A stretch of DNA of 64,000 bases from a virus. This document shows positions 1 to 64,000 of this stretch, piece by piece (positions within the stretch are counted from its first letter, which is position 1; each line of letters begins with the position of its first letter). Position numbers and translations under genes: made by a program. Under the pieces are notes generated by a model. It made no database searches and was not told the DNA's origin. It saw only the letters and a list, made by a program, of their open reading frames with translations. The DNA lies in IMG/VR virus record IMGVR_UViG_3300032805_000004, positions 1 to 64,000 of that record. One strand, written 5' to 3'.

Positions 1-143
1 GCGGTGGTGATCTGGGTGGCGCGGAACACGGCTTTGGCGGTGAGGAACTGGAAGTAGCTTGTGATCTGGCTGGTCAGGTTCGCGAACGTGTCGCCTTGGC
101 CGAGGGTGCCATGGGGTGCCGATCCGGCGATGAACGGGCTCAC
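1..143 (-). CDS. Partial tail-region protein, 3' end outside window
   Basis: A GTG start at 143 overlaps the TGA of the upstream minor tail gene (GTGA overlap), and the frame stays open for 47 codons to the window edge. The visible residues include a Gly-rich start and the segment FANLTSQITSYFQFL. No family is recognised. Its position at the downstream end of the tail operon suggests a tail or baseplate accessory protein, by context only. Confidence 0.5.
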   Translation of the reverse strand, partial: MSPFIAGSAPHGTLGQGDTFANLTSQITSYFQFLTAKAVFRATQITT

Positions 144-1417
144 GCCGCCAGCCAAAGGATGATCAGTTTTGAGGTGCCGGAGGCGGCGCCGCCGATGGTG
201 ATCCCCCCTACGGTGGTTGCGTTGCTGTAGCCGATCACTTCGACGTAGTCGGAGGCGGCGGCGCGGATCATCTGGCAGGCGATGGAAATGTGCCCGAGGA
301 CAGTGTTGGCTGCGGTTTCGGTGCTGCCCCACTGGGTGGTGCCGCCGTTGACACGCAGCCCGCACGCCCGGTCAGTGCCGGTTGTGTCGTTGAGGAAGTT
401 GACCTGGCCATAGACGAAGTAGAGACCAGCTTTGGGGAAGGTGTAGCGGGTGGTGCCGTTCCATCCGGACCAGTTGTCGACGGTGGCGACGTTGAACGGG
501 ACCGCGGTCCCGGCCGGGAACGTGGTCGACGCTAGCTGGACGCTGCTGTTCCGCTGGAGCCGGCAGATCGGCGGGTAGGTGAGGAAGTTGACCGTGTCCC
601 GCAGGTTGGTGTTCATGAACGCGCCGGTGATCTGCGTCGTGTCAGAGAACGCCGTGTTCGCGGGGACCGGCAGGGATGTGGACCAGGCCGGTGGGGCGGA
701 CGGCAGCGCCGCGTAGATGACGTTCAGTGTCGGGTACTGGCCTGCGGTGGTGTTCGTGTTGACGGAACCGGAGGTGGTCTGGAACCCGGCGAGGCTGACA
801 GTGTCACCGGTGGCCGGGTTGAGCGTTTGGAGCTCGACGACGGTTTCGAACGGCCGGAACGTCGCCTGGGTGGGGGTTTGCTGCCCGATCCAGGCGGTGG
901 CGACGTTGTTCTGGGTGACGGCGATCGTCGCGTTGTAGATGACACCTGTGCCGGTGGTGGTGGTGTTGTACGTCATCACCCCGATGCACAGGTACCAGCC
1001 GAGATAGTTGGCGTAGATGAGCTCCGGCTGGGCTGGGTTGCTGTGCATGGCGAGCGGGTCGAGCAGGTCGAAGTCTTCCGGCACGTAGTAGTAGGCGTTC
1101 TGGGGGATCGGCCAGATGCTGTGGAGCTGCCCGGAGTACATCGGCGGGTCGATCAGGAAAACGATGCTGTCGTCGGCGTCGTTTTGCAGGATCGTGGCGC
1201 TGATGGTTTCGACGCCGGTGAGGCTCCACGTTTTCAGGTTCGCGGGTGGCCCCGGGTAGGGCGGGTCGATGGGGTTCCGCGGCCCGTAATACGGCGACCC
1301 CGGGTCTGGGGGCGGTGGGGGGACCGGCGGCTGGTATGAGACTGCGGTGCCAGCGCCGGGTGTGCCTGCGGGGCCGGTGACCGCCCTGGCCGGTGCCCGC
1401 CGTTGGGTGATGCTCAT
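140..1417 (-). CDS. Minor tail protein with C1q-like C-terminal head
   Basis: 425 residues. The first 40 or so are Gly/Pro-rich, with a short collagen-like stretch and a run of prolines. A middle beta-rich domain (about 55-250) follows. The last 135 residues look like a C1q/TNF-type jelly roll, marked by the pattern YTFPKAGLYFVYGQVNF and a hydrophobic final strand. In phages such heads form trimers at the tip of fibres and bind receptors, so an adsorption role is inferred. The gene overlaps the upstream minor tail gene by four bases (start ATG at 1417, stop of the neighbour at 1414), which indicates translational coupling in the tail operon. Confidence 0.75.
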   Translation of the reverse strand: MSITQRRAPARAVTGPAGTPGAGTAVSYQPPVPPPPPDPGSPYYGPRNPIDPPYPGPPANLKTWSLTGVETISATILQNDADDSIVFLIDPPMYSGQLHSIWPIPQNAYYYVPEDFDLLDPLAMHSNPAQPELIYANYLGWYLCIGVMTYNTTTTGTGVIYNATIAVTQNNVATAWIGQQTPTQATFRPFETVVELQTLNPATGDTVSLAGFQTTSGSVNTNTTAGQYPTLNVIYAALPSAPPAWSTSLPVPANTAFSDTTQITGAFMNTNLRDTVNFLTYPPICRLQRNSSVQLASTTFPAGTAVPFNVATVDNWSGWNGTTRYTFPKAGLYFVYGQVNFLNDTTGTDRACGLRVNGGTTQWGSTETAANTVLGHISIACQMIRAAASDYVEVIGYSNATTVGGITIGGAASGTSKLIILWLAA

Positions 1418-4400
1418 TTCCCGAGGACCACTGTCCCGTTCGGGAACCCGTACGTGGCCGAGTTGGTGGAAAGCACATTCCCGGAGTAGGGGCTCAGGGT
1501 GAGCTGCACTGTCGCGGTCCCGGTCGCCCAGTCCAGGGTGCGTTTGATTTTGAGGATCAGGCAGGTGATTGTGATCTGCGGGGCTGCGCCGGTGACCGGG
1601 CGGCGGTGGAACAGCACTATGTCACCGATGTCGCCGTACAGCACCAGCGGCCATGCCGCCGTGGTCTTGGCGGCGTCGATGGTGACCTGCTCGACACGCA
1701 GGTGGGCGGTGCCGTTTGTTTCCACGATCCAGTTGACCAGGTTGGTGACTGCGTCCAGGTCGGCGAGGTAGACGGTGGGGGTGGCGGTGATCGTGCCGAA
1801 CCTGTTCTGTGACGCGGTGATGAATGGCAGCAGCTCGAGCGAGGGGGTGACCGCTGGGCCGTTCTGCTGGGTCGCGGTGACAGTGTTAGCGATCAGTGTC
1901 GGGTCGTAGCCGACGCGGGCATCCGGGAGGTAAGGGATCTCTCCCCCGGCTGTGTTTTCCCCCAGTACCCACTGCGGTGTTTCACCGTCGAATGCGCCGT
2001 ACGCCTCGTAGTTGAGGTTCCCGTCGCCTGCGATGTACAGCAGCCCGCCGTCGGAGTCGGTCATGTCCTGGATAGCGGCGGACGTTTGTTTCCCGGGGAT
2101 CTCGGTGGCGGCGGTGGTGTAGCTCTGCCCGTAGGTGTTGTCGGTGAAGTCGATGCATTTGGGCCCGTAGTAGCCGCCGGCTTGCAGGTAGCGGTGGACC
2201 CGGTCGGAGACCGAGTCGAAGGACGTGTTCTCGCCGGGGACCGTCGCGAGCGACGTGGAGGTGGCGGCGTACTGGTTGAGGAGCCGCTGGTGGGGGACGA
2301 GGTAGTCGAAGATCGCGATGTGGGCGAGTGTTCCCGTCCCGCCGCCGTTGAAGCAGAAACCGTTGTCGATGGAGTCAGCGAAACCGCCCCACGACATCCA
2401 CCCCCACGTCGACGCCAGGTTACATGTCCCCGACGAGGGGCTGTTCGTGAACCCGCCGGCGTCGGTGAGAATCTGCCACGTGGTGGGGGTGAGGTACAGG
2501 GTCAGCATCGTCCAGTCCTCACCGGCCCAGACGCTTGTGCCGATCTGGGTGTCTGTCTCGGCGCCGGTCGCCTGATCGTAGACGGCCATGTGCATCGTGC
2601 CGGGATTGGGCTGGGCGGAACCGGCGAGCCAGATCGCGGCCATCGGGGTTCCGGTGCGCCGGATACCGAGCAGCGTGTTGTTAGTAGGCTGCGAGTCCGC
2701 TGAGGCTGCGGCGTTGAACCAGAAACTGACAGTGATCCCGTTCGCCAGGGACTGCGGAGCCGACGGCTGGTAGAACAGGCAGTACCCGAACGTCTCGTCG
2801 CCGGAGGTGAAAGCCTGGTCACCGGCTTGCGGGTTCACCTGCGCTGGTGGGGAGAAGGTGAGGAAGTTCGGTGAGCCGGATTGCAGCGACGTCACAACGA
2901 ACGTGGTGGGTTCTTTCAGCTGCGCTGACGAGTTGAACAACTGGAAGTGGTCACCGACGTGGGCGTTCGAAGGGAACGCGTTAGTCGATGCGAGGAAATA
3001 GTTTCCGCCCGATGCGGCGGTGGCCACGAAATCCCACGGGGTTTCCAGGCCGGTCTGATCCCACGTCGACGCGCCCGCGATCAGGTCGTTGCCTGTGACA
3101 CCGAACGCGTAGCTGGCGGACCCAGGCCCGTAGCTGGCTTCCCTGACGAGAAGCTGGTCGGTGTTGGCGGGAGCCAGGTTCGCTGCGGCTGATGATCCGG
3201 CCGCGTCGTCACACGGCCAGTAGGCGAACGGGCCGTCGTTGAGGATCTCGGTTTGCCCGATGGGCCGCAGGACAGCGTTGAGGACCGACCACAGGTCGGT
3301 GAACACGGCCGCTGATTCTTGCCACCACGCCCCCGATGACCATTCCTGCGGCCACCGTTCGGTGAACCCGCAGAAACTGACCTGCGTCCGCCCGTTCCAG
3401 GTGGTGAGCAGCCGCACCGGAACGTAGGAGGTGACCTGTCCGACCTGGATCGGTGTCAAAGTACCGGACTGGGCGACGTTCCCGGCGGCCGATGCCGCAG
3501 CGGCGGCGGGGGTGAAGGTGACCAGGCCGGTGGTGGTGTTGACCTTGGTCACCTGGAACACAGCCGGTTGCAGCAGCGCCCCGGCGGAGGTGTAGAGCTG
3601 GAAGTAGTCGGTGACGGTGACTTTCCCGGCGTCAGCGACGGAGACGGGGATGGTGGTGGTGGTCCCGGTACCGGTCGCGGTGATCGCCCACGGCGGGCGG
3701 GGGGTGAACGCCCCGTCATGGTTGTCGATCAGGGCGTTGACTTCGGCGGCCTCAAGCTTGTCGAGTTCGTATTGGCCGCCGCGGGTTTCGTCCCAGGACA
3801 GGAGCCGCCCAGACATGTCGACCCAGATCCGCTGATCGGGTGGGGTGGCCTGCCCGGCGGGGCCGCCGGTGGTGGTGCCGAGCGCGGCTTGCAGCTGCAC
3901 CAGCGGCCAGTTCGCCGACAGCTGGGCCGGTGGCGGCTGGGCGACGGCGACGGCGGCGATGACTGCGGTGACGTCGATCGCCCCTGTCCCGGCCGGGTTG
4001 GCCGGTTTCCATGTCGCCGATGTCGCGCCGGAGGTGACCTGGGAGGCGATACCGGCTTCGAGGTCGAGCCCGTACCCGCCGCCGCCGTGATCAACTGAGG
4101 TGTTGCCGTTGATCCAGCCTGCGCCGGTGAGGCTGATCGGCTGGGTGTAGGTGTCGTTGTCGTAGGCCCCGGCGGTGATGACCAGGCTCGACTGGGCGAG
4201 GGCGCCGAGGGACACGGTGGTCCCGGCCGAGGCTGATGTGCCGGTCGCGGTCGCATATCCGGTGACCAGGAACCCGTTGGCGAGGCCGGAGAACTCCTGC
4301 ACATAGAGCCCGCGGACGGTTGCCCCCGCCGACGGTGCCACATACACGACGCTCGCTGGGCGGGCCGCCGGGGCCGCCCACAGGCCGACCGAGCAGAGAC

Positions 4401-4638
4401 TCGTCTGGAGCGCCGGGCCGAGCGGGTACCACAGATTGTGCGCATCATCACCGATCGACACGGTTCCCGGCTGGGCGAGGTTCATCGACGTCCACGACGC
4501 GGCGGCGATCAGCCAGTTCCCGTCGTTGTTGCCGATGACCACGGTCTGGTTGACCAGCGACGGCGACGGGAACGTGAACCCGGACACCCCGGCGGGGACA
4601 TATACCCCGGACCATGTGTTGACCAGTGCGACGGGCAT
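1414..4638 (-). CDS. Large minor tail protein with LamG-like domain
   Basis: 1074 residues, directly after the tape measure gene, where siphoviruses encode distal tail and tail-associated proteins. The N-terminal 220 residues are a beta-rich domain. Around 275-320 comes a segment of the type WVDMSGRLLSWDETRGG, recurrent in actinophage minor tail proteins. Residues about 470-800 look like a concanavalin/LamG fold (YWPCDDAAGSSAAANL, then ITVSFWFN). The C-terminal 200 residues are a conserved minor-tail module. Predicted to form the tail tip hub and contact the cell surface. A distal-tail versus Tal-like assignment cannot be decided from sequence alone. Confidence 0.8.
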   Translation of the reverse strand: MPVALVNTWSGVYVPAGVSGFTFPSPSLVNQTVVIGNNDGNWLIAAASWTSMNLAQPGTVSIGDDAHNLWYPLGPALQTSLCSVGLWAAPAARPASVVYVAPSAGATVRGLYVQEFSGLANGFLVTGYATATGTSASAGTTVSLGALAQSSLVITAGAYDNDTYTQPISLTGAGWINGNTSVDHGGGGYGLDLEAGIASQVTSGATSATWKPANPAGTGAIDVTAVIAAVAVAQPPPAQLSANWPLVQLQAALGTTTGGPAGQATPPDQRIWVDMSGRLLSWDETRGGQYELDKLEAAEVNALIDNHDGAFTPRPPWAITATGTGTTTTIPVSVADAGKVTVTDYFQLYTSAGALLQPAVFQVTKVNTTTGLVTFTPAAAAASAAGNVAQSGTLTPIQVGQVTSYVPVRLLTTWNGRTQVSFCGFTERWPQEWSSGAWWQESAAVFTDLWSVLNAVLRPIGQTEILNDGPFAYWPCDDAAGSSAAANLAPANTDQLLVREASYGPGSASYAFGVTGNDLIAGASTWDQTGLETPWDFVATAASGGNYFLASTNAFPSNAHVGDHFQLFNSSAQLKEPTTFVVTSLQSGSPNFLTFSPPAQVNPQAGDQAFTSGDETFGYCLFYQPSAPQSLANGITVSFWFNAAASADSQPTNNTLLGIRRTGTPMAAIWLAGSAQPNPGTMHMAVYDQATGAETDTQIGTSVWAGEDWTMLTLYLTPTTWQILTDAGGFTNSPSSGTCNLASTWGWMSWGGFADSIDNGFCFNGGGTGTLAHIAIFDYLVPHQRLLNQYAATSTSLATVPGENTSFDSVSDRVHRYLQAGGYYGPKCIDFTDNTYGQSYTTAATEIPGKQTSAAIQDMTDSDGGLLYIAGDGNLNYEAYGAFDGETPQWVLGENTAGGEIPYLPDARVGYDPTLIANTVTATQQNGPAVTPSLELLPFITASQNRFGTITATPTVYLADLDAVTNLVNWIVETNGTAHLRVEQVTIDAAKTTAAWPLVLYGDIGDIVLFHRRPVTGAAPQITITCLILKIKRTLDWATGTATVQLTLSPYSGNVLSTNSATYGFPNGTVVLGK

Positions 4639-7600
4639 TCAGGACTGCCGTCCGGCGAGGAACCACCCATTCCCCGGGTTACGCCGCGTGTAGCGGAGAA
4701 CGCCTTGCTGGGCGATCTGCCGGAGCGTGGTCTCGGCGACAACACTGCCCTGGATATTGAAGTTCTGGATCACGTTCCCCCCGCCGCCGCTGGTGGCGTA
4801 GCCGGTGGCGGATCCGAGGCCGGGGAACGCTGACACGTTGGTGCCGGTGAACCGGTTCACCAGGCCCGGGGTCACCGCGAACGAGGTTTGCAGGTCACGG
4901 CCGAACCGGCGCATGAAATCGTGCGCCTCATGCTCCCGGTATCGCATGCCGTTGACCAGGCCCTGGATAATGTATTCGCCCTGCTGGTGGAACTTCTTAG
5001 ACGGCGAGATGGATGCGATCGCATTCGCGAACGTGCTGACGACACTATTAGCGACCTGAGTGACGTAGTTAAACAGCCCGGTGGCCGCGCTGGAAATCCC
5101 GTTAATCAGCCCGTTTATGATATTGGTGCCGATGTTTACCATTTGTGCCGGCAGGTTAGCGAAGGCGTTGACGATCTGGCCCGGGATGCCCTGGAACCAC
5201 GATACGAAGCTGTTCCAGGCGGATTCGGCGTTGGAACTGATGCTGTTCCAGATCCCGGACAGGTACGATACGAGACCGTTCCACTGCGATTCCGCGACAG
5301 TGACAAGCCCCGTCACAGCGTTAGTGATGAAATTGGTGAAGCTGTTCCACGCGGACGTCGCATCCGACTGGATCGTGTTCCAGATCCCGGACAGGTACGA
5401 TACGAGACCGTTCCACTGCGATTCCGCGACAGTGACAAGCCCCGTCACAGCGTTAGTGATGAAATTGGTGAAGCTGTTCCACGCGGACGTCGCATCCGAC
5501 TGGATCGTGTTCCAGATCCCGGACAGGTACGATACGAGACCGTTCCAGATGGCCTCGGCAGCGGACACGACTTGCTCAAACGCCTGCGGCATGCCCAGGA
5601 TGGCTGAGGTGAGGAAACTGACGACAGTATTCCACGCGGCCTCGATCAGCTGACCCGCCAGCTGGATAGCGCCTACAACATCGTTCCAGATGCCCTTCCA
5701 GAAGTCGCGGAACGCAGCGCATTTCACCCACAAGATCACGAACGCGGCAACCAGGCCAACAATCAACAGGATGACCGCCCCGATCGGGTTGGCGTCCATC
5801 GCAGCGTCAAGGAGCCACTGCGCCGCAGTTGCCGCCTTTTGCGCGATCTCCAGATCCTTGAACGCCTGCACAGCACCCCGGATCATCGCAGGAATGCCGA
5901 CAATAAATGTGAACGCGCTGCTGATCCCCGAAGCAGCAGTCGTAACGAGACCTATGGCCAACTGTAGCCCTTTGAACGCAGCGACCGCAGACAGGATATC
6001 GACAGCGATACGGCTGACGATCGGGTTCGACAGGACCGCGATGAACGCCTGGATCAGCGGATTGATCGCGTTCAGGAGCCCTGGGATCATTTTGAGCGCC
6101 GAAATGAACGGCGAGTTCGGTGTGAGGAAATTCTCGATGATCGGCTTGGCGGCCTGGAGAATAGCGATGAGGTCTTTACCGAGGATCTGTATTATCTGCG
6201 TGACGACCGGAGTGATTGATTGGAACGCTGCCCCTATGTCTGTGATCAGCGCTGTGGCAAGTTGTGACAAGGATGGCAGCAAAGGCGTAATCGCCTGGCC
6301 AAGGGCGAGCATCAACTGGCCAAGGACCTTGAATGCGGCCACTAGCGGCCCTGTCAGTGCCTTGACGAGTTCATTAAAAAAGTTGATCAACGGTGTGGCT
6401 ACCGGGGCAAGAGCCGTGGTCAGCTGCACGAACAAGTTAATCAGCGACCCGGTGAGTTGCCCGATCGCGGGCAACGCCACCTGCGCCAGCTGGCCAAGCT
6501 GATGAATGAAGTCGATAATCTGTGGCGTGTGCTGCTGGATCACCGTCATCATCTGATCCAGCGCGTTACCCGCGATAATCGCCAGCCCTTGCACCGACGG
6601 CAGGATGGTCCGCAGTACGTCGAGGCCCTTGTTGAAGATAGACAAGATGTCGGGCTGGAGAGCCTTCGCCAGGTTGTTGAACTCTTTCTCGAATCCCTGG
6701 ATCGCGGTGATGACCTGCTGCTGCTCGGGTGGTATCGACGCCCAGTCCGCTTTGATCTGCGCTAGCGCCTTGTTCTTCGCCGACGCGGTGGCAGCGGTGT
6801 CATATTTTTGCTGGGCATCGGACATCATCTGCATGTTCTTGACGACACCCATGATCGTCGGCGCTGCCATCGCGCCGAACGCAGCCACGCCGCCGCTAGC
6901 CCCGATGAACGCCGGCGCGAGCGGCACCGCCGCTGCGACCGCTGCGGCGATCGGGCCGATCAGGCCGGCGAAAGACGTTGTGGCCTTGATCGTGGATCCG
7001 CCCATCAGATCCATCAACGTCGATGACTCCTGCGACTTGTCACCGACATCCTTCAGGGCATCGCTGGCGACATTTGAGCTGCTGCGGACATGGTCGAGCT
7101 TGGTAGCCGCCTCATCCCCGACGTTGCCGAGCGCGCTGAGTTTGCTGTCCGCGTCGCTGGTGTCGACCGTGATGTGGATCGTCTTGTCAGACAGTGCAGC
7201 CTCTTCGGCCTTCACCTGATCAAGTTTCGCGGTGACATCACTGACGTCGGCGGTCACCTTAATATTGGCGGCCGTACCGGCGACCTTGTCCGCCTCGGCC
7301 TGCACCGTCGCGAACTTCGCGTCCGCGTCAGTGATATCTGCGGTCACCTTGATCGTGTCCGCCGTACTGGCGACCTTGTCGGCCTCGGCCTGCACCGTCT
7401 GAAGTTTCGCATCTGCATCGGAGATGTCGCCGGTGACCTTAATACTGTCTGTCGTTCCGGCGAGCTTGTCCGCCTGCGCCTGCACTTCCTGCAACTTCGT
7501 ATCCGCGTCAGTGACATCCGCCGTCGCTTTGACGTTGACGTCTTTGACCCGGTCCTGCGCATCCGCCAGCTGGTTCGTTTTGTCGATCATTTCGTCGATC

Positions 7601-7665
7601 GGCGGGATGTACGCAGCAGAATCCGCGATGAACTGGGCTACCGCAGGCGGGAGCTCATCTGCCAC
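4639..7665 (-). CDS. Tape measure protein
   Basis: 1008 residues, immediately upstream of the minor tail genes. Residues about 40-180 are four to five imperfect repeats of about 35 residues (DADAKLQTVQAEADKV type), which are predicted coiled coils. About 225-300 is very hydrophobic (GLIGPIAAAVAAAVPLAPAF). Residues 600-660 hold further hydrophobic helices. Next come the Trp-containing repeats WNGLVSYLSGIW, then a C-terminal domain. Length, helical content, hydrophobic patches and position all fit a tape measure, which sets tail length and is ejected into the cell. No lysozyme or peptidase motif was recognised. Confidence 0.92.
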   Translation of the reverse strand: MADELPPAVAQFIADSAAYIPPIDEMIDKTNQLADAQDRVKDVNVKATADVTDADTKLQEVQAQADKLAGTTDSIKVTGDISDADAKLQTVQAEADKVASTADTIKVTADITDADAKFATVQAEADKVAGTAANIKVTADVSDVTAKLDQVKAEEAALSDKTIHITVDTSDADSKLSALGNVGDEAATKLDHVRSSSNVASDALKDVGDKSQESSTLMDLMGGSTIKATTSFAGLIGPIAAAVAAAVPLAPAFIGASGGVAAFGAMAAPTIMGVVKNMQMMSDAQQKYDTAATASAKNKALAQIKADWASIPPEQQQVITAIQGFEKEFNNLAKALQPDILSIFNKGLDVLRTILPSVQGLAIIAGNALDQMMTVIQQHTPQIIDFIHQLGQLAQVALPAIGQLTGSLINLFVQLTTALAPVATPLINFFNELVKALTGPLVAAFKVLGQLMLALGQAITPLLPSLSQLATALITDIGAAFQSITPVVTQIIQILGKDLIAILQAAKPIIENFLTPNSPFISALKMIPGLLNAINPLIQAFIAVLSNPIVSRIAVDILSAVAAFKGLQLAIGLVTTAASGISSAFTFIVGIPAMIRGAVQAFKDLEIAQKAATAAQWLLDAAMDANPIGAVILLIVGLVAAFVILWVKCAAFRDFWKGIWNDVVGAIQLAGQLIEAAWNTVVSFLTSAILGMPQAFEQVVSAAEAIWNGLVSYLSGIWNTIQSDATSAWNSFTNFITNAVTGLVTVAESQWNGLVSYLSGIWNTIQSDATSAWNSFTNFITNAVTGLVTVAESQWNGLVSYLSGIWNSISSNAESAWNSFVSWFQGIPGQIVNAFANLPAQMVNIGTNIINGLINGISSAATGLFNYVTQVANSVVSTFANAIASISPSKKFHQQGEYIIQGLVNGMRYREHEAHDFMRRFGRDLQTSFAVTPGLVNRFTGTNVSAFPGLGSATGYATSGGGGNVIQNFNIQGSVVAETTLRQIAQQGVLRYTRRNPGNGWFLAGRQS
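5249..5547 (-). repeat. 132-bp direct repeats inside tape measure gene
   Basis: The block starting at gatcccggacaggtacgata recurs at 5251, 5383 and 5515, an exact 132-bp period (44 codons). The first two units appear identical base for base and the third is partial. In protein they give two copies of the WNGLVSYLSGIWN unit plus a third degenerate one. Because identity is at the DNA level, this is a recent in-frame tandem duplication that would lengthen the tape measure by 44 residues per unit. Confidence 0.9.
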
Positions 7666-7686
7666 GGCTCACACCCCCGCCCTGGG

Positions 7687-8124
7687 TCATGCGCCGTAAA
7701 CCGACTGCTGGAACGCCTCCACAGCCTTATTCCGCAGACTCCCATCCGCCACGATCAAATCCAGCGCGGGCCGCAGATACGGCCGCGGCGGCAGATGTGT
7801 CTTATGCCCCCGCCCGGCGTTCCCCCCGAGCTCGTGGATACGCGCGTACACCGTCGTTGCCCCGACCTGCGTCTGCCAGCGTGTCCCGGCCCCGGTGACC
7901 GGGTCCGCGCGCACCGAACGCCGCAGATCACCGCCGACCATCGCCGGTGGCATACCCGGCTGCGACGGCGTCGGCGTCCCCTTCACATGCGACGACAAAC
8001 CCAGTTGGAGCATGGTGGCGCGGACCATCACCGCACCCATCGCGTCCGCCGCCGCCCGGCACCCATCCGGCGCCTTATCCTTCATCCCCTGCAGCCGGAT
8101 CGCGATCTCGCGCACGTCACCCAT
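7687..8124 (-). CDS. HK97 gp10-like tail completion/minor tail protein
   Basis: 145 residues from the ATG at 8124, which overlaps the end of the tail-chaperone fusion gene. This start is preferred over a longer in-frame extension that would run back through that gene. Features seen are the helical start MGDVREIAIRLQ, the central GGDLRRSVRA, and the C-terminal YARIHELGG...PPRPYLRPAL. This pattern is typical of the HK97 gp10/phage virion morphogenesis family, which acts at the head-tail or tail-terminator joint. Its location between the chaperones and the tape measure gene is unusual, because this family normally sits before the tail tube gene. Confidence 0.75.
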   Translation of the reverse strand: MGDVREIAIRLQGMKDKAPDGCRAAADAMGAVMVRATMLQLGLSSHVKGTPTPSQPGMPPAMVGGDLRRSVRADPVTGAGTRWQTQVGATTVYARIHELGGNAGRGHKTHLPPRPYLRPALDLIVADGSLRNKAVEAFQQSVYGA

Positions 8125-8751
8125 GCATGCCTCCCGTGAACCGCGCCCGGCCCGGATCCGGCGGCGGCTCATAGTGCCGCGCCGACGACTCCGACGCCCG
8201 CTTCACCGCCCGATCCCAGCCCGCAGCCATGTCCGGTAGCAGCTCAGCGAAATCAAGCGGCAGGTTGTCGTACTGCTCCGGCGTCCAGTGGTAGCGTTCC
8301 GCGACCAGGAACCACTCCACATACCGCTGCTCCGCCGGGCACGACGTACCGGGACGGCCTAGGAAGTAGTCGGTGAAACGCTGCCGGAGATAACCCGCAC
8401 TTTTGGGCCCTCCCCGTTGTCTCCGCTTTTGATGCCCATGACCCGGTTGTAGATCGGCTCGATCGCGTCGGCCAGCGCCTCAATATCGTCCAGCGGCAGC
8501 GAGTTGATCAGGCCGATCGGGTCGACCACCATCGACGGCACCGGCTGCCCGATATCCCACGACACGATCAGCCGGGTCAGCAGCGCATACTTCACCTGAT
8601 CCGTCATCGACGCCGACAGCACCCGCGTGCCGTCGTCCTGCACTTCGACTTTGATGGCCTCGTTCGCGGCGTACTTGTCCCCGGCGAGGACCTGGTCCCG
8701 CAAGTCGGCCTCGTGGCCGGACGGCAGCGCAACCTTCACGAGCGGCTCCAA
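8117..8751 (-). CDS. Tail assembly chaperone GT, -1 frameshift fusion
   Basis: Predicted 211-residue product: 117 codons of G read through the AAA at 8403-8401, a one-base slip back, then 94 codons from 8401 to the TGA at 8117. The shifted frame reads SAGYLRQRFTDYF, then joins the segment VEWFLVAERYHWTPEQY. This second segment is also open from a GTG at 8320, but no strong ribosome site was seen for it. The frame relation (extension in the -1 frame) and the slippery site agree. The T domain normally recruits tail tube subunits to the chaperone-coated tape measure. Confidence 0.85.
8359..8751 (-). CDS. Tail assembly chaperone G
   Basis: 130 residues, acidic and helical, between the tail tube and tape measure genes, exactly where siphoviruses encode the G/GT chaperones. 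Residues 1-20 carry LVKVALPSGHEADLRDQ and the rest is helical. Near the C-terminus the codons GGC CCA AAA GTG contain an in-frame slippery heptamer, so most ribosomes should end at the TAG at 8359 while a fraction shift into the GT extension. The G form is thought to coat the tape measure during tail assembly. The tail tube gene lies upstream, separated by an opposite-strand HNH gene. Confidence 0.85.
   Translation of the reverse strand: MEPLVKVALPSGHEADLRDQVLAGDKYAANEAIKVEVQDDGTRVLSASMTDQVKYALLTRLIVSWDIGQPVPSMVVDPIGLINSLPLDDIEALADAIEPIYNRVMGIKSGDNGEGPKVRVISGSVSPTTS
8401..8407 (-). promoter_or_regulatory. Slippery heptamer CCCAAAA for -1 frameshift
   Basis: On the minus strand the codons are GG-C CCA AAA-GTG, a perfect X XXY YYZ heptamer in the G frame. 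Slippage gives CCC AAA and moves translation into the only downstream open frame that reaches the next gene. The G stop codon is 40 bases downstream. Confidence 0.88.
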
Positions 8752-8762
8752 ATCTGTTTCGG

Positions 8763-8813
8763 TAGAATCTTGGTACGCGAAAGCTCCGGCACCTGCGGTA
8801 ACAGGCCCGGAGC
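8763..8813 (+). promoter_or_regulatory. -10-like box and hairpin upstream of HNH gene
   Basis: TAGAAT at 8763-8768 is followed by an inverted repeat (GCTCCGG...CCGGAGC, 8783-8813) before the ribosome site and ATG of the HNH gene. The AT-rich hexamer stands out in GC-rich surroundings. No good -35 is visible. The hairpin has no T-run, so it is not a clear terminator. Confidence 0.35.
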
Positions 8814-8837
8814 GCGGCCGACTAACGAGGAGTCGAC

Positions 8838-9434
8838 ATGAACGACGCTACCCCTGAGCGGTGGCTACCCGTACCCGGCTACGAGAGCCTCTACGAGGTC
8901 TCAGACCACGGGCGAGTCCGATCGCTGCCCCGCCAGACCGTGTCAGGAATTCGCGGCGGCACCATGCTCAAGGGACACAAGCTGTTCGAACTGGAATATG
9001 TGCAAGTCTTTTTGCACGCCCAGGACAGGGGAACACCCTTCTGCGTACACCACCTGGTGGCCCTCGCATTCATCGGCCCCCGCCCAGACGGCATGGAAGT
9101 ACGTCACCTAGACGGGGACGCGTCCAACAACGCTGCAGCAAATCTCGAATACGGCACCCGCGCCGACAACATGCAGGACATGCTGCGCCACCACCGCGGA
9201 CAGATCGCCAAGACACACTGCCCATACGACCACGAGTACACCGAGGAAAACACACGTCTGTATCGCGGTGGACGCTTCTGCAGGGCATGTGAGCGTGACA
9301 GGAGCCGTCACCGGCAGCCATCAGGGCCACCCTGCACGACTAGCGGATGCGACACACCACAGACAGCAAAGGGACTCTGCCCACGCTGCTACGCCAGGGA
9401 ATGGCAACGCAGGAAACGCGCACAGAACACCTAA
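8838..9434 (+). CDS. HNH homing endonuclease with NUMOD4 start
   Basis: 198 residues on the strand opposite to the tail genes. The N-terminus WLPVPGYESLYEVSDHGRVRS is a NUMOD4 motif, and FCVHHLVALAFIGP...VRHLDGDASNNAAANLEYGT is the HNH fold with its His and Asn residues. The C-terminus adds Cys-rich zinc-finger-like segments (CPYDHEYTEENT; CxxxGCDxxxxAKGLCPRCYAREW). A GAGGAG ribosome site precedes the ATG. It overlaps the 3' end of the tail tube gene by four bases, convergently. It is inferred to be a free-standing homing gene that parasitises the tail-tube/chaperone junction; its cleavage site is unknown. Confidence 0.9.
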   Translation: MNDATPERWLPVPGYESLYEVSDHGRVRSLPRQTVSGIRGGTMLKGHKLFELEYVQVFLHAQDRGTPFCVHHLVALAFIGPRPDGMEVRHLDGDASNNAAANLEYGTRADNMQDMLRHHRGQIAKTHCPYDHEYTEENTRLYRGGRFCRACERDRSRHRQPSGPPCTTSGCDTPQTAKGLCPRCYAREWQRRKRAQNT

Positions 9435-10681
9435 TAAGACATAATTGCGTTCTGTATCGTAATCGACAACGGACTATACCCCCCAGAGATCCCAGCGTTA
9501 GTCGTATTCGCCACAAGAAGCGCCTGCTCATTGAACCCGAAAACACTTCGTTTATCGTCGAGCGCGGCGGTGTCGAACGCGGTGAGCTGGGCGCTAATCG
9601 TAAGCGTGGACGACTTGGTGCCTGGCAGCCCATTCGCGGACACGATCTGCATCGTCGGCTGCGTGTTGTTCAGGTAGTACAGGAACTGGGACTCGTCCAA
9701 AGCTGGGTCAAACATGAAGTTGACCTGCGCGGTGAGTTCGCCGCGGGGGATCGCATAAGGGGACTGCTGCCCCTGGTCGGTCCAGATCGGCTCAAGCTTA
9801 CGCATGATCTGGATCTTCCATTCGGCGATGTTGAAGACTTGCGCCCCGGCGAAACTGACGCTGGAGGTCCAGGCGGCCTGCGGCACTGCGTTCGTGATCG
9901 CCGAGGTGGGTGACTGCGAGGCGATCACCGACGCGAGTCCTTGTGCTTTCGCATCCCACGTGATCAGTGCGGTGGAGGTGCCGGTCAAGGTCACGTTGGA
10001 CAGGCACGTGAATGCGTACTGGCGGGCCCCGGACACTGCCGGGAGACCGGTGTAGTCGGTGAACGTGTGTGTCACCGGCTGCGCGTTCATCGCCCCACCG
10101 GCGCCGGTGCCGGAGTTCAGGAGGGAGAAGTTGTGGGTGTAGAGGGAGGTGGCGGTGCCGGCGGTCAGCGTGGAGGTGATGCCGTGCGGGTAGTACAGCG
10201 GCCGGTTCAGCACGTACGGGCCGGTGCCTGTCCCCGATGTTGGGACGATCACTTCGGCGGGGCCGGACGAGTCGGCCAGGTAGAACAGGTACGGGGTGTT
10301 GAGGACCAGCGACCCGGAGGTGAGCGTGATCGAGGTGGTCGCCGCCGGGTACGCCGCGACCGAGGTGACACTGGCACCGGGGTTGGTCATGGCGGACACG
10401 TAGTAGTCACCCAGGATGTTGTTCAGCATGTAGCCGAAGCTGTCGGGGAAGAACGGGCCGCCGAGGGCGATGTCACCGATGATCGGGCCGGGGATCATGT
10501 TGTACAGGCCGGCCATGGCGTTACGCCACGCCTTGTCCTGCAAGTAGGTGATTTTGTCGACGGGGTCGAATTTGGTCAGCGGCAACGTGAATGTCGGCAC
10601 CACCGGCGTACCAGGGTTCAGCTCGGCCCCGACACCGACGAACCGTCTAGTTACCGGGTAGACATGCGGCGCGTTAGCCAT
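9431..10681 (-). CDS. Major tail (tube) protein
   Basis: 416 residues. The start MANAPHVYPVTRRFVGVGAE and segments such as DFIGDIALGGPFFPDSFG-like strands (about 75-100), followed by long beta-rich domains, match the actinophage major tail protein pattern. Position fits: upstream lie tail terminator and connector genes, downstream the G/GT chaperones and tape measure. The length exceeds that of a minimal tube subunit (about 200 residues), which suggests extra surface domains in the middle (about 110-250). The tube polymerises around the tape measure to form the tail shaft. Confidence 0.85.
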   Translation of the reverse strand: MANAPHVYPVTRRFVGVGAELNPGTPVVPTFTLPLTKFDPVDKITYLQDKAWRNAMAGLYNMIPGPIIGDIALGGPFFPDSFGYMLNNILGDYYVSAMTNPGASVTSVAAYPAATTSITLTSGSLVLNTPYLFYLADSSGPAEVIVPTSGTGTGPYVLNRPLYYPHGITSTLTAGTATSLYTHNFSLLNSGTGAGGAMNAQPVTHTFTDYTGLPAVSGARQYAFTCLSNVTLTGTSTALITWDAKAQGLASVIASQSPTSAITNAVPQAAWTSSVSFAGAQVFNIAEWKIQIMRKLEPIWTDQGQQSPYAIPRGELTAQVNFMFDPALDESQFLYYLNNTQPTMQIVSANGLPGTKSSTLTISAQLTAFDTAALDDKRSVFGFNEQALLVANTTNAGISGGYSPLSITIQNAIMSY

Positions 10682-10684
10682 GCC

Positions 10685-11677
10685 TTATTCCCCTTCCCCG
10701 TCATCATGCCAGGCTGTCTCCGCGGCCGGTTCATCCGGCGGCATCGGGAACGGATCCGCAGCTACCCCCGGATCACCAGGGCCGTGCACCGTGAACAAGG
10801 TGGTGATCGGCGCGATGACCGCGAGGACACCTGCCTGATGCGTCGGGGTGACCACCGTCATCACAGGGTTGTCTATCAGCGCCCCGACAGGTGGGGCCGC
10901 ATAGATGTCGGTGAAGGCGTGGGAAACCGCGGACGTCGCCGCCGTGGATGACGCGTTCGTCCACGACGCGGCCGGTGTCCACGTCGGTGTGCCGACCAGC
11001 GATTCCATGCACCAGGCACCGATCGCATACGACGTCAGGTAGGTGACAGGCGGCACCGCGGTGATAGTCGTCGTCCCGGTCGTCCCCGTGAAAGTGGTGG
11101 TAGTCACTGAGGAGTTGTCCAGGTACTGCCCGTTGAGTTCCATGAGGAACGCGGTCATCCGGGTTGTGGCGACGGTGCCGACACAAAGCGCGTTGAAGGT
11201 CGGCGCCGCGTCGCCGCCGGCGGCGACTTTCACGAAGATAGCGGCCGCTGTCCCGGCGGTGACCGCAAAACCGAGCCTGGCCCAGGTGCCGCTGACCTCG
11301 GTGATCCCGGTGGTGCCGATACCCGAGTCGCCGTAGGAGGTGACGACGGCGACGAGGAGGTCACCGAAGGTGCGGGGCTGTGTCCCGGACCAGGTGCCGG
11401 TGACCGACCCTGTCGATATTCCCGTGGTCTGCACCACGGTCGATGGGGTGCCGACCTGGGTGACGGCGGGCCAGAACGGGGTGACGGGGGCGGAGAGGGC
11501 CCCCCAGCGGCCGTCGGTTGGTGGGATAGCGGCGGCGCCATACACGTCGGCGCCGTCCCCGGGTACCGCAGTCATGAGGTAGGTGCCGCCGGGGACTGCC
11601 CATAGGGGTTTCCCGCCGGGGGATGTGAGGTACTGCGAGTAGAACCTCGGCACAGTTCCGAGGTACGGGTAGGTCAT
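10685..11677 (-). CDS. Beta-rich surface-domain protein upstream of tail tube
   Basis: 330 residues, three bases upstream of the tail tube gene and probably coupled to it. Residues 1-70 are unique. About 80-330 form a repeated-strand domain with the motif VTGTWSGTQPRTFGDLLVAVV and later APTFNALCVGTVATTRMTAFLMELNG. The same pattern appears in the 473-residue protein at 28291-29712 (VTGSWAGHTTTAGNLLVAAVT ... MLLEL). No enzyme motif is visible. It may decorate the tail shaft or cap. The function is not known. Confidence 0.7.
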   Translation of the reverse strand: MTYPYLGTVPRFYSQYLTSPGGKPLWAVPGGTYLMTAVPGDGADVYGAAAIPPTDGRWGALSAPVTPFWPAVTQVGTPSTVVQTTGISTGSVTGTWSGTQPRTFGDLLVAVVTSYGDSGIGTTGITEVSGTWARLGFAVTAGTAAAIFVKVAAGGDAAPTFNALCVGTVATTRMTAFLMELNGQYLDNSSVTTTTFTGTTGTTTITAVPPVTYLTSYAIGAWCMESLVGTPTWTPAASWTNASSTAATSAVSHAFTDIYAAPPVGALIDNPVMTVVTPTHQAGVLAVIAPITTLFTVHGPGDPGVAADPFPMPPDEPAAETAWHDDGEGE

Positions 11678-11704
11678 GCGTCCTCCCCTAGACGGGTTAG
11701 ATAG

Positions 11705-12208
11705 TCAGGCTTGGAACAGCTCGAGGATCGGCAGACTGAACTGGGCGTCGTACCGCAGGTACCGCTGATCCGCCACCGCCCGCACCGGCGGATAGTCGTA
11801 GTTGATCCGCTCACCCACATCGATCAGCAGCGACCAGTCACCGGTGTCCGGGTCAGTAGCCTCGGCCGGATTCGGCGAGCCCCGCAAAATCTGGGTGATG
11901 GTGTCAATCACAGCGGGAAACGCGGTATCGGTGTCGGGGTCGGTTTCCTCACCGAACCAGATAACCCACAGGTGCGCGGTGTGGTCGATCTGTTTCCACC
12001 CGGCGGTGCCGAGCTTGACATTGCCGCGGGGGATAGCGCGGCGTGTCTCCGGCCCGAGAGAATCCCACACGTACACGCCGGGGCGGAACGTTTCCTCGTT
12101 GGGGTTCGGCGGGGAGATGAACGCCTCCAGCGGCCCGCTGGACGAGGGAACGGGCACACCGTCGAGGAGCCCGAACAGGTACGACTGCACCACGTTTGTG
12201 CCAGGCAC
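11705..12208 (-). CDS. Probable tail terminator protein
   Basis: 167 residues between the head-tail connector and tail tube genes, the usual place of the tail terminator. The sequence carries an alpha-beta pattern with THLWVIWFGEETDPDTDTAFPAVIDTI and a final YLRYDAQFSLPILELF strand, reminiscent of the gpU-like terminator family in which short helices pack on a sheet. Its first base shares the last base of the connector stop. The assignment rests mainly on position and size. Confidence 0.6.
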   Translation of the reverse strand: MPGTNVVQSYLFGLLDGVPVPSSSGPLEAFISPPNPNEETFRPGVYVWDSLGPETRRAIPRGNVKLGTAGWKQIDHTAHLWVIWFGEETDPDTDTAFPAVIDTITQILRGSPNPAEATDPDTGDWSLLIDVGERINYDYPPVRAVADQRYLRYDAQFSLPILELFQA

Positions 12209-13152
12209 TACACAGTCCTTTTAAACGGGCGACACAGCGCCTGGGCGCGTGTGGTGAGACCATCCGGGCTGCTCCCCGAACCCGACGCCGCCCCCGTGAT
12301 CGTCTGCACCGTCGTCGCTGTCGCACCACGGGTCAGCGCCTGCGCCGCAGCGAAGTTGATCGCCGCCCACTGGATCTGCGCCGGTAGCGCCGACACCGCC
12401 ACCCCAACGCCATGCCCGTATACCAGCGGCGACCCGAGTGTCAGCGTCCCGGGCCCCGACTGGGCGCTCGCGGCGGTGCAGGTGATCGTCTCCTGGGTGC
12501 CGGAGTCGAAGATGGTGCCGGTGGCGCCCTGGCCGCCTGGGGTGACGGGCGCCCAGCCGGTGCAGTCATCCACCTGCAACGACGTCACCCCGGCCATGGC
12601 CGCAGTCGTGATCCCGGCGTGCGGCCAGCCGTTCAGGTAGGTCACCTGGAGCACATAGCCGACGCGGCCGGCTGACCAGTTGATGTAGCCGCCGCCGATG
12701 TCGATGGCCTGCCCGCCGTCCGCCGCGCTCGACGGCACCGACGTGCCGTAGATGCCGACCGGCGGCACATGCGGGGCCATGAACTGCGGCGGGATAGTTG
12801 TCCACTGGTAGGGCAGCGAGTTCGGGGCGCATTGCCCGGCGAGGACCTGGGTGACAGGCCAGCGGGACAGGACCGCACGGGCGTTCCCGGCGCCGTTGCC
12901 GCCGACGGTGAGCCGGAACGCCGGGCCGTGCAGGGTTTCGACGTCGATGGTGGCGCGGAGGACCTGGTTGCAGTAGGCGTCGATCATGGCGGTGGCGCGC
13001 ATGCACAGGTTCAACTGCTCGGCTTGCTGCTGCGCCGGTGACGCCGACCTCGACGGAATCGTCGCCCAGCTGATGCCGGTCTCTCATAATGTCGGCGCCG
13101 AAACGAGGATTTCGGGCGTTACGTAGGGGGTTCCTGGGCCGGCGACAGGCAT
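12208..13152 (-). CDS. Head-tail connector, interrupted by in-frame TGA
   Basis: The ATG at 13152 has a GGGGGTG ribosome site and begins MPVAGPGTPYVTPEILVSAPT. Codon 23 (13086-13084) is TGA, and the same frame then continues ETGISWATIPSRSAS to a 268-residue open segment starting at Met 13014. Both sides read as one protein of the gp6/Ig-decorated connector type (MRATAMIDAYCNQVLRATID; C-terminal AQIQWAAINFAAAQALTRG). The connector joins portal to tail. Either the phage makes a shortened protein from an internal start, reads through UGA, or the gene is broken. A 12-base insertion (13079-13090) explains the stop. Confidence 0.75.
13079..13090 (-). other. 12-bp insertion carrying the TGA
   Basis: Minus strand reads GCGCCGAC-ATTATGAGAGAC-CGGCATCAG. 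Removing these 12 bases gives GCG CCG ACC GGC ATC AGC (APTGIS), an uninterrupted frame of the kind usual in these connectors. The insert is flanked by GAC on one side and ends with GAC. Its origin is unknown. Confidence 0.6.
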
Positions 13153-13167
13153 CTGGCATCACCCCCT

Positions 13168-14178
13168 TTAGCTGTCCGCGCGCTGATCCGCGAACAGCTT
13201 GCTAGCTAGTTCCTGTTTGCGCGGTAACGCGAGCGTGGAGCCCGCGTAGAGCGCTTCGGCTAGGAGCCTTGCCTTTCGGCTACCGCCGACAGTCCAGTAC
13301 CAGCACCGTGGTGCCGTTGAATGCGGGGCAGCCTTTGCGTTAGATCCGCACACCGTCTTGGCCCATGCGGCAAAGCCTTGAACGCACGCCTCGCTGCCGC
13401 AGATGTTGAGGTACCAGCCCTGCGTCTTCCTGATCATCCCGATGCTGCCGTCGCCATCAAACAGACCGCGCCAGTAGTGGTGCATCAGGTCGGCAGGGCC
13501 ATTCCACGGTTGAACCGTGGCGCTCTTGCGGGGACCGATCCCGAGTGCTGCGAGGTCGTTGAGCATCTGCCACGAGTCGAACGTCACCTTGAAGCAGGTT
13601 CGGTTCTGCGTGATCGGCCGGTCCGACCCGAGGTCATCGCACAACCGGACGAGGTGGTCTCGATCCCGTTCTGCTAACTCGACGCGAAGGCTGAATGATC
13701 TGTCTGCGCGGATGATCCCGCCATCGGCTGTGATGAAGCCGAGCCAATAAGCGCGAGCCTCGTCATTAATGTCCGCGAAGAAGTGTTCATTGAGCGTGTA
13801 CTTCCGGCTGCCAGAGCGTGCGGGCGGATCGCAGCGTAGAGGGTCACCGTGAGTGCTCCAGCGTTGCCAGTGCTTGCCGCACCAGCCTCGTGCGACCACG
13901 GAATCGGTGCAGTCAGCGACGGAGCATGTCAGTCCGAGACCGTAACCGCGCAGTGGACGCAGCTCAACGCCGTGGCGTAACTGCCAAGCATGGCTCCCGC
14001 AATAGCCACGCGAATCAAAGGGCTTGTCGCATCCGGGGAATGAGCACGTCTTCTGCCGCTCGGGTGCTGCGCCTAGCGGGTCGCCGTAGCGGATCCAACG
14101 CTGGTAGTGCGGAGCGCACCAGCCGCGAGCGGAGTGTGGTTTTTCGCAGCCGTCGATGCTGCACGTACGCTGAACCAT
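13168..14178 (-). CDS. LAGLIDADG homing endonuclease with zinc-finger repeats
   Basis: 336 residues. Residues 1-115 hold three repeats of about 30-40 residues, each CxxxxCxxxxxxRGWCxxHxQRW-like, probably zinc-binding DNA-contact modules. Two LAGLIDADG-type motifs follow: YWLGFITADGG near 145 and YWRGLFDGDGSIG near 240, each with the catalytic acidic residue. It is a monomeric two-motif enzyme expected to cut a long target. It lies just upstream of the connector gene in the same orientation, with its stop 15 bases before the connector ATG. It is probably a free-standing homing gene, not a virion component. Confidence 0.9.
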   Translation of the reverse strand: MVQRTCSIDGCEKPHSARGWCAPHYQRWIRYGDPLGAAPERQKTCSFPGCDKPFDSRGYCGSHAWQLRHGVELRPLRGYGLGLTCSVADCTDSVVARGWCGKHWQRWSTHGDPLRCDPPARSGSRKYTLNEHFFADINDEARAYWLGFITADGGIIRADRSFSLRVELAERDRDHLVRLCDDLGSDRPITQNRTCFKVTFDSWQMLNDLAALGIGPRKSATVQPWNGPADLMHHYWRGLFDGDGSIGMIRKTQGWYLNICGSEACVQGFAAWAKTVCGSNAKAAPHSTAPRCWYWTVGGSRKARLLAEALYAGSTLALPRKQELASKLFADQRADS

Positions 14179-14244
14179 GTCGGCCTGCTTCCTCAGGTCG
14201 AACGTGCCCCGGGGTGTTGACGCACCGCCGGGGTTCTTTCGTAC

Positions 14245-14250
14245 ATTCTA
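14245..14250 (-). promoter_or_regulatory. -10-like TAGAAT before LAGLIDADG gene
   Basis: TAGAAT on the minus strand, about 67 bases upstream of the start at 14178, in the gap after the zinc-ribbon gene. No clear -35 is visible, so this is only a candidate. Confidence 0.3.
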
Positions 14251-14254
14251 TCGG

Positions 14255-14467
14255 TTAGCCGCCTGTCACGGTCAGGTTGAAATCCCTGGCGCACCGGGCA
14301 CACACATTCCGGCCACCCTTGCTGTCCCAGCGGACATGCCGCTGGCACACCGCCTCCCGGCACAGAGCACAATCAGCCACCGGATCGGACTTACGCGCCG
14401 CCCGGCCCCGCTGCGGACCGCCGCACAGGCCGCACAACCCGGCGTGGCCTCCGGTGCGCCGCCTCAC
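14255..14467 (-). CDS. Small zinc-ribbon protein
   Basis: 70 residues in the same direction as the head genes, between the SAP-domain gene and the LAGLIDADG gene. Cys pairs CGLCGG, CALC and CARC plus His residues (CQRHVRW) suggest a treble-clef or double zinc ribbon. Small zinc-finger proteins are frequent in this part of actinophage head operons, but their job is unknown. The start codon is uncertain because several possible starts lie close together. Confidence 0.6.
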   Translation of the reverse strand: MRRRTGGHAGLCGLCGGPQRGRAARKSDPVADCALCREAVCQRHVRWDSKGGRNVCARCARDFNLTVTGG

Positions 14468-14480
14468 ACGCCCCCAGGAA

Positions 14481-15128
14481 TCACGCCGCGGCGGACAGCC
14501 GCTCGATCAGCTCAGGCTTAGTGCCCTTACCTGACAGGCCCCTTGTCGCCGCGAGCCGCTTCAACTCGCTGTACGGCAACGCAGCCAGATCCAGCGGCGG
14601 CTGGTCAGCAGGCGGCTCCGGGAGCGGCACATCGGCCACTACGTACGAGTCCACCGCGAACTCGGGCGATGGCGCATCTGGCACCAGCCCGGCCACGGCC
14701 GGGTCACGGGCACCGCACTCCGTGCAGAACCGCTGCCCGGCGGTCACGTCCACCCCGCAGTCACGGCACGGCACCACCGCGGCTACGGCTACTTTCTGCC
14801 CGGCTACGAGCGCGGTCAACGCCTCAAGGATGCCCGGCATCTTCGCCAGCTCCTCGAGCGCGACCCCGGTCGCCTCCGACTGTTCTTTAGCGCCGCGTTT
14901 GTCCCGGTCCTCCCGGACGCGGGTTTCGTCGGGTGTTTCGGGGATCTCGGAGACCGTACCGGCCCACAGCGGATCACCCTTCAGCACAGCGCAGCACCGG
15001 GGGCAGTCCAGTACCCATATCTTCGCTGGGGCGCCGTCTTTCACGGGCCGGCTGTGCAACTGGCCACAGCCTCCGCTGGAGACGGGAATGATCGCGCCCT
15101 GAATATCCGAGCGCGCGTGCAAAACCAT
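14481..15128 (-). CDS. SAP-domain protein with zinc ribbons, head operon
   Basis: 215 residues. Residues about 15-50 have a Cys pair (CPRCC), about 115-145 carry CRDCGVDVTAGQRFCTECG (a typical zinc ribbon), and the C-terminal 35 residues LPYSELKRLAATRGLSG form a SAP/LEM-like helix-loop-helix that usually binds DNA. It lies between capsid-decoration genes and the connector. Comparable SAP or Rho-N-like proteins occur beside actinophage capsid genes. A role in DNA packaging or head maturation is inferred only from this. Confidence 0.7.
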   Translation of the reverse strand: MVLHARSDIQGAIIPVSSGGCGQLHSRPVKDGAPAKIWVLDCPRCCAVLKGDPLWAGTVSEIPETPDETRVREDRDKRGAKEQSEATGVALEELAKMPGILEALTALVAGQKVAVAAVVPCRDCGVDVTAGQRFCTECGARDPAVAGLVPDAPSPEFAVDSYVVADVPLPEPPADQPPLDLAALPYSELKRLAATRGLSGKGTKPELIERLSAAA

Positions 15129-15131
15129 AAG

Positions 15132-15407
15132 CTACTCCGTTTCGGTTGGTGTGCTGCAGCGCGGGCAGGCGTCCGCCCACCGCTGCGCCAGGAACCGGCA
15201 CCGAGGACAACGCCGGCCGCCTTTAGTGCCGATCGCGTACGCCTTCGACGCGGACAACATCCCGATCCGCCCATGCTGCGACGTCCTGATCGCCGCGGCG
15301 TGCCGGTCGGCCACATCGACATGGCCACCGGGTTTGCCGTCGTACTTGGTACCGTCCGCGCATTCCAGCCCATAACAGCCAGGGGGGAGCTCGACGCGGG
15401 TACTCAT
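15132..15407 (-). CDS. Small head-operon protein with zinc ribbon
   Basis: 91 residues from the ATG at 15407, which overlaps the TGA of the upstream gene (ATGA). Residues about 5-40 read LPPGCYGLECADGTKYDGKPGGHVDV. The C-terminal half carries CPRCRFLAQRWADACPRC, a four-Cys zinc site. Function is not recognised. Close spacing on both sides indicates co-translation with the decoration and SAP-domain genes. Confidence 0.7.
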   Translation of the reverse strand: MSTRVELPPGCYGLECADGTKYDGKPGGHVDVADRHAAAIRTSQHGRIGMLSASKAYAIGTKGGRRCPRCRFLAQRWADACPRCSTPTETE

Positions 15408-16444
15408 GCGGTCCACGGCTCAAAAATCTCGTACGCCACGACACTCGTGTCAGCGGTGCCATCGACGGCTGTGTTCGTAGATCCGATCGTGAAACTCGTT
15501 CCTGGAATCCTGCTCGCCACGTACGGCGAACCGGTTATCCCTGGGGCAGTAGCTGGCACCTGGACAGTGAGGAAGATCCGCGAGTTGGCTGAAACGGACG
15601 TGTTCGCCACTGTCACCTGGCCAGGAACCGGTGGATCATCCGTGCCGAGAGTCGCTACGCCCTGTTTCCCGTTCGAACCCTCAGAGACGATCAGCCCCTG
15701 ACCGACGGTGCCGATACCGAGGCTGCCGCCGATGATGGACCCACCGGACAGCGGCAGGTACGAGCCGGTCCCAGCCTGCGTGAACGTCCTCGTCGCGCCG
15801 TCGGTGCAGATCCAGATTTTCCCGGTCTGGTCAATGACGAAGTCGCCGTTGGCGAACGTCCCCGATACGGGTGCGCCGCTAGCGGTGGCACCCGCATACC
15901 GGCTAGCGGCGGTCGCACCTGGCATAGATGCGGCGATGGCCGGTACGGTCACGGAACCTGTAAAAGTGGCACCGGCCAGCAGCGCGACACCGGCCGCAGC
16001 GACAGCGGCGGACACCCATATACCGGGATTACCCGCGTCGGTGCAGATCCACAGGGCACCGTCCTGCCCGATCACCCAGTCGCCTTTGGCGAACGTGCCC
16101 GTGATCGGCGCCCCCGACGCGGTGGCCCCAGCGTAACGGGACACCGCGACAGCGCCTGTGGCCCCGGACGCGGACACGGTTTCAGCGGTGATATCGCCGC
16201 TGATCTGGCCGCCGCCATCCAATGACAGGAACGTCCCGGAACCGGCCTGTGCCCATACGGCGGGCGGCCCAGGATCGGTGCAGACCCAGATCGCCCCGTC
16301 CTGCGCGATCACCCAGTCGCCGAGGCAGAACGTTCCCGTATCCGGTGCACCCGTCGCGGTACCGCCCGCATACCTAGATGCGGCAGTCGCACCGGTGACC
16401 CCGGAGACGGCTACGCTTACCGCACCGAACTCTGAGCAGGCCAT
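15404..16444 (-). CDS. Capsid fibre/decoration protein with triple repeat
   Basis: 346 residues. Three imperfect repeats of about 90-100 residues each contain RYAGATASGAP.TGTF..GDW and a D-WICTD strand. The last 70 residues (VTVANTSVSANSRIFLTVQV ... VAYEIFEPW) form a beta domain shared with the next small gene (16445-16708). Repeats of the type G-DWVI-QDG-IWICTD are known from head fibres and fibre shafts, where they make beta structure. Encoded just downstream of the major capsid gene, so head decoration is more likely than tail use. Confidence 0.65.
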   Translation of the reverse strand: MACSEFGAVSVAVSGVTGATAASRYAGGTATGAPDTGTFCLGDWVIAQDGAIWVCTDPGPPAVWAQAGSGTFLSLDGGGQISGDITAETVSASGATGAVAVSRYAGATASGAPITGTFAKGDWVIGQDGALWICTDAGNPGIWVSAAVAAAGVALLAGATFTGSVTVPAIAASMPGATAASRYAGATASGAPVSGTFANGDFVIDQTGKIWICTDGATRTFTQAGTGSYLPLSGGSIIGGSLGIGTVGQGLIVSEGSNGKQGVATLGTDDPPVPGQVTVANTSVSANSRIFLTVQVPATAPGITGSPYVASRIPGTSFTIGSTNTAVDGTADTSVVAYEIFEPWTA

Positions 16445-16708
16445 TCAGGACACCCACCATTCGTCGCCGTGAAGCTCCCAGTACACAGTCGACGTATCAC
16501 TGATACTGGAACTGGAGATCACAAACACCTGGCTGATTTTGCTAGCGACACGAAGCTGACCGGGCGTGCCGGATTCCTGCTGGCATGTCAGCAGGACGCT
16601 GGTCCGGGATGTCACCGACGGATTGATAACGGTCGCCTCACCTGCGACGAGTGTCGCGGTGCCGCTGCGAGCAGCGGTGGCCGCCGCGGAACCACCTGAT
16701 CTCGGCAT
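16445..16708 (-). CDS. Small beta-domain protein, decoration-like
   Basis: 87 residues. After an Ala/Thr-rich lead, residues 25-85 (ATVINPSVTSRTSVLLTCQQ ... STVYWELHGDEWW) repeat the pattern of the C-terminal domain of its neighbour (VTVANTSVSANSRIFLTVQ). It ends one base before that neighbour begins. It may be a stand-alone copy of the fibre end domain. No enzyme features. Confidence 0.65.
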   Translation of the reverse strand: MPRSGGSAAATAARSGTATLVAGEATVINPSVTSRTSVLLTCQQESGTPGQLRVASKISQVFVISSSSISDTSTVYWELHGDEWWVS

Positions 16709-16723
16709 AACTTGCCCCTCCCG

Positions 16724-17011
16724 TTAACTGTCCGTGACGACGAGCACGTTCACCGTCGAGGTGCCCGCGCAGAACCCGTACAGCGGCGTGCTCCGCGAAC
16801 CCGGATAGGAGGAGATAGTCACCGGCACCACCGGCAGGGCCGTCCCCGACGCCGGAAGCACCGCCCCGCTAGCCGTACCAGGCGTACCCGGACCGAACGT
16901 CACCGCCGCCGTACCGACATTCCACAGGCTCACCCGGCACTCACCCGGCGGCACAGTCACCAAAGGCACCGGCAACGTCCCCGACACCACAACCTGGCTC
17001 GCTGAGATCAC
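16724..17011 (-). CDS. Small beta-rich head decoration-like protein
   Basis: 95 residues, all predicted strands: SGTLPVPLVTVPPGECRVSL then VTFGPGTPGTASGAVLPASG and a final VNVLVVTD. Pattern and size resemble the neighbouring small proteins at 17013-17498 and 17504-17800, all in one tightly packed run after the capsid gene. It is probably a capsid-surface protein; no sequence motif proves this. Confidence 0.6.
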   Translation of the reverse strand: MISASQVVVSGTLPVPLVTVPPGECRVSLWNVGTAAVTFGPGTPGTASGAVLPASGTALPVVPVTISSYPGSRSTPLYGFCAGTSTVNVLVVTDS

Positions 17012-17012
17012 C

Positions 17013-17498
17013 TCAGCACGACGCTTCCGTATGAATAGCCGACCCGGCAGGTGTCACCGGCCCAACCGGTGACGCCGTCCGGTGGTCATACTTCAGCGCC
17101 GACACCGTCAACGTCCCGGTCCCGCCACCAGCAGTGATAGACACAACCTCGGCGTTGCTACCGGTGCCGATCTGCGCCTGCCCGCCATTGACCGCCGCGC
17201 TGTAAAAAGCGCCAGCGAACGTCAAAGACGTCGCGCCGCTGTTGAACACCGCATTCGTGTTGATCGTCGTACCGGCAGATGCAACACCAGAAGCGGCGTA
17301 CAGCGCTACCGGGGCGAACGGCAGCGACACCTCCTGCGACGGCTGCAACGGCATGCCGTTCGCCGAAGTCACCCCCGCCTGCCCGATGTAGACGATGGAC
17401 GAGCCCTCGTTGATGAGAGTCACGTGCGGGGTACCGGCCGACGCCGGGGTGTAGATCAGCGTCGGTACTCCGCTGACCGGTGTGTGAATAGTCGCCAT
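17013..17498 (-). CDS. Beta-rich head decoration-like protein
   Basis: 161 residues. The start MATIHTPVSGVPTLIYTPA and the segment VTLINEGSSIVYIGQAGVTSANG match the 98-residue neighbour (VTVVNSGPATLFIGGTSSPAVTG). A second strand block lies at 95-135 (ATSLTFAGAFYSAAVNGGQAQ). One base separates it from the next gene. It probably belongs with the decoration proteins on the capsid; no catalytic motif is visible. Confidence 0.65.
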   Translation of the reverse strand: MATIHTPVSGVPTLIYTPASAGTPHVTLINEGSSIVYIGQAGVTSANGMPLQPSQEVSLPFAPVALYAASGVASAGTTINTNAVFNSGATSLTFAGAFYSAAVNGGQAQIGTGSNAEVVSITAGGGTGTLTVSALKYDHRTASPVGPVTPAGSAIHTEASC

Positions 17499-17503
17499 GA
17501 CGG

Positions 17504-17800
17504 TCAGTCCACCGCCAGGACCGTCGCGAGCCCGGCCTCAACGTAGGCGGTCCCGGACGCGGTGATGCCCCACAGGTTGACCGCCGCCCCAGACAGGGTC
17601 ACCTGGCCGCCTGCGGCGACCGGGAAACCGGTGACAGCCGGGGACGACGTGCCGCCGATGAACAGCGTCGCCGGGCCGGAGTTGACGACGGTCACGTTCT
17701 GGGGGCTGACCAGGCCCGACGCACTGATGTTGTAGACGGTTCCGGCGCTGCTGCCGATGGCGGCCTTCTGGTAGCCGGGTGTACCCGCGAATATGGCCAC
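17504..17800 (-). CDS. Small beta-rich head decoration-like protein
   Basis: 98 residues from a GTG at 17800 that has AAAGGGG just upstream; this start is preferred to a longer frame with a basic, unmatched N-terminus. Residues 1-98 are strands, with VTVVNSGPATLFIGGTSSPAV near the middle, paralogous to the next gene. It is the first gene after the capsid region once the opposite-strand LAGLIDADG gene is skipped. Confidence 0.65.
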   Translation of the reverse strand: MAIFAGTPGYQKAAIGSSAGTVYNISASGLVSPQNVTVVNSGPATLFIGGTSSPAVTGFPVAAGGQVTLSGAAVNLWGITASGTAYVEAGLATVLAVD

Positions 17801-17831
17801 GGAGGGCCCCTTTCTCTTAGACCTTTGCATA

Positions 17832-17837
17832 TAGAAT
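17832..17837 (+). promoter_or_regulatory. -10-like TAGAAT at start of LAGLIDADG gene
   Basis: TGCATATAGAAT precedes the coding start, with TAGAAT ending six bases before the GTG at 17844. That spacing would place the transcript start at or next to the GTG, giving a leaderless message, a common arrangement in actinobacteria. Confidence 0.4.
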
Positions 17838-18650
17838 GTGTCTGTGAGCGGAAAGCGCGGCGGCTACTCGCCCCCATGGACCGATGAAAACGTGCAGTTC
17901 CTGCGCGACAACTACGCGACTATGACCGCATCGCAGATCGCCGAGAAAATCGGGCGAACCTGCATCGCAGTTCACGTGCGCGCACACCTTGAGGGCCTCA
18001 AATCCCTGCACCGCACAGGCGTCAACTCGCTCATCCCCGGCTACTTCCGGGTCATCGACACGCCAGTTAAGGCGTATTTGCTCGGCCTCCTCGTAGCCGA
18101 CGGCTCAATGTCGAAAGCAGGCCAGCTCAAACTGGAGCTGCACGAGAAGGACGCCTGCCTAGTTGAGCTAGCGCGCGACGAGATCGCACCAGGCGCCCGG
18201 ATCGGGCATTACCGGACCCGTACCACTCCGATGGTCCGGTTCATGGTCAGCGCACCGGATCTCGTGGCCGACCTCGCCAGCCACGGTGTGGTTAATGCTA
18301 AGAGCCTCATCACCCGCTGGCCCGACGATGTACCGCCCAAGCTTGAGAGCAGTTACATGTGTGGCTATTTCGATGGTGACGGCAGCCTTCGCGCAGAACC
18401 GCCGTACCGGTGGACGGTCGTCTCCGGAAACCCGGACTTCCTTGAGGTGATGCAGGACCGCATCAAGACGCACACGGGCGTCAAAGTCGGCGGCCCTTAC
18501 CGGGACACGCGGCACAAAGCGGCGTGGTCGATCGTGGCGACCGGCAAGCCAGTCCAGGCACTAGATGCATGGCTGCACCGCGACGTACCCGGACTGGCCC
18601 GCAAACGGCTCCCGCAACCCAGCCAGATGGAACTGGACATTACGGGATAA
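17838..18650 (+). CDS. LAGLIDADG homing endonuclease with HTH start
   Basis: About 270 residues on the strand opposite to the capsid gene, ending five bases from the capsid stop codon (convergent). Residues 10-50 form a SANT/HTH-like helix set (WTDENVQFLRDNYATMTASQ). The two catalytic motifs are AYLLGLLVADGSMS near 75 and YMCGYFDGDGSLR near 175, each with its acidic residue. The start may be the GTG at 17838 or at 17844; the latter fits a leaderless promoter. It is inferred to be a free-standing homing gene beside the intron-rich capsid gene; whether it serves one of the introns is unknown. Confidence 0.9.
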   Translation: MSVSGKRGGYSPPWTDENVQFLRDNYATMTASQIAEKIGRTCIAVHVRAHLEGLKSLHRTGVNSLIPGYFRVIDTPVKAYLLGLLVADGSMSKAGQLKLELHEKDACLVELARDEIAPGARIGHYRTRTTPMVRFMVSAPDLVADLASHGVVNAKSLITRWPDDVPPKLESSYMCGYFDGDGSLRAEPPYRWTVVSGNPDFLEVMQDRIKTHTGVKVGGPYRDTRHKAAWSIVATGKPVQALDAWLHRDVPGLARKRLPQPSQMELDITG

Positions 18651-18655
18651 AACGG

Positions 18656-18750
18656 TCAAGAATACGGAGTTGTGTCACTGACTTGCAACCCCTGGAGAAT
18701 ACCGGAGTAGAAAGGCGCCGACGCAACGAGGGCGCCAAAGAGGAAGCGAT
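18656..18750 (-). CDS. Major capsid protein, exon 4
   Basis: After splicing, T from exon 3 plus AT here makes TAT (Tyr), followed by RFLFGALVASAPFYSGILQG and ten more residues to TGA at 18658-18656. The sequence reads as a natural capsid C-terminus continuing NVQFSLNY. Without splicing the capsid would end at TGA 19008 and lose these 31 residues. Confidence 0.85.
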
Positions 18751-19009
18751 CTGTTACCCCCCGCTAAGCGGGTGGGCTGGTCATTTCTGCCAGCCTCTGC
18801 ATCTTTCCCATCGATGCAGACCGGACTGTCTCACGCTCTGCGGCCGGGCGCCCGTAATGCCCCGGGTGGCCGTCCATAACACAGAGCCAGCACGTACAGT
18901 CTCTACACTGCGGCGGGCATCGCCGCAGCTCGGGATTCCCCAGCAATTGGAGGGGTTCCCCGAACAGTGCCGTTTTCCACGGCAGGTCACCCTGCCGCGC
19001 CACCCATTC
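18751..19009 (-). ncRNA. Group I intron 3 of capsid gene (259 nt)
   Basis: The 5' exon ends in U (AAC-T) and the intron ends GTAACAG, so the last base is G. Inside are a P2-like hairpin (CGGCAGG-GTGA-CCTGCCG), AATTGCTGGGG (P3/P4 region), P7 halves GACTGT (in AGAGACTGTACG) and ACAGTC (in GAGACAGTCC), and a P8 stem GCTCTG/CAGAGC. The 3' hairpins include the 25-base block shared with the other two introns. It has no ORF. The pairing of the P1 substrate helix could not be settled by eye. Confidence 0.85.
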
Positions 19010-19971
19010 AGTTCAGCGAGAACTGGACGTTGTTGATGGAATAGCGGAACGAGGCATCGATGACGGGCCAGGCGATAGACGCGTAATCTTGTACACACGT
19101 CATTTCCCAGGCATTAGCGACATTCGTCCACGTCTGTGGCAACTGGTAGGACATCAGGAGTGCGGTGCCCTGGGTGAGCCACGGGTGGACGACCAGCTTG
19201 AGGATGGATCGGGTGATGGGGTTCTGGAACTCGCTGACCGCTGCGCCGACGCGGACGCCGGCGACGTCGGGCTGGTCGAGGAACAGCCGGTAGTTCGTGG
19301 CCGTGCCCTGCGAGATCACATCGTTGGACAGGCGCATGATGTCGCCGCCGTCACCGACCAGCTCAGCCGGGTCAGCGCGGAACGCACCCGGCGTAGTAGA
19401 ACCGGTCTGCGACTCCCACAACGCGTCAAGCGCCGTGTAGATGGTGTTGTACCCGAGGTGGGTGCCCACACCCTGGTTGACGTAACCGCCCTGCCAGTTC
19501 GCCGGGTACACACCCGCAGTCGCGGACCTGCCGGTCAGGGTGGGGATGATCCCCTCCATGCGGGTCGCCGCACCAGTACCGGTGTCAGCCGCCGGCGGCG
19601 CCGCAGTCGTAGTGATGATCGCACCCTGAACCGTGTAGCGGAGACCGCCGATCCCGGACACCTGCTTGAGGCAGGCCGTCGAAGCCGACGCGCCTGTAGC
19701 GGAGAAGGCGTAGATATTCCACGACAGGGCACCTGGCGGCAGGGTCACCGTCAGGTCAAACACGGATGTACCGGACGTGTACACGGCGTCGATCACATTG
19801 GATGCGACGGTTTCGCCGTAGTAGTTGGTTGCGGTCACACAGAACGACAGGTGAGTGCTGACGTCCGTTACTGCGGTCTCGTTCGAGCCGGGAGTCCGGG
19901 CAGTCGCCGACACCAGCGTTGGCGGTATCAGGGTTGTCGATGTGCCGGCGAGCATCATGTACTCTTCCGCG
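19010..19971 (-). CDS. Major capsid protein, exon 3
   Basis: 962 bases. The first C completes a Leu codon with exon 2, then AEEYMMLAGTSTTLIPP and 303 further codons to a final T. Residues about 15-130 of this exon look like an inserted Ig/fibronectin-type domain (THLSFCVTATNYYGETV, then LPPGALSWNIYAFSATG). The rest is HK97-fold material, including GDIMRLSNDVISQGTATNYR and VVHPWLTQGTALLMSYQLP. Read alone it would start at Met 19958 and stop at TGA 19008, but both ends fit the introns better than natural termini. Confidence 0.9.
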
Positions 19972-20257
19972 CTGTTACCTCTCGCTTACTGAAAAGCGAG
20001 CGGGCTGGTCATTTCTGCCAGCCTCTCATGCTTTCACATGAGGCCGGACCATATCTTCACCCCACGTGGGGTGCCACGTACATGGTCTCTGAACCATCCC
20101 GTCGGAGCGAATCCAGGCGGGCTCGGCTGCTGATTTTCCCTACCCTTGGCTTCTCGAACCGTCGCGCTCGGGCTTTCGCCCCACGCTGTGGTGCCAAGGT
20201 CTAACAGGATGTCCCAGCAATTCTCGCGGTTTAGGCTGGGCAAAGAGGTCTCAACCC
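19972..20257 (-). ncRNA. Group I intron 2 of capsid gene (286 nt)
   Basis: The clearest group I core of the three: AATTGCTGGGAC (P element), AAAATCAGCAGCCGAGCC (Q), GGTTCAGAGACCATGTACG (R) and GAAGATATGGTCC (S). P7 pairs GACCAT with ATGGTC. P5 is CTTGGC/GCCAAG and P8 is the palindrome CACCCCACGTGGGGTG. It ends AGGTAACAG, after U in the 5' exon. It encodes no protein. Removing it joins ATG ATG CT to C GCG GAA GAG in frame. Confidence 0.92.
20002..20026 (-). repeat. Shared 25-bp intron 3' block, copy in intron 2
   Basis: The plus-strand block beginning gggctggtcatttctgcc is identical at 18774-18798, 20002-20026 and 20314-20338. On the RNA strand it forms the GGCTGG...CCAGCC hairpin (P9 region) just before a second, variable-stem hairpin and the terminal GTAACA. 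Confidence 0.9.
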
Positions 20258-20285
20258 AGCATCATTTCCTGTAGCAAAATGCACG
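20258..20285 (-). CDS. Major capsid protein, exon 2 (28-nt microexon)
   Basis: Only CG TGC ATT TTG CTA CAG GAA ATG ATG CT. With a T from exon 1 and a C from exon 3 it encodes S-CILLQEMM-L, joining LANLN to AEEYMM. Both boundaries obey group I rules (U before the intron, G at the intron end), and the joined peptide is a sensible helix leading into the capsid core. Confidence 0.82.
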
Positions 20286-21300
20286 CTTGTTACTCACCAT
20301 CCCTGGGATGGCGGGGCTGGTCATTTCTGCCAGCCTCTGCACGTCTCCGTGCAGGTCAGACTATGTCTCCATCTGGTTTAGGTATCGGACGCAGGTTTCT
20401 TGCCCCTCCGGCTGCGGATGATCGCAACCGGGTCCTCCTCCGGATACAGGCCGAACCGCTTAACGAGATGCTCAACACAGCCATCTACATCGGCTTCGAC
20501 CTGCTCGTTGGTGAACCGGACGACCGTGTAGCCAGCATCGCTGAGCGCGGCATCGCGCTGCCTGTCGAACTCTGCGGCTGCTGGCATCTGGTGTCCCCAG
20601 CTGTCGATCTCAACAATGACCGGCTGCTGGTGGAGCTTGATGTCAGGGTAGTAGCGGTCCAGCTCGCGAGACTGTGTCTCGAAGCTGAGCGCGGCCCTGA
20701 TTAGTGTCTGCTGGAACAACTGCTCCTGCGGCGAGTTCATCTTCGGCGACTGCAATCCGAGTCGCCGGAATCGCTCACGCTGGGCTCCCTGGAAGGCGCC
20801 GCGTTCTGTAGCTTCGCGGCGCTTCTCGTACTGCTCCGGCCCCCATGTCCAGCCGTCGTGGCCGCTCCTGCGCATTTCCGTACCAGACATCCAGAGCCGC
20901 AGGTAGATGCTGCTCTGACTGCTGTGGAATCGCTCAGCAAGTTCAGAGGCGGTAGCGCCGTCCTCGTAGAGCTTGCGAAGCTCGTCAGGGTCTAGGTGTT
21001 CTTGCCGCCATCGTCTACGGCTGTTGACGCCTAGTTCTTTGGCCTTGCGGCTGACGGTTTCGGGAGCGACACCGTACTCCTTCGCTACGGCCTTGAAGGA
21101 ACCCAGTCGTTCGTAGTCCGCCCGGAGGTTGTTCCAGTCCAATCCAGATGCTCCGCGTGTAGTCGTTACGGCTCGCCCGCTACGTGCGGGATTGCCTCGG
21201 CGTTGTCCACATGACCCATCATATCATGGATGATGATGGCGAAGGAGGTTCACCGATACAGCGGAGATCCCATCCGCACGTCACCGTGCGGTGGCCCCCT
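20286..21300 (-). ncRNA. Group I intron 1 of capsid gene with endonuclease gene (1015 nt)
   Basis: It starts after CTC AAT T and ends GAGTAACAAG. Before the ORF are a P2-like hairpin (CCGCACG-GTGA-CGTGCGG), CTCCGC that pairs with GCGGAG (P3), GAGGCAATCCCGC and the R-like GTAACGACTACACG. After the ORF comes GAGACATAGTCTG (S). P7 pairs GACTA with TAGTC. The endonuclease ORF therefore sits between R and S, in the P8 loop. The end has the same hairpins as introns 2 and 3. The P1 pairing is not certain, so the 5' splice base could be off by a few positions. Confidence 0.85.
20378..21142 (-). CDS. Intron-encoded HTH/Vsr-like endonuclease
   Basis: 254 residues from a TTG start. Residues 1-90 contain two HTH units (FKAVAKEYGVAPETVSRKAKELGV and ASELAERFHSSQSSIYLRL). 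Residues 145-245 are a Vsr/DUF559-type nuclease: NSPQEQLFQQTL (helix with Glu), DRYYPDIKL (Asp), VIVEIDSWGHQM (Glu plus His) and FDRQRDAALSDAGYTVVRF. The same architecture is found in the intein-antisense gene at 47966. It is predicted to cut intronless capsid genes so the intron is copied in. Its stop lies eight bases before the intron S element, so ORF and ribozyme are tightly packed. Confidence 0.85.
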   Translation of the reverse strand: MDWNNLRADYERLGSFKAVAKEYGVAPETVSRKAKELGVNSRRRWRQEHLDPDELRKLYEDGATASELAERFHSSQSSIYLRLWMSGTEMRRSGHDGWTWGPEQYEKRREATERGAFQGAQRERFRRLGLQSPKMNSPQEQLFQQTLIRAALSFETQSRELDRYYPDIKLHQQPVIVEIDSWGHQMPAAAEFDRQRDAALSDAGYTVVRFTNEQVEADVDGCVEHLVKRFGLYPEEDPVAIIRSRRGKKPASDT

Positions 21301-22105
21301 AATTGAGGTTTGCTAGCGCGGAAATGTCTTCGAATCCTTGCCCGGCGAATTGGGCGAGCCAGGAAAGGGATTCCGTAAGCCCGAAGAAGCGGTACGGTAC
21401 CGCCAGATTCACTTCGGTCTGTGCGCCGGCGCCTGGCAGGTTGTTCGGCCAGTTCGCGGCACCGAGGCCACCGCCGGCCTGCACCAGTTCGGGGATCGAG
21501 ATGTCGACGACGCCCTGGCCGCCGGTCTGTGATCCGGAGATGCCGGTGATGACACGTTCTTGCCGCATGGTGCCTTGGCCTTGTGGCCGAGGTAGCTTGT
21601 TGCGGAAAACGGTATAAACCGGATAAATGAGACGAGATGGTGCAAGAAGGTCAAACGGGACCAAACCGGACACGGTGCCGATCCCGAGATTCCCTGCGGT
21701 GAAGGACTTGAGCGCGTCGGCGCCGCCGGGCATGCCGCTCACGAGCTGGGTGAGCTGGTCACCGATCGACGGCATCGACAGGGCGGCCTTCAACCGGCCG
21801 AACTGGTTGAGGAAGCCCTGGTCGAAGCCTTTGTTGACGACCGCGTGTTTGTCGTTGTAGCCGCGCCATGTTTCGGTGCGGAGTGCCATGGTGGCGGTGT
21901 GGGTGCGGGTAGCGATGTCGGCCTGGTCGGTCAGCGGGGTGTTCCCGCCGGGCTGGGAGAACCCGGCGCCTTTGACCATGGCAGGCATCCGGGCTTTGAT
22001 CATGTCGCCGGTGCCGCGTGCCCCGGCTGATTCTGCTGCGGCCTGCTCGAAGACGCCGCCGGGGGCGGTCGCTCCGTCGATGGCCGGCGGTGTGGTGGTT
22101 GCCAC
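21301..22105 (-). CDS. Major capsid protein, exon 1
   Basis: GTG start at 22105 with AGGAGG three bases upstream. 268 codons plus one base, beginning MATTTPPAIDGATAPGG. It contains TATMALRTETWRGYNDKHAVVN and DLLAPSRLIYPVYTVFRNKLPRPQGQG, then ends TESLSWLAQFAGQGFED-ISALANLN. It is followed by an in-frame TAG three bases into the intron. Exons 1-4 (805, 28, 962 and 95 nt) total 1890 nt, 629 residues plus stop, with one continuous frame. The HK97-like fold is inferred from position after the protease-scaffold and from the final YRFLFGALVASAPFYSG. A domain is inserted in exon 3. Confidence 0.9.
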
Positions 22106-22115
22106 ACGCCTCCTA
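22106..22115 (-). promoter_or_regulatory. Capsid ribosome binding site, copied from protease gene
   Basis: TAGGAGGCGT immediately before GTGGC. The identical 15 bases (TAGGAGGCGTGTGGC) occur at the protease start (24846-24860) and identify the GTG codons as the true starts of both highly expressed genes. The flanks differ. Confidence 0.75.
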
Positions 22116-22132
22116 TGTGGTGATAGGCGCGC

Positions 22133-24850
22133 CTAGGGGAGTCCGAGGAGCCGCTGGATCGCCTTGTAGGCGTTTTCGCGGGTCGCCGGGTCCGGGTCGG
22201 TGCGCCACGTCTGGGTGAGGTCGTTCAGCAGCGTCCCTTGTGCGGTGGACGCTGCTTTCTGGACCGCGCTGGCAGGCTCCGCCTGGGCACGCGCGGGCGG
22301 GTAGCCGGACATGAGTCCCTTGAATGGGGGGTCTCGCGGGTCCGGCATGCGTGCCATTTCCTCGACCTGGGCCCGGAGTTCGTCGTAGTCGCGCCGCGAC
22401 TTTTCGAGCTGGGCGTGCAGATCACCGATCTGCTTGGTGAGGTCTGGGCTGGTGATGGTGTTGCCGACCGCCGCCTTGTTGACGGTGGAAGTTTTGTCGG
22501 TCCCGGCCTGTGGTGGTGGGACTGGCTCGGGTTCGGCTGTCTTAGTCACATCCGGTTCGGGCTGGGCCGCGGGCGGCTGGGCCGTCTTGCCGGACATGGG
22601 GCACAGGTCGGGGAACGTCTGCGCGATGTGGTCGTGCATGGACTGCATCGCGCTGCGGGCCGAGTCGCGGGTGGCGTTCGTGTAGAAGGTGCGGCCTGGG
22701 CGTCCCGTCGCCGCGGGCGGCGTGACTTTGTCGTTGGAGCCCTCGTCGCTGGACGGGGACGGCCGTTCGTGGCCGGCGGTGACCGGGCCGCGGTTGTAGT
22801 CACCCGCGTCCGGCCTGGTCGTCGGAACTTTCACGTCCGGTTTGCCGACGGTGTAGCCGGTGGAGGGCCGTTCATGCCCGGCGGTGAGCAGCGGCCGGTT
22901 GTACCGCCCGGCCTGCATGTCCCCTGGTGTCAGCGGTGAACCGGGGCCGGGGTTGGCGTCCTGGAACGCCTTGTGGAGCTCGTCGTGGACGCGGGCCAGC
23001 TCATCCGGGCTGGCCTCTTTCAGGGTTTCGGCGTGCCGCCACAGATCGGTCGCGTGGCGGGCTTCGTCGATGGGTGCCCCGGCGGCCTTGTCGACTGCGC
23101 GGTCCCGCCAGTAGCTGATGTCGACGGCGTCGCGGACGTCGGCGAGCCACGGGTAGGTGTCGCCGAGGGTTTTCGCTGAGTAGGCGGGGCAGAGCAGGTC
23201 GTGGAGGATCGCTTCGCCGGGGTGGGCGCCGGTGGCGGCGCGGCGGCGGGCGGCTTTCACCTCGAGCGGCGCGTCGGGGACGGTCGGCAGCCCGGCGTCG
23301 TGTTCGAGTGCTTCGATGGCGGGGCCGTCGGGTTCGCGGTGTTCCGGTACCGGATCGACGTTGATGCCCATTGCGTCGTCGCCGGGGGTGGGCTTGGCGG
23401 TCTTCTCTACGGCAGGGAGTTTCTTCCCGCAGTTCTCGCAGAATCTCGCCGGCGAGTCGGAGTGGTAGTTTTTCCCGCAGCCGTGGCAGGCTTTGCCGCC
23501 GGATTTGAACGCGGCCTGCGGCAGGCTGCCGCCCACCTGCTTCTTCGTGGTCTCTTCCTCGCCGGGGCCGCCGGGAGTGATGGCGCCGTCGCCGGCGCAG
23601 TCGGGGCATCTGCGGTTGCCGGCGAGGATTTTGCCGGAGCCCTTGCATGTCTTGCACTTCGTACCGGCCGTTTTGACCGCTGCGGCGCCCTTGGCTGCTT
23701 TGCGGGCGGCCTTGGCGGCCTTCTTCCCGGCCATCTCGTCCCGCCATGCCTGCGGCAGCTCCGCCACAAACGACGGGCCTTTCCGCTTGGCGATGCGGAT
23801 GATGTTCGACTTCAGTTTGTCTGAGCTGAAATTGTCTGCGCCTGCGCGGCCGATGGATGATGCGGCATCGGACACGTCGCCGGGTGTGACGATCGGGAAG
23901 GACCGGTTTTTCCCGGCGAAGTCCTCGGCGGGGATCTTGTCGCGGTCTACGCCGCCTCCGACGTCGGGGTCCATCTTGCGTTTGCTGATGCTGGGGGCGC
24001 CGCCGGTTTTGCCTACTTGTTCGTCGGCGTCGTCGGCTTCGATTTCGGCGTCGCTGGCCTCGGCGTCCTTCTGCTCACCCGAGTCGTCGCCGGATGCCCC
24101 ATCCCCATCGTCTCCGTCATCGTCCCCGTCGTCCCCGTCGTCCCCGTTTCCATCCCCGTCGTTGTCATCACCGGCCTTACCGTTGCTACCGTTGCTGCTA
24201 CCGCCTTTCTCCAGCTCGGCGCGCAGCCGCAGCAGTTTCGCCATGTCCGCCGGGGTGAACGTCACCGTCCCCGTGATCCCGCCGTCGTCTGGTGCGGCGG
24301 CCTTCGCGAGGAAATCCTCCGCGCCGAACACCTTCCCCGTCAGCTCCGCCGTCCCATCCGCAGCCGACTTCACCAGCTGGATGGAGCAGTTACCATTCGC
24401 CGGCCGGTCCACCAAGCTGAGCTCAGACAGCACCCCGCCTTTGATCAGGCCACCGCGGGCCTTACCGGTGATATCCCGTTCAATCACCGGCCGGGAGATC
24501 CCCACGCTGTAGGCGCGCAGTACCCCTTTCTCGACGAGACGCTTCGCTACGGGTTCGACGATGAGGGCCTTGACGTAGTGACCGTCCTCGGTGAACTCAA
24601 CACCGACGCCTTTACCGGCCGGGTCGCGCTGCGCCTGATGCTGGACGCGGACGTTCCCGCCTGTCTCCAGCCAGTCGGCGAGCGCTTTCCGGGACCAGGC
24701 CGGGTCCACGATTTGCTCATCGCTGTCCACGGTCCCGTCTGTAGCGCGGCCAAAGACCAGGAGATCCCCGTCTGCGTCCTTCTCGAATTTTTCGATGGGG
24801 AAGTGGGCGTAGGTGAGCAGATCGCTGTCAGCGGTCATTGTGGCGGCCAC
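22133..24850 (-). CDS. Prohead protease fused to scaffold-like domain
   Basis: 905 residues from the GTG at 24850 (AGGAGG just upstream); a longer open frame upstream is Arg/His-rich, lacks a ribosome site and is rejected. Residues 5-175 resemble XkdF/HK97-type protease: YAHFPIEKFEKDADGD, GGNVRVQHQAQRDPAGKG, RAYSVGISRP and SELSLVDRPANGNCS, with His and Ser as likely catalytic residues. Residues 220-330 are acidic and Ser/Asp-rich. A DUF6582-like segment (DFAGKNRSFPIVTPGDV) follows, then two four-Cys zinc sites (CKTCKGSGK...CPDCAGDG and CHGCGK...FCENCGKKL). A long helical/Pro-rich tail probably acts as scaffold. Confidence 0.85.
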   Translation of the reverse strand: MAATMTADSDLLTYAHFPIEKFEKDADGDLLVFGRATDGTVDSDEQIVDPAWSRKALADWLETGGNVRVQHQAQRDPAGKGVGVEFTEDGHYVKALIVEPVAKRLVEKGVLRAYSVGISRPVIERDITGKARGGLIKGGVLSELSLVDRPANGNCSIQLVKSAADGTAELTGKVFGAEDFLAKAAAPDDGGITGTVTFTPADMAKLLRLRAELEKGGSSNGSNGKAGDDNDGDGNGDDGDDGDDDGDDGDGASGDDSGEQKDAEASDAEIEADDADEQVGKTGGAPSISKRKMDPDVGGGVDRDKIPAEDFAGKNRSFPIVTPGDVSDAASSIGRAGADNFSSDKLKSNIIRIAKRKGPSFVAELPQAWRDEMAGKKAAKAARKAAKGAAAVKTAGTKCKTCKGSGKILAGNRRCPDCAGDGAITPGGPGEEETTKKQVGGSLPQAAFKSGGKACHGCGKNYHSDSPARFCENCGKKLPAVEKTAKPTPGDDAMGINVDPVPEHREPDGPAIEALEHDAGLPTVPDAPLEVKAARRRAATGAHPGEAILHDLLCPAYSAKTLGDTYPWLADVRDAVDISYWRDRAVDKAAGAPIDEARHATDLWRHAETLKEASPDELARVHDELHKAFQDANPGPGSPLTPGDMQAGRYNRPLLTAGHERPSTGYTVGKPDVKVPTTRPDAGDYNRGPVTAGHERPSPSSDEGSNDKVTPPAATGRPGRTFYTNATRDSARSAMQSMHDHIAQTFPDLCPMSGKTAQPPAAQPEPDVTKTAEPEPVPPPQAGTDKTSTVNKAAVGNTITSPDLTKQIGDLHAQLEKSRRDYDELRAQVEEMARMPDPRDPPFKGLMSGYPPARAQAEPASAVQKAASTAQGTLLNDLTQTWRTDPDPATRENAYKAIQRLLGLP

Positions 24851-24888
24851 ACGCCTCCTAGGCGGGGATGACGGACAGTGGAAGGTGT

Positions 24889-27800
24889 TCAGGCGGGCCG
24901 CAGGAGGACCGCGGGTTGCTGCGTGATGAGCTGCTGCCCCGGCGGGTCGATGTGCGCGGGGGCAGCAGGGGCGATACGCCCTGGTGGGGTGACATCGACG
25001 CCCATAGGTGGTGCGAAGACGACGTCGATGGTCATCGGTGCCGCCGGGTTGATGACGATGGTCATCGGTGCTGCGGGTGCGGCGAGAACCGTGACGGGTG
25101 GCGGCACCGCCGCCGGCGGCGGCGGTGGCAGGTTGACCGGGCCGGTGATGCCGTGCGGGATGGTGACCCCGCGTGCGGGTGGCGACTGGAACCTGATGAT
25201 CGGGACCGTCGGCTGCGGCGTGCCCAGCGGCGGCGGTGGTGTGACGACCCGGGAGGCGAACCCGCGCCACAGAACCCGGTGCGGGGCTGGCCGGATCGCC
25301 TGCGGCGGCAGCGGCCGGTGCAGTACCGGGAGGCTGCCGAGCGGGGTGACGATCGCAGATGCGATCCCTGCGGCGATCTGGCCGCGTGGGCCGACCTGTG
25401 CCCGCGCCGGACTGGGCCGTTTAACCTGCGGCGCGGGCCGCTGGTAGGCGGTGACAACGGGTGGCGCCGGCGGCAGGTTGGTCGGGCCGTGAACAGGGCG
25501 GGGGCCTGTGTGGGCGCGTGCCGGTGGTGGTGGCCGGTATTCGACGATCGGGACGGTTGGCTGCGGCGCGCCCAGTACCGGGGGTTTGGCGACGGCCAAA
25601 CCGTGCCAGATAGCCCGTGCCGGGGTGGGACGCCGGATCTGCGGTGCGATGCGCTGGTAGGCGGTGACCGGGATGGGCGGCGGGGCGGCGGGGCCGGCGG
25701 CTCCGTACCACAAGACGCGCCGTGGCGGCGGCGGCCGGTATTCGACAACCGGGACAGTGGGCTGGGGTGTGCCGAGCGCGCGGAGTATGTAGGAGGCGAT
25801 GCCACCTGCGGTGCTCCCGTGCCCGACCCAGGCGCGGGCCGGGGCCGGGCGGCGGATCTGCGGTGCGATGCGCTGGTAGGCGGTGACAACCGGCGGTACC
25901 GGGGTGACGATCCGGGATGCGACACCGCCGGCCAGGGCTCCCCGCGGGCCGAGGCATGCGCGGTGCGGTGCGGGACGCTTGACCTGGACCGGTGGGCGCC
26001 GGTAGGCGGTGACGACCGGTATGAACGGCGGCGCAGACCCCGCGAGGCCGCCCCGCAGTCCACGGGGGACACGTACCGGCGGCCGGTATTCGACCACCGG
26101 GACTGTGGGCTGGGGGACGCCGGGGGGGATCGGGGGGTAGACGAGGGACCGCTGGATGTGCCCGGCGCGCAGGAAGACGACGCGGACACCGGCTGGCTGC
26201 GGAAGCCCGGGTGTGACGGCCGGCTGGTAGGGCGAAACGGCGGAGGTGAATACCCGGCCGTAGCGGCTGAGCGGCCCTCCGCTGCCGCCGGTAGCTGCGG
26301 GTGCGGCGGCAGCGGCACCGGATGCGGGCAGCGGCGAGACGGGCAGCCGGGCGGTGACCGGGCCATGGAGCGGGTAGAACTGTGGCCCGGCTGTACCTGG
26401 GGGCAGGTTGGTGAGGCCGCGGACGCCGCCGGCGACTGGGTTGTGGCCGGTCCATGCGCGGGTGATCTTCGGCGGGAACTGCGGGATCTTGCGCGCTGGC
26501 GGGGTCGACCCGAGTGGGGTGACAATCCGTGACGCGATACCGGCGCCCAGCGCGTCCCGGGCACCGGTTCTGGCGCGTGCGGGGGCAGGGCTGCGGAAGA
26601 TGAACGGGTACGGGCGGGCTGGTGTTCCGTACGGGGATGGGTTGACCAGCCCTATCTGGCCGGCGCCGACGGTACGCCGCCCGGCGGTAGCGCGCGTGGT
26701 TTTCGGCGGGAAGATCGGGACTTTCCGCGCGGGCGGGATCTGCCCTAGCGGGGTAATGATCTGCGAGGCGTAACCGGTGGCGGGCAGGCCGCGGGGGCCG
26801 AGGTGCGCCCGCGCGGGTGCGGGACGCTTGACCTGGACCGGTGGCCGCTGGTAGGCGGTGACGACCGGTGGCAGGTTCTGGGTGGCGAGCCCGCGCCACA
26901 GGATCCGGTGCGGCGGGTGCTGGATGACCGGCCGGGGTGGCGGCTTCGGGGCGCTGCCCAGCGGGGTGGCAACCGCAGAGGCGATACCGGACGCTGCCAG
27001 GCCACGCGGGCCGAGCCTGCCACGCGCCGGGGCGGGGGACCGGAAGACGAACGGCTTCGGCCGTGACGGTGTCCCAAGCGGCGGTGTGACGGCTGTGGCG
27101 GCGATACCGCCCGCGACCACACCACGGCCGATCCGGGCACGTGCCGGTATGACGGACCGGAAGACGATCGGTGAGATGAACGGCTGCGGGTAACCCAGCG
27201 GGGTGACGATCTGCGACGCGAGACCATCGCCGCATGCCAGGTTGCTGCCGAGCCGGGCACGGGCGGCCGGCGGGGACCGGAATATGAACGGGTGTGTCCG
27301 CAGCGCCGCCACAGCCGACGGGTAGTTTCGGGTGGCGACGCCGCGCCACAGCACCCGCCGTGGGGGCAGATGCTGGATGACGGGCCGTGGGGCAGGCTGC
27401 GACGGTGAACCAAGCGGGGTCGAAACCGCGCTTGCGACACCGCCCGCAGCCTGACCACGCAGGCCAAGCCGTGCCCTCGCCGGGGGGACGTGGACGAAGA
27501 CGGGGCGGGGCGGTGGCTGCTGCCGGAACCCGAGCGGGGTGACAATCTGGGATGCGACCCCGGCGGCGAGGAATGTGCCGGGGCCGATCTTTGCCCGGTG
27601 CGGCGGCAGGTGAACGATGACCGGACGCGGCGCAGGCTGCGGCGGGTAGCCCAGCGGTGTCACAACATGGGATGCGACACCTGCTGCAACTGTTCCGCGT
27701 GGCCCGCAGCGGGCACGAGCAGGCGCCGGGCTGCGGAACACGAACGGTTTCGGCGTTGCAGCCGCGCCGAGCGGGGTCTGCACCCCGCTGCGGCCAGCGC

Positions 27801-28257
27801 CCACCGCCCGCGCCAGCGGCCCGACCTGGCCTAGCTGCGAGACCGGGCGACGTACCTGCGGCGACGGCCGCTGGTAAGCGGTGACGACAGCGAATACGGG
27901 GAACGGGGCTGCGATACCGCCGCCGATGGTGCGGCTACGCGGTCCCAGCCGGGCCCGTGGCCGGGTCTGCAGCAGCGGGCGCCAGATGAACGGCTTCGGC
28001 CGCGACGGTGAGCCGAGTGGGGTGCTGATCGGGGATGCGACACCGCCGCCGGTGCGGCCGTAGCCGGTTACCGCGCGGGGCGCTGGGCGCCGTGTCCGCA
28101 GCGCTGGCGACACCGACTGGATCGTGATCGCCGGAACCGCCGGTTTGTAGACGGCGACACCGCCACCGCATTGGAACCTGCCGCCGACCTTCGCCCGGGA
28201 ACGTTTCGGCCGGGTGACATACAGCGGCGCTAGTGACAGCGGGTCGCCAGCGGCCAT
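24889..28257 (-). CDS. 1122-residue Pro/Arg/Ala tandem-repeat protein
   Basis: Encoded just upstream of the protease. Nearly the whole protein is about 20 imperfect repeats of 40-55 residues. Each is built from variants of YQRP-PQVKRPAPARA, then LGPRG--A-G-AS-IVTPLG, then PQP-P-PVI. Composition is dominated by Pro, Arg, Ala and Gly, with few acidic residues, so the protein should be strongly basic and extended. No catalytic motif, signal peptide or coiled coil is visible. It may condense or organise DNA, or form a fibre on the head. The family is not recognised. Repeats diverge at DNA level, so expansion is old. Confidence 0.7.
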   Translation of the reverse strand: MAAGDPLSLAPLYVTRPKRSRAKVGGRFQCGGGVAVYKPAVPAITIQSVSPALRTRRPAPRAVTGYGRTGGGVASPISTPLGSPSRPKPFIWRPLLQTRPRARLGPRSRTIGGGIAAPFPVFAVVTAYQRPSPQVRRPVSQLGQVGPLARAVGAGRSGVQTPLGAAATPKPFVFRSPAPARARCGPRGTVAAGVASHVVTPLGYPPQPAPRPVIVHLPPHRAKIGPGTFLAAGVASQIVTPLGFRQQPPPRPVFVHVPPARARLGLRGQAAGGVASAVSTPLGSPSQPAPRPVIQHLPPRRVLWRGVATRNYPSAVAALRTHPFIFRSPPAARARLGSNLACGDGLASQIVTPLGYPQPFISPIVFRSVIPARARIGRGVVAGGIAATAVTPPLGTPSRPKPFVFRSPAPARGRLGPRGLAASGIASAVATPLGSAPKPPPRPVIQHPPHRILWRGLATQNLPPVVTAYQRPPVQVKRPAPARAHLGPRGLPATGYASQIITPLGQIPPARKVPIFPPKTTRATAGRRTVGAGQIGLVNPSPYGTPARPYPFIFRSPAPARARTGARDALGAGIASRIVTPLGSTPPARKIPQFPPKITRAWTGHNPVAGGVRGLTNLPPGTAGPQFYPLHGPVTARLPVSPLPASGAAAAAPAATGGSGGPLSRYGRVFTSAVSPYQPAVTPGLPQPAGVRVVFLRAGHIQRSLVYPPIPPGVPQPTVPVVEYRPPVRVPRGLRGGLAGSAPPFIPVVTAYRRPPVQVKRPAPHRACLGPRGALAGGVASRIVTPVPPVVTAYQRIAPQIRRPAPARAWVGHGSTAGGIASYILRALGTPQPTVPVVEYRPPPPRRVLWYGAAGPAAPPPIPVTAYQRIAPQIRRPTPARAIWHGLAVAKPPVLGAPQPTVPIVEYRPPPPARAHTGPRPVHGPTNLPPAPPVVTAYQRPAPQVKRPSPARAQVGPRGQIAAGIASAIVTPLGSLPVLHRPLPPQAIRPAPHRVLWRGFASRVVTPPPPLGTPQPTVPIIRFQSPPARGVTIPHGITGPVNLPPPPPAAVPPPVTVLAAPAAPMTIVINPAAPMTIDVVFAPPMGVDVTPPGRIAPAAPAHIDPPGQQLITQQPAVLLRPA

Positions 28258-28290
28258 ACCTGCGCCCCCTCCCGCCCGGCTAGCGGGGGG

Positions 28291-29712
28291 TCATCTCCAC
28301 ATCGAGATCCCGCGTGTCATCGTCGTCACCGACGCCGCCGGGGCTGCGGTCGTGGAGAAGACGGCGACAAGCGCGGCCCCGTAGGCGGTGGTATCGGTGG
28401 AGAACTGGCCCTTGTCGTTGAGCGTCGCGCCGGAAGGCGGGCTGGCTGCCACACCGATGTAGGTCTGGCACACCGATGACACGTTGTTCCCGGACAGCAG
28501 CGCACCGAAGTAGCCCCCGGTGCCTGAGTCGGTCCATCCCCAGATACCCGCCGCCCGTTCCTGGCAGAACACGGCGATAGCGAACTCGCCGGCCGCTGCG
28601 ACGTTGCCGGTGGTGGTGGCGGTGAACGTGGCCGCAGCCAGCGTGGCGGTTGAGCTGCCGGAGGCGAACACGCCGGACGTGTCGATCGGGGTGGTCGTGT
28701 TCGCGGCGGTGAGCTCGAGCAGCATGCAGTCCATCGCCCCGGTGCCGGACAGGGTCGAGGTGAAGGTAGGTGCCGCGTCGTTGCCAAGGGCTGTCAGTGT
28801 CCAGATGGCGGCGCGGGCGTGCGCGGTCGTGGAGTTGGGTTCCTCGATGCCGTGACCGGCGGCCTGTGACCAGCTTGACGAGGTGGCCGTGGCGGTGCAG
28901 CTGGTGGCGGCGGCTACGGTGACGGCGGCGACTAGCAGGTTCCCGGCTGTGGTGGTGTGCCCGGCCCAGGAGCCGGTGACGCTGCCGGAGGTGGCGTGCA
29001 CGTTGACCGGAAGGTTCGCCACGGTGATGCCGGTACTCGCAGCCGGTACGGTAGCGGTCCACACGGACGCTGCCTGGTCGACGGCGGTGCTCGGGGCGAC
29101 GGCACGCTGGGTCCAGGTGAGGCCGCCGCCGCTGACCGTGGTGGTGATACCGGAACCGCCGCCGGAGCCGCCGACCACGACCATCGCGACGATAACCGAT
29201 CCGGCCGGGGGCAGGAACGTCGCGGTGGTGATGGACACCGAGCTGCCGTTGCTGGCTAGCGCCGGGGATGATGCGTCGACTACCGGGGTAGACGCGCCGG
29301 ATGGGGGGACTTCGTAGACGGCCCAGCTGGACTGGTCCGGGCTGCCGATGTTAGCGGACGCCCCGCAGGTGATGGGGGTACTCGCCGTGACGGTACCGGA
29401 GTAGTACCCGGAGCCGTATGCCCAGGTGTCGGTGGTGTTACCAAGATTCTGGTAGGCGGTGTTGTTCGCGGCGATGGTGAACGAGGGGGTGGCGCTTATG
29501 TTGTCTGCTGAGATCGCCCACACTGGCAGCGAGTTCGTGAAGTTCGGGGTGATAGTTCCTTGCGGTGCGGCGCCGGTGAGGGAAACCCCGGACGTGGAGG
29601 CCCCCCCGGCCTCGGTGGCTCCGGTCAGCACCCGCACCTCAAGGTAGACGCCTTTGTTGGCGCTGCTGCCGCTTTCAGCGGCGGTGACAGCCATGACCGT
29701 TGAGAAGCTCAC
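28291..29712 (-). CDS. Surface protein with repeated beta domains
   Basis: 473 residues in two or three related beta domains of about 200: SSPALASNGSSVSITTATFLPPAGSVIVAMVV near 150, VTGSWAGHTTTAGNLLVAAVT near 260, and DCMLLELTAANTTTPID near 330. The last pattern is also in the proteins at 10685-11677 and 32846-33649. It lies next to the glycosidase pair and is likely a virion-surface adhesin or decoration domain. No signal peptide or TM segment, which fits a virion protein and not a secreted one. Confidence 0.65.
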   Translation of the reverse strand: MSFSTVMAVTAAESGSSANKGVYLEVRVLTGATEAGGASTSGVSLTGAAPQGTITPNFTNSLPVWAISADNISATPSFTIAANNTAYQNLGNTTDTWAYGSGYYSGTVTASTPITCGASANIGSPDQSSWAVYEVPPSGASTPVVDASSPALASNGSSVSITTATFLPPAGSVIVAMVVVGGSGGGSGITTTVSGGGLTWTQRAVAPSTAVDQAASVWTATVPAASTGITVANLPVNVHATSGSVTGSWAGHTTTAGNLLVAAVTVAAATSCTATATSSSWSQAAGHGIEEPNSTTAHARAAIWTLTALGNDAAPTFTSTLSGTGAMDCMLLELTAANTTTPIDTSGVFASGSSTATLAAATFTATTTGNVAAAGEFAIAVFCQERAAGIWGWTDSGTGGYFGALLSGNNVSSVCQTYIGVAASPPSGATLNDKGQFSTDTTAYGAALVAVFSTTAAPAASVTTMTRGISMWR

Positions 29713-29726
29713 GCCGTCACCTTCAT

Positions 29727-31115
29727 CTAAGGTCCCCGCAGCACAAGAAGCCAGTCGGCCTCGCCCAGCGAGTTGGTGCCGGGATGGTTGTAGGTGGGTG
29801 CGATCGTCGCCGCTGTTGTCGCGCCGCTGACCGGGTCGATCCAGTGGGCGGTGTAGCCGCTGACCATCAGCGCCCCGTTGACGGTGATCGTCGCATTCGA
29901 CGGGATGTAGATCACCGCGAGGGTGCCGCCAGGTGTGATACTCGCCGTCACGTACGTATTGCCGCCGGTGTACTGGGTTCCGGCGCCGCCGGACTGGATC
30001 TGCGGGGCGTGGGTGCCCCGCCCGGCGGTCACCAGCGTGCTGCCGGTGTCTGGTACCAGCAGATGCCAGCCGGGCAGCGCACCGAACGTATTCCAGATGA
30101 TGTTCAGGTCCGAGTTGTCGAACTCGTTATTCGTCAAGTTCGCCAGCGCACTCGTGTCCCAGCCGTAGATGGACTCACGGCCATACAGGAAACCCCGCGA
30201 CCCCGAGCTCAGCGACCACCACTGCAGGATCCGGTTGAAGTCGCGGTACGTGTTGTCGCCGCCGTTGCCCTGGTCGTAGTAGCCGTCGGAGTGCAGCACC
30301 GTGATAGGTGACGCTTCCGTATAGGCGTATTCGAGGACGTCATAGCCGACATTGTAGGAGTAGCAGAAGTTGAAGTTCGCATACGCAGTACCCAGCGCAA
30401 ACACCGAGTTGTTGTAGCAGTCGAACCGGCTCGTTGATTCGTCGTAGTTTTCAACCGACACAAGATGTGTGTCACCAGTGTTTTTGATACCGGTAAGCAG
30501 CGCACCCAACTGGGTGTCATAGGTCCCGAAGTAATCTTCACCGACCGTCCAGATAATGTTCGGGTAGCCTTTGTACCGGTTCCCGAGCGCGGTGCCGTAG
30601 TTGGTGAACTGGCCGGTGGTCTTGTTGTACAGCGCCCCGCCGGAGTCGTCTAGTGACGTGGTGGTCCCGACGTTCATGAACACGGTCATGCCGTTGTTGC
30701 GAGCTGATGTCAGCAGGTAGTCGACCCGCGCCCAGTAGGCGTTTGTGAGCGTCCCCGGGTCCCCGCCAACGAACGGGAGGATCCCATCCCACGTTTCGCC
30801 GTTGACGTTCACGCCGCCGTGGACCGTGGTCGGCGGAACCGCTATCTCCGTGGCGTTGAAACCTTGTGAGGCGCGGATCGACATGTAGTTGTCGATGTCC
30901 GACTGCCAGGTGACCGAACCCCCCGCAGCGCCGGCGTTGACCGGCAGTGCCCAGACTGTGTCGGACCGGACCATTATCGGGTTGCTGTTGGCGTCGGTGA
31001 AGTATTTCGCCGCACCAGACCCCGCAGTCCCGGTGATAAACGACGGGCCGCTCACACCCTGCGGGGAGGCAGTGTTCACCGATGCGACCCAGGCCGGGTT
31101 CACTATTGGGCGCAT
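29727..31115 (-). CDS. Apiosidase-like glycoside hydrolase, copy 2
   Basis: 462 residues. ANSNPIMVRSDTVWALPVNA near the start, then YMSIRASQGFNATEIAVPP, YPNIIWTVGEDYFGTYD and SRGFLYGRESIYGWDTSAL, match the DUF4038/apiosidase-like TIM-barrel family; acidic residues in GEDYFG are candidate catalysts. The C-terminal 90 residues (VIYIPSNATITVNGALM ... HWIDPVSG) are the collagen-binding-2-like beta domain that usually follows. It is four bases downstream of its paralogue. A role in degrading a host surface glycan is inferred. No secretion signal, so it is probably displayed on the particle. Confidence 0.8.
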   Translation of the reverse strand: MRPIVNPAWVASVNTASPQGVSGPSFITGTAGSGAAKYFTDANSNPIMVRSDTVWALPVNAGAAGGSVTWQSDIDNYMSIRASQGFNATEIAVPPTTVHGGVNVNGETWDGILPFVGGDPGTLTNAYWARVDYLLTSARNNGMTVFMNVGTTTSLDDSGGALYNKTTGQFTNYGTALGNRYKGYPNIIWTVGEDYFGTYDTQLGALLTGIKNTGDTHLVSVENYDESTSRFDCYNNSVFALGTAYANFNFCYSYNVGYDVLEYAYTEASPITVLHSDGYYDQGNGGDNTYRDFNRILQWWSLSSGSRGFLYGRESIYGWDTSALANLTNNEFDNSDLNIIWNTFGALPGWHLLVPDTGSTLVTAGRGTHAPQIQSGGAGTQYTGGNTYVTASITPGGTLAVIYIPSNATITVNGALMVSGYTAHWIDPVSGATTAATIAPTYNHPGTNSLGEADWLLVLRGP

Positions 31116-31118
31116 GGT

Positions 31119-32849
31119 TTAGCCGCAGACCACGACGGCGGTCCACACCCCGGCGTAGCCGCTGACAGTTGCAGACGACGAATAGTTCACCGTCAGCGAC
31201 ACGTAGTCGACGGATTCGGTCGCCCCGGCAGATGCGGTGCCCTGATGCCCGAAGATCCGCACCCGCAAGGTGGCGAGCTGGCTGTAGCTGACCCCGGTAA
31301 ACGTGGCGGTTGACACGTTCGAGCTGGAAGTAGACGCCGTCCCGGTCTGGGTGGTGCCGATCTGCGCCGTGCCGGCGTCCCACAGCTGGAAGGTGCACGC
31401 CCCCATCGCCGACGTGGACTGGAACTCGCCGATGCTGACAGTGACCGAGTTGATGATCGAGGTGGAGTCGATCCCAGCGAAGCTGCCGAACCCGGATACC
31501 TCAAGGGCCGGGGAGGTTTCCGGGACGGTGGACTGCAAAACCAGCAGCCAGTCCGCGGCGCCTGCCGAGTTGGTGCCGGAATGGTTGTAGGTGGAGGCTT
31601 TGGTGGCTGTTGTCACTGCGCCGTTGACCGGATCGATCCACTTTGCGACGTAAGGTTTGGCCATCTGGGTGTCGCTGACCGTGATCGTCGCGTTTGACGG
31701 GATGTAGATCACGGCGAGGGTGCCGTCGGCGGTGATGCCTGCCGTGACGTAGGTGTTTCCGCCGGTGTACTGGGTTCCGGCGCCGCCGGAGGCGATCATC
31801 GCTTTGTGGGTGCCCCGCCCGGCGGTCACCAGCGTGCTGCCGGTGTCTGGTACCAGCAGATGCCAGCCGGGCAGGCTGGCGAATGTGTTCCAGATGGTGT
31901 TCAGGTCGGAGTTGTCGAACGTGTTGTTCGTCAGGTTGGTGAGGGCGCTGGTGTCCCAGCCGTAGATGGCTTCGCGGCCGTAGAGGAAACCGCGTGATCC
32001 GGAGCTGAGAGACCACCACAGCAGGTTACGGCAGAACGAGCGATAGGTATTATCGCCAGCGTTGCCCTGATCATAGTAGCCGTCGGAGTGCAGCACCGTC
32101 AGCGGTGACGCCTCACCGTAGGCGTATTCGATGACGTTATAACCGGTGTTGTATGAGTAGCAGGTGTTGTACTGCGCGTAGGTGGTGCCCCATGCCATCA
32201 CGTTGTTGTTGTAAATGTCGAAACGGCTGGTTGACTCGTCGTAGTTTTCGATTGACACCATGTGCGTGTCACCGCTGCTACGGATACCTGTCAGCAACGC
32301 GGTCAGCCGCGAGTCGTAGGTGCCGAAGTAGTCTTCGCCGACGATCCAGATGACATTCGGGTATGTTTTGTACCGGTTCCCGAGCGCGGTGCCGTAATTC
32401 TGGAACTGGGTGGTTGTCTTGTTGTACAGCGCCCCGCCGGAATTATCAATGGCGGTGGTAGTGGCGACGTTCATGAACACGGTCATGTTCTGGTTCTGCG
32501 CCGACGTCAGCAAGTAGTCGACCCGGGCCCAGTAGCCAGAAGTCAAAGATCCCGGGTTGCCGCTGGCAAACGGCAGGATCCCGTCCCACGTTTCGCCGTT
32601 GTCGCTGACAGCGCCATGCACACTGGTCGGCGGCACTGCGATCTCGGTGGCGTTGAAACCCTGCGACGCCCGCGTCGACATGTAGTTGTCAATATCATTC
32701 TGCCAGGTGACCGCGCCGCCTGCCGCGCCCGCATTCACCGGCAGCGCCCACACCGTATCGGCCCGGACCATGATTGGGTTGCTGGAGCCGTCGGTGAAGT
32801 ACTGGCCGGTGCCCGATCCAGCGGTTCCGGTGATGAACGGCCCGCTCAC
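31119..32849 (-). CDS. Apiosidase-like glycoside hydrolase with extra beta domain, copy 1
   Basis: 576 residues from a GTG that overlaps the upstream TGA (GTGA). Residues 1-430 parallel the neighbour almost block by block (MSGPFITGTAGSGTGQYFTD, YPNVIWIVGEDYFGTYDSRL, SRGFLYGREAIYGWDTSAL). It has an additional C-terminal 140-residue beta domain (SALEVSGFGSFAGIDSTSI-like strands, then GSSATVSGYAGVWTAVVV). Conserved acidic residues of the barrel are retained, so both copies may be active. The tandem arrangement and DNA similarity indicate gene duplication. Confidence 0.8.
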   Translation of the reverse strand: MSGPFITGTAGSGTGQYFTDGSSNPIMVRADTVWALPVNAGAAGGAVTWQNDIDNYMSTRASQGFNATEIAVPPTSVHGAVSDNGETWDGILPFASGNPGSLTSGYWARVDYLLTSAQNQNMTVFMNVATTTAIDNSGGALYNKTTTQFQNYGTALGNRYKTYPNVIWIVGEDYFGTYDSRLTALLTGIRSSGDTHMVSIENYDESTSRFDIYNNNVMAWGTTYAQYNTCYSYNTGYNVIEYAYGEASPLTVLHSDGYYDQGNAGDNTYRSFCRNLLWWSLSSGSRGFLYGREAIYGWDTSALTNLTNNTFDNSDLNTIWNTFASLPGWHLLVPDTGSTLVTAGRGTHKAMIASGGAGTQYTGGNTYVTAGITADGTLAVIYIPSNATITVSDTQMAKPYVAKWIDPVNGAVTTATKASTYNHSGTNSAGAADWLLVLQSTVPETSPALEVSGFGSFAGIDSTSIINSVTVSIGEFQSTSAMGACTFQLWDAGTAQIGTTQTGTASTSSSNVSTATFTGVSYSQLATLRVRIFGHQGTASAGATESVDYVSLTVNYSSSATVSGYAGVWTAVVVCG

Positions 32850-33649
32850 ACCACAGTCCAGACCGCGTAGGAGCCGTCACCGGGACCGTCCGCGTTCGTA
32901 GGGTTCGTCCAGGTGCCGGAGCCACCCGCCAGGCCGGTGGCTGACCCGCCATAGTTGGGGCCAGCGTTCTGGGGCCCGGTGGAACCGCCCCATTTCATCT
33001 GCTCAACCCAGGTCAGGGAACCGTTGTCGTCGGTCACCTGCACACTGACGTTGGAGCCGGCGGTGGCGACCTGGGCGATCAGCAGCGCCCCCATCGGCGG
33101 CTGGAAACGGGCAGTGGATACCGTCGTCGCCGCAGCGGTAGAAACCGGCGACGGGCTAGACGCATCCTCGGCGAGCGTGCCGGTGGCGCGGATCTCCACG
33201 GCCGTGATCCCACCACCCGACGTGCCGTCCCCGTTGGTAGCGCCAACAGTGATCGGGGTGCTGGCGGTCGTCGTACCGGTCGAGCGGAATGTGCCGTAGG
33301 CGGCGCTGTTGGTGGAGTCCGCGACGTTCTGGGTGAACGTGGACCCGGTCATCGCTGTCCAGGCGGTGGCCGTGTCGGTGCGGTTCGCCGCCCCGTACAC
33401 CCATGATCCGGTGCCGTCCGGGGTGACCGTTACCTCAGCGGGTGCATAGGCGCTGTTGCTTCCGGCCGCTCCGGGCAGCAGGGCGTACTGGTAACTGCTG
33501 GGGCCTATGTCGATGATGGCCGCGCCGGTGACTACCTTGACGGTGAGCACCATCCCGTTGTGCGTACCGGAACCGGTCTGGGTGGCGGTGACCACCGGGG
33601 CGACAGCGTTGCACTGCCGCCACGGCATGATATGGATCCCGCCGATCAC
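32846..33649 (-). CDS. Beta-domain surface protein
   Basis: 267 residues, GTG start with AAGGAGG five bases upstream. Segments SSPSPVSTAAATTVSTARFQ and PPMGALLIAQVATAGSNVSV match the domain in the 473-residue protein at 28291-29712. It overlaps the start of the first glycosidase. It probably forms part of the same surface complex. No enzymatic motif. Confidence 0.65.
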   Translation of the reverse strand: MIGGIHIMPWRQCNAVAPVVTATQTGSGTHNGMVLTVKVVTGAAIIDIGPSSYQYALLPGAAGSNSAYAPAEVTVTPDGTGSWVYGAANRTDTATAWTAMTGSTFTQNVADSTNSAAYGTFRSTGTTTASTPITVGATNGDGTSGGGITAVEIRATGTLAEDASSPSPVSTAAATTVSTARFQPPMGALLIAQVATAGSNVSVQVTDDNGSLTWVEQMKWGGSTGPQNAGPNYGGSATGLAGGSGTWTNPTNADGPGDGSYAVWTVV

Positions 33650-33659
33650 GGCAGCCTCC

Positions 33660-34271
33660 TTATCCGACGGCCACGTCGATCCAGAAGTTCCCTGACGAGC
33701 TACCCGTCGACGGGTAGTTCACGGTCGGATCCGAACCGGCGGTGCCGAATGAGCCCTGCGCGCCGCCGAACGGGTCCGGGGTGGTGCCGCTGGAATCGGA
33801 GTAGGCGAACAGCGGCCCGCTGGTGATCCCCGCATAGTACGGTTCAGGGAACCCGCCGAACTGGTTCCCGGTGAACGGGAAATAGTTGCTGAACCCGGTG
33901 ACCGCCTTGTACTCGGTGCCCGAGGTCAGCGGGACCGGCGTCAGATACGGCACATAGTTCCATTGCCCGATGCTCAATACCCCAGACGAAACTGCCGAGC
34001 CGGCGACGAAACTGCCAGCGGAGACACTGGTGACTGTCCACAGGCCGAAGTTCTGCGCCGCGACGGACTGGTTCGCATCAGCGACCCACCAGTTGAATCC
34101 CCGCAGCGACAGCCCGCTAGAAGTGACTTTGAACGCGACACCGACCGTGATCGCCCCGAAGTAGGAGGTGGACGCCGCCGGGCCGCTCACGGACGAGAAA
34201 AGAGAAAAGGTAGGTATCGGCGCCGGTGGCTGCACGTGGGCGACATACACCGGGTTCATGGCAGTTCTCAT
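33660..34271 (-). CDS. DUF4082-like beta domain protein
   Basis: 203 residues. VGVAFKVTSSGLSLRGFNWWV, then FGLWTVTSVSAGSFVAGSAV and LTSGTEYKAVTGFSNYFPF, follow the pattern of the DUF4082 carbohydrate-associated domain (strands with W, LT-G-Y). It may bind glycans beside the glycosidases. The start could be Met 34271 or Met 34259. Genes on both sides are packed within about 10 bases. Confidence 0.7.
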   Translation of the reverse strand: MRTAMNPVYVAHVQPPAPIPTFSLFSSVSGPAASTSYFGAITVGVAFKVTSSGLSLRGFNWWVADANQSVAAQNFGLWTVTSVSAGSFVAGSAVSSGVLSIGQWNYVPYLTPVPLTSGTEYKAVTGFSNYFPFTGNQFGGFPEPYYAGITSGPLFAYSDSSGTTPDPFGGAQGSFGTAGSDPTVNYPSTGSSSGNFWIDVAVG

Positions 34272-34281
34272 CGCATCCGCC

Positions 34282-35916
34282 TCAACGCCGCCCGGCCCGG
34301 TTCGGCACCGTAACCGGCGGCTGAGCAGGACCCGGCCAGCCGCCCCTAGCGGGCGGCGGCGGGCTGGAGTTCAGAATGCTCCCCGCGTCCTGGCTGGACG
34401 GCGGCGCCTGCCACATCGGCCACGGCAGCGGGGCGCTGCCGAGCTCGTGTGACATGTACAGCCACGGCCCGTTGTAGACGTTGCCGGAGAACACGTTGTT
34501 CTGGTTGTAGGTGATGTTGTTCTCGACGAACTGGCCTGTGTACGGCGGGTAGGTACCCGATTCGGAGAACACCCCGTTGAAGCCGCAGAAACCGGGTGTC
34601 GGGTTGCAGCCTGATCCGATCACCGACGGGGTGAAGTTGAATACGTTGCCGGAGACGGTCACGTTCTGCGTCTTCCACCGGCAGTCGTCGATGTAGGGCG
34701 TCATGGCCAGATCGGTCGCGTTCGCACAGGTGGTGAGGGTGGCCACGGTGGGGTTGACCAGGGTGCAGTAGCCGGTGGAGGTGTTCGCCGAACTTGAGCA
34801 GTACCGGTTAGCGTTCTCCCACAAGACAACACCGCCCCAGTTGTCAGTGAACGAATTGTTCGTGACATCCATCGCTGTATAGCCGAACGCGTTCGGTGCC
34901 CGGCTGTCGAACCCCGACTCGGAAATATAGACCGCAGAGCTGGGGAAACCGGTTCCGGCGTTACCGCTGCCCCAGGCGTTGTCCACAAACGTGTTGTCGT
35001 TGATCAGCGCGTTGTAGCTGATCTCATAAATGATCCCCGGCCCCCAGTTGCCGCTGATGTAGTTGTTCTCGAAGTCGAATCCGGAGTTGTCGGTGTCCGC
35101 CCACAGCCCGGTCGACAGGTTGTCATGCACGTAGTTGCTGGTGACAGTCACGTCGTAGGCGTCCCAGAACTTCCCGCCGCCGGTGCAGCCGCAGCCCGGC
35201 TGGACGGTTTCCCAGTCGTAGGTATCGTTGTGGTCGATCTCGTTGTGGTCGATCGTCACCCCGGACGGCCCGGCCGCCGAATACACCTGAAACCCGTACT
35301 GCTGGTTGTCTTTCAGGCAGTTATAGCTGGCGCTGTCGCCGGAGCCGAGGAACAGCCCGGCGCCGGCGTTGTCCCGGATCGTGTTGTACTCGAACACCCA
35401 TCCGACGCCGGAGTCATGGTTGACGACACCTTCGTTCTGGTCACTGCCCCATGTGCCGAAATTCTGGATCGTCAGGTAGGTGATCGTCACATCCGTGGAG
35501 CCGCCGACGAACGCGTACAGGTTGGTCTGCTTACCGTCGATGACAGCACCGGGCGCGCCCGTGAACGTTGATCCTGAGCCTGGGTTGATCTGCGAGAACG
35601 CGCCTGTGCCGAGGGTGTGGGTGCCCGGCGCGAACCAGTAGGTGGTCGATGCCAAGCTGAAGTTGACACCGGAGTCATCCCCGGCTGGGACGGTCACCGC
35701 ACCACCCGGCGGGGTGACGGGGCCGCCGCCGAGGATTGCCGGGTTCCCGCAGATCACCGGGGACCGCGACGACGGCGCCGGCATGTGCGCCTGCGTATGC
35801 ACGAACAGCAGGATCAGCGCGACCGAGGTAGCGACCGCGGCCAGGTCCCGCATCAGCCCCAGGCCGTACCGCCGCACTAGCCACGTAACGATGAGCGCTA
35901 CTCGCTGAACACGCAT
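34282..35916 (-). CDS. Right-handed beta-helix protein with N-terminal membrane anchor
   Basis: 544 residues from the ATG at 35916, which overlaps the end of the previous gene. Residues 1-40 are basic then hydrophobic (LMRDLAAVATSVALILLFVH), a signal anchor. Residues about 80-500 are rows of short strands with Asn ladders (ITYLTIQNFGTWGSD, VTIDHNEIDHNDTYDW, VTSNYVHDNLSTGLW, FDFENNYISGNWG), the parallel beta-helix of pectate lyases and tailspikes. The Pro-rich end is low complexity. The membrane anchor is odd for a tailspike and suggests a lysogen-surface protein. Substrate unknown. Confidence 0.75.
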   Translation of the reverse strand: MRVQRVALIVTWLVRRYGLGLMRDLAAVATSVALILLFVHTQAHMPAPSSRSPVICGNPAILGGGPVTPPGGAVTVPAGDDSGVNFSLASTTYWFAPGTHTLGTGAFSQINPGSGSTFTGAPGAVIDGKQTNLYAFVGGSTDVTITYLTIQNFGTWGSDQNEGVVNHDSGVGWVFEYNTIRDNAGAGLFLGSGDSASYNCLKDNQQYGFQVYSAAGPSGVTIDHNEIDHNDTYDWETVQPGCGCTGGGKFWDAYDVTVTSNYVHDNLSTGLWADTDNSGFDFENNYISGNWGPGIIYEISYNALINDNTFVDNAWGSGNAGTGFPSSAVYISESGFDSRAPNAFGYTAMDVTNNSFTDNWGGVVLWENANRYCSSSANTSTGYCTLVNPTVATLTTCANATDLAMTPYIDDCRWKTQNVTVSGNVFNFTPSVIGSGCNPTPGFCGFNGVFSESGTYPPYTGQFVENNITYNQNNVFSGNVYNGPWLYMSHELGSAPLPWPMWQAPPSSQDAGSILNSSPPPPARGGWPGPAQPPVTVPNRAGRR

Positions 35917-36398
35917 TCGATGCTGAACTCGGTGGATGTCCCAGCGGCCGAGCAGGTCAGGAAGATCGCCGCATATGCTGCCGCGCCGGAGCTGCTGGTC
36001 GGGCCGATGCGCCATTCACTTCCGGGGGTGACCCATTCGGCCCAGTTCGCCCCTGCGGTGAACGGCAGCACCTGCCCCCACAGGATGGTTCCGAATGTGG
36101 GGGCCAGCGACCAGGACGCGATCGTCCACGCCGTGTTCGCGGCGATGTCGGCCGGGTTATGCGGCCGCGGTATCACCCCGGTCCCGCCGGTTGGGCTGTT
36201 TCCGGCGCGGGCGAGGTAGCACTGCACGGTCCCGTTCGGTGGGTAGGAGACGCCAGAGCCGGAGAAGGTGCCGATGCGGATGGCCTGAATGTCGCAGATG
36301 GCGGTGGTGGTGGTGGTGACCAGCAACATCGGGGTCTGCGCGGTGGAGGCGAGAGTGATCTGCCCTGAGTCGACTGTGTAGGTTCTGCCAAGCGGCAA
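35898..36398 (-). CDS. Beta-sandwich virion protein, paralogue of 42321-42809
   Basis: 166 residues. APTFGTILWGQVLPFTAGAN near 105 aligns with NIGTVLWEQELPQTTGSS in the protein at 42321, and both have an early RIGTFSG/RIDIIST strand and a final FSIECVFSE/YNVDLIWSE. It is a likely capsid- or fibre-associated beta sandwich. The two paralogues flank the glycosyltransferase block. Confidence 0.65.
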   Translation of the reverse strand: MPLGRTYTVDSGQITLASTAQTPMLLVTTTTTAICDIQAIRIGTFSGSGVSYPPNGTVQCYLARAGNSPTGGTGVIPRPHNPADIAANTAWTIASWSLAPTFGTILWGQVLPFTAGANWAEWVTPGSEWRIGPTSSSGAAAYAAIFLTCSAAGTSTEFSIECVFSE

Positions 36399-36413
36399 CG
36401 GACTGCCTCCTTG

Positions 36414-37115
36414 CTAAGTCCCGGATGCGACCTTGCGCAGTGCCCGGACGGTGGCCACGTCGGCTTCCATCCGTTCGGCCCGCCACGTCTCGTACGCCTG
36501 CTTGTCAGCTGGCACGCCTTCGAACGCCTCCCAGTAGGTGGCATCGAACTGGCTGCGGCCTGCGGCGGGATGGTTGTGCCGCACTGTCACGTCCGGCAGG
36601 TAGGCGAGGCAGTCGGCTTCGCGGCCGATGACGGTGATGACCTCGTCGACCCACCAGTGCTTCAGAGTCGGTTCGCACATCCAGCCGAGCGCGCGGACGA
36701 TGTCGGCGGACATGACCCAGGCTTCGCCGACGTCGTCGCGGATCCCGTCGTCGGGGTAGGCGATGCCGGTGCCGCCCATGCCGGCGATCGCATCTAGCAG
36801 CGACTTGTCCCAGCCGTGGGTCTGCGGCACGTGGTCATCACCGAACGACGCGAGGGCCCGGTAGTCGACGGCGAAAGTAGCGGCGAGCTCATTCGTCCAC
36901 GCGCCGAGCCCTTTACGGGGGGCGGTGACGACGATGACTGGTACCTGCGCGGAATGCGCGGCGCTGATCGACTTCTGGAGGTCGGGGTCGTCGTTGTCGA
37001 AACCGAACACGATGTCGGTCTGGGCGGTAGATGTCGCGGCGACGGCGCGGACGAAGCGGGCCACGTTGCCGGGCCTGCCCCGTGAAGGGACGATCACGAG
37101 GAGGTCACGTGGCAT
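36414..37115 (-). CDS. GT2-like glycosyltransferase
   Basis: 233 residues from the ATG at 37115 (GAAGAAGG upstream); the longer reading back to 37202 lacks support. LLVIVPSRGRPGNVARFVRA is a GT-A start, FGFDNDDPD has Asp residues in the right place for nucleotide-sugar and metal binding, and LASFGDDHVPQTHGWD carries another acidic motif. GDCL-like and YLPDVTVRHNHPAAG follow. It is predicted to transfer a sugar, possibly to a virion protein. It diverges from the UDP-sugar dehydrogenase gene with only 13 bases between starts. Confidence 0.8.
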   Translation of the reverse strand: MPRDLLVIVPSRGRPGNVARFVRAVAATSTAQTDIVFGFDNDDPDLQKSISAAHSAQVPVIVVTAPRKGLGAWTNELAATFAVDYRALASFGDDHVPQTHGWDKSLLDAIAGMGGTGIAYPDDGIRDDVGEAWVMSADIVRALGWMCEPTLKHWWVDEVITVIGREADCLAYLPDVTVRHNHPAAGRSQFDATYWEAFEGVPADKQAYETWRAERMEADVATVRALRKVASGT

Positions 37116-37128
37116 TAGCCTTCTTCCT

Positions 37129-37896
37129 GTGAAAGTTGCGATCATCGGATACCGGGGCGTCGTCGGCAGCGCCCAGATGCGCCTGTGGGCCGGGCATGAC
37201 ATCGTCGGCTACGACACTGCGGACGGTGGCCCGTACCCGGCTGAGATCGCGAGCTGTGATTTCGCTGTGGTGTGCGTGCCGACCCCGACCGTGCCCGGCG
37301 GCGGCGCCGACCTGAACTACCTTCACCAGGCGCTCGGGCAGCTACCGGATGGAGTACCGGTGCTGATCCGCTCGACTATGCCGCCCGGCACAGTGGACTC
37401 CATCGGCGTCACATGGCCGGACAAACTGGTCGCCCACGCCCCCGAATTCATCTGCGAACGTGCTGGTGCGCGGATACGCGAATCCGCTGATGTGCCATGG
37501 ATGCTCCTCGGTGGCACCCCGGCGGCCCGTGAGTTTTTCCGCCCACGGCTCGCTGAGGTGTACCCCGATGACCGCATCCACGAGTGGCCCGCTATCGTCG
37601 CCGAGCTCGCCAAGTACACGGCCAACCTGCACTGGGCAGCCAAGGTCACATTCGTCAACGAAATGGCGCAAATCTGCGAGGCGACCGGCGCCCAGTGGGA
37701 GCAGGTGCGTGAGGCGTGGCTAGCCGACCCGCGGGTCGCGCGGGACTACACGGCGATGGACGGGTTCCCGCCTGGGTTCGGTGGCCCCTGCTTGCCGAAA
37801 GACCTCGCCGCCCTGATCGCGGAAAGCCTTGACGCAGGCTACGAACCGGAGTTCCTCATCGCCATCGAAGATGCCAATGCCAGGTTCCGCGGGTGA
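37129..37896 (+). CDS. Short UDP-glucose/GDP-mannose dehydrogenase-like protein
   Basis: 255 residues from the GTG at 37129. MKVAIIGYRGVVGSAQMRLW is the NAD-binding Rossmann start; CVPTPTVPGG, RSTMPPGTVD and APEFICERAG follow. ELAKYTANLHWAAKVTFVNE is the family central helix and GFPPGFGGPCLPKDL carries the catalytic Cys and Lys-Asp. The usual C-terminal sugar-binding domain (about 130 residues) is missing, so it is shorter than the typical 420-440 residues. The stop overlaps the next gene (GTGA). Probably makes or modifies an activated sugar for the nearby transferases. Confidence 0.85.
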   Translation: MKVAIIGYRGVVGSAQMRLWAGHDIVGYDTADGGPYPAEIASCDFAVVCVPTPTVPGGGADLNYLHQALGQLPDGVPVLIRSTMPPGTVDSIGVTWPDKLVAHAPEFICERAGARIRESADVPWMLLGGTPAAREFFRPRLAEVYPDDRIHEWPAIVAELAKYTANLHWAAKVTFVNEMAQICEATGAQWEQVREAWLADPRVARDYTAMDGFPPGFGGPCLPKDLAALIAESLDAGYEPEFLIAIEDANARFRG

Positions 37897-38915
37897 GGGT
37901 CCTGCTCACCGGCGCGGCCGGGTTCATCGGCGGCTACGTCGTCCGCGAGCTCCTCGGCCGCGGCTACGACGTCACCGGGCTGGACAACTTTTCCAAATAC
38001 GGTCGCCTGACCCGCGACTACTTCGCCGATCCCCGCTATCGGCACGTCGCCGGGGACGCCCGCGACGTTGGCCTGATGCGGCGTCTCGCTCTCGACGCCG
38101 ACTATCTCATCGCTGCGGCGTCGATGATCGGCGGGATCAGTTTCTTCCATGCCTACCCGTATGATCTGCTCGCCACTAACGAGCGGATCATCGCCTCCAC
38201 CTGCGACGCCGCGATCACTGCGCATCAGGCCGGGCGGCTGCGCAAGGTCACCTACGTGTCCTCGTCGATGGTGTACGAGTCGGCGACCTCGTGGCCGACC
38301 GCCGAGGGCCAGGAACTACTCATGCCGCCGCCAATGTCCAGCTACGGGTTCCAGAAGCTCTGCGGCGAATACTTTGTCGATGCGGCCTGCGACCAGTACG
38401 ACCTGCCGTACACGATCGTCCGCCCGTTCAACGCTGTCGGGATCGGTGAACAGCGCGCCATCGGCGAGCGCGAGGTGAAGTCCGGGAACCTGCGGCTGGC
38501 CATGTCCCACGTCGTCCCGGACCTGGTGCAGAAGGTTCTGCGGGGGCAGGACCCTTTGCACATTCTGGGTGATGGAACGCAGGTGCGGCATTACACCTAC
38601 GGCGGTGACCTGGCCCGCGGGATTGTGACGGCGATGGAGCACCCCAGCGCCGAAGGTGAAGACTTCAACCTTTCCACCGCAACATCCACGACGGTGGTGG
38701 AGCTGGCGGAAATGATCTGGCGGAAGATCAGAGGCCCGCGGGTGCCATTCCGTTACGTCCACGATCCGCCGTTTGAGCATGATGTCCAGTGCCGTATCCC
38801 CGCCACCAGGAAAGCGTGGGAGGTGCTCGGCTTCGAGGCCGCTACGCCGCTGGATGTGATGCTGGACGAGGTGATCCCGTGGGTGGCTCAGGCCATCGAA
38901 GACGGCTCAATCTGA
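37893..38915 (+). CDS. NAD-dependent epimerase/dehydratase
   Basis: 340 residues. MRVLLTGAAGFIGGYVVREL is the glycine-rich NAD site, AASMIGGISFFHAYPYDL the loop of extended SDRs, and YGFQKLCGEYF the catalytic YxxxK, preceded by VSSSMVY as Ser triad. Late motifs are IVRPFNAVG and HILGDGTQVRHYTYGGDLARG. It resembles GDP-mannose or UDP-sugar epimerases. It is coupled to the upstream dehydrogenase, so the pair forms a nucleotide-sugar unit. Its 3' end overlaps the opposite-strand glycosyltransferase by 28 bases. Confidence 0.9.
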   Translation: MRVLLTGAAGFIGGYVVRELLGRGYDVTGLDNFSKYGRLTRDYFADPRYRHVAGDARDVGLMRRLALDADYLIAAASMIGGISFFHAYPYDLLATNERIIASTCDAAITAHQAGRLRKVTYVSSSMVYESATSWPTAEGQELLMPPPMSSYGFQKLCGEYFVDAACDQYDLPYTIVRPFNAVGIGEQRAIGEREVKSGNLRLAMSHVVPDLVQKVLRGQDPLHILGDGTQVRHYTYGGDLARGIVTAMEHPSAEGEDFNLSTATSTTVVELAEMIWRKIRGPRVPFRYVHDPPFEHDVQCRIPATRKAWEVLGFEAATPLDVMLDEVIPWVAQAIEDGSI

Positions 38916-40618
38916 ACCTGATCCACGGGCGGGATGCAGATACGGCCTAGCCCGTACCGGCCGAAACCAATCTCCTCCCACGCCAGGCCGTTCTCGGCGC
39001 AGTAGGTGTCCAGAGCCTTGGCGACGGTGTCACCGGGCCAGTTCAGCGTGTCATGGCACAGCACCACCCCACCGGGCAGCACCGACGGCACAAACTTCCG
39101 CAGCTCCGCGAGAGTGTGCTCGTACTCATGCGAGGTGTCGATGAACAGCACGTCACACGGCCCCGGCTTGATGTCTTCGGACATGTCGTCAGCAACGTAC
39201 AGATCCCACCGGCCAGACCTGGCCCAGTAGTCCGGCACCTTCGGCTGCTCCAGGTCAACCGACCACACATGCCCGTCTACCTCTTCGGCTGCGGCGAGAA
39301 ACGCCACCGTTGAGGCACCCTGCCGCACCCCAAGCTCAGTGACCTGAACTTGCGGGTAGCGGGCCGCGGTTTCGCGGAGGACCGGCATGTAATGCTGCAT
39401 GTCGGATGGCTGCGCCCAGCATTTCAGGTAGTCGGCTTGCAGATCCGTCCCCGGCTGCGGGGCCGCGGCGGCGCGGCCGGTGACCATCTCCTCGAGCTTG
39501 GCGAGCACCGGCACCCAATACTGCTCGAACACCGCGTCCACGTCGTATTGCAACGCGAACTCGCGGGCCTCTTTCCGCCGTGCCTCGTTACCGGGCCATT
39601 CGGCGTACGCCTCCTCGTAGGCGTCGAGGATACCTTTGACCGAGGGGCGGACCCACCACGCCTCATGTCCCGTCGACCAGTGCGGCTCACCTGCGACTTT
39701 CCACCCAGAACCGCACAACTCGGTCATGGCGGACCCGTCGGTCACCACCACCGGGACACCGCACGCCTGCGCCTCCAGCGACGGCAACCCGAACCCCTCG
39801 GCGAGGGAACACCCCGAGTACAGGTCAAGACACTGGAACCACTCGGCCATCGTCTCGTCCCCGATGAGGCCGCAGGTGTAGGCGTGCTGGTCTGGGAACA
39901 TCACATGGTCGGCGACGCCGAGGCTGGTGGCGATCGCTTTGAGGTTCAGGCCGCCGATCGGCTTCGCGTCGATCACCGAATGGACGACGAGCATGGAGTT
40001 CGGGTGACGGCGGTGGAACTTCGCGAACGCGGTCATCTGCTCCGGGAGTGCTTTGCGGTTCCCGGAGTCCTTGTTGATCGCGCAGATGCCGATCAGGAAC
40101 GTGTTCGCCCCGATCCCCATGTCTTCCCGCAGCTGGTCACGGTCCGCGGCGGGCCGGAACAGGGCGGTGTCGATGCCGTGGGGGACGTAGAACGGGTCCC
40201 AGCCGGCTTCGCGGAGTTTTGTCTCACCGAATCGGCTGAACGCGATCGGTGTCCCCCCGGACTGTTCCAGTTTCAGTTTGTCGAGCGCGCCGAGGGGGTT
40301 GCAGTCGATCGGCATCCAGTGGGCGACGTTGAGGCTCTTCAGTTTTTTGGCGTCCATGGCGAATACGTCGCACAGGGTGATGAGGAGGTCGGCTCCGGCG
40401 TAGCGGTAGTGGGCGTCGATGACGTCACTGCCGAAGGCGTCGAGGCCGCCGGGGAGGACGGTGTGGCCTTCCCAGGCGAAGGCGTTGCCGAAGAAGCTGT
40501 AGGGGGAGGAGACGGTGACGTCGTGGCCTGCGGCGGCGAGCCGCCGCACCAGCAAGCCAGTCTGAATACCGTACCCGGTCTTAAGGAATGGCGCATTAGA
40601 ATTAACGACTATTTTCAC
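38888..40618 (-). CDS. GT4 glycosyltransferase fused to SAM methyltransferase
   Basis: 576 residues (start GTG 40618; GTG 40624 also possible). Residues 1-370 are GT4: SNAPFLKTGYGIQTGLLVRRL, PHGIDTALFRP, then SLAEGFGLPSLEAQACGVPVV with the E-x7-E motif. Residues 385-576 form a class I methyltransferase of the type VTELGVRQGASTVAFLAA, VWSVDLEQPK, DVLFIDTSHEYEHTL and LPGGVVLCHDT. Such fusions suggest a sugar that is transferred and then methylated by one polypeptide. It lies between the GT17-like gene and the nucleotide-sugar pair. Confidence 0.85.
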   Translation of the reverse strand: MKIVVNSNAPFLKTGYGIQTGLLVRRLAAAGHDVTVSSPYSFFGNAFAWEGHTVLPGGLDAFGSDVIDAHYRYAGADLLITLCDVFAMDAKKLKSLNVAHWMPIDCNPLGALDKLKLEQSGGTPIAFSRFGETKLREAGWDPFYVPHGIDTALFRPAADRDQLREDMGIGANTFLIGICAINKDSGNRKALPEQMTAFAKFHRRHPNSMLVVHSVIDAKPIGGLNLKAIATSLGVADHVMFPDQHAYTCGLIGDETMAEWFQCLDLYSGCSLAEGFGLPSLEAQACGVPVVVTDGSAMTELCGSGWKVAGEPHWSTGHEAWWVRPSVKGILDAYEEAYAEWPGNEARRKEAREFALQYDVDAVFEQYWVPVLAKLEEMVTGRAAAAPQPGTDLQADYLKCWAQPSDMQHYMPVLRETAARYPQVQVTELGVRQGASTVAFLAAAEEVDGHVWSVDLEQPKVPDYWARSGRWDLYVADDMSEDIKPGPCDVLFIDTSHEYEHTLAELRKFVPSVLPGGVVLCHDTLNWPGDTVAKALDTYCAENGLAWEEIGFGRYGLGRICIPPVDQVQIEPSSMA

Positions 40619-40642
40619 AAGCACCCTGCTTTTGTGTAGGCT

Positions 40643-41425
40643 TCAATAGCGCGGCCGGAACCATTCCGGCGGGCATCTGCGCTTATAGATCCACTGCGGC
40701 CACGTCTCGTCCACATCCACCGGGATCAGATGCTGCACACCTTCCTGCTGGACACCGTGCCGGACCGCACCGGCCTCACCGAACCGGTACCAGCGGGTGG
40801 CACCATCCATCACCTGCGCGTACAGCTCCAGATGGCACATCACCTTCGCTTTCGCCCGGATCGCGTCCGGGCCACCGAGCCAAGTCAGGTGCCAGCCGCC
40901 GTCGTCCAGTACCGGGTACATGCCGCGGCCGTCCCGTGCCGTGGTGAAACACGAGATCGCGTCCGCGCGTGCGGCCACCGCCCCCTGCCACGGGACAGGG
41001 ACCAGCCAGTCCACCGCGTAGGCGGCGAACCTTTGCGCCAGCGAGATGAACGGCTTCGGGCGGCAGGCGACTGCGGCAGGTGACGGGATCTCGTCCACAT
41101 CGCAGATGAGGACCGTGTCACCCTTGGTGGTGCCTGCCTTGCCGAGCCCGTCCCACGTCCAGGACCGGTGGACGTGTTCCCGCGCCCACGGGTGGGCCTG
41201 CCAGCCGTGGGTTTCGTCGGCCACGATGTGCACGATCCGGTCTTTCCACGGCCCGAACCTGCCGTTCGCGTTGTCGGCGTAGTGCAGGGGTTTCGGTTTG
41301 CCGTGGTGATCCCATGGGGCTTCGACGAGGATGTGCCGGTAGATGGGGGTGCTGTCAAGTTCGGTGAGGCGGCATTCGAGCATGTCCAGTTCGTTGTTGA
41401 ACAGGAACGCGTCGAAAACCCTCAC
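40643..41425 (-). CDS. GT17-family glycosyltransferase
   Basis: 260 residues. MRVFDAFLFNNELDMLECRL is the family signature. ILVEAPWDHHGKPKPLHYAD, then DTVLICDVDEIPSP (DxD-like metal site) and KVMCHLELYAQ follow. GT17 includes N-acetylglucosaminyltransferases and several phage or bacterial relatives. Predicted to add a sugar to a virion or cell-surface acceptor. The gene ends 18 bases before the GT4-methyltransferase gene starts, in one operon. Confidence 0.88.
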   Translation of the reverse strand: MRVFDAFLFNNELDMLECRLTELDSTPIYRHILVEAPWDHHGKPKPLHYADNANGRFGPWKDRIVHIVADETHGWQAHPWAREHVHRSWTWDGLGKAGTTKGDTVLICDVDEIPSPAAVACRPKPFISLAQRFAAYAVDWLVPVPWQGAVAARADAISCFTTARDGRGMYPVLDDGGWHLTWLGGPDAIRAKAKVMCHLELYAQVMDGATRWYRFGEAGAVRHGVQQEGVQHLIPVDVDETWPQWIYKRRCPPEWFRPRY

Positions 41426-41438
41426 AGGCGGCTCGCTT

Positions 41439-41669
41439 CTACGGGACCACTCTCACCAGGGCGTGGTCGCAGTCGTTCGGCAGGTCACTGAACGCCGGGC
41501 AGGTAGATGGAATCGTATAGGTGATCTGGGTTGTGCCGTCCGGGCAGAGCAGGATCAGCTGTGTGCCGGGTTGAAGGTTGCCCATTTGCTGCGGGTCACC
41601 CAAGATGCTCATTCGCTTGCCTGCTGTCTTGCATCCTGCGGCGTCTTTGACGCAGGTGGTCACATTCAA
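41439..41669 (-). CDS. Small Cys-containing hypothetical protein
   Basis: 76 residues ending 13 bases before the GT17 start. PGTQLILLCPDGTTQITYTI is a beta-hairpin-like stretch, with five Cys overall (CVKDAAGC early, CPAF and CDHAL later). No family is recognised. The start could be internal (MSILGDPQQMG). Confidence 0.45.
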   Translation of the reverse strand: MNVTTCVKDAAGCKTAGKRMSILGDPQQMGNLQPGTQLILLCPDGTTQITYTIPSTCPAFSDLPNDCDHALVRVVP

Positions 41670-41748
41670 CGCTAGTGACAGCAGGGCTTCACGGGCCCCC
41701 CTACCGGATGACTTTGATCACACCGTGGAAACCCAAGACCAGACACGA

Positions 41749-42288
41749 TCACTCACTCCGTTCGTGGGTTGTCCCGCAGGTCGGACATACGCACACAGCA
41801 TTCAGCCGTTCTCTCCACCGGCTACGGCGGTTTCGCGCCTGCTGCGCCCGTGTAGCCCACTGGACGTTGCCCGGCTCGTAGTTGCCGTCGTTGTCCATAC
41901 GGTCGAGCGTCGCTCCACCTGGTCGCGGGCCGAGTTCCTGATTCAGGTCATCCCGGAAACGGGTGAACTCGTGCCACGGCTCGTACAGGATGATGCCCCG
42001 GCCACCGTAGTAGCGGTAGTCGTAGTAGGTCACCTGGTAACACTTGACCTTGATCCTGCGCCACAACCGGTACAGGTAGTCGTCGTACCCGCTGCCGTGC
42101 TTGTAGCGACGCTTTCCCGTGGTCTCTCTTGTCAGGCAGCCACAGGACTGTGATGTACCAGTTGTCAGGCTGCTCCGCAGGACTTCGCGCTCTGTACCGC
42201 AATCACAGCGGCACAGAGCCTTCGGGTTGCATCGCTCAAGAGAGAGGACAGTCCAGCGGCCGTACCGATCGGCTGCTTTTATTCTCAT
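41749..42288 (-). CDS. HNH-like homing endonuclease
   Basis: 179 residues. Residues 5-55 are RYGRWTVLSLERCNPKALCR then SQSCGCLTRE, the Cys-rich start found in many phage HNH proteins. Residues 75-150 hold the GGRGIILYEPWHEFTRF strand and LDRMDNDGNYEPGNVQWAT, with the Asp-Asn and Asn of an HNH-like (AP2-associated) nuclease. It is free-standing between surface-protein genes. A -10-like TACGAT ends seven bases before the ATG, which would give a leaderless message. Confidence 0.85.
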   Translation of the reverse strand: MRIKAADRYGRWTVLSLERCNPKALCRCDCGTEREVLRSSLTTGTSQSCGCLTRETTGKRRYKHGSGYDDYLYRLWRRIKVKCYQVTYYDYRYYGGRGIILYEPWHEFTRFRDDLNQELGPRPGGATLDRMDNDGNYEPGNVQWATRAQQARNRRSRWRERLNAVCVCPTCGTTHERSE

Positions 42289-42295
42289 GCAGCCA

Positions 42296-42301
42296 ATCGT
42301 A
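42296..42301 (-). promoter_or_regulatory. -10-like TACGAT at start of HNH-like gene
   Basis: TACGAT then seven bases then ATG on the minus strand. The arrangement parallels the LAGLIDADG gene at 17838, where the box is six bases from the start. No strong -35. Confidence 0.35.
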
Positions 42302-42320
42302 CCGCAACCTGATGGAGACT

Positions 42321-42809
42321 TTACTCACTCCAGATGAGGTCCACGTTGTAGGTGCCGGGGAACGAGGACTGGTTGAAAAACATGTGCACTCCGCCCGAGG
42401 CGACCGCGGTGCCGGAGCCGAGGGGGACGCCCCATTCGTAGCCGGCCGGGGGGAACTCTTCCCAGCTTGAGCCGGTGGTCTGGGGTAGTTCCTGCTCCCA
42501 CAGCACGGTGCCGATGTTCGGCGGGGTACCCCAGCTGGTGGCGATGGTGCCGAGCGACGGCGGCGCGGAGTAGTCGTGCGCGCCGGCGGTCTGGATGTTG
42601 GTGACGGTGCTGGCCTGCCCGGAGCGGCACAGCTGGAATAGCACGTTGTTCCCGGCTGCGGCCGTGGTGGAGATGATGTCGATCCGGACGCCGACGACCC
42701 ATAGCCGCTTGGTGCCGGTGGCGTACAGGGACAGGCAGGGGATCGCGGTCGTCGAGGTAGCGCTACCGAACAGGCTCGCCCGACCCACGTAGATGTCGCT
42801 GATGGGCAT
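42321..42809 (-). CDS. Beta-sandwich virion protein, paralogue of 35898-36398
   Basis: 162 residues with GGAGG ten bases upstream of the ATG. VGVRIDIISTTAAAGNNVLF, NIGTVLWEQELPQTTGSSWEEF and the ending GTYNVDLIWSE match the 166-residue protein at 35898-36398. Probably a head-surface or fibre subunit. It precedes the HNH-like gene and the glycosyltransferase block. Confidence 0.65.
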   Translation of the reverse strand: MPISDIYVGRASLFGSATSTTAIPCLSLYATGTKRLWVVGVRIDIISTTAAAGNNVLFQLCRSGQASTVTNIQTAGAHDYSAPPSLGTIATSWGTPPNIGTVLWEQELPQTTGSSWEEFPPAGYEWGVPLGSGTAVASGGVHMFFNQSSFPGTYNVDLIWSE

Positions 42810-42900
42810 GGTGCTTCAACCTCCGTTGATGTTTCCGCCGCCAAGGGCAAGGCGGCCTGATATTTGCCCCGGCGAATCTGGGCAGGGCGAAAAGTGAAAG

Positions 42901-43293
42901 CTAGGGCGCTGGTGCGCCCTCGATCAGCAGCGAGCCGTCGAACACGGCCAACGCGGCCGAGGTGCCTGGGTTCATCCACAGGCAGTGGTAGTAGGTGTCC
43001 GGCGCCAGAGTCGCCGTCGCAGTCGCCGTCATCACGAGCAGCACCTGGGACAGGATCGCGGTCTGGGTGACGGTGATCTGCCCATCCGGCCCTGATGTGG
43101 TGTTGATGGAGATGAGCGGGCCGGAGATGTCGGTCGGTGTGATGCGGGCGACGTATTCCCAGGTGGCGCCGTTCGGGATGGGGTAGGGCACGTATCCGCT
43201 GGGGGATTGTGTGGTGAGGGTGAACGTCCACTGCTGCGCACTACCGGCGGGCATGCGCAGGGTCCAGGCGGCGACGCTGGTGGAGACGGCCAT
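42901..43293 (-). CDS. Ig-like or baseplate-type beta protein
   Basis: 130 residues. AQQWTFTLTTQSPSGYVPYP begins a beta domain with WEYVARITPTDISG and ends HCLWMNPGTSAALAVFDGSL, a pattern seen in phage proteins that carry an Ig-like N-domain. No enzyme motif. It lies at the right edge of the surface-protein island. Confidence 0.6.
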   Translation of the reverse strand: MAVSTSVAAWTLRMPAGSAQQWTFTLTTQSPSGYVPYPIPNGATWEYVARITPTDISGPLISINTTSGPDGQITVTQTAILSQVLLVMTATATATLAPDTYYHCLWMNPGTSAALAVFDGSLLIEGAPAP

Positions 43294-43297
43294 CGGG

Positions 43298-43501
43298 TCA
43301 CCTCCGGGTCAGGGCGATCCCGATGTCGATGGCGAGCCATATGAACAGGGCTGCGATGAGCACGGCGACGGCGGTGTTGAGCAGCAGGTCACGTACCGGG
43401 TGGGGGGGTGGTGTGGCGCGCCATACGGGGGTGGACGGGACGTCGGTGAAGGGTGGTTTGGTGCCGGTGGGTGGTCCGCACATGGGCCACTGTCCGGGCA
43501 T
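43298..43501 (-). CDS. Small membrane protein
   Basis: 67 residues. The first 38 are Pro-rich (FTDVPSTPVWRATPPPH) and the last 28 form a transmembrane helix (LLLNTAVAVLIAALFIWLAI). It might be a holin-like or anchor protein, but a single helix proves neither. It is divergent from the rightward block that starts at 43594. Confidence 0.55.
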   Translation of the reverse strand: MPGQWPMCGPPTGTKPPFTDVPSTPVWRATPPPHPVRDLLLNTAVAVLIAALFIWLAIDIGIALTRR

Positions 43502-43533
43502 TGGAACCCACCACCGTAGTTTGTCCGTCTAGG

Positions 43534-43563
43534 TTGACGATGGTCGGCTGGCTCCGATAGATT
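43534..43563 (+). promoter_or_regulatory. Candidate promoter for rightward small-gene block
   Basis: TTGACG (43534-43539), 18 bases, then TAGATT (43558-43563), located in the 92-base gap between the divergent genes at 43501 and 43594. Both hexamers resemble a sigma-70-type (HrdB-like) promoter, and a GGAG ribosome site follows before ATG 43594. Confidence 0.6.
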
Positions 43564-43593
43564 GTCTGTGTAGCCAGACAAGGAGAACCCCAG

Positions 43594-43680
43594 ATGACCA
43601 GCACAGACGGCGCACCGGCCCTCGACCCGGACACCGAATACTTCTACCGCCTTGAGCAGTGCGACGAGGAGGAACTGTGA
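43594..43680 (+). CDS. 28-residue small protein, first of rightward block
   Basis: ATG at 43594 behind AGGAG, ending GAG GAG GAA CTG TGA. It encodes 28 residues with an acidic end (YFYRLEQCDEEEL). The next gene starts at the GTG overlapping its TGA, so the two are translationally coupled. Function unknown; it may be a leader peptide as much as a protein. Confidence 0.55.
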   Translation: MTSTDGAPALDPDTEYFYRLEQCDEEEL

Positions 43681-43973
43681 CCCGCCGCCAGCTCACCCCG
43701 ATCAACGTCACCGCCCGCCACCGCAACTTTCGCACCGGACGCCCAGAGATCTGGGCCGCGCGGTCCCGCGACGGCCGCTGGACCTACGACCGGGAAGAGA
43801 CCCCCGGCACCCCGTGGATCGTCCAACACCGCGAAACCGGCGAGGAACGCTGGTTCGGCACCCTCGGCGCCGCACGCGCCGCCACCGCCAACGGCTGGGG
43901 CAACAACCTCGCCATCTGCCCGGACTGCCAGATCCGCGGCGGCCACAACGACAAATGCCCCGCCCTCACCTAA
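43677..43973 (+). CDS. Small protein with C-terminal zinc site
   Basis: 98 residues from the GTG at 43677 (GAGGAGG just upstream). The sequence has WAARSRDGRWTYDREE and GTPWIVQHRETGEERWFGTL, which suggests a beta/alpha fold like small DNA-mimic or accessory proteins. The end CPDCQIRGGHNDKCP may bind zinc. Not recognised. Confidence 0.65.
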   Translation: MTRRQLTPINVTARHRNFRTGRPEIWAARSRDGRWTYDREETPGTPWIVQHRETGEERWFGTLGAARAATANGWGNNLAICPDCQIRGGHNDKCPALT

Positions 43974-43985
43974 AGGACACCCCCG

Positions 43986-44216
43986 ATGACCACCACGACC
44001 CGCTACGCCGCCCTCATCGGCCAAACCATCACACGCTGGGACGGCCAAACCTTCCGCATCGCCACCATCGGCGAACCCACCATCGGCGGACTGTTCCTCC
44101 CCGTCACCGCCATCAACGCCAACTGCGAAACCTGGCCAGCGCTCCTCGACGCCGGGTTGGCTACCCTCGGTGATGCTGTCGTCTTCTGCACCGACATGGC
44201 CGCTACGTCAGCGTAG
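43986..44216 (+). CDS. Hypothetical protein
   Basis: 76 residues, ATG 12 bases after the previous stop. ITRWDGQTFRIATIGEPTIG is a beta pattern and the remainder has no recognisable motif. Co-directional with its neighbours, so likely part of the rightward operon. Confidence 0.6.
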   Translation: MTTTTRYAALIGQTITRWDGQTFRIATIGEPTIGGLFLPVTAINANCETWPALLDAGLATLGDAVVFCTDMAATSA

Positions 44217-44233
44217 CCCTACACTGACAAACC

Positions 44234-44512
44234 ATGGGCATCCAGATCATCCAGCAACCAGACGGCAAACTCTCCGTCTACTCAACCATCGTCAGCGACT
44301 GGATCTACACCGGGAAAACAGCGCAGGAACTTGAAGACATCTACGCCGAGGAAGCAGCCGAAGATGCGCGGTCTTCGATCAGGCGGATCACCGGCGCTGT
44401 CCTGTCCGGCGAAGCGCGCAAGGTGTACCACCAGTTCACCATGACCTTCGAGCAGGCCGAGAAGCAGATCAAGTCCGATCAGCAGGCCCACGAAGAAGGC
44501 GACGGCCAATGA
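44234..44512 (+). CDS. Hypothetical helical protein
   Basis: 92 residues. A short beta start (MGIQIIQQPDGKLSVYSTIV) precedes a long acidic helix (AQELEDIYAEEAAEDARSSI). TACACT lies eight bases before the ATG and may allow separate transcription. The stop overlaps the next gene by ATGA. No known family. Confidence 0.65.
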   Translation: MGIQIIQQPDGKLSVYSTIVSDWIYTGKTAQELEDIYAEEAAEDARSSIRRITGAVLSGEARKVYHQFTMTFEQAEKQIKSDQQAHEEGDGQ

Positions 44513-44883
44513 CCACCCGGCGCAAACCCACCCTCGTCTTCGGCGTCGCCGGCGTCGCAGCCTGGCTCGGCGTCCAACCCGGCACCGTCACCCAATGGCT
44601 CGAACGAGAAAAACGAGGCGAAGTCCCCCCAACGCCGCCACCAGACGTCCTGCTCACACCAGGCCGGTCCGGTGTCCCAGACCGCGGTTGGCTCGTGACC
44701 CGGCGCCCCGAATGGGAAGCGTGGAAAGCGGCCCGGCCTGGCCGCGGCGCACCCGGCGTGCCCAGATCCCGCGACACCGTGGATGCATCTGGACTGCGGA
44801 TCTGCTGTGGCACCAAGCCCGATACCGGACATCGGGGCACTTGCCAATACTCGACAATGCGCTCCGCCCGCACCCCCGGGTAA
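44509..44883 (+). CDS. HTH protein, excisionase/MerR-like start
   Basis: 124 residues. VFGVAGVAAWLGVQPGTVTQWLER at 10-35 is a winged-HTH of the MerR/excisionase type, followed by WLVTRRPEWEAWKAARPG, the usual basic wing. The last 35 residues are Cys-containing (ICCGTKPDTGHRGTC) and could be a zinc site. Possible local regulator or directionality factor. Confidence 0.65.
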   Translation: MTTRRKPTLVFGVAGVAAWLGVQPGTVTQWLEREKRGEVPPTPPPDVLLTPGRSGVPDRGWLVTRRPEWEAWKAARPGRGAPGVPRSRDTVDASGLRICCGTKPDTGHRGTCQYSTMRSARTPG

Positions 44884-44907
44884 CGCGCACCAGCGACAAG
44901 GAGACCG

Positions 44908-45120
44908 ATGATGCCTGACGAGCATGGCATGACCAAAGGCGCCGGGATCTGCCCCGTGTGCAACCGCTCATACATGATCAAAGATAACGGCACCCTGCGG
45001 AAGCACTGGTCGCGTGACGGCATGGGCAAGGCCCTGCCGTTCAGCAACCCCTGCGAGGGCTCCGGTAAACGGCCGTTCGTAATTGGATCAGCCGCCCCGG
45101 GTCCATCGACAACCCAGTGA
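44908..45120 (+). CDS. Small zinc-finger protein
   Basis: 70 residues; ATG at 44908 or 44911 behind AAGGAGA. ICPVCNRSYMIKDNGTLRKH is a single zinc-finger-like unit with two Cys and a His, and SNPCEGSGKRP supplies another Cys. It may bind nucleic acid. Function unknown. Confidence 0.65.
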   Translation: MMPDEHGMTKGAGICPVCNRSYMIKDNGTLRKHWSRDGMGKALPFSNPCEGSGKRPFVIGSAAPGPSTTQ

Positions 45121-45153
45121 TCCCCTGGCCTGCCAGCGACAAGGAGACCGGCG

Positions 45154-45564
45154 ATGGATGAAAAACTGAGCCCACGTAAGAGCCCATGTCCGTCGTGCCC
45201 TTACCGGATCGACGTTCCATCCGGTCTGTGGCACGCCGACGAATACGACAAGTTACCCCGCTTCGACGGCGACACCATCGAGCAAGCGAAAGCAGGCGCA
45301 TACGGCGTATTCCTGTGCCACCAAGCCGATGGGTTCCTATGTGCTGGCTGGGCCGGATGCCATGACATGCACCAAAGCCTCGCGCTCCGCATGGCCACCA
45401 ACGACGTTGACCTCGATGCAACGGTTAGCTACGTCTCGCCGGTCCCACTCTTCGGCTCTGGCGCTGAAGCGGCTGCACATGGCAAGCGCGACATCGCAGC
45501 TCCTAGCCCGCAAGCTCAGATCAAAATACGCCAGCTAGCACGGAAGAAGGAGACAAAGCGATGA
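45154..45564 (+). CDS. DUF6283-like zinc protein
   Basis: 136 residues behind AAGGAGA. PRKSPCPSCPYRIDVPSGLW at 8-28 and FLCHQADGFLCAGWAGCHDM near 55 are the CPxCPYR and CHxxxxxxCAGW features of DUF6283, an actinobacterial family seen on phages and mobile elements. The biochemical role is unknown. The stop overlaps the next start (ATGA). Confidence 0.8.
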   Translation: MDEKLSPRKSPCPSCPYRIDVPSGLWHADEYDKLPRFDGDTIEQAKAGAYGVFLCHQADGFLCAGWAGCHDMHQSLALRMATNDVDLDATVSYVSPVPLFGSGAEAAAHGKRDIAAPSPQAQIKIRQLARKKETKR

Positions 45565-45761
45565 AACGGCTCGCGTTCGCGGCCCTGTGCGCCTTCGTAG
45601 GCGTCATGGGAATCCTCTGCCTGACTTCCACCAACCGGATCACACCACCAGGACTGCAGCACACCAGATTCGCAGCTGTGCACTCCGGCATATGCCCCAC
45701 CGGGTGGCGCTTCCAGTGGCACTGGTGGCTCCCACACGGCACCTGCGAGGAGCAGTTCTGA
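45561..45761 (+). CDS. Small secreted or membrane protein
   Basis: 66 residues. The N-terminus KRLAFAALCAFVGVMGILCL is a signal anchor; the end has CPTGWRFQWHWWLPHGTCEE, an unusual Trp/His/Cys cluster. The 3' end of this gene recurs as a degraded fragment 300 bases downstream. It may act at the envelope of the lysogen. Confidence 0.6.
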   Translation: MKRLAFAALCAFVGVMGILCLTSTNRITPPGLQHTRFAAVHSGICPTGWRFQWHWWLPHGTCEEQF

Positions 45762-46003
45762 TGTCGCATAGCTACCGCACCCACATAGCCCGCAACCCTG
45801 ACGGGTCCACTACCCGCACCGTCACCCGCCTGCACCCAGGATGGCGACGCATCGGCCGGGCCATCTGTGTCTGGGTGGCGCTCGTCTGGCCGCTCACCAT
45901 CGGCGCCCACAACGGCACACCCACCGTCCTCGGCTGGGTCCTGTTCGCCTGCTGGCTACCCGTAGCAGCGGCCGTGCTGGTGTGCATGCCCCGGAAGCAC
46001 TAA
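45761..46003 (+). CDS. Small two-helix membrane protein
   Basis: 80 residues from the ATG that shares its first base with the previous stop (TGATG). GRAICVWVALVWPLTIGAH and LGWVLFACWLPVAAAVLVCM are two transmembrane helices. The first 25 residues are basic (PDGSTTRTVTRLHPGWRR). Holin, superinfection-exclusion or other envelope role are all possible; none is shown. Confidence 0.6.
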   Translation: MSHSYRTHIARNPDGSTTRTVTRLHPGWRRIGRAICVWVALVWPLTIGAHNGTPTVLGWVLFACWLPVAAAVLVCMPRKH

Positions 46004-46016
46004 CCAGCTCTTCGCT

Positions 46017-46060
46017 TGGCACCGGTGGTTCCCATACGGCACCTGCGAACAGCAGTTCTA
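46017..46060 (+). repeat. Degraded copy of a gene 3' end (45717-45760)
   Basis: The 44 bases here match 45717-45760 at about nine in ten positions with an offset of exactly 300 bp, and read W-HRWFPYGTCEQQF to a TAG. The rest of the second copy is absent. It marks a local duplication and deletion. Confidence 0.7.
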
Positions 46061-46064
46061 GCGG

Positions 46065-46535
46065 TCACGGCAGTGGGATGAGACAGCCAGCGCTGCCCGT
46101 CCGCCCCGGCCAGAACCGGTCAAAATCCGCCGCATACGCTATTTCCGCCTGCGGACGCCCCGCCAGGACAAGCTGCCGCGCCGCATCTGGCGGGAACCCC
46201 ATACACGCCCGCAGCACACCGTAGGCCATGCTCGGCCCGCGGTTGACCCCGGCCGCGCAATGCGCATACACGCAGGTCCCGAGGCGGCTATACGCCCCGG
46301 TAGCGAACATGAGCCCCGACGACCACCACGTGTCAGGTTTCGGCAGCCCATCATCCGCTGTGGGATCCCACAGATACGTCAACCCGGCACCGGCGAGCAG
46401 TTGCGCATCGTCGAACTCGGCGCGGCAATCCAAAACGTGGGTGACCCCGGCGCGGATCAGTGCGGTCACATCGGCCTGGTCGGTGATCGCGGCGCCGGTG
46501 GCCAGCCGGGCTGTGATCATCCCGAAATCAGCCAC
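46065..46535 (-). CDS. Dual-specificity-type protein phosphatase
   Basis: 156 residues. HCAAGVNRGPSMAYGVLRAC near 92 carries the Cys-x5-Arg signature (HCxxGxxRG) of tyrosine/dual-specificity phosphatases, and LDCRAEFDDAQLLA supplies the preceding Asp region. Encoded between MuF and the rightward block, five bases after the MuF stop. Phosphatases at this place may act on virion or host regulators. Substrate unknown. Confidence 0.8.
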   Translation of the reverse strand: MADFGMITARLATGAAITDQADVTALIRAGVTHVLDCRAEFDDAQLLAGAGLTYLWDPTADDGLPKPDTWWSSGLMFATGAYSRLGTCVYAHCAAGVNRGPSMAYGVLRACMGFPPDAARQLVLAGRPQAEIAYAADFDRFWPGRTGSAGCLIPLP

Positions 46536-46540
46536 GACGC

Positions 46541-49500
46541 CTACTTGCCGCGTTCCCTGGCGGCGTGCTGCGCAGGCCAGTACCCCAGCGCCTCGTGATG
46601 ACGCAAGTTACAGAACCCGTGCGCCTGCGCCTCAGTCATCTTCGCGTGCTCCATAACCAGCCGGGTGCACCTGTCGAAGTCCCCGGGACTGCCCCATTTG
46701 ATCTCTTCGGCATAGGCGAAGTGGGTTGGGCCGCCGTGCGCCTCATGCGTCCAATACTCCCGCAAAGTCTCGGCGTTCCCGGCCTTGGCCACCGGGGCGG
46801 GCTCCCAGCGGTCGCACACGTCCGCCGGGTCGATCACCCCAGCCACCAGACTGCACGCATGATCTTCGTACATGCTGCAGGTGCCGCACGAACGGTCCGG
46901 GTCGGTCGCGGCGCGGTAGCGGACACTGTTCTTGCTCACCTTGACCCGCTTCGCCGATGCCGTACCGAGCGCGGCGAGGACCGTGTCGAGGTCGCCGGCG
47001 AGTTCGGGCCGCACCGCCGGGTTGTCCCGCAGTAGGGCCGGGTCCCACCAGGCGATCGCCTCGACCTGGTCGCCGTCGGGGTCGTCGGGGTTGGTGACCT
47101 GCCCGCGGCCATCGTCGATGGGCACGGTGTCCTCGTCGGGGACGGCGTGGACGAATCCTTGGTAGACGCCGTCTGGGCTTGTCCAGCCGCCAACAATGTC
47201 GCCGTCGGGTACCGTATGGCCGGTTTCTTCGGCCCACTCCCGCTTGGCGGCCTCGAGCGGTGTCTCACCGGGGTCGAGCTTCCCGCCGGGGAACTCCCAA
47301 CATCCGCCGTCAGGGTCGTCTTCACCGAGGGCGCGCTGCAACATGAGCACCCGCCCAGTCCCGCGAGCCTGCACCGCCAGCCCCGCAGCGGTAGGGCCGG
47401 CGGTCGTCTTGTTCGCCGGATCGGCGCCCTGATGGAACTGGAACGAATGCGTCTCATCCCACGGGCCGCCGTCATGGTCCACGAACCCGACATACGCCTT
47501 CACCGGCCGACCCAGCTTTTTGTACGCCAACGTCCGGTGATGCCCGTCGATGATTTTGACCTTGTCGTCGCCGGGTTCCTGCACCGCGACCACCGGATGC
47601 AGATGCGCCCGTTCATGCTTGATGTCCGCAGTGAACTGTTTCACCCGGTCGGGCTGGTGCGACGCCGCCCACGAGCCGACGTCGTCGTAGTCGACCCGGT
47701 CCTGGGGGATCAGCACCGGCCCGATCCACCGGGCGTCATCGATCCAGCCGAGCGCATGCTCGGGGTAGTTCTTGCGGAGCTGGTTCTTGACGTGCTCCGG
47801 CTCGACCGGGTTGGGATCCGTGAGGTCGGCGGCGTTCTTCACCAGAACAGGTACGGCGGCGAGGGTCACGGCACCGATCGCAGCCGGCGCGAGAGCGCAC
47901 CTGCAGTTATGCGCTATGATTCCGTTGGCGAAATACCATCCGTCAACGGTTTCGAGATTGTAGACATGACCAGACCAGTCGCAATGACGCCTGAGCTCAG
48001 CGACGCGATCGACGCCTACAAGAGCGGCAAGTCGCTCAGTGAGTGCGCGGCCATGTGCGGCATCGTTGGGCCAACCTTCAGGAACCGCCTCATCAAACTG
48101 GGCATCCCCCTGCGAGACACGCACTGGCTCGCCACATCCCAAAAGCTCGCCCTGCCAGTCGCTCTCATCGAGGAGTTCCACGGCGGCGCGACCATCAAAT
48201 CCCTCACCCTGCGCTACGGCCTGTCTGGTAATACCATCCGCCGGAGACTCACAGAGTCCGGGGTCAACGTCAACCGACGCATACACCCGACCCCACCAGG
48301 CCTTATCGAGGATTACCTCGGCGGACTCGCCGTCAAGCCCATCGGCGCCAAGTATGGACTGGACCGCAACACCGTCTACAGGATGCTCCGCGAAGCAGGT
48401 ATCGACGGCCGGAACCGGTCGGAAGCAATGCAACTGCGCTGGCAGCGCGCGAACGTGGCCGAACGGCGCATCATGCTTGACCGGGCCCACGAGACGGCCC
48501 GTGGACGAGTCGCCAGCGCTGAGGAACGCGGCCAGATCGCTACCGCGAAAACAGGCGTGACCTTCAGCGGCAATGAGACAATCCTCGGCACACTCCTCGC
48601 CGACCTCGGCTACGACATCGCCTACGGTGTCCCCTGCGGCCCATACAACATCGACGTAGTTATCGCCGGAACCGTCGCCGTGGAAGTCAACGGCGGTAAC
48701 TGGCATGAGACCGGACATCACCGGGCCCGCTTCGGCGAGCGTGCGCGCCACATCCTCGATGCGGGCTACAGCCTGGCGATCATCTGGGCAGACGATCGCC
48801 GCTACCCGGTCAGCGCTATCTGTGCGGAGCAACTCGGAACCCTCACCGAGATCACCCGCGGGCACCCATCCATCGGGCGTCAGCACTGGGTGATTCGGGG
48901 TGACGGGCACTTCCTTACCGTCCGCGAAGACGATGGTGACGAGGTCCCCTTTATAACGTCGAGCGGTCGCCGCGACAGCTGACGGCCCAGTTACCACCAC
49001 GCCAGCAGGGAAACAACGCGGGTGGCCCGGCGGTGACGGCACCCCCGACGGGAACAGATCCCCCGTCGGGATCGGCCCGGCGTCACGGTTCGCCTGGCAG
49101 GCCACGCAGACACGCCCATCATCCGGTGCGGTCAGCCACTCCGTACGCGTCACCCCAGCATCGCTGTAGCGGTCCATCGACGCGGCGGACACGGCGCGGG
49201 CGATCTCCGTGTGGGCGATCATCTCCGCCCGGTTCTTCACATCAAGAATGCCCGGCAAGTCACGGGCGACCGTGTCCACCGGCTCACCCGCCCGGACACC
49301 CTCACTGATCGCCTGCGCGAGGTCGTCCATCTTGCTGTCCGCGACCGCGCTGATCCCCCGGACGTCGTACTCGTCAAGGAGGTTCCGCAGCCCAGTCTCA
49401 TCGGCGATCTTTGCGGCGGCTTTCGGGTCGCCGGGTTTCCAGTCGCCCCAGTCCGGCGGCCCCGCATTCAGCACAGCCGTGGCGGACGCGTCACCCAGCG

Positions 49501-50455
49501 CGTAGCCCTCAGTCCACACGTTCGGCAGGATCGCGTCGAGCGCGGCCCGGATGATGTCAGCGACCGCACCGATCAACGACTGGACGGTGACCGGCAGTTT
49601 CCCCGCCTGCCAGTCAGCGATCAGGTCACGCGCCTTGCCGATGGCCGCGGCGAACGCCTGGCCGATGCGTTTCGTGTAGACGGCGACGAGGGCGAGGTCG
49701 CGTTGCCAGCCGGGCCAGTCAGGCTGCCCGCCACCACCGGGGGGCGTCTGCCCTTTTGGGCCCGCATCATCTGCCTTGACGAGCTCGACGTCTGCGGCGG
49801 ATTTGATATGACCGGCGGCGAGAACAGCTTTCGCCTGGTTGAACAGCTGGGTGGCCTGGCGGCGCAGTACGCCGGCCTTGTTCTCCAGCTTCGTGATCTG
49901 CTTCGTCTTCGTCGCGACACTGCTCGCCGTAGACGGTTTCTTCGCCGCTGCTGGTTGTTTCCCAGACGCTGCGGCCGACGACGCGGCAGGTTTCGCTGCG
50001 GTAGCCGGCTTCTTCCCAGTCGCGGTCGCCCGCGACGTCGCCGCCGCCACCGTAGCTTTAAGCGCGGCGACCTGCAGATCAATCTGGTGGGCTTGTGCGA
50101 GCAAAGCACGCGCCTGACTGCGAAGATCGGCGGCCTCCGCCTTCGCTGCGGCGGAGATTTTCGGCTTACCGCCGCCGCTGGGCTTCTTCGCCCCGCTAGC
50201 GGGCTTCTTCGCAGCCGGTGCCTTCGCCGGTTTCGCCGCGGGCTTCGGCGCCGAGATGCCGCCGGACTGGTTGTAAGCGGCAATCGCCGATTCCTGCTGC
50301 TGCACCGGGGTGCCTTGCCCGGTCGCCGAGAACTGGCCACCCTGCGTGGTGCCCTGCGGTGCCCGTAGCTCCTGTTTGGTGACGGTGTCGAACGCGGCGA
50401 GGGCAGCTTTGAGGACTGCCCCGGCCATCAGGTCCTCAACGTCGTTAGCGGTCAC
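46541..50455 (-). CDS. MuF head morphogenesis protein with intein, ParB-like and Nudix domains
   Basis: 1304 residues before splicing, 934 after. Residues 1-300 are Ala/Lys-rich and helical. The MuF core at 330-480 ends GVPSPPGHPR, is broken by the intein (481-850), then resumes CRCAL, giving the HPxCxC motif. After it come a ParB-like domain near 880-975 (KIIDGHHRTLAYKKLGRPVK), a Nudix domain with GGKLDPGETPLEAAKREWAE near 1030-1060, a Cys-rich block (CGTCSMYEDHAC...CDRWEP), and a final EIKWGSPGDFDRCTRLVMEH domain. MuF proteins are injected with DNA in some phages, so the C-terminal domains may be delivered cargo. Start at 50455 is plausible. Confidence 0.9.
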   Translation of the reverse strand: MTANDVEDLMAGAVLKAALAAFDTVTKQELRAPQGTTQGGQFSATGQGTPVQQQESAIAAYNQSGGISAPKPAAKPAKAPAAKKPASGAKKPSGGGKPKISAAAKAEAADLRSQARALLAQAHQIDLQVAALKATVAAATSRATATGKKPATAAKPAASSAAASGKQPAAAKKPSTASSVATKTKQITKLENKAGVLRRQATQLFNQAKAVLAAGHIKSAADVELVKADDAGPKGQTPPGGGGQPDWPGWQRDLALVAVYTKRIGQAFAAAIGKARDLIADWQAGKLPVTVQSLIGAVADIIRAALDAILPNVWTEGYALGDASATAVLNAGPPDWGDWKPGDPKAAAKIADETGLRNLLDEYDVRGISAVADSKMDDLAQAISEGVRAGEPVDTVARDLPGILDVKNRAEMIAHTEIARAVSAASMDRYSDAGVTRTEWLTAPDDGRVCVACQANRDAGPIPTGDLFPSGVPSPPGHPRCFPAGVVVTGPSAVAATARRYKGDLVTIVFADGKEVPVTPNHPVLTPDGWVPAGDLGEGSELLRTDSADRVAAIVCPDDRQAVARIEDVARTLAEAGPVMSGLMPVTAVDFHGDGSGDNYVDVVWAAGDTVGDVVAEVGEECAEDCLIAAEGHACFRGSDLAAFLSAGDSSTGRLVGPVKHDAPFGHVRALPAQLHCFRPVPAVDTCFAEHPVDGVAVQSILGADGLDGESAEVILDKAWWGRVYASVDVDPGLCESPADGITRQAVAQGEGFDGRAAVELLDESDWQGELLGCGEPVRVSQGDAQFDEAVPEGWPNDAAHGRALTERLAALVGVDRVAELRRHCDWSGHVYNLETVDGWYFANGIIAHNCRCALAPAAIGAVTLAAVPVLVKNAADLTDPNPVEPEHVKNQLRKNYPEHALGWIDDARWIGPVLIPQDRVDYDDVGSWAASHQPDRVKQFTADIKHERAHLHPVVAVQEPGDDKVKIIDGHHRTLAYKKLGRPVKAYVGFVDHDGGPWDETHSFQFHQGADPANKTTAGPTAAGLAVQARGTGRVLMLQRALGEDDPDGGCWEFPGGKLDPGETPLEAAKREWAEETGHTVPDGDIVGGWTSPDGVYQGFVHAVPDEDTVPIDDGRGQVTNPDDPDGDQVEAIAWWDPALLRDNPAVRPELAGDLDTVLAALGTASAKRVKVSKNSVRYRAATDPDRSCGTCSMYEDHACSLVAGVIDPADVCDRWEPAPVAKAGNAETLREYWTHEAHGGPTHFAYAEEIKWGSPGDFDRCTRLVMEHAKMTEAQAHGFCNLRHHEALGYWPAQHAARERGK
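47915..47920 (+). promoter_or_regulatory. -10-like TATGAT inside intein C-block
   Basis: TATGAT on the plus strand lies 46 bases before the antisense endonuclease ATG, opposite the Ile-Ile codons of the intein block G. No matching -35 was found. It could drive the antisense gene. Confidence 0.35.
47966..48982 (+). CDS. HTH and Vsr-like endonuclease, antisense inside the intein
   Basis: 338 residues from ATG 47966. Residues 10-160 have three HTH units (LSECAAMCGIVGPTFRNRLI, IKSLTLRYGLSGNTIRRRLT, VKPIGAKYGLDRNTVYRMLR). The nuclease part at 205-305 has SGNETILGTLLADLGYDI, then YNIDVVIAGTVAVEVNGGNW with Asp and Glu, HETGHHRARFGERARHI and GYSLAIIWADDRR, a Vsr/EDxHD-like layout. Codons lie exactly opposite the intein codons. 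The last 35 residues run antisense to intein block B and may be unimportant. Upstream reading back to 47147 is a shadow of the ParB/Nudix region. Confidence 0.85.
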   Translation: MTRPVAMTPELSDAIDAYKSGKSLSECAAMCGIVGPTFRNRLIKLGIPLRDTHWLATSQKLALPVALIEEFHGGATIKSLTLRYGLSGNTIRRRLTESGVNVNRRIHPTPPGLIEDYLGGLAVKPIGAKYGLDRNTVYRMLREAGIDGRNRSEAMQLRWQRANVAERRIMLDRAHETARGRVASAEERGQIATAKTGVTFSGNETILGTLLADLGYDIAYGVPCGPYNIDVVIAGTVAVEVNGGNWHETGHHRARFGERARHILDAGYSLAIIWADDRRYPVSAICAEQLGTLTEITRGHPSIGRQHWVIRGDGHFLTVREDDGDEVPFITSSGRRDS

Positions 50456-50488
50456 GGCTCACCCCCGGGTCTCGGCAATAATGCGGGG

Positions 50489-50812
50489 ATGAGCACCGAA
50501 CTGCTGCGGCTCCCGCCAGGACACAAGCTATACAGCTTTGATGCTCGTGAGGTCGCTGCTCCAGGGGCCATCTATCTAGCTTGGATGCCTGGCGACCTCG
50601 AAACATTGTTCGGGCCAGCACGGGAACTCCGCGACCGGGAGTTCCTGCTAGAGGTGGACGGTGAACAGTGGCTTGCTACTCCGATGCCGGATCTATTCAT
50701 GGCTACCAATGATGATCACGTGATGGTCCTCGATACGGCCAGCATCAACGCGCGGACCAACGGCGAGATAACTACGATCGACTTCAAGCTACTGCGTCCT
50801 ATCCAGCCTTAG
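50489..50812 (+). CDS. Rightward hypothetical gene between portal and MuF
   Basis: 107 residues, opposite to the flanking head genes; its ATG lies 33 bases from the MuF start and its end overlaps the portal end by 14 bases. REVAAPGAIYLAWMPGDLET and LLEVDGEQWLATPMPDLFMA give an alpha/beta protein with more AT-rich codons (cta, gat, act) than its neighbours. It looks like a moron, an added gene expressed separately. No family is recognised. Confidence 0.65.
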   Translation: MSTELLRLPPGHKLYSFDAREVAAPGAIYLAWMPGDLETLFGPARELRDREFLLEVDGEQWLATPMPDLFMATNDDHVMVLDTASINARTNGEITTIDFKLLRPIQP

Positions 50813-52934
50813 CGAGCGCGGTCTTAGCATCCGCTATCGCGGTGGTGACGGACTGCCCGTCACCGAGATCGAACCGGACCACGTCGAGGACGTCGCCGGG
50901 TAGGTGACGCGCATCCCACGAGGCCGGGTCACGGCCTTTGCGGAGGTGCCGTTCGAGGGCGTCGAGCTCGGCCCACGCTGCTTTCCCCACAGCCGCAGCC
51001 GTAGTCGGCCCGCTCGGGCTGCCTTGGCCGCGGCCGCCAGTATGCACGTCCGCGCCGGCCTCGCTGGCGGTGTGACCCGGGGTTTGTCCCGTGTTACCCG
51101 CACCCGACTGTGGTTTGTTGCCGCCGCCAGCCTCCGCCGGGGCGCTCGCAGGCCCGGCCGGCGCCGCGCCAGCCCCGGGCGGCTTCGGCGCACCCGGCGG
51201 AGGTGCCCCCCCTGCAGCCGGTGCGGGCGGCCCGCCCGGCTGACCAGGCAGCGGCGGCTGACCGGGCACAGGCTGCGGACCGGCATTCGGATCCGGCTGT
51301 CTCGTCTGCGGATTCATCGCACCCAAAGGAACCACACCAGTCTGGCTGGCCCACACCGGATCCGAAGTGATCGGGATCCCCCACGGGTCCCGGTTCAGCT
51401 CAGCCCGCGCCTCATCAATGGATGACAGGCCGGCGCCGATCTGGGTGACGAGCAGCCCGGTCAACGTTTCCTCGTCTTCGTCCTGCTCGAGGCCTTCGGG
51501 CATCCATTGCAGGTCGTCTTGGCCGCACACGACCTGGAGGACCTTGTCGAACAGGGATTGCTTCAGGAACTCCAGCGTGGGGATCAGCGATTTGCGGGCG
51601 TGAACGTCCTTCGTCATCTTCGACATCTGGTTCGCGGCGCCGACGGACATCGTGGTGGATGCGCGTGGGGTGAGGCCGAGTTCCATCGGCATCACCTGGA
51701 AGGCCATGCAGACCTCTATCGACACGATGGAGTCGAACTCGGTGGCGAGTTCGGGTGGTTTCTGCGGGTCGGTTTTGGATCCCGGCGGCAGAACGACGAT
51801 CTTGTGTTTGAAGCCGACGTCACCGGCCAGCGCGTTCAACGCGTCCTGCAATTCGCGGATCTGCGACGGGGTCATGTTCACGTCACCAGGGCTGACGAAC
51901 ATGCCGGGGATGGAACCTTCGCGGTAGAAGTCCATCTGGTACTGCTGCTTACCGAGCCCGGTCATGACCGGGACGAGGGCTTGTTCGATCGGTGGCATCC
52001 CGTACGGAGATGTTGTCTGCCGGGTGTACGGCAGGTACAGCAGTTGATCGCCGCGGTATTCGGCGACCTGGCCGGCTTTGAGTTCGTCGGTGAGGTCGTT
52101 TTGGTTGATGAGCTGCATGAGGTCGACGCGGGGGACGCCCCACAGGTACTGCTGGAACGCTGGGGCTGGTGGTCGTGGGCGGGAGCCGTGGAGGTCGAAC
52201 AGGGGGCGCAAGGTGTCACCGGCGATGAGCTCGAGCGCGGTGAGGTCGGAGCCGAGGAGGCCTTTGCCTTTGCCCCAGGTGGGGCGCAAATAGACGGACA
52301 TGGCGTCGATGGCGTAGAGGTCTTCGAGGAGGGTGTCGAGCCACGATGACCAGGAGCCGTATTCGGGGTCGGGGTTTTTGAAGAAGGCGACGGCTTGGGC
52401 TCGTCTCTCGCCGAAGTCGGCCATTGCTTTGTGGTCGCCGCGCATGGCTTTGGCGGCGTCTCGGGTGGGGATGATGTCCCATTCGAGGCCGCGGATCTCG
52501 GACTTGAGTAGCTGGATGCATGCCCTAGCTACCGAGTAGAGGGATGCGAGACTGCGAAGTACCTGGAAGTCGGCGAGTTTGACGCCTTCGGTGCCCGGCT
52601 GGCCGACGGGGAGGTTCCATCCGACCTGGTAGGGGAGCCGGCGTGGCATGGCGCGTTCGGCGCCTTCGGGTGGCTCGTCGATCGCCATCGGGTAGATGGG
52701 TGCGAACGGTCCGAAGGCGCCGGCTTGGAAGTTCTGCGGCGACCTGGGGAGGAAACTGCCGTAGCCCGAGGCGTAGCCGGCTTGTGGTCCGCCGCCTAGC
52801 TGTGCGGCGAGTGGGCTGATCTGGCCGGTGGAGGGTCCTGTGGGGCCGGTTGGCATGGCGAGGGCGCCTTGGCCGGATGGTGAGGCGGCGCGGGCGGCGC
52901 GGGCACCACCGATGATGGCTGCTGGGCTTGCCAA
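50799..52934 (-). CDS. Portal protein
   Basis: 711 residues from TTG 52934 (GGGGTGAG upstream; an in-frame TAA closes the frame further back). The core is of the HK97/SPP1 portal type: LGKQQYQMDFYREGSIPGMF, VNMTPSQIRELQDALNALAG, KIVVLPPGSKTDPQKPPEL and SAGLSSIDEARAELNRDPWG-like regions, with helical LVTQIGAGLSSIDEARAEL near 530. The last 150 residues are Pro/Gly/Ala-rich, then a charged helical end. Portal rings form the packaging motor entry. It is separated from the large terminase by a regulator block. The MuF gene follows downstream. Confidence 0.9.
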   Translation of the reverse strand: MASPAAIIGGARAARAASPSGQGALAMPTGPTGPSTGQISPLAAQLGGGPQAGYASGYGSFLPRSPQNFQAGAFGPFAPIYPMAIDEPPEGAERAMPRRLPYQVGWNLPVGQPGTEGVKLADFQVLRSLASLYSVARACIQLLKSEIRGLEWDIIPTRDAAKAMRGDHKAMADFGERRAQAVAFFKNPDPEYGSWSSWLDTLLEDLYAIDAMSVYLRPTWGKGKGLLGSDLTALELIAGDTLRPLFDLHGSRPRPPAPAFQQYLWGVPRVDLMQLINQNDLTDELKAGQVAEYRGDQLLYLPYTRQTTSPYGMPPIEQALVPVMTGLGKQQYQMDFYREGSIPGMFVSPGDVNMTPSQIRELQDALNALAGDVGFKHKIVVLPPGSKTDPQKPPELATEFDSIVSIEVCMAFQVMPMELGLTPRASTTMSVGAANQMSKMTKDVHARKSLIPTLEFLKQSLFDKVLQVVCGQDDLQWMPEGLEQDEDEETLTGLLVTQIGAGLSSIDEARAELNRDPWGIPITSDPVWASQTGVVPLGAMNPQTRQPDPNAGPQPVPGQPPLPGQPGGPPAPAAGGAPPPGAPKPPGAGAAPAGPASAPAEAGGGNKPQSGAGNTGQTPGHTASEAGADVHTGGRGQGSPSGPTTAAAVGKAAWAELDALERHLRKGRDPASWDARHLPGDVLDVVRFDLGDGQSVTTAIADAKTALAKAG

Positions 52935-52976
52935 CTTTGGCTCACCCCCGCGCGTCTTTCCTTATGATTTGTGACT

Positions 52977-53027
52977 CTCGGTCCCCTCGACGGCATCATC
53001 CACCCCACAGCCGGACAGGGGACCGAG
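52977..53027. other. 11-bp perfect inverted repeat upstream of portal
   Basis: CTCGGTCCCCT at 52977-52987 and AGGGGACCGAG at 53017-53027, separated by 29 bases. No T-run follows on either strand, so it is not an ordinary terminator. It may be an RNA structure, an operator or a packaging-related site. The surrounding 200 bases (52935-53136) hold no convincing gene. Confidence 0.5.
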
Positions 53028-53136
53028 CCATTTACCAACACCTAACCGCCCAGCAACCCCCCACACACCCACGCCCCGCAAGCTTGCAGTGTGCTGCTGA
53101 CGGACACCGACGGCCGCCGCTACGTCCGCACCCAAC

Positions 53137-53388
53137 CTACGAACTGGACTCCCGCAGCGCTCGTTTCACCCGCCGCTCAAGCCGCTTCGCCGCAGCCTTC
53201 GCCGTCTTCGGACCCCCATACCCCATCGCCCTGCCTACCTGCGCCCACGTCGCCCCGTTAGCGATCGCCTCACCCACCAGCTGCAAGCGGAGCGCATCGC
53301 GTTGCACACCTGGTTCCGGCATCACCGGGTTCGTCCCCGCCATCGCGGCCAACGACGCCAACTGCTCAGTCTCAGACGGTGAAGTCAT
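53137..53388 (-). CDS. Small helix-turn-helix-like protein
   Basis: 83 residues, start ATG overlapping the previous stop. The region GATWAQVGRAMGYGGPKTAK is HTH-like, followed by a basic helix (RLERRVKRALRE). The start MTSPSETEQ resembles that of the next gene (MAPPSETEQ), suggesting a duplicated 5' end. Likely DNA-binding; target unknown. Confidence 0.7.
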   Translation of the reverse strand: MTSPSETEQLASLAAMAGTNPVMPEPGVQRDALRLQLVGEAIANGATWAQVGRAMGYGGPKTAKAAAKRLERRVKRALRESSS

Positions 53389-53539
53389 GGACGTCCCAAG
53401 TTGCGCTCAGTTCATCCCGCGTCAGCAGCCCATCCCGCGCGATAGCAGCCTCAAGGCGCAAGCGCTCTAGTTCCGCTTGCAGCAGGTCGAACAGCGCATC
53501 CCTCCGCTTCGCCTGCTCGGTTTCAGACGGTGGGGCCAC
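53372..53539 (-). CDS. Small helical protein
   Basis: 55 residues from GTG 53539, overlapping the gene before and after. RDALFDLLQAELERLRLEAA is one long helix and the end is acidic. Similar start to the 83-residue neighbour. It may be a small partner subunit. Longer readings lack a ribosome site. Confidence 0.6.
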   Translation of the reverse strand: MAPPSETEQAKRRDALFDLLQAELERLRLEAAIARDGLLTRDELSATWDVHDFTV

Positions 53540-53741
53540 GGACCGGTCGCACCCCGCAATGCTTACACGGCCCCGGCAGCAAATCCGGATGCTCACGGGT
53601 CAGGTCGTAGCAGTGGCCGCCGCGCTGCACGCACATCTCCTGGCTGACGGTCTGGCGGTCGGAGGCGAGCTGTTCCGCCTCGGCTTCCGGGTCGGTGATG
53701 ATGCGGACGACCCCATGGGGGAACCCGGGCGGCAGGGTCAC
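53523..53741 (-). CDS. Small Cys/His protein
   Basis: 72 residues from the GTG at 53741, which overlaps the upstream TGA (GTGA); this start is preferred over a long Arg/Pro-rich extension. It contains VVRIITDPEAEAEQL and CVQRGGHCYDLTREH followed by CKHCGV, four Cys and His consistent with a zinc site. Function unknown. Confidence 0.6.
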   Translation of the reverse strand: MTLPPGFPHGVVRIITDPEAEAEQLASDRQTVSQEMCVQRGGHCYDLTREHPDLLPGPCKHCGVRPVRGPTV

Positions 53742-54079
53742 GCAGCAGGCCCCGGCTCGTACGGTGGCCGCTCGATGGTGGCCTGGTCTGGTTCTGGCCG
53801 GTCGTTCGGTGTCTCGGCTACGGCGAGCTGGTCGGCGCGGAGGACGATGGCGCGGACCCCGGCTTGCTGCAAGGTTTGGGTAACGCCCTGCGCGTATTGG
53901 GCGAACACCGGATCGGGCATCGTCACCGGCAGACGGATGATCAGCATCTCGCCGGGACGGACAACCGTCGCGCATTCGCGGACGGCGCGGAGCAGCAGGT
54001 CACGGTCGATGACGGGGGTGCCGTTGCCGAGGAGATGCGCGCCAGGCGGAATGATCGTACCCGGGTTGATCAAGTTCAC
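53738..54079 (-). CDS. Hypothetical protein
   Basis: 113 residues. MNLINPGTIIPPGAHLLGNG, then RDLLLRAVRECATVVRPGEM and MLIIRLPVTMPDPVFAQYAQ suggest an alpha/beta domain of the kind found as small accessory genes next to terminase in actinophages. No catalytic motif. It overlaps the HTH gene upstream by ATGA-type coupling. Confidence 0.6.
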   Translation of the reverse strand: MNLINPGTIIPPGAHLLGNGTPVIDRDLLLRAVRECATVVRPGEMLIIRLPVTMPDPVFAQYAQGVTQTLQQAGVRAIVLRADQLAVAETPNDRPEPDQATIERPPYEPGPAA

Positions 54080-54627
54080 AGGGTCCCCTCCTCCTCATCG
54101 CCGTCATCTTCTGCCACGTCTTCCGGCCACAGGATGCTATCGGTGGGCCATTTCCCGTGCGGCCAGTACCGGACCGCCGAAACCATCGTCCCGTCACGGC
54201 TAAACGACTTCACCCGCGGGCACGCCACACCCTGCGCGGCGTGGATACCGGAGCAGTATTCGCAGCCGCCTTCGGCGAGGAGTTTGCGGGCGTCTTCCTT
54301 CTGCTGCGCGGTGAGCCTCGGCCGCCCCGTCGTCCCATCCCATGACGGGACATGTTCATCTGGGAGCAACCTGGCAGGCGGTACACCCAGCGCTGCTGCG
54401 ATGACGAGCAGTTCGGCGATGCTGAGAGCTTCCCTGTGGCCGTTCTCAAGATTCGTCAGCACCGAACGCGGAACCGCGAAACCTAGCTGCTCGCAGCGGT
54501 CGGCTAGCTTCTGTGCGCTCATCTTGTGCCCTATCCGGTGCCGCCGGATCTCGGCGGCGATGGCGCAGGTGAGCCACTGTTGCCAGTCTTCTTGTTCTGC
54601 AGTTGCGTGGAATTGCGTTTCGGGCAT
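54076..54627 (-). CDS. XRE-type HTH regulator
   Basis: 183 residues from ATG 54627, with GGAG six bases upstream; a longer Ala-rich extension is rejected. Residues 22-85 are an XRE helix-turn-helix (MSAQKLADRCEQLGFAVPRS, then SVLTNLENGHREALSIAELL). The C-terminal part has CEYCSGIHAAQGVACPR, a possible zinc site, and a very acidic end. It diverges from the membrane-protein gene at 54659, with 31 bases between, a natural operator region. Repressor or regulator role inferred. Confidence 0.8.
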   Translation of the reverse strand: MPETQFHATAEQEDWQQWLTCAIAAEIRRHRIGHKMSAQKLADRCEQLGFAVPRSVLTNLENGHREALSIAELLVIAAALGVPPARLLPDEHVPSWDGTTGRPRLTAQQKEDARKLLAEGGCEYCSGIHAAQGVACPRVKSFSRDGTMVSAVRYWPHGKWPTDSILWPEDVAEDDGDEEEGTL

Positions 54628-54658
54628 GAGCGGCTCCAGCATGCGGTAGCAATGACGG

Positions 54659-55261
54659 GTGGCGGCGGATGGGGTGGAGCACGGCCGGATCATACGGCTC
54701 GGTGTAGCCGCCGCCGCTGCGGTCACATCCGCGTTCGCCTGCTCCCGGCTGTTCGGCACGGGTGGCACCCTCATCGGTACCGCTGTCGGCGCGGTCGTCT
54801 CCGGTGCCGCAGCTGAACTGTACGGGCGCGCCGCAGCCGCCGCCAAAGCACGTCTGCCGCGGCCGGAGCTGAACGGCCGCCTGGTCGCCGAGGTCGCGGC
54901 AGGCTGCGCGGTGGTGGCTGTGGCGGCTTTCGGGGTCGTCTACGGTGTCGAGAAGGCGACGGGGAGGCCCCTGTCGGCGGTGACGACAGGGGCGGATGTG
55001 CGCGGTGACTCGTTCACCGGTTCAACGCCGTACACGCCGCCTGCCGCACCTGCGCCGTCGGTGTTGCCGACGGTGGATCCGTCGGTGCCGCTGGCCACGC
55101 CGTCGCTGTCATCGGTTGCGAGCCCGGGTGTGGTCACCTCGAGCGCGGCGCCGGGCCCGTCACCGTCGGCGACCGAACCCGCCGTATCGCCCAGCGAACA
55201 GTCGCCGGAGGTTCAGGCGCCGCAGCCCGCCGGGACACCGATCGTTACCTCGTCGCCCTAA
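54659..55261 (+). CDS. Membrane protein with Pro/Ser-rich tail
   Basis: 200 residues, GTG start, opposite to the terminase and regulator genes. VAAAAAVTSAFACSRL and TLIGTAVGAVVSGAAAELYG are hydrophobic, and RLVAEVAAGCAVVAVAAFGVVYGV is a membrane helix. The last 95 residues are a Pro/Ser/Ala linker, a type usually exposed outside the cell. It overlaps the terminase end by four bases. It could be a lysogenic-conversion or superinfection protein. Confidence 0.65.
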   Translation: MAADGVEHGRIIRLGVAAAAAVTSAFACSRLFGTGGTLIGTAVGAVVSGAAAELYGRAAAAAKARLPRPELNGRLVAEVAAGCAVVAVAAFGVVYGVEKATGRPLSAVTTGADVRGDSFTGSTPYTPPAAPAPSVLPTVDPSVPLATPSLSSVASPGVVTSSAAPGPSPSATEPAVSPSEQSPEVQAPQPAGTPIVTSSP

Positions 55262-56823
55262 GCGGCCTCCGGAACAGGCTGACCACAGTGCGGGCACGCC
55301 GTCTTCCCCGCCATAAACGGCCGGCCACACCCATCACACCGCGTCACACCGTAAGCATCCAGCCACGACACACCATCGATCCAATACGCCTGGATCACCG
55401 CATCACCGTCATCGGTGGACCGGCCCAGCCGCTTCCGGATGTCATCCTTCGACTCAACCTGAATCTTCCCACCCGACAAAACCTTCCACCCAGGCGCCGA
55501 CAGATCACCCAGCAGCATGTCATCATCAGGCAGGCACACATCCGGAGTCGCCGACGGGTCGAGCTGCTCCCGCAGACCCCACCACGCGGCGGAACGGATG
55601 TTGGTGAACGCGAGCTCACCGGTGGCGTCCCGTTTGCGGGTACCACCCGATGCGGTGAACGGTTCCGCTTTCGCGCCCATCTCACGCAGCCGGTCCAGCA
55701 CACCGGCACCGATCCCGATCACATCGACCAGTGCGGTCGCCTCCGGGTCGGCGTCGAGGGCGCCTTTGACCCGGCCGGTGGTCTGCATCGTGTCCTCTTT
55801 GGCGGAGCGGCGGAGTTCGACGAGGACGGGGCCGCGGCGGATCGCCTGGACGGTGCGGTCTTCACCGGAGCGGGCGACGTCGACACCGATGATGTGCGGG
55901 CCTGGCAGGTCGGGCCGTCCAGCGTGGTCCCATTCGTGCCAGCGTTCGACAGCGGCCTCTGCCCAGGCCAGCGGCACGACGGAGTCCTCATCGCCGGCGT
56001 GGAAGTCACCGAGGACACGGTTTACGTAGATGGCGGACTGTTCGCCCCATTGGCGGGCGCGTTGTTCGGCCCAGTCCTGTGAGATGCGGCCCGCGTCGAT
56101 CGCCTCGGCGAGGGTGACGTGGCGGGCGTGCCAGTCTTCGTAGCCGGGGCGGTGGGCGTGGATGTCGTAGAACCGGCCTTGCGGCTGCCCGGGTGTCGAC
56201 AAGGCCAGGGCGTACGCCTCGCCGAGGCCGGAGAACGCGCCTTCGCAAGCATCGAACGTGCCCGCGGGGATGCTTTTCGACTCGTCATAGATGAACAGGA
56301 GCCGGTCGGCGTGCGCGCCTTCGATCAGGGCGGGGTTAGTGCAGGCGGCGGCGAACGCGGCGCCGTGACCGAGCCGCATGTTCAGGTTCAGCAGTTCAGC
56401 TTTGGTGAAGGTGCGGTCGCGGACTTTGTCCCAGCGGAGCCGCCCGGCCCATTTGTGGATCTCGGGCCACAGGTAGTTGATGAGCTGCCGCCACGCCCCG
56501 GCGGTGGTGACCGCTTTCCATTCGACTCCGGCGGCGTCGGAGGTGAGCGCAAACCACAGCAGCGTGATCGCAGCGATCGCTGACTTGCCGAGACCGTGGG
56601 GACCGCGGACAGCGCAGCGTTTCCGTTCGGCTAGGCCACCGATGATGTCTTGCTGGTAGGGGGTGAGACCGTCACCGCGCCAGTCGATGCAGTCGGCGGC
56701 GAACCCGAGCGGGTCGTCGTAGTAGAGGGCTACGCCTTTTTTGATCCTCGCCGCGCGCTGCTGAAGTTCCCGCAGGTAGCGGAGACGGTCAAGGGGTGCC
56801 TGAATGATCTGGGTTGAGGGCAA
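55258..56823 (-). CDS. terL: Terminase large subunit
   Basis: 521 residues. VRGPHGLGKSAIAAITLLWF is the Walker A region, RLLFIYDESKSIPAGTF the Walker B, and IIGVDVARSGEDRTVQAI the first nuclease strand with its Asp; IQVESKDDIRKRLGRSTDDGDAV completes the RNase H-like nuclease. The last 35 residues add a zinc ribbon (CDGCGRPFMAGKTACPHCG) that most terminases lack. It packages DNA together with the small subunit, whose 3' end it overlaps by 35 bases. Confidence 0.93.
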   Translation of the reverse strand: MPSTQIIQAPLDRLRYLRELQQRAARIKKGVALYYDDPLGFAADCIDWRGDGLTPYQQDIIGGLAERKRCAVRGPHGLGKSAIAAITLLWFALTSDAAGVEWKAVTTAGAWRQLINYLWPEIHKWAGRLRWDKVRDRTFTKAELLNLNMRLGHGAAFAAACTNPALIEGAHADRLLFIYDESKSIPAGTFDACEGAFSGLGEAYALALSTPGQPQGRFYDIHAHRPGYEDWHARHVTLAEAIDAGRISQDWAEQRARQWGEQSAIYVNRVLGDFHAGDEDSVVPLAWAEAAVERWHEWDHAGRPDLPGPHIIGVDVARSGEDRTVQAIRRGPVLVELRRSAKEDTMQTTGRVKGALDADPEATALVDVIGIGAGVLDRLREMGAKAEPFTASGGTRKRDATGELAFTNIRSAAWWGLREQLDPSATPDVCLPDDDMLLGDLSAPGWKVLSGGKIQVESKDDIRKRLGRSTDDGDAVIQAYWIDGVSWLDAYGVTRCDGCGRPFMAGKTACPHCGQPVPEAA

Positions 56824-57289
56824 CTTCGGCCTCGAGCCGCCGGATTTCGGCTTCGATCATGTCTTGGGTGACGACTTCGATGCGGGCCTGTGCGGGGGCG
56901 TAGAGGCCGCGGAGTTTGTATTCCTCGACGTCGATTTTCACGAGCCGGTCGACGGCGGCGAGTATCGGGAGCAGGTCGGGGAGGGGGGTGCCGTCAGGGC
57001 CAGTGACGATTTTCCCGGATGGGCTGGTGATGTAGTGGCGGCTGGAGGCGACGCGCCAGGCGAGGCGGCGGTAGTCCTGGAGCCGGTCGAGCATCATTTG
57101 CATGACTTCGGGGCTGCGCAGGGTTTCGCTGGCGGCTGTTTTGGCGTGGCGGCGGATGGCTTCGCCGACTGATCTGGTGCTGCGGAGGCCGACTTGGGGC
57201 ATGATCTGCCGGTAGGAGAAGCCTTTGCAGTAGAGGTCGGCGCATTTGGCGTCGCGTTCGAGGGTTTCTACTGAGGGGCGGCGTGGCAC
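56789..57289 (-). CDS. terS: Terminase small subunit
   Basis: 166 residues immediately upstream of terL. The HTH at 15-50 reads DLYCKGFSYRQIMPQVGLRS, a pattern of small terminases. A helical oligomerisation part follows (EVMQMMLDRLQDYRRLAWRV), then a helical end (DMIEAEIRRLEAEVALNP). It recognises the packaging site and regulates the large subunit. Confidence is lowered only because small terminases diverge strongly. Confidence 0.8.
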   Translation of the reverse strand: MPRRPSVETLERDAKCADLYCKGFSYRQIMPQVGLRSTRSVGEAIRRHAKTAASETLRSPEVMQMMLDRLQDYRRLAWRVASSRHYITSPSGKIVTGPDGTPLPDLLPILAAVDRLVKIDVEEYKLRGLYAPAQARIEVVTQDMIEAEIRRLEAEVALNPDHSGTP

Positions 57290-57343
57290 GTTTTGTTCAC
57301 CGTCCCTTGCGTTGCGTACACGTTAGGTGGTTTGACCTGCTGC

Positions 57344-57847
57344 TCACTGCGGGATGAACTCGACGCCGCACGCTGGGCAGATGATCGGCGGTTTCTCGTC
57401 GGCGTGGAGTTGCTCTTCTTCAGGTGTGGGTGTGAAGTGCGGCGGCTCGATCAGTTTCGCGACGTCTTCAGCGGTCCAGCCTGTGCCGTCGTAATCATCG
57501 TCCAGATAGGACAGGAGTTCGGCGAGTTCGTCGGGGTCGTCTGTCGCGATGTCCGAGAGCCGGTTGTCGGCGACGTTGACGCGTCGGGCTTCGTCGTCGG
57601 TGCAGCGGATCAGCCCGCAGTGCGCGGTCTGGTGTCCTTCGGCTTGCATGGCTTGGATGGTGTGGTTCCCGGCGAGGACGACGAACGATGGGGGTTCGTT
57701 GATGACGCGGACGACAACGGACCTGTATTGGCCGAGGCGGCGCACCGATTTGCGGATCTCATCTAACTGGCCGCGGCGGGCGTTGCCGGGGAAGAGGGTG
57801 AGCTGGCCGATGTCGATGTCGCGGACTCCGAGCATCTCAACCGCCAC
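57344..57847 (-). CDS. ParB/Srx-type nuclease-like protein
   Basis: 167 residues from GTG 57847 (GTGGAGG upstream). VRDIDIGQLTLFPGNARRGQ, then VVRVINEPPSFVVLAGNHTI and VAEDVAKL-like sequences follow the ParB/sulfiredoxin fold: GNHTIQAMQAEGHQ is the GxHR-like loop with His. The C-terminus has CPACGVEFIP. Such genes often precede terminase or DNA-modification genes. It may bind the packaging site or act as a DNase. Confidence 0.8.
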   Translation of the reverse strand: MAVEMLGVRDIDIGQLTLFPGNARRGQLDEIRKSVRRLGQYRSVVVRVINEPPSFVVLAGNHTIQAMQAEGHQTAHCGLIRCTDDEARRVNVADNRLSDIATDDPDELAELLSYLDDDYDGTGWTAEDVAKLIEPPHFTPTPEEEQLHADEKPPIICPACGVEFIPQ

Positions 57848-57975
57848 TATGCCTCCACGACTGGCCGGAAGTGGCGGTCTTCGGGTTCGGGTAGCCATCC
57901 GCACATGGCGGCGACGACCGTGACCAGATGGGGGGTGGGCGAGGTGATGTCGAGGTCGCCGGGGAGATCGAACAC
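57847..57975 (-). CDS. Small protein upstream of ParB-like gene
   Basis: GTG 57975 to TAG at 57849-57847, 42 residues: MFDLPGDLDITSPTPHLVTV and later CGWLPEPEDRHFRP. The stop shares its last base with the ParB-like start. No strong ribosome site is seen. Plausible only because of the tight coupling. Confidence 0.4.
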   Translation of the reverse strand: MFDLPGDLDITSPTPHLVTVVAAMCGWLPEPEDRHFRPVVEA

Positions 57976-58039
57976 GATGCGAGGTTACAGGCCGCGGCCG
58001 GGCGGGGGGTGTGCTCCGACTCCGTCCCGGCCGCGGCAC

Positions 58040-58210
58040 CTAGCGCCCAGAAGGTGGTGGACTATTGGGCACCAGGTAAACAAGGAGCGCTGACAGGCAC
58101 GCGGTGACTGCGGGGGCCCATTGCGCCTGCGGGTAGGCGGTCTGGACGATGGTCAGCGCGGCGCCTGCGGCGGCGACGAGCAGCTTCGAATACTGCCCGG
58201 CGTTCCTCAT
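58040..58210 (-). CDS. Small holin-like membrane protein
   Basis: 56 residues: MRNAGQYSKLLVAAAGAALT, then AQWAPAVTACLSALLVYLVP. It carries two hydrophobic stretches with a Gly/Ala-rich first helix, a pattern common to small actinophage membrane proteins next to the lysis genes. It follows the Ig-like gene by three bases. It could be a holin or a membrane protein of unknown role. No endolysin is visible in the window. Confidence 0.6.
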   Translation of the reverse strand: MRNAGQYSKLLVAAAGAALTIVQTAYPQAQWAPAVTACLSALLVYLVPNSPPPSGR

Positions 58211-58213
58211 CGG

Positions 58214-58780
58214 TTAGGGCGTGGGGGGCTGGTCTTCGGGGGTGCCCTCGGTCACCACCAGCGACGTCGCCGCACCAGACACAACCGTCAAAACGAGAGC
58301 GCCGGTGAGGGCCGGGTTCGCGGTGTCGGCGACGGTGATGTTCGCGACACCGGGGGCACCGGCGACGAACTCGGCGCTGTAGGTGTCGGTGGAGACGTTG
58401 AGGACACCGGCGGCGGGGTTGTCAGACGTCCAGGTGAGGGTGTCGGCGGTGACGGGTTCGCCTTTGGCGTCGGTTTCGGCGACGGAGAGGAGGACTTGCT
58501 GGGTGTCGGTCAGGGTTGCCATGTGAATACTTCCTTCGTTGTAGATGGTGGGCGTGCCGTGACCGGCGCGGGGGGCGTTCTGCGGATAGGTGAACGGGGC
58601 GATCTCCGTCTTCAGCCGTATGGGGGTAGTGAGCCAGCGGTAGAAAATGTCAGCGATCTGGGTGACGGTGGTCGCATGTTGCAGCGGACCGGGGCCGTAT
58701 TGCGGGCCTGGGGTGGTGACGGCGGTGTAGTAGGTGACGGCCTCAAGGAGGGCGGCCTGCCGGTTATCTTGCCCGTGCAA
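58214..58780 (-). CDS. Ig-like protein, possibly two products
   Basis: 188 residues. Residues 1-85 (LLEAVTYYTAVTTPGPQYGP, IFYRWLTTPIRLKTE) are a small actinophage-type domain. From Met 87 (58522, with GAAGGAAG upstream) starts an Ig-like domain: MATLTDTQQVLLSVAETDAK, then LTWTSDNPAAGVLNVS and VANITVADTANPALTGALVL. The good internal ribosome site suggests the Ig part is also made alone. Ig-like domains on virions bind weakly to cell surfaces or stabilise heads. Confidence 0.65.
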   Translation of the reverse strand: MHGQDNRQAALLEAVTYYTAVTTPGPQYGPGPLQHATTVTQIADIFYRWLTTPIRLKTEIAPFTYPQNAPRAGHGTPTIYNEGSIHMATLTDTQQVLLSVAETDAKGEPVTADTLTWTSDNPAAGVLNVSTDTYSAEFVAGAPGVANITVADTANPALTGALVLTVVSGAATSLVVTEGTPEDQPPTP

Positions 58781-58807
58781 AAGCTCACCCCCTTCCGTTA
58801 GACGGCT

Positions 58808-59044
58808 TCACGCCGCACGGGTCGTTTCACGGCGGGCACGCTTGCGGGTCTTGTACTCCGCCTTCGCCACATCAGTCATGCGGTACAGGGAGCGGCCCTG
58901 CTCATCGATCCCCGCCTTGGGGAGGTGCCCGCGGTGCACCCACAAGCGGATCGCGGCAGCGGTCACGTTGGCGAGCTGCGCGGCCTGGGCGCCCGTGACG
59001 AGACCGTCCGGGTCGTAGGAGACCACATCGTTCATCGTGATCAC
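58808..59044 (-). CDS. MerR/excisionase-like HTH protein
   Basis: 78 residues (start 59044 or Met 59035). LVTGAQAAQLANVTAAAIRLWVHRG is a MerR-type HTH with a basic end. Such proteins act as excisionases or small regulators. It follows a terminator-like hairpin, so it may begin a new transcript. Confidence 0.7.
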   Translation of the reverse strand: MITMNDVVSYDPDGLVTGAQAAQLANVTAAAIRLWVHRGHLPKAGIDEQGRSLYRMTDVAKAEYKTRKRARRETTRAA

Positions 59045-59055
59045 CCCCGGGCGTC

Positions 59056-59080
59056 AAAAAAGACCCGCCCGGGGCGGGTC
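59056..59080 (-). terminator. Rho-independent terminator
   Basis: On the minus strand a GC stem (GACCCGCCC/GGGCGGGTC with overlapping loop) is followed by six T. It lies after the 241-residue gene at 59157 and before the MerR-like gene. Confidence 0.75.
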
Positions 59081-59156
59081 AAGGCATGGGTGTACTGCTG
59101 TTACGAACGTTACGCGATACAGGACCCGGTGAACGAACCCGCCGCGTAAAGATTTT

Positions 59157-59879
59157 TCAGGAGGCGGCGCGCAGACCGGCGGCCGCGGCAGCATAGGCGT
59201 CGTAGTCGGCGCGGGACAGCAGCCTTCCACAGTCTCTCGTGGAGCAGCGGATGTACTCTTCGCCTTCCCGCAGCGACAGGCTGATCTGGTCGCAGCGGGG
59301 ACACGGCAACGGCTTGTGCTGCACACCGGTTCCGGTTTTGGCGCGGATGTGGAGTAGCCGGTGCCAGTCGCGGATCTCTTCTCCGAGGGGTACGCCGATG
59401 TCGGGGTGGGAGATCATGCCGGGGAAGTGGTCGAGGAGCCATAGGACGGTATCGGTGAATTTGTCTGCTAGGTAGCCGCGGCGGTCGGGTGGGCCGGGGC
59501 GGTGGAATCGGGTTTCCCACCAGGCGCATTCCCAACCGTAGAGGACGCTGTACGCCTCGTCGATGACGTCGAAGTTGGGGCTGGGGGAGCGGTGGCCGGG
59601 TGTGCCGGAGACTCGTTCTCCGAGTGCGACTGCGGCGGCGTAGCCGTCGGCGTTGCCGGATAGGTGCGCGGCGAGTGTACCGAGCTCACTGAGTTCGCGG
59701 CGGATGGTGGCTTGGCATCCGCCGCACCACGGATTACCGGGTGTGGCGGTGATGTCGGGTTTGACGGGCCGTGACTGATCTTTGTCGAGGGGGTCGTAGG
59801 CGGCGATCGCTTCGAGCCAAGCGTCGCGGGCTTTGCGGAAGTGGGTGTTGCAGCGTCCTGGGCATGGACTTTCGGTCAT
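59157..59879 (-). CDS. Hypothetical Cys-rich protein, actinobacterial mobile-element type
   Basis: 240 residues from ATG 59879. Early CPGRCNTHFRKARDAWLEAI and CGGCQATIRRELSELGTLAA supply two Cys pairs. The C-terminus has CPRCDQISLSLREGEEYIRC and RDCGRLLS, a zinc-ribbon site. This pattern is recurrent on Streptomyces prophages and integrative elements. It may be a regulator; function unknown. The upstream WhiB cluster runs in the same direction. Confidence 0.65.
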   Translation of the reverse strand: MTESPCPGRCNTHFRKARDAWLEAIAAYDPLDKDQSRPVKPDITATPGNPWCGGCQATIRRELSELGTLAAHLSGNADGYAAAVALGERVSGTPGHRSPSPNFDVIDEAYSVLYGWECAWWETRFHRPGPPDRRGYLADKFTDTVLWLLDHFPGMISHPDIGVPLGEEIRDWHRLLHIRAKTGTGVQHKPLPCPRCDQISLSLREGEEYIRCSTRDCGRLLSRADYDAYAAAAAGLRAAS

Positions 59880-59932
59880 CGGCAGCACCATCCCCGGCGG
59901 GAGTTACACGACCGTGATTAGTCTGCCACCTG

Positions 59933-60127
59933 CTAGAAGCCGGCGAAGTAGGCGTAACGCTTGATATCGGCAAGGAACGCCGCCCACGCCGGGCGGGTGA
60001 ACGACAGGTGCGGGCCGTCGGGGTTTTTCGAGTCGCGGACGAGGATGCGGTCGTCTAGGGCTGCCGCTTGGACGCAGCAGCCGTTGGCTGCGGAGTGGGT
60101 GGATGTGCGCCAGCGGGTGTCGTCCAT
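59933..60127 (-). CDS. DUF397 protein
   Basis: 64 residues from ATG 60127 (AGAAGG upstream). WRTSTHSAANGCCVQAAALD, then ILVRDSKNPDGPHLSFTRPA and WAAFLADIKRYAYF, match the DUF397 family. These small actinobacterial proteins usually accompany an XRE regulator. The frame upstream is Arg-rich and is not used. Confidence 0.85.
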   Translation of the reverse strand: MDDTRWRTSTHSAANGCCVQAAALDDRILVRDSKNPDGPHLSFTRPAWAAFLADIKRYAYFAGF

Positions 60128-60276
60128 GGTGTGTCGCCTTCTTTGCGTTTGTCGTGTTCGGGTAGTACGACGGCGAGGATGGCTGCCATGCCTGCGACGT
60201 CGGTGGGGAATCCGTGTCGGGCCCAGACACGCCACGCGATCTGCGCCAGGTCAGGCGTAGCCACGTCGCCGCTCAC
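60055..60276 (-). CDS. Small hypothetical protein
   Basis: 73 residues from the GTG at 60276 that overlaps the previous TGA. PDLAQIAWRVWARHGFPTDV then MAAILAVVLPEHDKRKEGDT is a helical core; the last 24 residues overlap the DUF397 start in another frame. Plausible because its start is coupled, but the function is unknown. Confidence 0.55.
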   Translation of the reverse strand: MSGDVATPDLAQIAWRVWARHGFPTDVAGMAAILAVVLPEHDKRKEGDTPWTTPAGAHPPTPQPTAAASKRQP

Positions 60277-60371
60277 TGGCCGCGCCGGTTCCGCCACCGT
60301 TTCCACCAAATCAAGATCGCTACGGTTACGGCTCCTGAGACGAAGGCGATAAGAGAACTTATGCTGCTCAC
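60273..60371 (-). CDS. 32-residue single-helix membrane protein
   Basis: GTG 60371 with AGGAGG four bases upstream: MSSISSLIAFVSGAVTVAIL then IWWKRWRNRRGQ. One transmembrane helix with a basic end. It is coupled to both neighbours by GTGA overlaps. Confidence 0.6.
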   Translation of the reverse strand: MSSISSLIAFVSGAVTVAILIWWKRWRNRRGQ

Positions 60372-60595
60372 GCCACCTCCTGCCGGTCAGGTACGTACTC
60401 ATCCCGTTCCTCGTCATATCTCGTGCAGTGATTGCACCAGTGGCCGTCATCCCGCATCAGCCAGCCGTTGTCTTCAGCGTCGTTTACCGCTCCGTCCTCG
60501 TCGGACCACGCGTACCAGTCGGTCCCGTCCTGGGCGGATTTGCCGCAGCGGTCACAGACGAGCCGGTACATGGTTACTTCGATGATCGCCATCAC
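60368..60595 (-). CDS. Zinc-ribbon small protein
   Basis: 75 residues. TMYRLVCDRCGKSAQDGTDW and GHWCNHCTRYDEERDE give two Cys pairs of a zinc ribbon. Its start overlaps the WhiB stop (ATGA). Common companion of WhiB genes on Streptomyces elements. Confidence 0.75.
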   Translation of the reverse strand: MMAIIEVTMYRLVCDRCGKSAQDGTDWYAWSDEDGAVNDAEDNGWLMRDDGHWCNHCTRYDEERDEYVPDRQEVA

Positions 60596-60888
60596 GCCGC
60601 CTCCTGCTCCAGTTGCGCGCGCCGGTCCCGCCGCAGCACCCGCCGCTCAGGCGCCGTCAACCCACCCAGCACCCCATGCTCATCCTCATCGGATGTGAGA
60701 CTCAACGCCCATTCCAGGCACTCAGCGCGTACCTCACATCGTGCGCAGACCTGGCGGGCTTTCCGGGCGGTTTCACCTTTCTCCGGGAAGAACAGGTCCC
60801 GGCCGATCTCGGCGCACAACGCCTCGTGACGCCAGTCCGCAAGGTCCGGCACATGCGGGCGGATGATCCCTCTCGGTGGCCAGGTCAT
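60592..60888 (-). CDS. WhiB-family iron-sulfur regulator
   Basis: 98 residues. ADWRHEALCAEIGRDLFFPE, then CARCEVRAECLEWAL, contain the four Cys that bind a 4Fe-4S cluster; GVLGGLTAPERRVLRRDRRA is the WhiB turn and basic tail. Phage WhiB proteins can act on host WhiB targets. Its presence firmly indicates an actinobacterial host. Confidence 0.95.
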   Translation of the reverse strand: MTWPPRGIIRPHVPDLADWRHEALCAEIGRDLFFPEKGETARKARQVCARCEVRAECLEWALSLTSDEDEHGVLGGLTAPERRVLRRDRRAQLEQEAA

Positions 60889-61271
60889 GATGTCCCCTCC
60901 TCGCCTAGGTCATACTGCGCCCGGTACTGGATCTGCCGGCAAGTAACGGAGATAGAAGCAACTGGATCTTCAGTTACGGCCGTACTCAGGTTTTCCGACC
61001 AGTCGATGCCCTGCGGGAGGTCTTGCACTAGCAGGGGTCTCCCATCTGCGGCGCTGAGCGTCACCGTCGTTATTTCCATCGTCACTAGCTTCGCGAGCCG
61101 CTGCTCGTCGCTGACGACAACGACCGCGCATTGATCGTCGTCGTAGGATGCCCGGCACCGGTCCCGGCCGAACTGGTCGCGCCACCGCTCCCCAGGGTTA
61201 CCGCGCGTGACTTGTTTTCCGCAGCGGGTGCATTTGCCGGTCTGGAAGGGTATCCGGGCAAGTTCAGGCAT
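60885..61271 (-). CDS. Hypothetical protein with zinc ribbon
   Basis: 128 residues. CTRCGKQVTRGNPGERWRDQ near 14 and CRASYDDDQC near 40 suggest a zinc site. The rest, VTMEITTVTLSAADGRPLLV, is beta. It overlaps the WhiB start by ATGA. No known function. Confidence 0.65.
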   Translation of the reverse strand: MPELARIPFQTGKCTRCGKQVTRGNPGERWRDQFGRDRCRASYDDDQCAVVVVSDEQRLAKLVTMEITTVTLSAADGRPLLVQDLPQGIDWSENLSTAVTEDPVASISVTCRQIQYRAQYDLGEEGTS

Positions 61272-61512
61272 GGTCTGTCTCCTCTTCGTAGACGGTGGCG
61301 AGCAGCCTCAGCCGCCGTTCCACGCTTCCGTCGTGCTGGTGGCCGGTGAGCAGGTCTTCGATGAGTGCCCGTTTGAACGCGATCTCGCGGAGTACGCGGG
61401 CCGGGTCGTTGTAGGCGATGAACACCGCCCCGTCACCGTGGGCGATCCGTTCGTCTCTTTCGATGTGGTTGTTCAGGATCTCGGTCAGGTCTGGGATGCG
61501 GGTTTCGCTCAA
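61264..61512 (-). CDS. DUF6221-like protein
   Basis: 82 residues from a TTG at 61512 with GGAGG upstream. IPDLTEILNNHIERDERIAH, then DPARVLREIAFKRALIEDLL and VERRLRLLATVYEEE, follow the pattern of DUF6221, a helical actinobacterial family on phages and integrative elements. Function unknown. Confidence 0.7.
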   Translation of the reverse strand: MSETRIPDLTEILNNHIERDERIAHGDGAVFIAYNDPARVLREIAFKRALIEDLLTGHQHDGSVERRLRLLATVYEEETDHA

Positions 61513-62291
61513 CGGGTGGCCTCCTTGGCGGCGACGAGGTGGGGGCGTCTCATGTCGGCTTTCCACCGCTGGGCGGTGCGTTGCGTCACCCCGCATTTGC
61601 CCGCCAAGTCGGCGGCGGAGATCGCGGGGTTGCCGGCGACGAGCCGGGCTGCTTTGGCGCGTTTCTTGTCGCCCCCGGCGATGGTCGCCTGTCGTGTCCG
61701 TATCGTCATCCGTGTCGTCGTTGTTGTCGTGTCGCCTGTCGCGACATCTGCCGTGTCGCCTGTCGTGTCATCAACCGGTGCCACCGCGACAGCTGGTGGC
61801 GCAGCGACCGCGACGGGCTCAGCGGCCAGCGGCACCTCGGGCACCACCGCAGGCACAGCCACAGGCCCAGTGTCGCCGGAGCGCAGCAGATGAACCAGAG
61901 CCGTCCCGAACGCCAGCGTCACAACCGGCATCACCGCAACCACAACCACGATCGGCCACGGCGCGCGCGGAAGATGCGCCGCGGCGAGGAGGTGATAGAT
62001 GACCTGACCGGCGCACCCCAGCGCGAGCGCGCCGAGCGCGGACCGGCGGGCGAACCTGCGGGCCCGCGTATCGCCGGTGCCGGTGAGCCAGGTGCCGAGC
62101 GCGAACGCCGCATACGCCTCAACCCCCACCGGCAGCGTGATCGCCGTGTTCAACCGGATCCCATCCACGATGCCGGGCAGCGGCTGGACGACACCGAACC
62201 CGGCCATCTCACCCAAGCCGACCCAGCCACTCCAGATCGCGATGGCGGCGGGGGCGGCGATGAGGAGCAGCGGCCACCGCCGGGCGGGCAT
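61509..62291 (-). CDS. Spd-like membrane protein with C-terminal HTH
   Basis: 260 residues from ATG 62291. Four membrane helices (WPLLLIAAPAAIAIWSGWVG, AITLPVGVEAYAAFALGTWL, FARRSALGALALGCAGQVIY, WPIVVVVAVMPVVTLAFGTA) match the DUF2637/spread-protein type found in Streptomyces integrative conjugative elements. A Pro/Val/Ala linker leads to an HTH end (ISAADLAGKCGVTQRTAQRW). In such elements these proteins help spread DNA between hyphal compartments; here the role is inferred. Confidence 0.75.
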   Translation of the reverse strand: MPARRWPLLLIAAPAAIAIWSGWVGLGEMAGFGVVQPLPGIVDGIRLNTAITLPVGVEAYAAFALGTWLTGTGDTRARRFARRSALGALALGCAGQVIYHLLAAAHLPRAPWPIVVVVAVMPVVTLAFGTALVHLLRSGDTGPVAVPAVVPEVPLAAEPVAVAAPPAVAVAPVDDTTGDTADVATGDTTTTTTRMTIRTRQATIAGGDKKRAKAARLVAGNPAISAADLAGKCGVTQRTAQRWKADMRRPHLVAAKEATR

Positions 62292-62356
62292 CACAGCCGC
62301 CGCCAAAGCTGGAGACCTAACAGGACGACAGCGACGATGACGAGGAAAGTGATCAT
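62291..62356 (-). CDS. 21-residue membrane peptide
   Basis: MITFLVIVAVVLLGLQLWRR plus Leu, single hydrophobic helix. GGAG precedes the ATG at 62356, and it overlaps both neighbours by one base. Similar tiny genes lie between FtsK-like and Spd genes of Streptomyces elements. Confidence 0.6.
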   Translation of the reverse strand: MITFLVIVAVVLLGLQLWRRL

Positions 62357-62736
62357 TAGATCTCCTTGCGGGCTGCGATGTCACGCAGCGACAGCCGGTG
62401 GACGGGGATGTCTTCATGGCGTCCTGCGGGGGGAAGTTCCGCGCGCCTCTGCGGCGCGGCGACAGCAGGTTGATGCCGCCAACTGTTGACGCGCACCATG
62501 TCGCTGCCGTTGTCGCCACGCACAGCGGCACGTGGCGACGCGAGCAGCGCCATGACACGCCACACCGCCAGCGACACGACGGCGACAACGACCGTCACCT
62601 CAGCGCCGATGAGAACCGGCATCATCTCCGTGACCGCGTGCGCCACCATCAGCGCCCCACCACCGACGCCGGCCACGCAAACGGCGACAGCAACTGCGGC
62701 GGCTCCTGCGCCGCCACCACCGGCCGGTCTGCACAT
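62356..62736 (-). CDS. Small membrane protein
   Basis: 126 residues, two membrane helices (AAAVAVAVCVAGVGGGALMV and IGAEVTVVVAVVSLAVWRVM) then a basic, Pro-containing tail. It sits directly between the FtsK-like translocase and the tiny membrane peptide, an arrangement typical of actinomycete conjugative elements. Role unknown. Confidence 0.7.
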   Translation of the reverse strand: MCRPAGGGGAGAAAVAVAVCVAGVGGGALMVAHAVTEMMPVLIGAEVTVVVAVVSLAVWRVMALLASPRAAVRGDNGSDMVRVNSWRHQPAVAAPQRRAELPPAGRHEDIPVHRLSLRDIAARKEI

Positions 62737-64000
62737 CAGGTCACGATCCCTTCCCGGCTCCTCGCCGCCGTGTAGGCGTCGATCTCGTCCACGTCGTACA
62801 AGTACGTCCGGCTGCGGTAGTCACGCGGCTCCGGGAACGCCTTGTCCCGTTCCCGGTCACCATGCAGAGCACGGATCGTTTTCCCATGCGTGCGGCCCAT
62901 GTCAACCGCCTCAGACAGGCTCACCAGCGTCCTTGTGACAGATGCGGTGTTTTCCGCGTCGTCTAGCGCTGACCTGCTGTTTCCCAGGTCTGTGATTGTC
63001 ACAGCCCCCTGATCTGTGACAGGTACAGACGTCCCGTCGAGACGGCGACCGGCCCGTGCGTAGTCCCGCCAGATCGCCGCTGACTTGTTCGCGTCCAGAT
63101 CCGCGATGATCGCCTGCACCCAAACCTGGGTCGAGCCGTTGACCAGGCACCAGCGGCCCTTCTGCGGCGGCGCCGCAGGCACCGGAGTGGTGCCGACAAG
63201 CGCTTTCCAGTTCTGCGGCTGGTAGCCACCGAGCAGCCGCAGACCGATCGAGTTGCGGATACCGCGGATCGTCGCCGACTCGATGTTCTGCCCGGCGGTC
63301 AGGAAGTTTTTCTTCACGAACGCGCCTTCCCAGACGCCCTTCTTGGGGACCCGCCAGATCGGCGGGGTCTTCTTCGCCCGCTTCGGCTTCCACAAGATCG
63401 TGCCCCGGTAGTCCTCGTCTTCCTCAGGCCAGTTCTCCCAGAACTCGTCACACATCTCCGAGAACTGGTTGACCTCCTCGATTACCAGCAAGTCCCGGCA
63501 GAACTCGGCGGTGGGATCTTTGGTCCGCTCATCGATCCGGGTGTCGAGGTCGTCGCCCCACGCCTGGATCGCGGCCCAGATACCGGGCATGTCCCGCGGG
63601 TTGTCACACAACGTCAACCCCGGCAGGCCCTTCAAACCCTGGATCGACGTCCGCTTCACATCGATGTACGTCACCCGGCCGCCCTTGCGCAGCACCTGGC
63701 AGACCATGCCTTCCTCGGTCTCCGTCTTACCGTGCCTGCTTCCAGCGTTTATGAGGCCGTGGGGAGATTCGGAGCCCCAGTCCCAGCAGACGAGCTGGCC
63801 CTGGTCATCAATACCGATGGCGGTCTTGTCCTCCGGGAGGGCCTCAACCTTCTCCAGCACCGAATGCAGGTAGACGATGCGTGGCAGTTCATGAGCGCGG
63901 GTGAGGACCAGGGCTGGCCGCTCATCAGACGTGCGCCACTGCGGGACCAAGTCGAGACCGGTGCGGGTACGCCACAGGTCCTCGACAGCGGCGCGTTCCT
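62736..64000 (-). CDS. FtsK/TraB-like DNA translocase, 5' end outside window
   Basis: 421 codons visible and open to the edge. LINAGSRHGKTETEEGMVCQ is Walker A; RVTYIDVKRTSIQGLKGLPG, then CRDLLVIEEVNQFSEMCDEF, carries Walker B. The end has VSLSEAVDMGRTHGKTIRAL, a helix-turn-helix that may replace the FtsK gamma domain, and YLYDVDEIDAYTAAR, excisionase-like. In Streptomyces elements FtsK-like proteins move double-stranded DNA between cells. Its neighbours support this class; a phage-specific role is also possible. Confidence 0.85.
   Translation of the reverse strand, partial: ERAAVEDLWRTRTGLDLVPQWRTSDERPALVLTRAHELPRIVYLHSVLEKVEALPEDKTAIGIDDQGQLVCWDWGSESPHGLINAGSRHGKTETEEGMVCQVLRKGGRVTYIDVKRTSIQGLKGLPGLTLCDNPRDMPGIWAAIQAWGDDLDTRIDERTKDPTAEFCRDLLVIEEVNQFSEMCDEFWENWPEEDEDYRGTILWKPKRAKKTPPIWRVPKKGVWEGAFVKKNFLTAGQNIESATIRGIRNSIGLRLLGGYQPQNWKALVGTTPVPAAPPQKGRWCLVNGSTQVWVQAIIADLDANKSAAIWRDYARAGRRLDGTSVPVTDQGAVTITDLGNSRSALDDAENTASVTRTLVSLSEAVDMGRTHGKTIRALHGDRERDKAFPEPRDYRSRTYLYDVDEIDAYTAARSREGIVT

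Follow-up and report, generated by a model that had tools for sequence, protein, structure and literature searches.

Predicted group I introns at three sites of a viral major capsid protein gene, two of them flanking a 28-nt microexon

The window analysed here comprises 64,000 nucleotides (positions 1 to 64,000) of the IMG/VR virus record IMGVR_UViG_3300032805_000004. On its minus strand, four coding segments and three group I-like insertions yield one open frame on joining, as an initial annotation had proposed. We set the exon borders by means of at least 33 uninterrupted relatives and spliced alignment, requiring a U before and a G at the end of each intron. The resulting layout is listed below, all features being on the minus strand.

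18656..22105, minus: predicted major capsid protein gene, four exons and three introns, spliced product of 616 aa
22109..22114, minus: RBS-like AGGAGG upstream of the GTG start, from the sequence
21306..22105, minus: exon 1, 800 nt, 3' end ...GCAAACCT, from spliced alignment
20282..21305, minus: intron 1, 1024 nt, phase 2, with an endonuclease ORF inside; U before, CAATTAG...GTAACAAGCGTG, C after
20254..20281, minus: exon 2, 28-nt microexon CATTTTGCTACAGGAAATGATGCTGGGT, from uninterrupted relatives and spliced alignment
19968..20253, minus: intron 2, 286 nt, phase 0, without ORF; U before, TGAGACC...GTAACAGCGCG, G after
19036..19967, minus: exon 3, 932 nt, from spliced alignment
18747..19035, minus: intron 3, 289 nt, phase 2, without ORF, second core type; U before, CAACAACG...GTAACAGATCG, C after
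18656..18746, minus: exon 4, 91 nt with the stop codon included, from spliced alignment
20283..20373, minus: conserved intron-1 3' domain, comprising the 3' strand of P7, P9, a shared hairpin and the 3' splice site, model R1
19968..20061, minus: conserved 3' domain of intron 2, model R1
18747..18838, minus: conserved 3' domain of intron 3, model R1
20378..21142, minus: intron-1 ORF, 254 aa, putative homing endonuclease, from Pfam matches
22133..25270, minus: upstream gene, 1045 aa, weak head-maturation-protease match (phrog_80, phrog_9427)

The spliced frame spans 1851 nt, corresponding to 616 aa and a stop codon, and the peptides expected of the spliced capsid are ALANLILLQEMMLGEEYMMLAG, YSIFLFGALVASAPF and YSIFLFGALVASAPFYSG. 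Alignment with intronless capsid proteins confirmed the three insertions and relocated their junctions. The introns had been placed at 21300-20286, 20257-19972 and 19009-18751, and compared with the uninterrupted relatives all of these junctions are off by 4-26 nt. Consequently, the proposed 629-residue capsid (segments of 805, 28, 962 and 95 nt) gives way to the frame described above. The microexon retains its length of 28 nt by coincidence, at the shifted position 20281-20254. In favor of the earlier junctions, the joined frame is open and every intron ends in G. The joins they create, LANLN-S-CILLQEMM-L-AEEYMM and SLN-Y-RFLFGAL, had been judged natural but carry extra residues (N-S-C and NNVQFSLN-Y-R) that are lacking from all 33 intronless relatives aligned. 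The relatives read LANL-ILLQEMMLG-EEY and FRYSI-FLYGA, a consensus exactly recovered by the corrected joins, and at intron 2 the corrected site in addition allows a P1 of 7 bp whose U.G pair falls on the junction. We therefore find it hardly credible that the same three introns are spliced at the earlier junctions to give 629 aa. Reading without splicing into intron 3 (INNVQFSLN*) is the only source of a capsid ending in Asn before 19008.

All three introns of the window follow a U and have a final G, in an ending GTAACA(n)G. As the U/G rule was imposed during spliced alignment, it constitutes no independent evidence in the relatives; in the window, the junctions are independently fixed by the intronless relatives. 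For three of the relatives (L052, L046 and L050), the GTAACA tail was given as a bonus in the spliced alignment.

Support for the group I nature of the insertions comes from covariation of the core, where 93.7-95.0% of the cells are paired versus 72-75% after shuffling (0/500 reach the observed value) and 31-43% after sliding. Pairs changed on both sides account for 45/67 and 53/71 in the two core types, P3 and P7 among them. Covariation bears out the P3-P9 architecture, with the P3/P7 pseudoknot as well as P4-P6, P8 and P9, in sets of ORF-less introns that contain introns 2 and 3; the core of intron 1 lies outside these sets, and this intron was tested via its 3' domain alone, which scored 86.9 bits with model R1. 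The P1 helix of intron 2 has 7 bp (GCUGGGU/GCCCAGC) and places U.G at the splice site, that of intron 3 has 5-6 bp and that of intron 1 just 3-4 bp. The P1 score of 5.28 fell to 4.35 when introns were paired with each other's exons, and 200 shuffles reached at most 4.80. The end of the R1 model coincides exactly with the 3' splice site of mycobacteriophage BAKA (locus position 778, genome position 28,450), which was deduced, with splicing confirmed by RT-PCR (PMC3706429). Here, the 3' domain of intron 3 resembles the Baka tail-gene intron.

A search with Rfam Intron_gpI (RF00028, gathering score 50 bits), proposed in the initial annotation as a check, came within 0.1 bit of the gathering score for intron 2 (49.9 bits, E 6.7e-11), gave 20.1 bits for a part of intron 1 and no match for intron 3. 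At gathering thresholds, no Rfam family passes in the window and none of the three introns is recovered. We took a LOOT RNA match on intron 2 (E 0.05) as a chance overlap. Besides that, an in-frame stop occurs within five codons past the 5' site in 33/47 introns, as against 13 and 8 for the two remaining frames, and unspliced reading terminates after 0-9 codons.

Next, we considered the identity of the interrupted gene. Searches of Pfam, PDB sequences and PHROG did not name it as a capsid gene, except for one SU10_MCP match in one relative. The fold was predicted for an intronless relative (L004, pLDDT 76), standing in for the protein of the window, and this model matched SPO1 (Z 19.2), SU10 (Z 17) and HK97 (Z 16), with the listed structural matches being capsid or encapsulin chains. 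An earlier fold from 29 sequences (pLDDT 44) matched through an Ig-like insertion domain only and was discarded. In the distant relatives THSA-485A and Polewnik, the capsid gene follows terminase and portal and precedes the head-tail genes. The gene order in the window, with a protease-like gene upstream, fits a capsid gene as well. As judged from the model, the gene product is an HK97-fold (SU10-like) major capsid protein, and the intronless relatives, the covariation and this model together back the original proposal of three group I introns in a major capsid gene. Comparison with the relative L044 gave an exon dN/dS of 0.147 overall (dN 0.07 and dS 1.20 close to the junctions), with identical or synonymous microexon codons, showing purifying selection on the predicted spliced reading frame.

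In this capsid family, about 20 further contigs bear between one and six introns each at approximately 25 sites, nearly all of which fall within three conserved stretches, with positions in conserved motifs that are exact to the codon; the spliced alignment itself located one to five introns per contig outside the window. Together they form an extensive group of phages that has attracted little attention. Their shortest internal exon has 16 nt and one final exon has 8 nt, and the lengths of short exons are a mixture of frame-keeping and frame-shifting values. For 22/34 introns the nearest intron occupies the same site in another phage (expected 1.3), while it came from the same phage in 0/47 cases, and recent duplication within one gene was rejected on this ground. 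On a tree of 96 capsids, intron presence switches at least 13 times. Among the matches listed, introns of the same lineage adjoin genes for capsid, portal or tail proteins, which belong to several unrelated families. These were fetched via an intron motif that is blind to genes, giving a set biased towards the motif, and they suggest that the lineage resides mainly in virion genes. Scanning genome contigs for relatives returned a single match, in an Armatimonadota MAG. An alternation of core types around microexons to avoid skipping was considered and dismissed, as about 8/13 adjacent pairs differ (by eye), no better than chance.

Altogether, we regard it as highly probable that this HK97-fold (SU10-like) capsid gene contains three mobile group I introns and that its transcript self-splices three times, in the two-step guanosine reaction, to encode the 616-aa protein from four exons including the 28-nt one. 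P1 would select each 5' site, placing U.G at the junction, and the terminal G behind the conserved GTAACA(n) tail would define each 3' site. Stop codons right after most 5' sites would halt ribosomes ahead of the intron core. Because an intron's nearest match is usually found in a different phage, at the corresponding site, and in no case in its own gene, the introns probably represent separate arrivals by homing. The ORF of intron 1 matches PF04480 DUF559 (E 5.5e-12, above cut-off) and PF02796 HTH_7 (E 2e-7). We take DUF559 to have a PD-(D/E)XK (Vsr-like) fold, and the ORF putatively encodes a homing endonuclease of this type. From its domains and the layout, this endonuclease could drag along the neighboring ORF-less introns by co-conversion (collaborative homing).

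Three insertions would be costly to a late essential gene, and some relative copies are odd, namely L046 and, in L050, the column-282 intron without a clear 3' end. It might accordingly be asked whether the gene is broken, with decayed, non-splicing introns in a phage that is defective or uses another capsid. This is very unlikely given the low exon dN/dS and conserved microexon codons, the intact covarying cores and the splice-site rules kept in the window; also, the parts inspected did not reveal a second capsid gene. Regulated or alternative splicing, in which skipping of the 28-nt exon or intron retention creates capsid variants or times late expression, would have precedents in the exon skipping of tandem group I introns known from Twort orf142 (23-nt exon) and the SIOphi polymerase (PMC10136302, PMC11878797). 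However, loss of the 28-nt exon puts the frame out of register, with a stop within few codons, the relatives' short exons mix both kinds of length, and unspliced reading ends early, making such regulation improbable. Benefits to the phage supplement three-fold splicing of mobile introns without conflict: the intron-1 endonuclease might cut the intronless capsid genes of co-infecting relatives. Intronless relatives are common, the ORF has an endonuclease-type domain, and interference of this kind is reported for the PhiPA3 polymerase intron against PhiKZ (PMC11620839; discussed in PMC11878797); as cutting activity is predicted from domain homology, we consider this advantage possible but somewhat doubtful. 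Only tentatively, at a little short of an even chance, we extend self-splicing of mobile introns to a lineage specialized on virion genes, foremost unrelated HK97-fold capsid families, with up to six introns per gene, a minimum exon size of 16 nt internally and 8 nt terminally, and clusters co-moved by one endonuclease, capsid genes being the arena in which co-infecting phages compete.

The scale and virion-gene preference suggested for this lineage are, to our knowledge, new relative to the literature, in which precedents exist for capsid introns and microexons. A 2025 study of Bastillevirinae asks why introns colonize only genes of nucleotide and DNA metabolism (PMC11878797); the present lineage appears to do the opposite, filling the most expressed structural gene. 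The natural series of one to six introns with very short exons offers a test of the limits of tandem ribozyme splicing and of exon skipping, and also suits tests of translation coupling and collaborative homing. For annotation, intron-split capsid genes are likely missed or fragmented in viral genome catalogues, Rfam at its gathering threshold being blind to all three introns described here.

The closest known systems are mycobacteriophage introns, in the capsid gene of LittleE and a tail gene of BAKA/Optimus (Pope et al. 2013, PMC3706429). The R1 3'-domain model points to a common lineage (LittleE 57.5 bits, BAKA 69.6 bits), and both lie in virion genes, with U preceding the intron and G as its last base; their splicing was shown by RT-PCR (PMC3706429). 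In contrast to the window gene, they have a single intron per gene and lack a microexon, and the LittleE endonuclease is on the opposite strand. Orf142 of the Staphylococcus phage Twort (Landthaler and Shub 1999, described in PMC10136302 and PMC11878797) is likewise a virion gene interrupted by three group I introns, with one exon of 23 nt, and its introns match R1 weakly (21-28 bits). It differs in being a tail tube gene instead of a capsid gene, in the high similarity of its introns 2 and 3, whereas the window introns are never closest within their own gene, and in its reported exon skipping. The arrangement had been called exceptional; Twort orf142 (PMC10136302) and LittleE (PMC3706429) precede it, and it is typical among its own phage group, where up to five or six introns occur in relatives. 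The ICP1 tape-measure gene shares three introns in a virion gene, with endonuclease content differing among isolates, but is another gene, with HNH-3 endonucleases and, in the available text of PMC10448857, no description of microexons. Finally, the group I introns of Bastillevirinae reach up to three per gene and show exon skipping, but reside only in polymerase, terminase, reductase and thymidylate synthase genes (PMC11878797), whereas those described here occupy virion genes.

Translation reproduces the open frame of 629 residues that the initial annotation had joined from minus-strand segments; it is nevertheless the wrong frame, as its joins add residues absent from uninterrupted relatives. 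A first search placed relatives of the joined protein in at least 49 viral loci, and many more came to light later. In 33 aligned relatives, each a single uninterrupted ORF, the sequence reads ...GQGFEDISALANL-ILLQEMMLG-EEY... and ...VIDATFRYSI-FLYGAL.... Using a profile of the intronless capsids, a purpose-written spliced-alignment program, in which the 5' exon ends in U and the intron in G, placed the introns as follows:

21305-20282, minus strand: intron 1, spliced alignment against the intronless profile
20253-19968, minus strand: intron 2, spliced alignment against the intronless profile
19035-18747, minus strand: intron 3, spliced alignment against the intronless profile

The joined exons (800 + 28 + 932 + 91 nt) encode 616 amino acids plus stop and bring back the consensus of the intronless relatives. 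The 28-nt length proposed for the microexon stands, its placement being off by 4 nt, and the third intron exceeds its annotated length by 30 nt. All three introns have GTAACA(A/G)...G as their 3' end. Unspliced read-through reaches a stop after 2, 0 and 9 codons for introns 1, 2 and 3, and skipping of the microexon shifts the frame. Compared with L044, the closest relative, whose own gene is interrupted by five introns, the spliced frame has a dN/dS of 0.147 across 602 codons (dN 0.07 and dS 1.20 near the junctions), and the microexon codons are the same except for one synonymous change.

The intronless relative L004 was modeled with AlphaFold (77 relatives as input, pLDDT 75.9), and this model matches HK97-fold capsids (SPO1, Z 19.2; SU10, Z 17; HK97, Z 16). 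In distant phage relatives, the gene order is terminase, portal, unknown gene, capsid-homologous gene, connector and tape measure. Residues 290-400 of L004 form a well-predicted, putative inserted Ig/fibronectin-like domain resembling phage tail-protein domains. Elsewhere in the window, two adjacent minus-strand genes (29727-31115 and 31119-32849) have apiosidase-like glycoside hydrolase domains (PF13204, E about 1e-28) and perhaps encode tail-associated enzymes.

Two core types are seen among the family's ORF-less introns, with intron 2 in one and intron 3 in the other. In the core alignments (12 and 13 sequences), with the P3/P7 pseudoknot included, standard pairs fill 93.7% and 95.0% of cells, and both sides changed in 45/67 and 53/71 pairs, respectively. 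For both types, none of 500 shuffles matched the observed pairing values. Pairing falls to 31–43% when the partner is slid along the alignment, a control that is favourable because sequences of the same alignments served to draw the structures; the case for covariation rests more on the shuffles and on the large number of double changes. With U.G at the junction, the P1 helices score better than those formed after exons are swapped between introns.

A 90-position model of the conserved 3' domain, R1, was built from 29 sequences. On the whole virus record (78,255 bases), of which the window is a part, it found the three capsid introns at 76–87 bits and the next match at E 0.75. Since these introns are among the 29 sequences, their scores follow by construction, and the informative part of the scan is the absence of other matches. 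Outside validation came from mycobacteriophage BAKA, which was absent from the building set. Its tail-gene intron resembles intron 3 at the nucleotide level and matches R1 at 69.6 bits, the match ending at locus position 778, genome position 28,450; this is the 3' splice site of the intron whose splicing was confirmed by RT-PCR (Pope et al., PMC3706429). The capsid intron of LittleE also matches R1 (57.5 bits).

Spliced alignment revealed introns in some 20 other contigs that encode this capsid family, with one to five each, and R1 and inspection by eye added more. The L154 capsid has four introns and a fifth near the N-terminus; a 16-nt internal exon, GGGAAATGACCATGGT, restores NAWEMTMVQDY, and L041 has another exon of 16 nt. 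Other short internal exons measure 27, 27, 28, 29, 29, 37, 37, 42, 45, 50 and 54 nt. The L050 capsid has five clear introns, the last of which leaves a final exon of 8 nt for (Y)S-stop; a candidate sixth (7523-7770, column 282) has a type A core and lacks the shared 3' hairpin and a terminal G where expected. The alignments contain 24 distinct intron sites, one of them (in L046) doubtful, all within three stretches covering 120 of 619 columns, whose limits were drawn after the sites were seen. At least two more lie at the edge of or outside these stretches (L121 near the C-terminus and the last intron of L050). Mean identity is 0.89 around intron sites versus 0.70 gene-wide. An in-frame stop lies at most five codons past the 5' site in 33/47 introns, versus 13 and 8 for the two other reading frames, which fits the expectation that ribosomes be kept out of a folding intron. 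In L046, the first intron (5600-6030) looks like two neighbouring introns fused, and the exon LAPSRLI, expected between columns 159 and 167, is absent. This may reflect a damaged capsid or an assembly error. L054, the only relative found in a genome collection, sits on a contig that was binned as Armatimonadota.

Of the 34 introns at sites shared by two or more phages, 22 have their best match at the same site (1.3 expected). Among all 47 introns, none has its best match within its own phage. Intron-bearing capsids (19/96 rows) are scattered on the capsid tree with at least 13 changes, an approximate count given the use of FastTree and the labelling of L121 as intronless. A typical cluster pairs an ORF-bearing intron of about 0.9–1.3 kb with one or more short ones, a layout from which we infer collaborative homing of neighbours. 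By eye, most cluster ORFs have in common an HTH region and a nuclease region of the VIIEADG..H type; the intron 1 ORF is one of these, and it matches DUF559 and HTH_7. LAGLIDADG-type ORFs occur in an R1-lineage intron of L198 (3894-4634, E 8e-36) and, by eye, on the opposite strand in L046 (6346-7282), so endonucleases of different classes appear to have been swapped into this lineage.

A gene-blind search of viral contigs with a 22-base motif taken from the shared hairpin returned at least 118 stretches, from which 66 non-redundant open frames directly downstream of R1 ends were classified. These matched Phage_capsid (22), Phage_capsid_4 (13), Phage_capsid_3 (9, overlapping), SU10_MCP (6), P22 coat (2), Mu gpT (1), portal families (about 5) and T4 gp19 tail tube (1); every listed family whose function is known consists of virion or packaging proteins. 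Some frames matched no family, 19/99 loci lacked a downstream frame of 60 amino acids and fell outside the classification, and the PHROG classification covers the best 25 of 37 families. Within this sample, bounded by the exact motif, virion genes are strongly preferred. The preference is not absolute, because Lactococcus phage AM1 carries the 3' domain, at 58.8 bits, in the region of a ribonucleotide reductase gene. In L193/L202 (1492-3662), L192 (5663-7719) and L165 (9574-11515), a stretch of about 2 kb holds five to seven R1 matches; L192 has a Phage_capsid_3 match, and the genes of L193 and L165 show weak matches at most.

Precedents exist: LittleE has one capsid intron (PMC3706429), the tail tube gene orf142 of Twort has three introns and a 23-nt exon (PMC10136302), and the tape measure gene of ICP1 has three introns (PMC10448857). 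Capsid genes with three to six introns, 16-nt exons between introns and an intron lineage centred on capsid genes were not found in the open-access papers searched. According to the authors of a Bastillevirinae study, known phage introns show the opposite pattern (PMC11878797), whereas the lineage described here, in the motif-bounded sample, favours virion genes.
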